Of a stretch of DNA of 20,744 bases, positions 1-20,744 are shown piece after piece. Origin of the DNA: a virus. Location of the stretch: positions 1 to 20,744 of IMG/VR virus record IMGVR_UViG_3300021165_002221; one strand, 5' to 3'. The notes beneath the pieces are model-generated. The model saw only the letters and a program-made list of their open reading frames with translations. It ran no database searches and was not told the DNA's origin. The position numbers and the translations under genes were made by a program. Every line of letters starts with the position of its first letter. Position 1 is the stretch's first letter.

Positions 1-49
1 CAATTGCCCACATATTCTGTTGTCCACGATCATTAGTCGTAACAGTCAT
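1..49 (-). CDS. Start of next gene, possibly a high-light-inducible (Hli) protein (partial)
   Basis: The ATG at 49-47 opens a frame that stays open to the window edge and encodes MTVTTNDRGQQNMWAI. It sits about 20 nt downstream of the expected start point of the promoter at 77-105, so it looks like the first gene of a new transcription unit. From memory, short cyanophage and cyanobacterial Hli proteins often begin with a Thr-rich stretch followed by a Gly-Gln-Asn and aromatic segment, which is why that family is suggested. The diagnostic transmembrane chlorophyll-binding helix (ExxNGRxAMxG) would lie outside the window, so function is only a guess. No clear Shine-Dalgarno sequence is seen before the ATG. 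Confidence 0.4.
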   Translation of the reverse strand, partial: MTVTTNDRGQQNMWAI

Positions 50-76
50 TGTAGTTTTGTTAAGAAACGTTACATA

Positions 77-105
77 ATTATATAGCAAAAATAAAGAGGC
101 GTCAA
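77..105 (-). promoter_or_regulatory. Sigma70-like promoter for the gene starting at 49
   Basis: Read on the minus strand, TTGACG (105-100) and TATAAT (82-77) are separated by exactly 17 bp. The -10 box is a perfect consensus and the -35 box matches five of six bases. The -35 hexamer lies in the loop and first closing base of the terminator hairpin at 87-113, so termination of the cluster and initiation of the next gene share the same bases. The predicted transcript starts near 70, leaving about 20 nt of leader before the ATG at 49. Confidence 0.75.
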
Positions 106-113
106 GCCCCTTT
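87..113 (-). terminator. Rho-independent terminator ending the glycan operon
   Basis: On the minus strand AAAGGGGC (113-106) pairs with GCCTCTTT (100-93) through seven Watson-Crick pairs and one G-U wobble around a 5-nt loop, followed by ATTTTT (92-87). It lies about 34 nt beyond the stop codon of the RfbH-type gene. The plus-strand version would carry an A-C mismatch and lacks a proper U tract, so it works only for leftward transcription. Confidence 0.8.
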
Positions 114-146
114 GTTGTGGTTTTCCAATATTTTAAGTATAAGTGC

Positions 147-1466
147 TTACACTGGATGATATATTACATTTTCCGATTTATAAAGTTCTATAGTTTCTTC
201 AATGTAATCAATCATCTCATCAGTAATTACAGGTGAGCACCCAACAAAGAAAACATTGTCAAGAACTTTACAAGCGTTTGGATAGTTCTTTGCAGATTCT
301 AAATGCTTGTATGCTGGGTGCATTAGAATATTACCCGCAAAATAATTACGAGTCTGAATTTTATGACTTTCCAGATACTTCACTAAATGTGATTTGCCAT
401 ATTCATACACAATGGGAACACCAAACCAACTTGTTTCTGCTTCTGGGCGTTCATTAATTACACGAAGACCAAAAATATTCTCAAAAATTTTTTGAAGTCT
501 TTCTTTATTGTGTCTGCGTTTTGAATGAATATGATCAAACTTTTCAAGTTGAACAAGACCGATAGATCCTTGAAGATCTGCTGGTTTCAAATTATATCCA
601 ATCTGCCCAAACACATACTTATGATCCACCAGTTCATTATATCCTTCCAACCAGTAATCAAATCTCTTACCACAGACACCACACTCCAGGAGATTCTGTG
701 CTCCCACACAATAACAGTCACGACCCCACCAGGCAAAACTGCGGGCAATATCAACAATCTCTTTGATATTGGATGATACCATACCACCTTCAATGGCAGC
801 AATATGGTGAGCAGGATAGAAAGAGCAAGATGCTGCTACTGCGTGTTTTGTAAGATACTCACCTTTCCACTTACTACCAAGACTATCACAGTTATCAGCA
901 ATCAACTTAATATTATTCTTATCACAAATGTCAAGCAAACGATCATAGTCATAGGGATTGCCAAGAACAGGTGAGGAGAATACTGCCCGAGTTCTAGAAG
1001 TAATCTTTGCCTCCACTTGATTAAGATCCCAGTTCAGGTCATTATAATCGATATCAACAAAAACTGGTTTCAGATTGTTTTGGATAATAGGGTTAATTGT
1101 GGTTGGGAACCCGCAAACACACACAATAATCTCATCACCATCCTGCCATCCAAAATACTTCTTTAGAGCAGCAATCATCACAAGGTTGGCAGAACTACCA
1201 GAGTTCACCATCACAGAATGCTCAAACCCAAACCTCTTGGAGAAAGCACGTTCAAACTTATTAACTTCTTCACCCGAAGGAAGCCACTTACCACTCAACA
1301 AAGTGGTAATAGCAGCAGCGACTTCCTTCTCATCCCAATAAGGACCAGAATAATAGATATTACTTTTCCCCTTCTCATAGTTGTTGTTGCAGATATAAGG
1401 AAAAAGTTTTTCACCTTTATCTTGAAGGTTGGAAATGAGATTTAGAACCTCTTGATTTATTGACAT
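147..1466 (-). CDS. rfbH: RfbH/E1-type NDP-4-keto-6-deoxyhexose 3-dehydrase
   Basis: This 439-residue protein has the length and architecture of the PLP/PMP-dependent RfbH (DdhC, E1) family, which removes the 3-hydroxyl of a 4-keto-6-deoxy sugar nucleotide on the way to 3,6-dideoxyhexoses. The usual PLP-binding lysine is replaced by histidine in SFYPAHHI (His220/His221), the hallmark of dehydrases as opposed to aminotransferases. Cys193, Cys251, Cys253 and the cysteine before GKRF (Cys265, with Cys262 nearby) match the [2Fe-2S] ligands of this branch and separate it from the cluster-free ColD enzymes. The SGSSANL cofactor loop is at 89-95. It is the last gene of the operon and overlaps the SDR by 10 nt. 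Family CDP-glucose partners (RfbF, RfbG) are not visible, so its actual sugar nucleotide is unknown. Confidence 0.88.
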   Translation of the reverse strand: MSINQEVLNLISNLQDKGEKLFPYICNNNYEKGKSNIYYSGPYWDEKEVAAAITTLLSGKWLPSGEEVNKFERAFSKRFGFEHSVMVNSGSSANLVMIAALKKYFGWQDGDEIIVCVCGFPTTINPIIQNNLKPVFVDIDYNDLNWDLNQVEAKITSRTRAVFSSPVLGNPYDYDRLLDICDKNNIKLIADNCDSLGSKWKGEYLTKHAVAASCSFYPAHHIAAIEGGMVSSNIKEIVDIARSFAWWGRDCYCVGAQNLLECGVCGKRFDYWLEGYNELVDHKYVFGQIGYNLKPADLQGSIGLVQLEKFDHIHSKRRHNKERLQKIFENIFGLRVINERPEAETSWFGVPIVYEYGKSHLVKYLESHKIQTRNYFAGNILMHPAYKHLESAKNYPNACKVLDNVFFVGCSPVITDEMIDYIEETIELYKSENVIYHPV

Positions 1467-2275
1467 AATTCTCGAATGATTTGTTCATTACTAATTTGAC
1501 GAGTGAATCCAAGTTGATTCAATTTAGATGTATCCATCCAAAAGTCTTTTGCCTGGACAATTTTATGAAAGTCGGGCGCTTCTTTAGATTTGATACTTGA
1601 GTTGGATTTCAAATATTGCTTTGCAGTTTCAATTATAGCAGAGATAGGTGTTGGTTGTCCACTTCCGATATTATATACTTCATTAAGTTCACCCTCATTA
1701 CAAACTAATTCAATAGCACGACAAACGTCATCAATATGCATAATGTCTCTGATAGGTGTTCCGTCATCATACAAATAAACATCCTCATCTTTTTTGAGAA
1801 GGTCTATCATATAACTTAAGGCATTCTTTCTTGTAGAAACTTTACTGTCACCTTTACCCAATACATTACAAAGTCTTATAATTCTATAATTAACTTTAAA
1901 TGTTTTGCAAAAAGAAATTAAGAGATCTTCCGCTGCTTTTTTAGTGATGGAATAAAATCCTGTTGGATTGCAATGATAATCTTCTTTTGCTGGAAGATTA
2001 GTTTCCCCATAAACAAACCAAGAACTAATGAAATTAAAAGTAATATCTCTTTCCTTACAATGTTCTAAAACTTCACAAAGCACTCTCAAATTAGTATCAA
2101 CATCTAAAGTTATATCACTAAAAACATTGTAATTATCAACAGTGGAAATAAAATAAATTATTTCATTGAGAAGAGGAACTCTTTGTTGTCTTTGTTGAGG
2201 AAAAGCCTCATCAGAAAACATTTGACAATATCGACTTCCTATAAATCCAGTTGCTCCGTAAACTGAATACTTCAT
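1457..2275 (-). CDS. Extended SDR, NAD(P)-dependent nucleotide-sugar epimerase/dehydratase
   Basis: This is a 272-residue Rossmann-fold protein. The nucleotide-binding glycines are GATGFIG (7-13), the catalytic pair is Y108-x3-K112 in YSITK, and Ser residues at 84-85 (SSW) provide the third catalytic position. RDIMHIDDV (about 176-184) and the NIGSG segment (about 203-207) are typical of the family. The ATG at 2275 is chosen over an upstream TTG because it has GGAAGG at 2279-2284 and makes a 4-nt ATGA overlap with the preceding gene. The part between beta strands 1 and 4 is short for an epimerase. Lying directly before the RfbH-type gene, it may reduce or epimerise the dideoxy product, as abequose or paratose synthases do, but nothing in the sequence fixes the substrate. 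Confidence 0.82.
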   Translation of the reverse strand: MKYSVYGATGFIGSRYCQMFSDEAFPQQRQQRVPLLNEIIYFISTVDNYNVFSDITLDVDTNLRVLCEVLEHCKERDITFNFISSWFVYGETNLPAKEDYHCNPTGFYSITKKAAEDLLISFCKTFKVNYRIIRLCNVLGKGDSKVSTRKNALSYMIDLLKKDEDVYLYDDGTPIRDIMHIDDVCRAIELVCNEGELNEVYNIGSGQPTPISAIIETAKQYLKSNSSIKSKEAPDFHKIVQAKDFWMDTSKLNQLGFTRQISNEQIIRELCQ

Positions 2276-3072
2276 TTTCCTTCCCAACCAGGTGGTAGTC
2301 GTCCAAAGAATGGATCATAATCAAAGATAGCATTCCAATCAGGAACATCGGTTGCTTGATTTCTCCAAAAATTCCACAATCCTTCATGACTACTGCGATG
2401 AAAAACATCAATATGAATATCATGAATTGATGATCCAAGTTCAATTTTATACAAGAAAAGAGGAATAGCAAACGTATTTCCAGAATTATAAATTAAATCA
2501 TCAGCGACTGCCCTCGGTTTAGATCCTTGATCAAGTTTATACTTGTCTCCTCGACAATGAAGATCCACCAATTTTTTAGCATAATGGCGGGTGATCATAT
2601 AACACGCGGTAGAAAAATCATTCACAAATCTTCTATGGAATTGTAAATGAACTTGAGCAGGATTAATAATGGCAAGTTGAATAACATCAAAATCATATGG
2701 AACTTTTGAATAAAAGTCCTTCCAAGAAAATGGCCAATGTTTTACAACTTCCAAATCACAGTCATCTTCCATTACTAGAAGATGATTTTCTTTTTCATCA
2801 GTATTTTCTAACCAGTGCTTCAGTGCTTTAAGATGAGATGTAACACACCCCACTTCTCCAGAGGACATATTATCAGGATATCTTCCTTTTAAGATATCTC
2901 CAAGATCTCTATCTCCTCTCCCATCGTGTGCAGATATTCGAGTATAATTTTCAATCTCCCAATATTTAAATTGATCCTCCATATACTTTGCTCTATCTGG
3001 TTGATCATCCAAGTTGATATAATAAATGGGTGGAAGACCCTTTAATTTATATGCGGACTTATTTTTATCCAT
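2272..3072 (-). CDS. Glycosyltransferase family 25 (LPS biosynthesis type)
   Basis: The 266-residue product shows the GT25 signatures in order: YINLDDQPDR at 18-27, GEVGCVTSHLKAL at 72-84, and the metal-binding acidic motif MEDDCDL at 101-107. The family includes bacterial LPS galactosyl- and glucosyltransferases such as LgtB/Lex1, which use UDP-sugars and a divalent metal. There is no signal peptide or membrane segment, so it should act in the cytoplasm. The gene starts 1 nt after the stop of the upstream GT11 gene and overlaps the SDR by 4 nt. A second GT25 gene lies at 9044-9682 with little overall similarity. Donor and acceptor cannot be predicted. Confidence 0.85.
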   Translation of the reverse strand: MDKNKSAYKLKGLPPIYYINLDDQPDRAKYMEDQFKYWEIENYTRISAHDGRGDRDLGDILKGRYPDNMSSGEVGCVTSHLKALKHWLENTDEKENHLLVMEDDCDLEVVKHWPFSWKDFYSKVPYDFDVIQLAIINPAQVHLQFHRRFVNDFSTACYMITRHYAKKLVDLHCRGDKYKLDQGSKPRAVADDLIYNSGNTFAIPLFLYKIELGSSIHDIHIDVFHRSSHEGLWNFWRNQATDVPDWNAIFDYDPFFGRLPPGWEGK

Positions 3073-3073
3073 A

Positions 3074-3865
3074 TCAAATTACCTCCCACCTCTTTGGAAT
3101 TAAATCTTCCAAACTTTTATCAGCATTGCCTGGTCCAAACCATTTTGATGGTGCAATAACTTTTTTACTATTTGCTAACCAAGCACCCCACCAAGAGAAT
3201 GAAGAGTTTGCAATGATATGTCCAGAGCACAAGGTCATTAAACATAGGTCAATTGTATTATCTTTATTCTCAGAAATTAAAAATCTATCAGAAGTAAAGA
3301 GTTCTTGCTCATTACACCAATCTGGATCATCAGAAAAAACAATTACTGTTTGATCAGGATCAAACTTTTCAAGTGCTTGTTCATAGTAATTCAAATCAAG
3401 AGCAGTATGATTAGGATTAGTTAGATAATCAGTCCTCCTAACATGAAGTGAGATGGGTTTGTCTAAACTCGATATCATTTCTTTACAAGGAGAGAGAATA
3501 TGAGATCTAAAAGTAAAATCTTCTTCTATAGAACTTTTTATCCTTTCAAAATATTTTTCTGTTTGAAAAAATCCAAAAATAGATATGTCATTTGGACACT
3601 GATTAAATAAATGTTCATCAAATCCAAACGTGACTTCTTTAGCAACTGGTGCATATCCACGATCAAGAAACTTGACATTATTTCTAGGTAAATGTGACAA
3701 CTCAAATACTTCAAAGAGTTGATGATCACTCCAGATATCTACAAAATTAGATGGAGGAATTCCAAAATCATATCCACGATTGGCAGCAATACCTCTTAGA
3801 GAAGCATACTGAAACATTTGATTGCCCAGTCTTCCAAGTTTTCCAAGATGATTAAACACGAGCAT
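3074..3865 (-). CDS. Glycosyltransferase family 11, probable alpha-1,2-fucosyltransferase
   Basis: This 263-residue protein carries the GT11 pattern: GRLGNQMFQYA at 11-21, the GDP-fucose-binding HVRRTD (His141, Arg143, Arg144, Asp146), VIVFSDD at 174-180, and NSSFSWWGAWL at 220-230. GT11 enzymes transfer L-fucose from GDP-fucose, usually in alpha-1,2 linkage to galactose. The start is supported by AGGAGG at 3873-3878, 7 nt before the ATG. It overlaps the upstream transferase by 14 nt. A paralogue with the same N-terminal block and the same KYF and DFTF segments lies two genes upstream (4660-5511). The GDP-fucose donor can be made by the gmd and fcl genes of this operon. Acceptor and linkage are inferred from the family only. 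Confidence 0.88.
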   Translation of the reverse strand: MLVFNHLGKLGRLGNQMFQYASLRGIAANRGYDFGIPPSNFVDIWSDHQLFEVFELSHLPRNNVKFLDRGYAPVAKEVTFGFDEHLFNQCPNDISIFGFFQTEKYFERIKSSIEEDFTFRSHILSPCKEMISSLDKPISLHVRRTDYLTNPNHTALDLNYYEQALEKFDPDQTVIVFSDDPDWCNEQELFTSDRFLISENKDNTIDLCLMTLCSGHIIANSSFSWWGAWLANSKKVIAPSKWFGPGNADKSLEDLIPKRWEVI

Positions 3866-4667
3866 CAGTCTGCCTCCTCTTTACATATGGTTGATTTTGA
3901 TAGTAATCATGAAGAACCTTCGGATCTTGTTCTCTCATCCACTGCCATAGATTATGATTCTCTCTAAACTTGGGATTATGATAGTGAGAATTGTGAGTTC
4001 TTTCGTGTTCAAAATGCCAAATTGGTCCATCTATTCTACCAACATTATAACCTAGAGCGTTAAATCTATAATAAAACTCACAATCTTCCGCACCCCAAGA
4101 AAGAAAAATTTCATTCCACATATATCCTTCTATTACTTTCTTTCTATTATAAAATTGAGTCCATCCAATTGTAGATGCTTCAGTTCTACAATGAGGCATA
4201 ATTTGTTGCAAATCAAATTTGCTCTGAACAAAATTTTCAAAAACTTCTACTGGATAGTTTACTTGAAATTGATAGATTCCACATCCATAAGGATAGACTA
4301 CATCACACTGTCCATCAATAATCGCATTATATGCTGCCTGATGACTGCTTAAAGGATAAACAACATCAACATCATGACTTACGACAACTTCTGTATCTGC
4401 TTCTAAAATTAGATCATTGAGAATTCTTGTTTTATGAAACAAATCATCATTACTCTGTTCGAAAATATGTCGAAGATTACCTATGTTAACTATGTTTTCA
4501 ATTGCAGGGAGAGCGTGTTGCTGAAATACAGATTGTTTATCTACTTCTTTAACAAGAACTTTTGCTTCTGGAAAATTTGTGAGAAGATAAGAAACCGACG
4601 TTACAATGTTCCGAAGACGATCATTACTCTCAATTCGAGTCGGCATTATGTAGGTAAGATTATTCAT
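3852..4667 (-). CDS. GT-A glycosyltransferase resembling the GT7 (galactosyltransferase) C-terminal domain
   Basis: The 271-residue product starts with a GT-A-like strand (YIMPTR), has a DxD metal motif in SHDVDVVYP (Asp99, Asp101), and then the acceptor-side block WGAEDCEFYYR at 191-201 followed by HFEHER at 218-223. The WGxED plus HxxH arrangement is typical of GT7/GT27-related transferases that move galactose or GalNAc from UDP donors. The ATG at 4667 is preferred to an upstream TTG because GGAGG lies 6 nt before it (4674-4678). It sits between the two GT11 genes, which makes a galactose-containing acceptor for fucosylation plausible but unproven. No membrane segment is seen. Confidence 0.75.
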   Translation of the reverse strand: MNNLTYIMPTRIESNDRLRNIVTSVSYLLTNFPEAKVLVKEVDKQSVFQQHALPAIENIVNIGNLRHIFEQSNDDLFHKTRILNDLILEADTEVVVSHDVDVVYPLSSHQAAYNAIIDGQCDVVYPYGCGIYQFQVNYPVEVFENFVQSKFDLQQIMPHCRTEASTIGWTQFYNRKKVIEGYMWNEIFLSWGAEDCEFYYRFNALGYNVGRIDGPIWHFEHERTHNSHYHNPKFRENHNLWQWMREQDPKVLHDYYQNQPYVKRRQTDARV

Positions 4668-5511
4668 ACTCAACCTCCACCCATCCTTGTGGTAGAAGAT
4701 CGCTCATATCATAATGATTATAAAACTTACCAAACCAAGGATTTGGTGCAACAATAGGTTGAGTTGGATTTTGAATCAACCACGCACCCCACCAGCTCAT
4801 GGTGCTATTGGCAATAATACCACCAGTGCAGAGAGACATCATACACAGATCAAAGTATGGAATGAGAGCATTCTGTCTACCTTCCAATGTATCACAAGTC
4901 TGCGGATACTTTTCATTATATTCGGAAAGCATAAAGCGATCATCTTTGAAAAATTCTTGTTCTTGACACCACCCAATGTCATCGGAAAAAACAATAACTG
5001 GAGAATCCTTTTCAAATAGTTCTAGTGCTTTTTCATAGTATGAAATTGAACAGATAGGATGGGCATCTGGGTTTACAGCATAATCACCCCTACGAAGATG
5101 CATAAAGATTGGATCTTTTAGTTCCTGAACAATCTCTTTACAGGGATCTAAAATTTCTTTTTTAAAGGTAAAGTCTTTACGAATGATATCCTTTACGTTC
5201 TGAAAATATTTTTCGGTTGTAAAGTAATCATGAAGATTTACATTATCTGGACACCCATCAAAAAATTCTTGACTGAAATGAAATTGCCCAGTCGCAATGC
5301 TTTGAGTATTCAAATGTCCAAGATTTTTTTCAGTTACGGATCCCATCTCAAAACAATCAAAGAGACCGTAGTTTGAATCGCCGTAACTTTCTGGGCGGGG
5401 GATTACCCAATCATATTCACGATTAGCAGCAATACCTCTCAATCCAGCATACTGGAACATCTGGTTTCCCAAACGACCATTTGAACCTAATTGATTATAA
5501 CTAATTGTCAT
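4660..5511 (-). CDS. Glycosyltransferase family 11, second alpha-1,2-fucosyltransferase paralogue
   Basis: This 283-residue protein has the same GT11 motifs as its neighbour at 3074-3865: GRLGNQMFQYAGLRGIAANR at 12-31, HLRRGD (His138, Arg140, Arg141, Asp143), PVIVFSDD at 171-178, and STMSWWGAWL at 236-245. Compared with the paralogue it has about 20 extra residues near 198-218, between the DRFMLSE and YFDLCMM segments, and a different N-terminal acceptor-side region. That points to duplication followed by change of acceptor. GAGGA at 5518-5522 supports the ATG, which is coupled by a 4-nt ATGA overlap to the GT10-like gene upstream. The expected donor is GDP-L-fucose. Confidence 0.88.
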   Translation of the reverse strand: MTISYNQLGSNGRLGNQMFQYAGLRGIAANREYDWVIPRPESYGDSNYGLFDCFEMGSVTEKNLGHLNTQSIATGQFHFSQEFFDGCPDNVNLHDYFTTEKYFQNVKDIIRKDFTFKKEILDPCKEIVQELKDPIFMHLRRGDYAVNPDAHPICSISYYEKALELFEKDSPVIVFSDDIGWCQEQEFFKDDRFMLSEYNEKYPQTCDTLEGRQNALIPYFDLCMMSLCTGGIIANSTMSWWGAWLIQNPTQPIVAPNPWFGKFYNHYDMSDLLPQGWVEVEYE

Positions 5512-6323
5512 TCAGTTTCCTCGTTAAAGTAATTCAAATAAATGAAATCTTCGAGAATTTCATATTCTTTTGCACGTTCAAGGTTATCTTTAATGGCATC
5601 TATTTTACTATAATAGATCTCTTCAGACACATCAAACTCTTCACTCAAGTCAATGATTCCATCTGTATTAAAATATCTAGCAATATCTGGAGAACCCTTA
5701 TACACAGGAATAGTTCCTGTTGCAAAACAATCTAAAATCTTTTCAGTGAAATAAGAATTATAGAATCCATTTTCAATCACAACAGAAAACATATAGTCAC
5801 AAAGACCTTCTTCCTTTGTTGCAATCTCATTGATTCCGCGACCATACACATCAATTTGGTCACCCAACATTTCAACCCACTGAAGACGAGTCCTTTGCCC
5901 TTCTGTCATTGCTTTGTTGGAAGAGATCATAGAAATCATTTTTGTTTTTTCATAGATCTTTGGTTCTTGAATCCAGAACCCTTGAGCAGGACACCATTTA
6001 AACTTTTCATCAAGTTCAAGAAGTTCTTGATTATGCGTAAAAATAGCATCAAATGTTTCTAAAAACTTTTGAGGATTACTTCTCACCTGATTAACAATGT
6101 GTGGTTTAATATACTTGGATTCCAACAACCAAGCATACTTTTTCCCACCTACACTGTCATTAAATGCATAGGGAATAGTATCATCAACATAAAAAGTATT
6201 TTCGAGAGAGTCATCTTTTACCCACTCAATATACTTGGATTCTTTTCCGTGAACAGAATATCCTTTGTTACCACCAGTCAGGTGAGTAAAAGTGTCACTC
6301 TTTAGATTAAACTTTTTTTTCAT
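5508..6323 (-). CDS. GT10-like (alpha-1,3/1,4-fucosyltransferase family) glycosyltransferase
   Basis: The 271-residue product has the conserved C-terminal half of GT10 fucosyltransferases: FSVVIENGFYNSYFTEKI (179-196) followed by DCFATGTIPVYKG. The Glu-Asn and Tyr-x-Thr-Glu-Lys residues form the GDP-fucose site in this family. The upstream ISSNKAMTEGQRTR segment (133-146) and VYGRG (159-163) also fit. The N-terminal third is divergent, so membership is firmer for the donor domain than for the acceptor side. Overlaps of 4 nt join it to the SnoaL-like gene before it and the GT11 gene after it. A second, more typical GT10 gene is at 10353-11225. Another GT-B transferase using a related donor cannot be excluded. 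Confidence 0.78.
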   Translation of the reverse strand: MKKKFNLKSDTFTHLTGGNKGYSVHGKESKYIEWVKDDSLENTFYVDDTIPYAFNDSVGGKKYAWLLESKYIKPHIVNQVRSNPQKFLETFDAIFTHNQELLELDEKFKWCPAQGFWIQEPKIYEKTKMISMISSNKAMTEGQRTRLQWVEMLGDQIDVYGRGINEIATKEEGLCDYMFSVVIENGFYNSYFTEKILDCFATGTIPVYKGSPDIARYFNTDGIIDLSEEFDVSEEIYYSKIDAIKDNLERAKEYEILEDFIYLNYFNEETE

Positions 6324-6658
6324 TTTTTATACGCTTTAATAGAATTAATTAAACCATCCTCATCAAATTGAATGACATCCACAACCTCTAGAAATTCTTT
6401 CTCATTGACAACGATCAGAATTTCTACTGCAAAAGAATCTTCACCATCCTGATAGATTGAGATTGGTTTTGCAATAATGCTATCAACAGAACCAAAAATT
6501 TTTTGGTTTGCTTTTGTAACATCATCTATTCCAGATTCTGCAATTTCCCAATCAATCAATCGAACATCTTCGGAAAACATTTTCTTAAGAGAATCAATGT
6601 CTTTATTAGAAAAATTTTTAAAATAAGAAAGTAGTTTATCTTTGTTAGTCATTGTCAT
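6320..6658 (-). CDS. Small NTF2/SnoaL-like cone-fold protein
   Basis: This 112-residue acidic protein reads as an NTF2/SnoaL-like domain. It has an N-terminal helix region with a short loop containing DIDSLKKMFSEDVRLIDW (20-37), then alternating strands rich in valine and isoleucine, and a final INSIKAYKK strand. Family members include ketosteroid isomerase, polyketide cyclases and many small unassigned enzymes or binding domains that use the central pocket. No catalytic residue can be assigned here. It lies between two glycosyltransferase genes with 4-nt overlaps on both sides, so it is co-translated with them. A role in sugar modification or as a partner of an adjacent transferase is possible, but this is inference. 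Confidence 0.7.
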   Translation of the reverse strand: MTMTNKDKLLSYFKNFSNKDIDSLKKMFSEDVRLIDWEIAESGIDDVTKANQKIFGSVDSIIAKPISIYQDGEDSFAVEILIVVNEKEFLEVVDVIQFDEDGLINSIKAYKK

Positions 6659-7452
6659 TTCATGTATGTTTCTCTGATGAATTTCTTAACAGGACAGAAG
6701 CGTTTGTATCCTACCCGTTTTATGCTAAAGTATCCAGCATTTCTCTTCTCCACAACTTGCTCTGGAAATAAATGAGTATTTCTTAGGGCACGATTAGATG
6801 GATCATATGTTCCAAAATGAGCAGGAAACTCCCAGTCTTGTCCAGACATAAGAGCCATATAACCAGGGAAAATGCTAATCATATCTTGATTATAATACGT
6901 TTCAACACAAGAGTCAACATTTTGTTTAGCAAGTAACATTGCCTCCTTTGTAAGTGTTAGGCATTCCCAATTTGATGCCATAGGAGTTTCAATACCATAC
7001 TGCTTGTAAAGATCTTTTGGATCCCAACGACCATAGGGTTGTTGAAGGGGAAACCCTATGACAGTTTTATTCATATCTTTTCCACAGTAGATATCATCCC
7101 AATTTTCAGTATTATAAAACTGGACATAATTGACATCCTTTTCAAATTTGATTTTATCTACAAAATACTGATTGGCAGATACTAGACAGAAATGATCGAA
7201 TGTGTCTATTTCCTTTTCTGATAATTCTTTTAGAACTTTATTATAGGCACCAAAGATAAAATCAGATTGATTCAGAGTTCCAGGCATATGGCGAACTCTT
7301 ACTTTTGGATGAACAATACTTGGATGATTGACAATAAAGTCACAATCATCATGAAAATATTGTATATTCTCAATCACATCTTCAAGGTCATCTACATCGT
7401 GATCTGTAGAATGGGCAAAGATAATAAAACAAACTCTATTATTCGATATCAT
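6655..7452 (-). CDS. Putative glycosyltransferase, GT14 (core-2/I-branching)-like
   Basis: The 265-residue product begins with a hydrophobic strand followed by FAHS (VCFIIFAHS, 7-15), has an alternating acidic N-terminal region, and contains HFCLVSANQYFV at 87-98, which resembles the LxSGxDxPL block of GT14 branching enzymes. GRWDP (about 141-145) and the conserved tryptophans fit a carbohydrate-active protein, but no clean DxD metal motif is present. GT14 enzymes can act without metal, so this is compatible. The C-terminal tail is basic. It follows the GT-A gene at 7457-8350 after a 4-nt gap and overlaps the SnoaL-like gene by 4 nt. The assignment rests on weak motif similarity and operon context. 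Confidence 0.55.
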   Translation of the reverse strand: MISNNRVCFIIFAHSTDHDVDDLEDVIENIQYFHDDCDFIVNHPSIVHPKVRVRHMPGTLNQSDFIFGAYNKVLKELSEKEIDTFDHFCLVSANQYFVDKIKFEKDVNYVQFYNTENWDDIYCGKDMNKTVIGFPLQQPYGRWDPKDLYKQYGIETPMASNWECLTLTKEAMLLAKQNVDSCVETYYNQDMISIFPGYMALMSGQDWEFPAHFGTYDPSNRALRNTHLFPEQVVEKRNAGYFSIKRVGYKRFCPVKKFIRETYMK

Positions 7453-7456
7453 AATT

Positions 7457-8350
7457 TTAAAGCATTATAGATGGGGTTAAAATATTAATATTATGCGAAA
7501 ACTCAGTAACTAAATCATATCTTTTAGCTGTCTCTAAAGATGGATAAAAAATTAATCCATGAAACGGTTCAATATCATAAAAAACATTTAACGTTGGTAT
7601 ATGTGGATGTGGAAGATCAATAAGTTGAGACTGAACAAAACTTTCATCTAGAGACTTTAAATATTTTTCCAATTCATATTGCATATTTTTTGAATATTTT
7701 TCAAAAGGAAAATATTCATTATAGTATTTCATTTCCAAAACTTGTGTTGCATGAATATATCTAAAATCTTCTAGAGCATCATATCCTAAATTAATTTTAT
7801 TTCCAACTTGAACTCCAACATAATCGACAGCAGCACATTGATTACCAATTCTCAATTCACCGTCACCAGTGCTTTCAAATTGCCAATCAATCTTATTTAA
7901 ACATTCAGTTTTAGCGAACCAAAAAGGTGCTTTTAAATGTGATGGGTGGGGATATTTTTTATCTGCAAATTCTCCATTATGAATTTGACTAGCACCGAAC
8001 CCAATTTTATCATGGCAATCTAAAGTCTCTATTATATTCTTTAACCATTCATCCCTTTTTAAAACAATATCATCAGAAATAAATACGAAATATTCATAAT
8101 CTTCTCTATATTTGTAAAAAAAATATCGATATGCTCCGAATGCCATGTGCGGAACATCCTGACCATTAATAATTTTATTTTCTAAAATTAGATCACCATC
8201 TTTATTTTTAACTTGATTTGGAACTCCTAAAAAATCTCTATGAACTAAAATTAAATCATGATCATAATTTGCTTCACAATTCAAATATGATCGCCAAAAT
8301 ATATCTTGAAATCTTTGTCCACACAAAGCAATAACAGCAACTTTTTTCAT
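7457..8350 (-). CDS. Putative GT-A-fold glycosyltransferase
   Basis: This 297-residue protein opens with a strand (KVAVIALCG, 3-11). It carries an acidic cluster YFVFISDDIVLKRDEWL at 87-103, which has the position and surroundings of the DxD-type metal motif in GT-A enzymes. HPSHLKAPFWFAKTECL (135-151) looks like the acceptor-side segment. No specific CAZy family is recognised. The gene is AT-rich like its neighbours. Its ATG overlaps the stop of the upstream transferase by one base (TAATG). The C-terminal region, with HPHIPTLNVFYDIEPFHG, is not familiar. Glycosyltransferase is the best reading, with donor and acceptor unknown. Confidence 0.6.
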   Translation of the reverse strand: MKKVAVIALCGQRFQDIFWRSYLNCEANYDHDLILVHRDFLGVPNQVKNKDGDLILENKIINGQDVPHMAFGAYRYFFYKYREDYEYFVFISDDIVLKRDEWLKNIIETLDCHDKIGFGASQIHNGEFADKKYPHPSHLKAPFWFAKTECLNKIDWQFESTGDGELRIGNQCAAVDYVGVQVGNKINLGYDALEDFRYIHATQVLEMKYYNEYFPFEKYSKNMQYELEKYLKSLDESFVQSQLIDLPHPHIPTLNVFYDIEPFHGLIFYPSLETAKRYDLVTEFSHNINILTPSIML

Positions 8351-9039
8351 TACTCAACTCCAACTAACTGCTCAAGAGTAACATGATCAGGCTCATTAAA
8401 AGCCCTATCAGGTTTATGCTTGATAAGTTGAACAACAGAATGTGAGTTAATAGAGAAATTATACTTTTCTCTGACCTGCATAGACCAAGTTACATCTTCA
8501 CTTTGCCCCCAAGATAATCTTTCATCCAAAGGAAATTCTAACATCACATCTTTTTTGGCAACCCAATATGCACCAGAAAAATACATATACCTCGACAAAT
8601 GAGTCATTGTATATGGGATCAAGCATTCTTTATTACGTGCCATAATTCCGTCCATAAAATTGCCATTGTGAGGCCATATAGACCAATCCCTGTATCGAAC
8701 ACCATCAGTATTGAGTATTGGATTCATACAGGTTTTATAGTCTTCTCCAAACTTTAACCATCCATCATACCACCCATCATTATACTTAATGTAATCATGA
8801 GAATAAACTATATTCTCATACTTTGCATTTTGAGTTATAAGGTTTTTCTTTCTTGTAATCCAGGCAGGTTTTTGATTTTCATCAAAAGATATAACAGTAG
8901 TATTGTGCCTTGAAACAGAACTATTTCCCACAACTAAAACTTCATATTCTGGAATATTTTGATTCTCAATGCTATCAATTACATTATTGACATATTCATC
9001 TGTAGTTCCAGATGTTACAATCCCAAATGTAAATTTCAT
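8350..9039 (-). CDS. GT2-like glycosyltransferase
   Basis: The 229-residue product starts with MKFTFGIVTSG and the asymmetric DEYVNNVIDSIENQNIP helix typical of GT2 enzymes, then the EVLVVGNSS strand. HDYIKYNDGW at 81-90 replaces the usual DxD, and WGQSEDVTWSMQVR (177-190) matches the ED-containing acceptor block that often includes the catalytic base. The start is placed at the ATG ending at 9039. A TTG 33 nt upstream would add eleven residues and overlap the preceding gene by 29 nt without improving the fold. Substrates cannot be deduced. Confidence 0.72.
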   Translation of the reverse strand: MKFTFGIVTSGTTDEYVNNVIDSIENQNIPEYEVLVVGNSSVSRHNTTVISFDENQKPAWITRKKNLITQNAKYENIVYSHDYIKYNDGWYDGWLKFGEDYKTCMNPILNTDGVRYRDWSIWPHNGNFMDGIMARNKECLIPYTMTHLSRYMYFSGAYWVAKKDVMLEFPLDERLSWGQSEDVTWSMQVREKYNFSINSHSVVQLIKHKPDRAFNEPDHVTLEQLVGVE

Positions 9040-9043
9040 TTTT

Positions 9044-9682
9044 TTAAAATCCAAATCCGTAAATTTTATCAACTATGACTAATGTAGAATCATCCCCACC
9101 ACCATTATCTTGTATTGCAATTTTCGGATTGGCAAGATAATATTCTACATTATATTTTTTCGCTAACTCATTAAACGCACCATCAGCAGTCCAGATTAAA
9201 TCTTTATTAAAATCAAGAAGTATTTCTGCACAGGATTTTTTGACGTTCATTGCATGAGTATGCCCAACGCCGCCTCCTGTCAAAATATTTAGATTTGAAG
9301 AATAACCGCATCCTGCAGAGTCTTCTTGATACCCAAGATAAAAAACTGAATATTCGTCAGGAAGTTGATTGGTATAATTTTCAATATTAAAGATATGATC
9401 ATTAAAATCACAATCATCTTCTAAAATCAAAGCATTCTGAATATTTTCATTTACAATTTTTTCATAGATTCTATAATGACTTAACGCACAGGAAAGTTGT
9501 CCACGAGTAAGTCTAGATCCTACTTCTCTGTAGGGAGTAACATCTAAATCTCCACCATATGCACCATAAAAAAATTCATAATCAACACCTTCAAGGCGTT
9601 TTTTCATATTATTAATTCGATCAGTAAAAGAAGGAATTGTGATAATAAATATCCGATCAAATACTTTATTTAAATTTTTCAT
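9044..9682 (-). CDS. Glycosyltransferase family 25, second copy
   Basis: At 212 residues this is a compact GT25 member. FIITIPSFTDR (12-22) is the N-terminal signature, SRLTRGQLSCALSHYRIYEK (56-75) is the conserved helix block, and ALILEDDCDF (84-93) holds the metal-binding acidic motif. A glycine-rich TGGGVGHTHAM loop (135-145) replaces the aromatic-rich segment of the other GT25 product at 2272-3072, so the two are distant. The gene overlaps the next upstream gene by 4 nt and is followed by a 4-nt gap before the GT2-like gene. It is predicted to be cytoplasmic and to act on LPS-type glycans. Donor unknown. Confidence 0.85.
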   Translation of the reverse strand: MKNLNKVFDRIFIITIPSFTDRINNMKKRLEGVDYEFFYGAYGGDLDVTPYREVGSRLTRGQLSCALSHYRIYEKIVNENIQNALILEDDCDFNDHIFNIENYTNQLPDEYSVFYLGYQEDSAGCGYSSNLNILTGGGVGHTHAMNVKKSCAEILLDFNKDLIWTADGAFNELAKKYNVEYYLANPKIAIQDNGGGDDSTLVIVDKIYGFGF

Positions 9683-10356
9683 TGTCTACTCAAGGTGTGT
9701 TTGTAAATGTATTTTGTAAATCCTGTATTTCGTCTATAATGGGTGGCATCCCATATCCAGTCTTCGCCAAGAAAAGTTGCAGAATGATCAAACCCACAAG
9801 CATAGTATGCGACTGCACCTAAAATTCTTTCTGTTGCAAAGGTATCACTCTTACAATCTGCTTTGAGTTTATCAATACCAAACTCTTTCATTTTTTTCAT
9901 AGCAGAAGCAGGAACATAAAAACTATTATTATTCACACCATATGCATGATGAAGTGGCCAAGATTTTTCAAACAAATCATAAAAAACATCTTCACCACAT
10001 CCTGGACAAGGATCATCCATCAAACGATATGCAGATTGGGCAACCATTTTGGTCCCTTGTGAAGGAACTCTAACAATATGTTCCCAATCCTCTGCCACAA
10101 TCTCAATTGAATCTTGGAACATAAAGTATTCCGATTCATCAGGATACGCATTTGTTCCATAATTAAATGCACCAATCTCATACTTTAAATCAGTATTCTC
10201 AAATAGACAATCATACTTTTCAGCGACTGATTTTGATACTTGAGATCCTGATGTTTCTACACAAAGAACTTTATGATTTTCTTTTGAATACTTGCGAATT
10301 GATTTCAAACATTGTTCTAAAATGTCTGGGCTCTCGTGAGTGCAAACAATAATCAT
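9679..10356 (-). CDS. GT2-like glycosyltransferase with atypical metal motif
   Basis: This 225-residue protein begins with MIIVCTHESPDILEQCLKSI, the standard GT-A opening strand and helix, followed by a VLCVETSGS strand and GAFNYGTNAYP (62-72), which corresponds to the N-x-G region of GT2. At the place of the DxD motif it has FMFQDSIEI (78-86), so only one acidic residue of the pair is kept. CPGCG (117-121) is an unusual Cys pair and may hold a structural metal or simply lie on a loop. GAGGA lies 8 nt before the ATG. It overlaps both neighbours by 4 nt. Transferase by fold, with uncertain activity. Confidence 0.65.
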   Translation of the reverse strand: MIIVCTHESPDILEQCLKSIRKYSKENHKVLCVETSGSQVSKSVAEKYDCLFENTDLKYEIGAFNYGTNAYPDESEYFMFQDSIEIVAEDWEHIVRVPSQGTKMVAQSAYRLMDDPCPGCGEDVFYDLFEKSWPLHHAYGVNNNSFYVPASAMKKMKEFGIDKLKADCKSDTFATERILGAVAYYACGFDHSATFLGEDWIWDATHYRRNTGFTKYIYKHTLSRQ

Positions 10357-11225
10357 TTTAAAATTTCCTCAAATATATTAACCAGATAATCTATTTTAAA
10401 TAGATCTTCGGTATTTACAAATTTCTCTTTCATATAATCCATATACAAATCATCATCATTATCAATTTCAACTACCCTCTCCGCTAACTTTTCGTTACTA
10501 CCATAATCATTCCAATTTAAAAAACTTTTAGTATTAAAGTCTTTTCCTATTTCAACATTTCCCCAATAAATGGGAATACTTAATGCCATCATTGGTTCGT
10601 AAATTTTTTCAGTCGTATATCCTATCTTCCCGTTATACTCTAAACAGTTTTCAAATGCCATTGAAAACTTATAATACTTTAAAACTTCACACTTATTAAT
10701 CGATCCTGCAATGGTTCCAGACTCTCCACCAATAATTGGTCCGTTGTTATAATGCTCACCTAAAGCATCTACCTGTTTATACATACTCATAATTTCAAAA
10801 AATGCGGACCTCTGGCACTCAGGTTTACCAGATCCTCTAGCAACATATGCACAAAACTTTGGTTTGTAATTTAAAATAGTATCGTTAATCTGTGTTTTAC
10901 TATAAAGAATTTCTTCATAAGAACTAGTAAAACCACATTTATAATATTCATACGCATAAAGAAGATATAGAGGGAATCTATAAAATCTAGAATCATCAAT
11001 ATAAAATGATGTCAGTGCATAGTCTTGAACTCCAATGTCATAAAATGGTTCACCGCTAAAATAAACCATTTTAGCGTTTTGATATCTTTCCCGAAAATCA
11101 TTTGTTATTACCAAATCAGGATTATCTGGAGTTACCTCTACATCGTATTTTTGCGATAATGCATATGTAAAGACATTATCGTAAATATCAAACTTTCCCC
11201 AAAAGGATGTAAACCACACTCTCAT
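10353..11225 (-). CDS. Glycosyltransferase family 10, probable alpha-1,3/1,4-fucosyltransferase
   Basis: The 290-residue product is a clear GT10 protein. It has MRVWFTSFWG at the N terminus, FSGEP (56-60) in the acceptor-side domain, KFCAYVARG (123-131), and the GDP-fucose-binding block KFSMAFEN (186-193) with YTTEKIYEPMMALSIPIYWG (203-222), followed by FNTKSFLNW. The family transfers L-fucose from GDP-fucose in alpha-1,3 or alpha-1,4 linkage, as in Helicobacter Lewis-antigen synthesis. It is shorter than Helicobacter enzymes and lacks their C-terminal heptad repeats and amphipathic tail. Overlaps of 4 nt join it to the genes on both sides. Donor supply comes from the gmd and fcl genes of this operon. 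Confidence 0.9.
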   Translation of the reverse strand: MRVWFTSFWGKFDIYDNVFTYALSQKYDVEVTPDNPDLVITNDFRERYQNAKMVYFSGEPFYDIGVQDYALTSFYIDDSRFYRFPLYLLYAYEYYKCGFTSSYEEILYSKTQINDTILNYKPKFCAYVARGSGKPECQRSAFFEIMSMYKQVDALGEHYNNGPIIGGESGTIAGSINKCEVLKYYKFSMAFENCLEYNGKIGYTTEKIYEPMMALSIPIYWGNVEIGKDFNTKSFLNWNDYGSNEKLAERVVEIDNDDDLYMDYMKEKFVNTEDLFKIDYLVNIFEEILK

Positions 11226-11686
11226 TTTAGTTTCTCCACATAATCACTACAAATTCCGTGACAGTTATACACTCTCAGAGAATCAAAATTTTCTAATTCA
11301 GTTTTCCATTCCGGCATTACAATAACTGATTTGGGTGTGTAAGACTTCCCCGGATAAGTCCAGATGTAGTTTCTACTGGTTAAAGTATAATCATCATCTT
11401 GATGCCAAAAATAATTATATCCCCCAGTTTTATCTACAAAATGATAGAGAGAGTCAATATTTTTACAGTGAATCCACAAACTCTCCATACGTTGAGCTAA
11501 CCAATATGGTGTTACAACATATTGTGGATCATCATGTCCTAGATAAAACTTATTATCTAAACTATCATATCTAACATCAATCTCAACATCATAACCATTA
11601 GAAATTGCATCATCAATATAGTCTGGTTTATTTTCTTCTAATGGATTTGGACCATTGGTATTGCCCCGATGTGCTATAAGTTTCAT
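11222..11686 (-). CDS. Short glycerophosphodiester phosphodiesterase-like protein
   Basis: This 154-residue protein has the N-terminal active-site elements of the GDPD TIM-barrel family: LIAHRGN (3-9, His6 and Arg7), the Glu18-Asn19 pair in EENKPDYI, the metal-binding EIDVR (Glu35, Asp37) and GHDDP with His51, then HCKN at 73-76. These are the residues that hydrolyse glycerophosphodiesters. The protein is much shorter than the usual 240 or so residues, so the C-terminal barrel strands are reduced. No signal peptide is present. It stands between a HAD-nucleotidyltransferase fusion and a GT10 gene, overlapping both by 4 nt. It may release a glycerol- or choline-type phosphate or act on a sugar phosphodiester, but this is inference. 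Confidence 0.75.
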   Translation of the reverse strand: MKLIAHRGNTNGPNPLEENKPDYIDDAISNGYDVEIDVRYDSLDNKFYLGHDDPQYVVTPYWLAQRMESLWIHCKNIDSLYHFVDKTGGYNYFWHQDDDYTLTSRNYIWTYPGKSYTPKSVIVMPEWKTELENFDSLRVYNCHGICSDYVEKLK

Positions 11687-13050
11687 TCCTTATGATGCTC
11701 CAAGAAGTAATTCAAATCTTCGGGTGTGCCAATACCCCACATTCCATCTTTTTCGATTTCTTTAATACGAATTTTCTTTCCGTCTTGTATTGCTTCATTA
11801 AATACTGGGCAGACATAGAATTCATTATTAACTCTAATATCTTTCCCAATCATTTGCTCCGCATACTTCACATAGTCAGAACCTTTCTTCCAATAGTAAA
11901 TACCAACAGTTGCGTGTTCGGAAATCGGTTTCTTCTCTGCAACCTCAGATACATAACCATCCTCACCAAGTTTGGCATAAGACCACTTGGGGTGAGTTGC
12001 TGGGAATGTAATGATCCCACCATCACACTCACCATTCTGAAAAGCATAGAGAGTTTCGTTTGAATCCCAAACAACAAACTGGTCAGAGTTTGCCATTACG
12101 AGTGGTTCATCACTATTGATGAATTCCTTGGCAAGAAGAGTCGTGCAGGCAGCACCTTCAGTTATTCCATCAACCTGAACAATATTACAATCGGGAGCAA
12201 TCAAAGGAAGAAGATAGTTGAGATTATACTTTTCATAATGCTCTTTCTGAACAATAAAAGTATAGTTTGCCTTGATGTTCAAATTTTCTACAACAACCTG
12301 AATCATAGGTTTGCCGCGAACCTCAATCAAAGGTTTGGGGAATGTGTATCCCTGACTAGCAAATCTACTGCCAGCGCCTGCCATAGGAATCAATACATTC
12401 ATGGTCTTACTCTCCCACGCCACTTTTTGTTTTGTGCCATTTAAAATTTTTTTAATCCGATCAATCTTTGTTTGATTGAGATCTTTACGATCTTCAACAG
12501 GAACAAGATGTGCTTTACTATCAAGAGCACCTTGACGACCAATGTGACTATCTTCAATAATGACTGTATCTGCAGGAAGAGCACCAAGGGCGGTCATACA
12601 CTTCCAATACATTGCAGGAAATGGTTTGTTACGAACAACGTCTTCATTAGACACATACATGTCCACAAACTCTAATACTCCCAATCTTAATAAAATGATT
12701 TTAACAGTATTCCTAATAGAATTAGATGCCACTGCAATCTTGTAACCAACATCTACAAGTTGCTGGAAGTATCCCATCAACTCATAATCCTTTGCCACAC
12801 AGTCATTGAAGATCTTAAGAGTTGCCTCTTGCTTATCTTGCCAGATCTGATCATAGAGTTCTACAGGTAGTCCCTTATTCTTAGTAAGAAGTTCCAGTTT
12901 TGCTCTGGTAGGAAGACCATCATAAATGCTGACATGATCTTCTCTGCTGATAGCATACTTGTCCCCAAGTGCCTGGTTTAGTGCTTCATAATGATAGTCT
13001 TTACTATCAATAAGAACACCATCTAAATCAAAGATTACAAGTTTAGTCAT
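11683..13050 (-). CDS. HAD phosphatase fused to sugar-phosphate nucleotidyltransferase
   Basis: The 455-residue product joins two enzymes. Residues 1 to about 205 are a beta-phosphoglucomutase-type HAD hydrolase with motif I FDLDGVL (Asp8, Asp10), motif II ASN (108-110), Lys142 in NKPFP, and motif IV IEDS (165-168). From about Met217 a nucleotidyltransferase begins with NVLIPMAGAGSRF and FPKPLIEVRGKPM, has the metal-site NSDQ (321-324), and ends with MWGIGTPEDL (437-446). Such transferases activate sugar or alcohol phosphates with NTPs. Met217 is in frame and could give the second domain alone. The gene looks more GC-rich than its neighbours. Dephosphorylation and nucleotide activation of related intermediates is implied, comparable in logic to GmhB and HddC, but the substrate is unknown. 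Confidence 0.85.
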   Translation of the reverse strand: MTKLVIFDLDGVLIDSKDYHYEALNQALGDKYAISREDHVSIYDGLPTRAKLELLTKNKGLPVELYDQIWQDKQEATLKIFNDCVAKDYELMGYFQQLVDVGYKIAVASNSIRNTVKIILLRLGVLEFVDMYVSNEDVVRNKPFPAMYWKCMTALGALPADTVIIEDSHIGRQGALDSKAHLVPVEDRKDLNQTKIDRIKKILNGTKQKVAWESKTMNVLIPMAGAGSRFASQGYTFPKPLIEVRGKPMIQVVVENLNIKANYTFIVQKEHYEKYNLNYLLPLIAPDCNIVQVDGITEGAACTTLLAKEFINSDEPLVMANSDQFVVWDSNETLYAFQNGECDGGIITFPATHPKWSYAKLGEDGYVSEVAEKKPISEHATVGIYYWKKGSDYVKYAEQMIGKDIRVNNEFYVCPVFNEAIQDGKKIRIKEIEKDGMWGIGTPEDLNYFLEHHKE

Positions 13051-13418
13051 AAAAACTTTTTAATTTTTTCTTTTGTCAAGTCAGAGTAATTTAATGCTTT
13101 ATCATCTACAAAAACATCATAATGAATTTTTCCCATCACAAGATGATCATACTTCAATTCCCAAGCATTAAGTTGATTTATAGTTTTGGTATACAATTCA
13201 CTATAAATCAAAAGAATATTTCCATTGAATTGGGACATCCCTCTAGCAGTATATATTACAATTTTATTACCCTCCTCATAAAGATCATTGATTAGATCTA
13301 TAACTTCTAAATTAGGTTGGCAATGATCATACTTTTGTGGACCTAGATGCTCATATCCATTTGGACGATAACAAATAACATCATCTAAATCAAATGCGAT
13401 AGTTTTTAGTTTGCTCAT
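13047..13418 (-). CDS. Small HAD-superfamily phosphatase of capsule/LPS type
   Basis: This 123-residue HAD protein has motif I FDLDDV (Asp10, Asp12), motif II YTARG (Thr57), motif III in MGKIHYD (Lys97) and motif IV VDDKA (Asp105, Asp106). There is no sizeable cap domain, as in small phosphatases found in capsule clusters such as Campylobacter Cj1435. Members of that group remove phosphate from small sugar or amino-alcohol phosphates. The gene overlaps the upstream aldolase-like gene by 29 nt, the longest overlap in the window, and the next gene by 4 nt. Substrate unknown; a role in the same pathway as its immediate neighbours is inferred from this coupling. Confidence 0.8.
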   Translation of the reverse strand: MSKLKTIAFDLDDVICYRPNGYEHLGPQKYDHCQPNLEVIDLINDLYEEGNKIVIYTARGMSQFNGNILLIYSELYTKTINQLNAWELKYDHLVMGKIHYDVFVDDKALNYSDLTKEKIKKFL

Positions 13419-14388
13419 TTAACAATCCAAGTTTAGATTTAATTCTTCTCTGTATGAGTTTATCTGCTGTTGGGAAAGTAGATTTTATTTTAGTGATAAA
13501 TTCTTGATCAGATAAGACATAATGACAACAAGTCATTATTAACTGATCTTTAGATACTCGTTTAATATCTGGAATCCATTTTTTCCACTTGTTTGAATTA
13601 TAGCATATCTGATATAATTGTTCAAATTTTTCCTTATCCCCCTTACATTCTTCCAAATAATATTCAGATTCCACTTGCCCATACTCTGGTGCTATATTAA
13701 TTGCATCTAGTCCAATTTGAAATCTCAATTCAACATCAAAAGAATCAGTTAAATAATCACCATTATGTTCTTTACTCATTAAACCAAAATCTTTAACAAC
13801 TTTGATAAATTTATTCAATCTTTTATTATTAAAATTACCAGTATTTGTTCTTGTGGACAAATCAAGTCTTGTTCCAGACTGAACTACAGCATACTTAATT
13901 TGATTGAATTGATTTTGACTTAATCTATCTTTTAAGTAAGATAAAAACCAGTCAAGTTCCTCTGGTTCATATCTAAAAATTGCTTCTTCAGTTCCAACCT
14001 CATACATCATACTTGAGTTTTGATTCCAAAGATTTATCAGAATACTGCGAGTTTTTTCTGCTGCTTGCTCTACAGATTGAGATGCTCTAAAAGGATCAAT
14101 GTGAATTAAATCAAAATATTTACAATCCTCATCAAAAGAATTCATACCATCGTCAGGATCTTTTCCTTGCAATTCTCCACCATGATCTCTACACAAGAAA
14201 ATAGAAGAATTTTCATTCCGAACGTATTCTGAAAAATTTTTAGTATTCCAATCATTAACATATCCACCAGTATAATCAACTTGCCTTCTGGATGGAATAA
14301 GACCAATAGAATGCTGTTGACCGTGTTCAATTACACAATCAACAACATTTTTACTCATTGGTCCGATGTAATATTTTGGAAATATCAT
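13390..14388 (-). CDS. GatZ/KbaZ-like TIM-barrel (tagatose-bisphosphate aldolase superfamily) protein
   Basis: The 332-residue product has spaced motifs resembling the GatZ/KbaZ subunit of class II tagatose-1,6-bisphosphate aldolases: GLIPSRRQVDYTGGYVND (29-46) at the place of the SNQVNQFGGYT block, CRDHGG (66-71) for the GDHLGP motif, LIHIDPF (94-100), YEVGTEEA (129-136) for the conserved IGTE strand, and VVQSGTRLD (168-176) for VVQPG. The similarity is by memory of motif order, not by alignment, and the family's own catalytic role is uncertain, since GatZ needs a partner. It overlaps the fusion gene upstream by 4 nt and the HAD gene by 29 nt. It could form or split a phosphorylated three- to six-carbon precursor. 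Confidence 0.55.
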   Translation of the reverse strand: MIFPKYYIGPMSKNVVDCVIEHGQQHSIGLIPSRRQVDYTGGYVNDWNTKNFSEYVRNENSSIFLCRDHGGELQGKDPDDGMNSFDEDCKYFDLIHIDPFRASQSVEQAAEKTRSILINLWNQNSSMMYEVGTEEAIFRYEPEELDWFLSYLKDRLSQNQFNQIKYAVVQSGTRLDLSTRTNTGNFNNKRLNKFIKVVKDFGLMSKEHNGDYLTDSFDVELRFQIGLDAINIAPEYGQVESEYYLEECKGDKEKFEQLYQICYNSNKWKKWIPDIKRVSKDQLIMTCCHYVLSDQEFITKIKSTFPTADKLIQRRIKSKLGLLNEQTKNYRI

Positions 14389-15932
14389 TTAAGATTTAAG
14401 AAAAGATTGTATTTACCGAAATAATATAGGAACATATCAAGAGAGTGCTCGTGCAATGGAGACATATTAATCCAAATAATTGAAGTCAATATCTGAATCG
14501 CATCAAAACATATTCCCTCATTATAGCAAAAAGTTTTCAAATATTCTCTACATTCTAAATGAGAATTTTTAACGTAAACATCACAGGTGATTGTATCTTT
14601 ACAATCTAATGTATAAAGATTATTTGAAAGAACTTGATGATTTAAAGTAAGATTATGATTTAACTTTGCCAAATCATAATTCATATCTCCAGCATCAATA
14701 CTTTCATTGAAATCTTGTCTCCAATCAATAAGTGTGAATTGATTATCTTTAATTAAAATATTATCAAGAATAAAATCTCCGTGAAAACCAGATGGTTGCT
14801 TTCCTATCAGATAATCAAAATCAATTTCATCGATTAATTCTTTAATTGGAGGCACATAAATTCCATTGATAATATTTGAAGTGTCTTCTAAATTATACTT
14901 ATCTAAAAATTTTTCAATTCTTTTAAGGGTTTTATCTCTATAAAAAGATAATGCATTCTTTTTATATAACGGATCCTCTTTTTTCACCCAAAGATTTTCT
15001 TTTACCCAAGTAAGTAGATTTGTAAATTTAATAAGATTTATAGAATCTGCCAATAAATCTGCTTGAACAAATTCATACTTATAAAAATTTTCTGTGCTAT
15101 CCAAAATCTTTGGAACTAACCCATCTAAATTTTTTGTTCTTGCAACTCTATCAGAACATACTTTCTTGTTATAGAAAAATTTAATTACAAAGTCTTCAAA
15201 AACAAAAATGTTTTCATCTTCTTTATCAAGAACATGAACTGTTCCTTTGATATGTGATCTCGTTCTTCTCAAAGAATCAATATTGCCAATATCATACCAA
15301 TCACTAACTTCAACCACAGAAAAATCATTCATCTTACGAATGATATGACAATCACTTAAATCATTAGTATTTACAGTTTGGAGAACTGATCTACAAGTAT
15401 CCCAAAAAACTTTATACTGTTGAATACCAGAAACACCCACATAAACAAAATCAAAATTTTGTTCTCCTTTTTCGTTGATTGATGCGATTTTTCCATTGAC
15501 ACAATTAATAGTTCTATATGATTGACTATTATTCCCATCACCACCAATAGACCAGTTAGTTGAAAAATCTACATTACCAATGTAATTTTTTGGAAGAATT
15601 GTATCACAAGCGTGAAAAATAAAAGGACACTGCAAGTATTCTTCGCATAAAGAAATTGAATACAATAAACTACTTCCATCTCCCATATAATTATCAACTT
15701 CCACAAACTGAATACTACGATCAGAATGTGCAAGATTTAAGTATTGTTTTACGTGAGATCCATAGTGTCCAAGAGTTACAACAAACTCCACATCTTGTGG
15801 ATATGATTCAATAATATGAGAAATAGCAGGTTTATCACCAACTCGAACCAAACTTTTATTTGTAAACTTTGTTAGATTTCCTAACCTAGATCCCAAACCA
15901 CTGCAGGTGATTAATACTTTATACTCTACCAT
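14385..15932 (-). CDS. Nucleotidyltransferase fused to APH/choline-kinase-like domain
   Basis: This 515-residue protein has two parts. Residues 1 to about 230 form a sugar/choline-phosphate nucleotidyltransferase: LITCSGLGSRL (7-17), NKSLVRVGDKP (25-35), Asp110 in HACDTIL, and WYDIGN (212-217). Residues about 245-510 form an aminoglycoside/choline-kinase-type phosphotransferase with the catalytic loop GFHGDFILDN (His384, Asp386, Asn391) and the metal-binding LIDW (Asp403). The order matches LicC (CTP:phosphocholine cytidylyltransferase) plus LicA (choline kinase) in one chain, so one polypeptide could phosphorylate and then nucleotide-activate a small alcohol or sugar. Substrate identity is not visible. 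The gene is notably AT-rich, overlaps the cupin gene by 14 nt and the aldolase-like gene by 4 nt. Confidence 0.82.
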   Translation of the reverse strand: MVEYKVLITCSGLGSRLGNLTKFTNKSLVRVGDKPAISHIIESYPQDVEFVVTLGHYGSHVKQYLNLAHSDRSIQFVEVDNYMGDGSSLLYSISLCEEYLQCPFIFHACDTILPKNYIGNVDFSTNWSIGGDGNNSQSYRTINCVNGKIASINEKGEQNFDFVYVGVSGIQQYKVFWDTCRSVLQTVNTNDLSDCHIIRKMNDFSVVEVSDWYDIGNIDSLRRTRSHIKGTVHVLDKEDENIFVFEDFVIKFFYNKKVCSDRVARTKNLDGLVPKILDSTENFYKYEFVQADLLADSINLIKFTNLLTWVKENLWVKKEDPLYKKNALSFYRDKTLKRIEKFLDKYNLEDTSNIINGIYVPPIKELIDEIDFDYLIGKQPSGFHGDFILDNILIKDNQFTLIDWRQDFNESIDAGDMNYDLAKLNHNLTLNHQVLSNNLYTLDCKDTITCDVYVKNSHLECREYLKTFCYNEGICFDAIQILTSIIWINMSPLHEHSLDMFLYYFGKYNLFLNLK

Positions 15933-16266
15933 ACTTATCTTCTAACCTCACAATATCGTCTTCACCAAAATATTCACCAAGTTGAATTTCAACAAATACT
16001 ACATCTTCATTACCATTATTGAAAACTTGATGCTTTGATTCTTTTGGGATAAAAATAACATCACCTACTCTGTAATAATGAATCTCATCATCAATTTTAA
16101 TCTTCGCTATTCCCTTTACAATAACCCAAATTTCACTTCTTTTGAAGTGATACTGATAACTAGGTGCCTCTCCAGGTTTGACAACAATCTTTTTAACTTT
16201 GGTGTATTCTTCATCCATTAGGTTCTGATATGAACCCCAAGGTTTTACTACGACAGTGCTATCCAT
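15919..16266 (-). CDS. Stand-alone cupin of the type II phosphomannose isomerase domain
   Basis: The 115-residue product corresponds to the C-terminal isomerase domain of bifunctional ManC/AlgA proteins. It has KPWGSYQNL (8-16), VVKPGEAPSYQYH (28-40), metal ligands Gln38, His40, Glu45 and His79 by family comparison, FIPKESKH (72-79), and the closing EDDIVRLEDKYGR (102-114). This domain interconverts fructose 6-phosphate and mannose 6-phosphate. The guanylyltransferase half is absent. The ATG at 16266 is chosen because the domain begins there; an upstream TTG would add 22 residues lying inside fcl. It follows fcl with an 8-nt overlap, which fits a role in feeding GDP-mannose to Gmd. Confidence 0.88.
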   Translation of the reverse strand: MDSTVVVKPWGSYQNLMDEEYTKVKKIVVKPGEAPSYQYHFKRSEIWVIVKGIAKIKIDDEIHYYRVGDVIFIPKESKHQVFNNGNEDVVFVEIQLGEYFGEDDIVRLEDKYGRV

Positions 16267-17188
16267 TTTTTTTATACCATTCGTAAGTTTTTTCAATTCC
16301 CTCACGAAGAGAGATCTTGGGTTCCCATCCAAGTGCTTTGATTCGGTCTACATTCATCACCTTGCGGGGAGTTCCATTGGGTTTTGTTGTATCCCAGTTA
16401 ATATCACGTTTATAACCAACAACATCAGCAATTGTTTCTGCAAGTTGTTTGATGGTTACATCTTCTCCAGTTCCGACGTTGATATGTCCTGCTTCTTCAT
16501 ATTTCTCCATACAGATATAACACGCTTCGGCAAGATCATCAACGTGCAGAAACTCACGCATTGCAGAACCATCACCCCAAAGTTTAACCTCCCAATACTT
16601 ACTATGATCCAGTGCAGCATGGAACTTTGCAATCATTGCAGGAAGAACATGTGAGGTTTCCAGATCAAAGTTATCATTTTGACCATAAAGATTCGTAGGC
16701 ATCAAAGAAATAGCATTAAACCCATACTGTTGGCGATATGCCTGACACATCATAATACCAGCAATCTTTGCAATCGCATAAGCATCATTAGTTGGTTCCA
16801 GAGGACCAGTCATCAACTGATCTTCTGTGATTGGTTGAGTCGCAAACTTTGGATAGATGCAAGAGGAACCAAGAAACAGCAGTTTCTTTACACCAAAGTT
16901 ATAAGACTGCTGAATAAGATTAGTTTGGATTTGCAGATTCTCAGTCAAAAACTCTGCTTTATAGTTGTTGTTTGCCATAATGCCACCAACCTTAGCAGCA
17001 GCAACAAAAACATATTCAGGTTCTTCTGAACAAAAATATCTTTCAGTTTCATCTTGATTTGTAAAATCTACATCATCACGAGTGCCTTTGATGATGTTAG
17101 TATAACCTTTACTCTCAAGATTTCTTACGATTGCAGATCCAACCATTCCGTTGGCACCCGCAACTAATACTCTAGAATCACTGTCCAT
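16259..17188 (-). CDS. fcl: GDP-L-fucose synthase (GDP-4-keto-6-deoxymannose epimerase/reductase)
   Basis: This 309-residue extended SDR has all catalytic residues of the family: NADP-binding GANGMVG (11-17), GSSCIYP with Ser108 and Cys110, Tyr137 and Lys141 in YAIAK, and His180 in TSHVLP. These lie one position from the Escherichia coli numbering. It performs two epimerisations and an NADPH reduction to give GDP-L-fucose. The ATG at 17188 is preferred over an upstream TTG because it aligns with the normal N terminus and gives an 11-nt overlap with gmd. Together with gmd it completes de novo GDP-fucose synthesis for the four fucosyltransferases downstream. Its composition is GC-richer than that of most transferase genes here. 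Confidence 0.95.
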
Positions 17189-18182
17189 AAATGCACATAT
17201 CCTCAACAAGTTGTTTAAACGAAGTCTTAGGTTCCCAACCTAGTTTCTCCTTTGCCTTTGTGGCATCACCTAATAAAGTCTCTACTTCAGCAGGTCTGAA
17301 ATATTTAGGGTTGACTTTGATGACCACTCTGCCAGTATTCTTATCAATGCCAACTTCATCCAATCCTTCACCTTCCCATACGATCTTCATTCCAAAGTAT
17401 GGTGCTGCTTCTTCTACAAATTGTTTTACAGAATACTGAACACCAGTAGCAATTACAAAATCATCTGGTTCATCTTGCTGAAGCATTAACCACATTGCCT
17501 CAACAAAATCTTTAGCGTGTCCCCAATCACGCTTTGCGTTTAGATTACCAAGTTCTAAAACATCTTGCAGTCCAACAGATATTTTGGAAAGTGCCCGAGT
17601 AATCTTACGAGTTACAAATGTTTCACCACGACGGGGAGATTCGTGATTGAAAAGAATACCCGTGCAAGCATACATTCCATATGCTTCACGATAGTTCTTT
17701 GTGATCCAATATCCATAAAGCTTCGCTACACCATAAGGAGAGCGGGGATAAAAAGGAGTAGTTTCACTTTGAGGAGTTTCCTGAACAAGACCATAAAGTT
17801 CACTTGTAGACGCCTGATAGATGCGGACACGATCCTCCATACCCAGGAGACGCACTGCCTCAAGAATACGTAGAGTTCCCACACCATCCACATCAGCAGT
17901 GTATTCAGGCATCTCAAAGGATACCTTGACGTGACTTTGAGCACCAAGATTATAAATTTCATCTGGTTGGACTTTTTGTATAACTCTTACTATATTAGTT
18001 GAGTCTGTTAAGTCTCCGTAATGTAAGTTAATATTTTGATACAAATGATCAATACGATCTGTATTGATTAAAGAAGATCGACGAATGATGCCATGAACTT
18101 CGTATCCTTTTTCCAAAAGAAGTTCGGCAAGGTATGATCCATCTTGTCCAGTAATTCCTGTAATCAGAGCAACTTTTACCAT
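17178..18182 (-). CDS. gmd: GDP-mannose 4,6-dehydratase
   Basis: The 334-residue product begins with [20 protein letters not shown], the diagnostic Gmd nucleotide-binding block. The catalytic STSELYG (Thr126, Glu128) and Tyr150/Lys154 in SPYGVAK are present, followed by the substrate-binding [17 protein letters not shown] region (178-194). It converts GDP-D-mannose to GDP-4-keto-6-deoxymannose. The length is slightly below the roughly 345-370 residues of many bacterial Gmd proteins but nothing essential is missing. GAGGA at 18192-18196 precedes the ATG after a 4-nt gap from the upstream gene. It is directly followed by fcl. The GDP-4-keto sugar is also a possible branch point for the RfbH-type dehydrase at the end of the operon. 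Confidence 0.96.
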
Positions 18183-18186
18183 TAAT

Positions 18187-19128
18187 TCATTTCCTCAATT
18201 GTTCTAAAATTTTCTGGGTGAATTCATATTCATAACCTTTACCATCCTCTATACCCATACCCCAAGGATTTTTATTACCATACATTGTATTATATAAAGT
18301 ATGAATTGAAAATCCATTGTGGATATAATACATTTTCTTCCCAGAATTTTTACAATAAATGTTCATGGGAACTTCATCGTAAGCATCATACCTAGCTTCT
18401 TGATTTGATCTAATCCAATCGTCGGTCTTAATTGCAAATGTGTTAATTGTAAAATAGGGACGATTAAATGGATTGATCTTGTAATCATATTTTTGATTAA
18501 TTCTATCAAGATTATCTAAAATATAATCATTCAGAATCATTTGAGCTCCAGCACAAATTCTGATTGGATGAATACCTTTAAATGGAGTTGGAAGACGTCC
18601 AACTTTATAATAAAACTCTTCACGATTCCATTTATCAAATCTAATAGGTGTATAATCAACTCCCCACAAACCATTTGGCATTGGTGGATTGGTATACTCT
18701 CTATAAATGTTTTCTTTAATTTGTTTGTCTGTTACGAAATTTTCAACAAAAAGATCTACGAGTGGAATATTATTTGAAAGAAGAGGTGACATTAAAAACG
18801 ACTCTTCACTATCAAGAAAAGAAATATTTTCAATCAAATAATCCCAAATATAATTGTTAATAAAACAATCCTCATCCAATTTGACAGAATACTTTGATCC
18901 TGTATTAATTGCATAATTGACTTTACCAAGATAATTATTATCGTGGGGAAAATTAATAACTTCTATTTCTATCCCATCAATAAAGTCCTGCCAGTTATGT
19001 TGGTGTGTTGCAAGGACATGAATTTTTATCTTCTTCTTATTTTCATCTTTAATTTTATTCAAATAAAATGAAGTTACTTCCCAATAATACGTGGGTCTAT
19101 CGTGTGCAAAATAATTTATAGAAATCAT
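18187..19128 (-). CDS. Putative GT-A-fold glycosyltransferase, unclassified
   Basis: This 313-residue protein has a GT-A-like N-terminal alternation of strands and helices and an acidic motif [18 protein letters not shown] at 81-98 in the position expected for DxD. A central [16 protein letters not shown] segment and the [10 protein letters not shown] block near 290-299 could belong to the acceptor-binding face. I do not recognise a specific family. It sits between the dTDP-glucose dehydratase (4-nt ATGA overlap) and gmd (4-nt gap), apart from the main block of transferases. It may act first on the pathway's own glycan or use the dTDP-sugar, which is inference only. Confidence 0.55.
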
Positions 19129-20051
19129 AATAGTTTATTTGAATACCAATCGATTGTTTTTTGTAACCCATAATCAAGGGAAAACATTGGTGACCAAAAA
19201 AGATTATTTCGAATTTTACAGATACTTGTAGAGTATCTCCTATCGTGCCCTGGTCGGTCTTTTACATATTCTACCATACTTTCAGGTTTGTTCATAATCT
19301 TAAGAATTTTTTTAACCAAGTCAATATTTGTAACCTCACACTCGCCACCAATATTATACTTCTCTCCAATCACACCATTTTTCCACACCTTAATTAATGC
19401 AGTACAATGATCTTGAACATATAACCAATCACGAATCTGCATACCATCACCATACACAGGGATCTTTTTTCCAGAAAGAATATTTAAGATTGTCTGTGGA
19501 ATTAGTTTTTCCTTATATTGTCTTGGACCATAATTGTTAGAGCAATTGGTGATGTTTACAGGCAATCCATAAGTATTATGGTATGCCATTACAAAGTGAT
19601 CACTTGCTGCCTTAGATGCTGAATAAGGATTTCTGGGATTGTAACTTGTACGTTCACTAAAAGATCCATCCTCAATAGATCCATAAACTTCATCGGTAGA
19701 AATATGAATAAACTTATCAACCTCGTGTTTTAGTGCAAGGTCAAGAAGACTGACTGTACCTACAATGTTACTATGAATAAATGGGGAACAATCTTTAATT
19801 GAATTATCAACGTGACTTTCTGCAGCAAAGTGAAAGACCGTTTTAATCTTGTGTCTTTTGAAGATCATATCGCAAGCAGACTTGGAGGCAATATCAATTG
19901 TATAAAATTTTATATTATCTGGAATGTATCTCCAATTTGCTGCATAGGTTAATTTATCAATACAAACAATTTCTTCATCAGTCATAGTAACTAAATGATG
20001 AAGAAAGTTACTCCCAATAAAACCAGCACCACCAGTAACTAGAATACTCAT
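19125..20051 (-). CDS. rfbB: dTDP-glucose 4,6-dehydratase (RmlB/RfbB family)
   Basis: The 308-residue extended SDR has GGAGFIG (7-13), an acidic ID at the end of beta 2 for NAD binding (31-32), the family-diagnostic HISTDEVYG (Thr119, Asp120, Glu121), and Tyr143/Lys147 in YSASKAASD. NNYGPRQ (172-178) and the RDWLYVQDH motif (207-215) complete the pattern. It makes dTDP-4-keto-6-deoxyglucose. It is shorter than the usual 320-360 residues, mainly in the C-terminal substrate domain. No RmlA, RmlC or RmlD is in the window, so the product must go to host enzymes or to a different branch such as the SDR and RfbH-type pair. It overlaps both neighbours by 4 nt. Confidence 0.9.
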   Translation of the reverse strand: MSILVTGGAGFIGSNFLHHLVTMTDEEIVCIDKLTYAANWRYIPDNIKFYTIDIASKSACDMIFKRHKIKTVFHFAAESHVDNSIKDCSPFIHSNIVGTVSLLDLALKHEVDKFIHISTDEVYGSIEDGSFSERTSYNPRNPYSASKAASDHFVMAYHNTYGLPVNITNCSNNYGPRQYKEKLIPQTILNILSGKKIPVYGDGMQIRDWLYVQDHCTALIKVWKNGVIGEKYNIGGECEVTNIDLVKKILKIMNKPESMVEYVKDRPGHDRRYSTSICKIRNNLFWSPMFSLDYGLQKTIDWYSNKLL

Positions 20052-20539
20052 TTTTGACCGTACTTTTCTAGAAGTTCTGGAGAATATTGAAGGACATCTT
20101 TAATATTTTTTTCTTCTCTTTTTGCTCTCTCAAGTTCATAAACTCGATTTCTAAGTTCAGTAGTAGAAAACTGATGCCTTCTCAGATGATAGTAAATCTC
20201 AATATCGTTATCAATACAGTATTGCTTTCCCGTAAAATCAATGTCCTTATATTCCTCACTCAAGAATCGAATATGAAAGGTTTGAGTCTTGATTAAATTT
20301 AAAAGATCTGCTTCTGTATCATAGACAAGAATCTCATCCACATATTTACACGCTTGCACCTGAGCATATCTCTCATAAATTGATTGCACTGGTTTGTTCT
20401 TTAATCCAGGTCGATCAATTGTTGGATCCACCTGAAGTGCTACCTTTAAGTAGTCGCACATTTCTTTTTCCATTTTGAGCATTGTAACGTGTCCAGCATG
20501 AAAAAGATCGAAGCAACTACAATTAAAACCAATTTTCAT
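20048..20539 (-). CDS. Cytidylyltransferase-like protein (TagD/GCT type)
   Basis: This 163-residue protein is the first gene of the operon. It has the nucleotidyltransferase signature CFDLFHAGHVTML (9-21, with HAGH at 14-17), YERYAQVQACKYVDEI (55-70), and FSTTELRNRV (124-133), matching the ISTT motif of glycerol-3-phosphate cytidylyltransferases. Core length fits TagD, with about 30 extra charged residues at the C terminus. TagD relatives make CDP-glycerol, while related enzymes act on ethanolamine phosphate or heptose phosphate. Here it could supply a CDP-alcohol for glycan decoration, alongside the GDPD-like and LicC/LicA-like genes. No obvious Shine-Dalgarno sequence precedes the ATG, and the predicted leader is only about 12 nt. 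Confidence 0.82.
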   Translation of the reverse strand: MKIGFNCSCFDLFHAGHVTMLKMEKEMCDYLKVALQVDPTIDRPGLKNKPVQSIYERYAQVQACKYVDEILVYDTEADLLNLIKTQTFHIRFLSEEYKDIDFTGKQYCIDNDIEIYYHLRRHQFSTTELRNRVYELERAKREEKNIKDVLQYSPELLEKYGQK

Positions 20540-20557
20540 GAGATATAGTTTTTTACC

Positions 20558-20586
20558 ATTATACTAAAAAAGGAGAGTTTATGCAA
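20558..20586 (-). promoter_or_regulatory. Sigma70-like promoter for the glycan operon
   Basis: On the minus strand TTGCAT (20586-20581) and TATAAT (20563-20558) are separated by exactly 17 bp. The -10 box is perfect and the -35 box matches three of six consensus bases. The start point would fall near 20551, about 12 nt before the first ATG at 20539. The -35 hexamer lies in the loop and stem edge of the terminator at 20566-20592. It is the only promoter I can support for the 25-gene unit. Confidence 0.65.
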
Positions 20587-20592
20587 CTCTCC
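20566..20592 (-). terminator. Rho-independent terminator upstream of the glycan operon
   Basis: On the minus strand GGAGAGTT (20592-20585) pairs perfectly with AACTCTCC (20579-20572) around a 5-nt GCATA loop, followed directly by six T residues (20571-20566). It would end transcription arriving from the genes beyond the right edge and insulate the operon. The stop codon of the small ORF at 20579-20677 falls inside the hairpin. Confidence 0.85.
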
Positions 20593-20677
20593 CGTTAGGT
20601 CTTTCATGCACGCCACTTGCTCTTTGACCAGAAGCAAGAAACTGGGCGGGAGAGAGTCCCATCCGCACCAACGTCAT
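20579..20677 (-). CDS. Small ORF of 32 residues before the operon terminator
   Basis: An ATG at 20677-20675 opens a 32-codon frame beginning MTLVRMGLSPAQFLASGQ and ending at a TAA located in the terminator stem-loop. Its ATG overlaps the TGA of the preceding frame in the ATGA arrangement used throughout the window. The codons used (several GGT, GCT, GCC and CGG) look like ordinary coding usage and the composition is richer in GC than the operon. No family is recognised. It could be a genuine small phage protein or the tail of a decayed longer gene. Confidence 0.45.
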   Translation of the reverse strand: MTLVRMGLSPAQFLASGQRASGVHERPNGRVA

Positions 20678-20709
20678 TTTAGAGATGCCGTAAACTCAAA
20701 TAGGGTCAT
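20674..20709 (-). CDS. Very small ORF or 3' end of an upstream gene
   Basis: The frame MTLFEFTASLK ends with TGA at 20676-20674 and has a good Shine-Dalgarno sequence, GGTGGAG (20722-20716), 6 nt before its ATG at 20709-20707. The same frame is open to the window edge, so it may instead be the C terminus of a longer gene. Overlap by ATGA with the following small ORF suggests translational coupling. No function can be assigned. Confidence 0.3.
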   Translation of the reverse strand: MTLFEFTASLK

Positions 20710-20744
20710 ATTTGACTCCACCAGTATAAGTTTTAAGTCATTCC

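Follow-up and report, generated by a model that had tools for sequence, protein, structure and literature searches.

In nucleotide-linked form, 3,6-dideoxyhexoses of the O-antigen type are known with CDP or GDP as the carrier. The described enzymes closest to the one analysed here are: i) E1 (DdhC, AscC or RfbH; structure 3bcx, family model NF011936), which acts on CDP-4-keto-6-deoxyglucose; ii) SpnQ of spinosyn biosynthesis, a [2Fe-2S] 3-dehydratase of a dTDP-sugar, which works with ferredoxin or flavodoxin reductase pairs and transaminates when given PLP and glutamate without a reductase (PMC8987622); and iii) ColD (2gms), the 3-dehydrase of GDP-4-keto-6-deoxymannose, which has no iron-sulfur cluster and regenerates its PMP with glutamate (PMC8987622). 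The closest genomic setting is that of the LPS gene clusters of T4-like cyanophages (P-SSM2, S-SSM7, S-SM2), which are large, are sited near hli genes and tRNAs, and are perhaps functional, perhaps stuffer DNA (PMC3037559).

The window, that is, the whole stretch of 20,744 nucleotides that was analysed, has the same 20,744 bases as its IMG/VR virus record. It contains 25 genes, all on one strand and mostly overlapping or a few bases apart. Its DNA matches are to Synechococcus T4-like phages. The left edge cuts a high-light-inducible (hli) gene, a cyanophage hallmark. The right edge matches phages S-SM2 and S-SRM01, and the S-SM2 counterpart adjoins a tRNA array. The phage DNA matches, the two edges and the precedent of the known clusters (PMC3037559) thus make the window a phage glycan cluster, and it is a cyanophage fragment, not a bacterial one. 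The genes needed for the argument are the following.

1-49, minus strand: 5' end of the hli gene, truncated at the window edge; petF is next after hli in the closest relative
147-1466, minus strand: predicted E1/RfbH-type PMP- and [2Fe-2S]-dependent nucleotide-sugar 3-dehydrase of a phage clade (open reading frame; 3bcx; Foldseek E1; NF011936)
1457-2275, minus strand: SDR-family nucleotide-sugar reductase/epimerase (Epimerase PF01370; GxxGxxG, S and YxxxK motifs)
17178-18182, minus strand: Gmd, GDP-mannose 4,6-dehydratase (TIGR01472, 573.9 bits over a cut-off of 415)
19125-20051, minus strand: RmlB-type dTDP-glucose 4,6-dehydratase (TIGR01181, 421.6 bits over a cut-off of 365; PDB 6bi4, 1g1a)
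20048-20539, minus strand: TagD/RfaE-like small nucleotidyltransferase, paired with RmlB (TIGR00125, TIGR02199; PDB cytidylyltransferases)

The 3-dehydrase reading frame is intact (439 aa, ATG start, minus strand), and the plus strand across 147-1466 has many stops. The protein has the DegT/DnrJ/EryC1-type aspartate aminotransferase fold (PF01041, 253 bits; Foldseek E1). Its best solved relative by sequence is the E1 dehydrase 3bcx (252 bits, E 8.5e-74), followed by ColD 2gms (173 bits). An AlphaFold model (pLDDT 88.6, low confidence in loop 256-264), made from an alignment without three rows from named phage records, gives the same order, with E1 3bcx as the top Foldseek match (TM 0.85/0.89) and ColD behind. 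The score against NF011936, the RfbH equivalog model for the CDP-sugar enzyme, is 374.3 bits, under the curated cut-off of 423. The diagnostic codons, all placed by alignment to E1, are these.

672-683, minus strand: Cys262 and Cys265, the latter the predicted fourth cluster ligand
708-716, minus strand: Cys251 and Cys253, predicted cluster ligands 2 and 3
807-809, minus strand: His220, in place of the PLP-binding lysine (88 of 88 aligned rows)
888-890, minus strand: Cys193, predicted cluster ligand 1

His220 falls on His220 of E1, a position identified via the H220K mutant 3bb8. Cys193, Cys251 and Cys253 match E1 cysteines one to one, and Cys265 aligns with the last E1 cysteine past a 4-residue insertion. 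His220 and Cys193 are invariant in the 88 aligned proteins; Cys251, Cys253 and Cys265 are found in 87 of them and fall in a gap in the other one, and Cys262 is found in 67. The loop of the phage clade, SFAWWGRDCYCVGxQNLLxCGxCGKRFD, is 4 residues longer than the canonical SFRDWGRDCYCxPGxDNTCGKRF and usually has one cysteine more. Thus the His220 replacement and the [2Fe-2S] cysteines, from which the original prediction had read a true E1-type iron-sulfur dehydrase, are borne out, with E1 also closest in sequence and predicted fold. By its residues, the protein is identified as a phage-borne E1/SpnQ-type nucleotide-sugar 3-dehydrase. It is predicted to share with E1 the fold, His220, the four cluster cysteines and the PMP site, although the alignment shows 35-39% identity with canonical RfbH. 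With ColD it would share the fold, the catalytic histidine and the C3 deoxygenation, but the four iron-sulfur cysteines set it apart.

A pattern scan for relatives, from which the best 80 of 539 viral loci were kept, and a bacterial genome scan place this protein in a largely viral family. Among the matches listed, the closest isolates are Synechococcus phages RN05-S, RB11-B, S-B43, S-H68 and S-B05 (68% identity), whereas P-SSM2, S-SSM7 and S-SM2 are absent from these matches. The bacterial scan gave just three sequences that reached 50% identity; the others were at 41% or less. In a quick tree whose root is unsure, all phage sequences fall into one group with support 100. Its sister is a Nitrospirales sequence, and canonical RfbH and the actinobacterial RfbH homologues lie outside it; SpnQ itself is not in the tree. 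A literature search found no paper on a phage RfbH-type enzyme.

Nested within the phage group are one Nitrosomonadaceae, one Prochlorococcus and one further Cyanobiaceae copy. These rare bacterial copies come from a MAG (L094), a single cell (L095) and a genome (L366), respectively, and their position inside the phage diversity suggests that phage-type RfbH moved from phages into bacteria. The Nitrosomonadaceae MAG carries a canonical RfbF-RfbG-RfbH operon, whose RfbH scores 750 bits. A separate contig of this MAG has an SDR and phage-type RfbH pair (366 bits). Their coexistence suggests that the two types differ in function; provided that the MAG is clean, the phage-type pair would not stand in for the CDP enzyme.

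The usual neighbour of the phage gene is an SDR gene. In the window, the SDR gene lies directly upstream and overlaps the 3-dehydrase start. Of 84 viral loci, 79 have a member of one SDR family together with RfbH, usually touching the RfbH start; in 50 it is directly upstream, and in 24 one gene lies between. The SDR at 1457-2275 is the probable C4-ketoreductase partner of the 3-dehydrase. In a 642-kb uncultured phage, a 56% identical 3-dehydrase (L005:9998-11296) has no neighbouring SDR of the usual family; the gene after it encodes an unusual protein of 472 aa.

Unlike canonical E1/RfbH, the phage enzyme has no RfbF, RfbG or DdhD partner. Profile searches found none of the three in the window, and they recovered the dTDP- and GDP-sugar 4,6-dehydratases there, as had been predicted. 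Neither RfbF nor RfbG occurs in the 84 RfbH viral loci. None of the 33 whole RfbH-bearing virus records, among them a complete 206-kb phage, has RfbG, and none of 15 virus records has RfbF over the cut-off; the best RfbG score in an earlier record set was 110 bits against a cut-off of 278. A search of relatives and of whole phage records for RfbF and RfbG genes lying just outside the window likewise found neither.

The 4,6-dehydratase linked to the viral gene is of the RmlB type. The RmlB of the window, which lies ~18 kb from RfbH, aligns over its full length, with small gaps alone, with solved dTDP-glucose 4,6-dehydratases (6bi4, 1g1a and others). RmlB is over the cut-off in 18 of the 33 whole records, often contiguous with RfbH, and is missing from RfbH-bearing records of 175, 107 and 642 kb. 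The arrangements in viral loci are [cupin]-RmlB-SDR-RfbH, TagD-RmlB-RmlC-SDR-(gene)-RfbH and TagD-SDR-RfbH; a count by eye gives about 14 loci with contiguous RmlB-SDR-RfbH and about 18 with TagD-RmlB-RmlC-SDR-(usually one gene)-RfbH. As a control, RfbH was found in 13 of 38 RmlB-anchored viral loci vs 1 of 67 Gmd-anchored ones (Fisher p 4e-6), the contigs not being independent and some being near-copies. Since the RmlB cassette often occurs where no RfbH is seen, the linkage may partly reflect shared residence in glycan clusters. For both reasons the association is support, not proof. TagD, as a stand-in for RfbF, has the cytidylyltransferase fold, but it pairs with RmlB also in phages without RfbH. 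The TagD/RfaE-like-RmlB-RmlC-SDR cassette is seen in many cyanophages with or without RfbH (L026, L028, L036, L195 and others), and RmlB and SDR occur together in 60 RmlB-anchored loci.

Since RmlB is the linked type, a dTDP substrate is favoured, and the RmlB at 19125-20051 is the probable supplier of the 3-dehydrase substrate. The original prediction had the characterised members using CDP-4-keto-6-deoxyglucose and proposed a substrate switch to the Gmd or RmlB product. The first statement overlooked SpnQ, which uses a dTDP-sugar (PMC8987622). Of the switch, the dTDP half is favoured by the RmlB linkage and the GDP half is not, Gmd being weakly linked to RfbH. The phage enzyme is most likely an E1/SpnQ-family variant that makes an NDP-3,6-dideoxyhexose, with dTDP as the most likely carrier. 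SpnQ would be alike in its [2Fe-2S] cluster, its dTDP-sugar and its ferredoxin/flavodoxin route, the phage substrate being read from the genomic linkage to RmlB; it differs in its substrate, a 2,6-dideoxy sugar, and in serving an antibiotic pathway.

The main reading, to which we give a probability of about 0.5, is that a phage E1/SpnQ-type 3-dehydrase acts on an RmlB-made dTDP-sugar with electrons from ferredoxin, followed by SDR reduction and transfer to a glycan. We infer which nucleotide (dTDP) and which electron donor are used, and likewise the stereochemistry of the sugar and its role in the glycan. RmlB, either that of the window or that of the host, would convert dTDP-glucose to dTDP-4-keto-6-deoxyglucose. 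PMP on the 3-dehydrase would form a Schiff base with the 4-keto group, His220 would take a proton and the C3 hydroxyl would depart. The [2Fe-2S] cluster would then hand over two electrons, received one by one from a plant-type ferredoxin instead of a dedicated DdhD; the ferredoxin may be the phage PetF, or that of the host with the host ferredoxin-NADP reductase. The product of the overlapping SDR gene would reduce the 4-keto group to give a dTDP-3,6-dideoxyhexose, which a glycosyltransferase of the cluster would attach to the host surface glycan. Such an iron-sulfur route to a dTDP-3,6-dideoxyhexose, if true, would fill a gap between E1 and SpnQ.

A DdhD-like reductase had been said to be both needed and absent from the window. 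The absence was confirmed by profile searches and extends to virus records, the flavoprotein reductase domain PF00175 being found in none of 15; the need does not follow, since SpnQ works with other reductase pairs (PMC8987622). Ferredoxin, by contrast with PF00175, is encoded in 5 of the 15 records. In the closest relative of the window, its sister (L006), RfbH is followed downstream by hli at +99, ferredoxin (petF) at +403 and then a plastocyanin-like gene. The hli start of the window is at the same distance from RfbH, after which the contig ends; thus the window probably stops about 300 bases short of a ferredoxin gene. Cyanophages in general have the hli-petF neighbourhood, so its proximity to RfbH does not in itself show a link and may be chance. 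Ferredoxin is abundant in the photosynthetic host. The phage 3-dehydrase would require no dedicated reductase and would probably use ferredoxin as donor.

A ferredoxin-dependent phage enzyme is already known in PebS (PMC13198022), and if ferredoxin is the donor here too, a cyanophage glycan gene would likewise be tied to photosynthesis. A bolder and distinctly more tentative version holds that the phage genes form a virus-specific clade of iron-sulfur 3-dehydrases converting dTDP-4-keto-6-deoxyglucose to dTDP-3,6-dideoxyhexoses, light-driven via the ferredoxin encoded two genes downstream. If that were true, phage glycan remodelling would be directly coupled to host photosynthetic electron flow. 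The conservation of the gene pair and the cysteine set over dozens of viral contigs argues for function of the LPS clusters, and the 3-dehydrase offers a testable function within these long-puzzling clusters.

The main rival is that the enzyme is a CDP-4-keto-6-deoxyglucose 3-dehydrase like E1 and draws its CDP-sugar from the RfbF and RfbG of the infected host. This is rather unlikely, but host supply is possible given that RfbG is over the cut-off in 52 of 151 Cyanobiaceae genomes; with a third of the host-family genomes carrying RfbG, a genome check for RfbF and RfbG is not decisive. Furthermore, CDP-specific E1 is the nearest solved enzyme in sequence and fold. Against it, two thirds of the host-family genomes are without RfbG, RfbG is in no RfbH-bearing virus record tested while RmlB is frequent, and bacterial CDP-linked RfbH is a separate branch of the tree. 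An RmlB-type enzyme is over the cut-off in 101 of the 151 genomes. Phage-type RfbH itself is found in two Cyanobiaceae genomes, both with RmlB: one (G104) carries RfbF and RfbG on another contig, which favours the host-supplied CDP-sugar, and the other (G013), a 1.3-Mb single-cell genome that may be incomplete, has no RfbG. In four Cyanobiaceae loci (L367, L369, L371, L372), RfbF and RfbG adjoin aminotransferases or epimerases, not RfbH, and there the CDP-sugar probably feeds other products; a fifth (L370) is the exception, with an RfbH-like gene after RfbF-RfbG.

It is improbable that the 3-dehydrase uses the Gmd product, GDP-4-keto-6-deoxymannose, and follows an iron-sulfur route to GDP-colitose or another GDP-3,6-dideoxyhexose. 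Gmd is present in the window, and ColD, which uses this very sugar, is the second-nearest structure. Nevertheless, Gmd occurs in 7 of the 84 RfbH loci, and anchoring on Gmd gave little association with RfbH; inside the Gmd-anchored loci, the RmlB/RfbH comparison rests on one RfbH-bearing locus. The known GDP-specific enzyme, ColD, is also without a cluster. Gmd pairs with Fcl in 62 of the 67 Gmd-anchored loci, and GT10 and GT11 fucosyltransferase-type genes are present in the cluster of the window; Gmd and Fcl are thus already explained by GDP-fucose for these transferases, and the Gmd of the window most likely serves GDP-fucose, not the 3-dehydrase. Least probable is that the protein mainly transaminates a 4-keto sugar, as SpnQ is able to do without a reductase and as the PHROGs label of the viral family ("aminotransferase") would have it, given that His220 replaces the aminotransferase lysine, the cluster cysteines are kept across the clade and a photosynthetic host is rich in ferredoxin.

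Other sugar genes accompany these loci. Gmd lies directly after RfbH, a point in favour of the GDP-sugar, in a 175-kb virus record without RmlB (L063:9192-14549). There, SDR-RfbH-Gmd is followed by an Fcl-like gene and, before it, one for a probable sugar C-methyltransferase, and the substrate may be a different one. Among the 67 Gmd-anchored viral loci of 8 kb or more (L275-L352), 28 combine Gmd with a distant DegT-family enzyme that resembles perosamine synthase or ColD, a separate phage 4-keto-sugar branch. In the window, at 13390-14388 and 14385-15932, a 332-aa protein without a Pfam or PHROG match neighbours a nucleotidyltransferase fused to an APH-like kinase domain and a HAD-like protein, and this set looks like another sugar-activation route.
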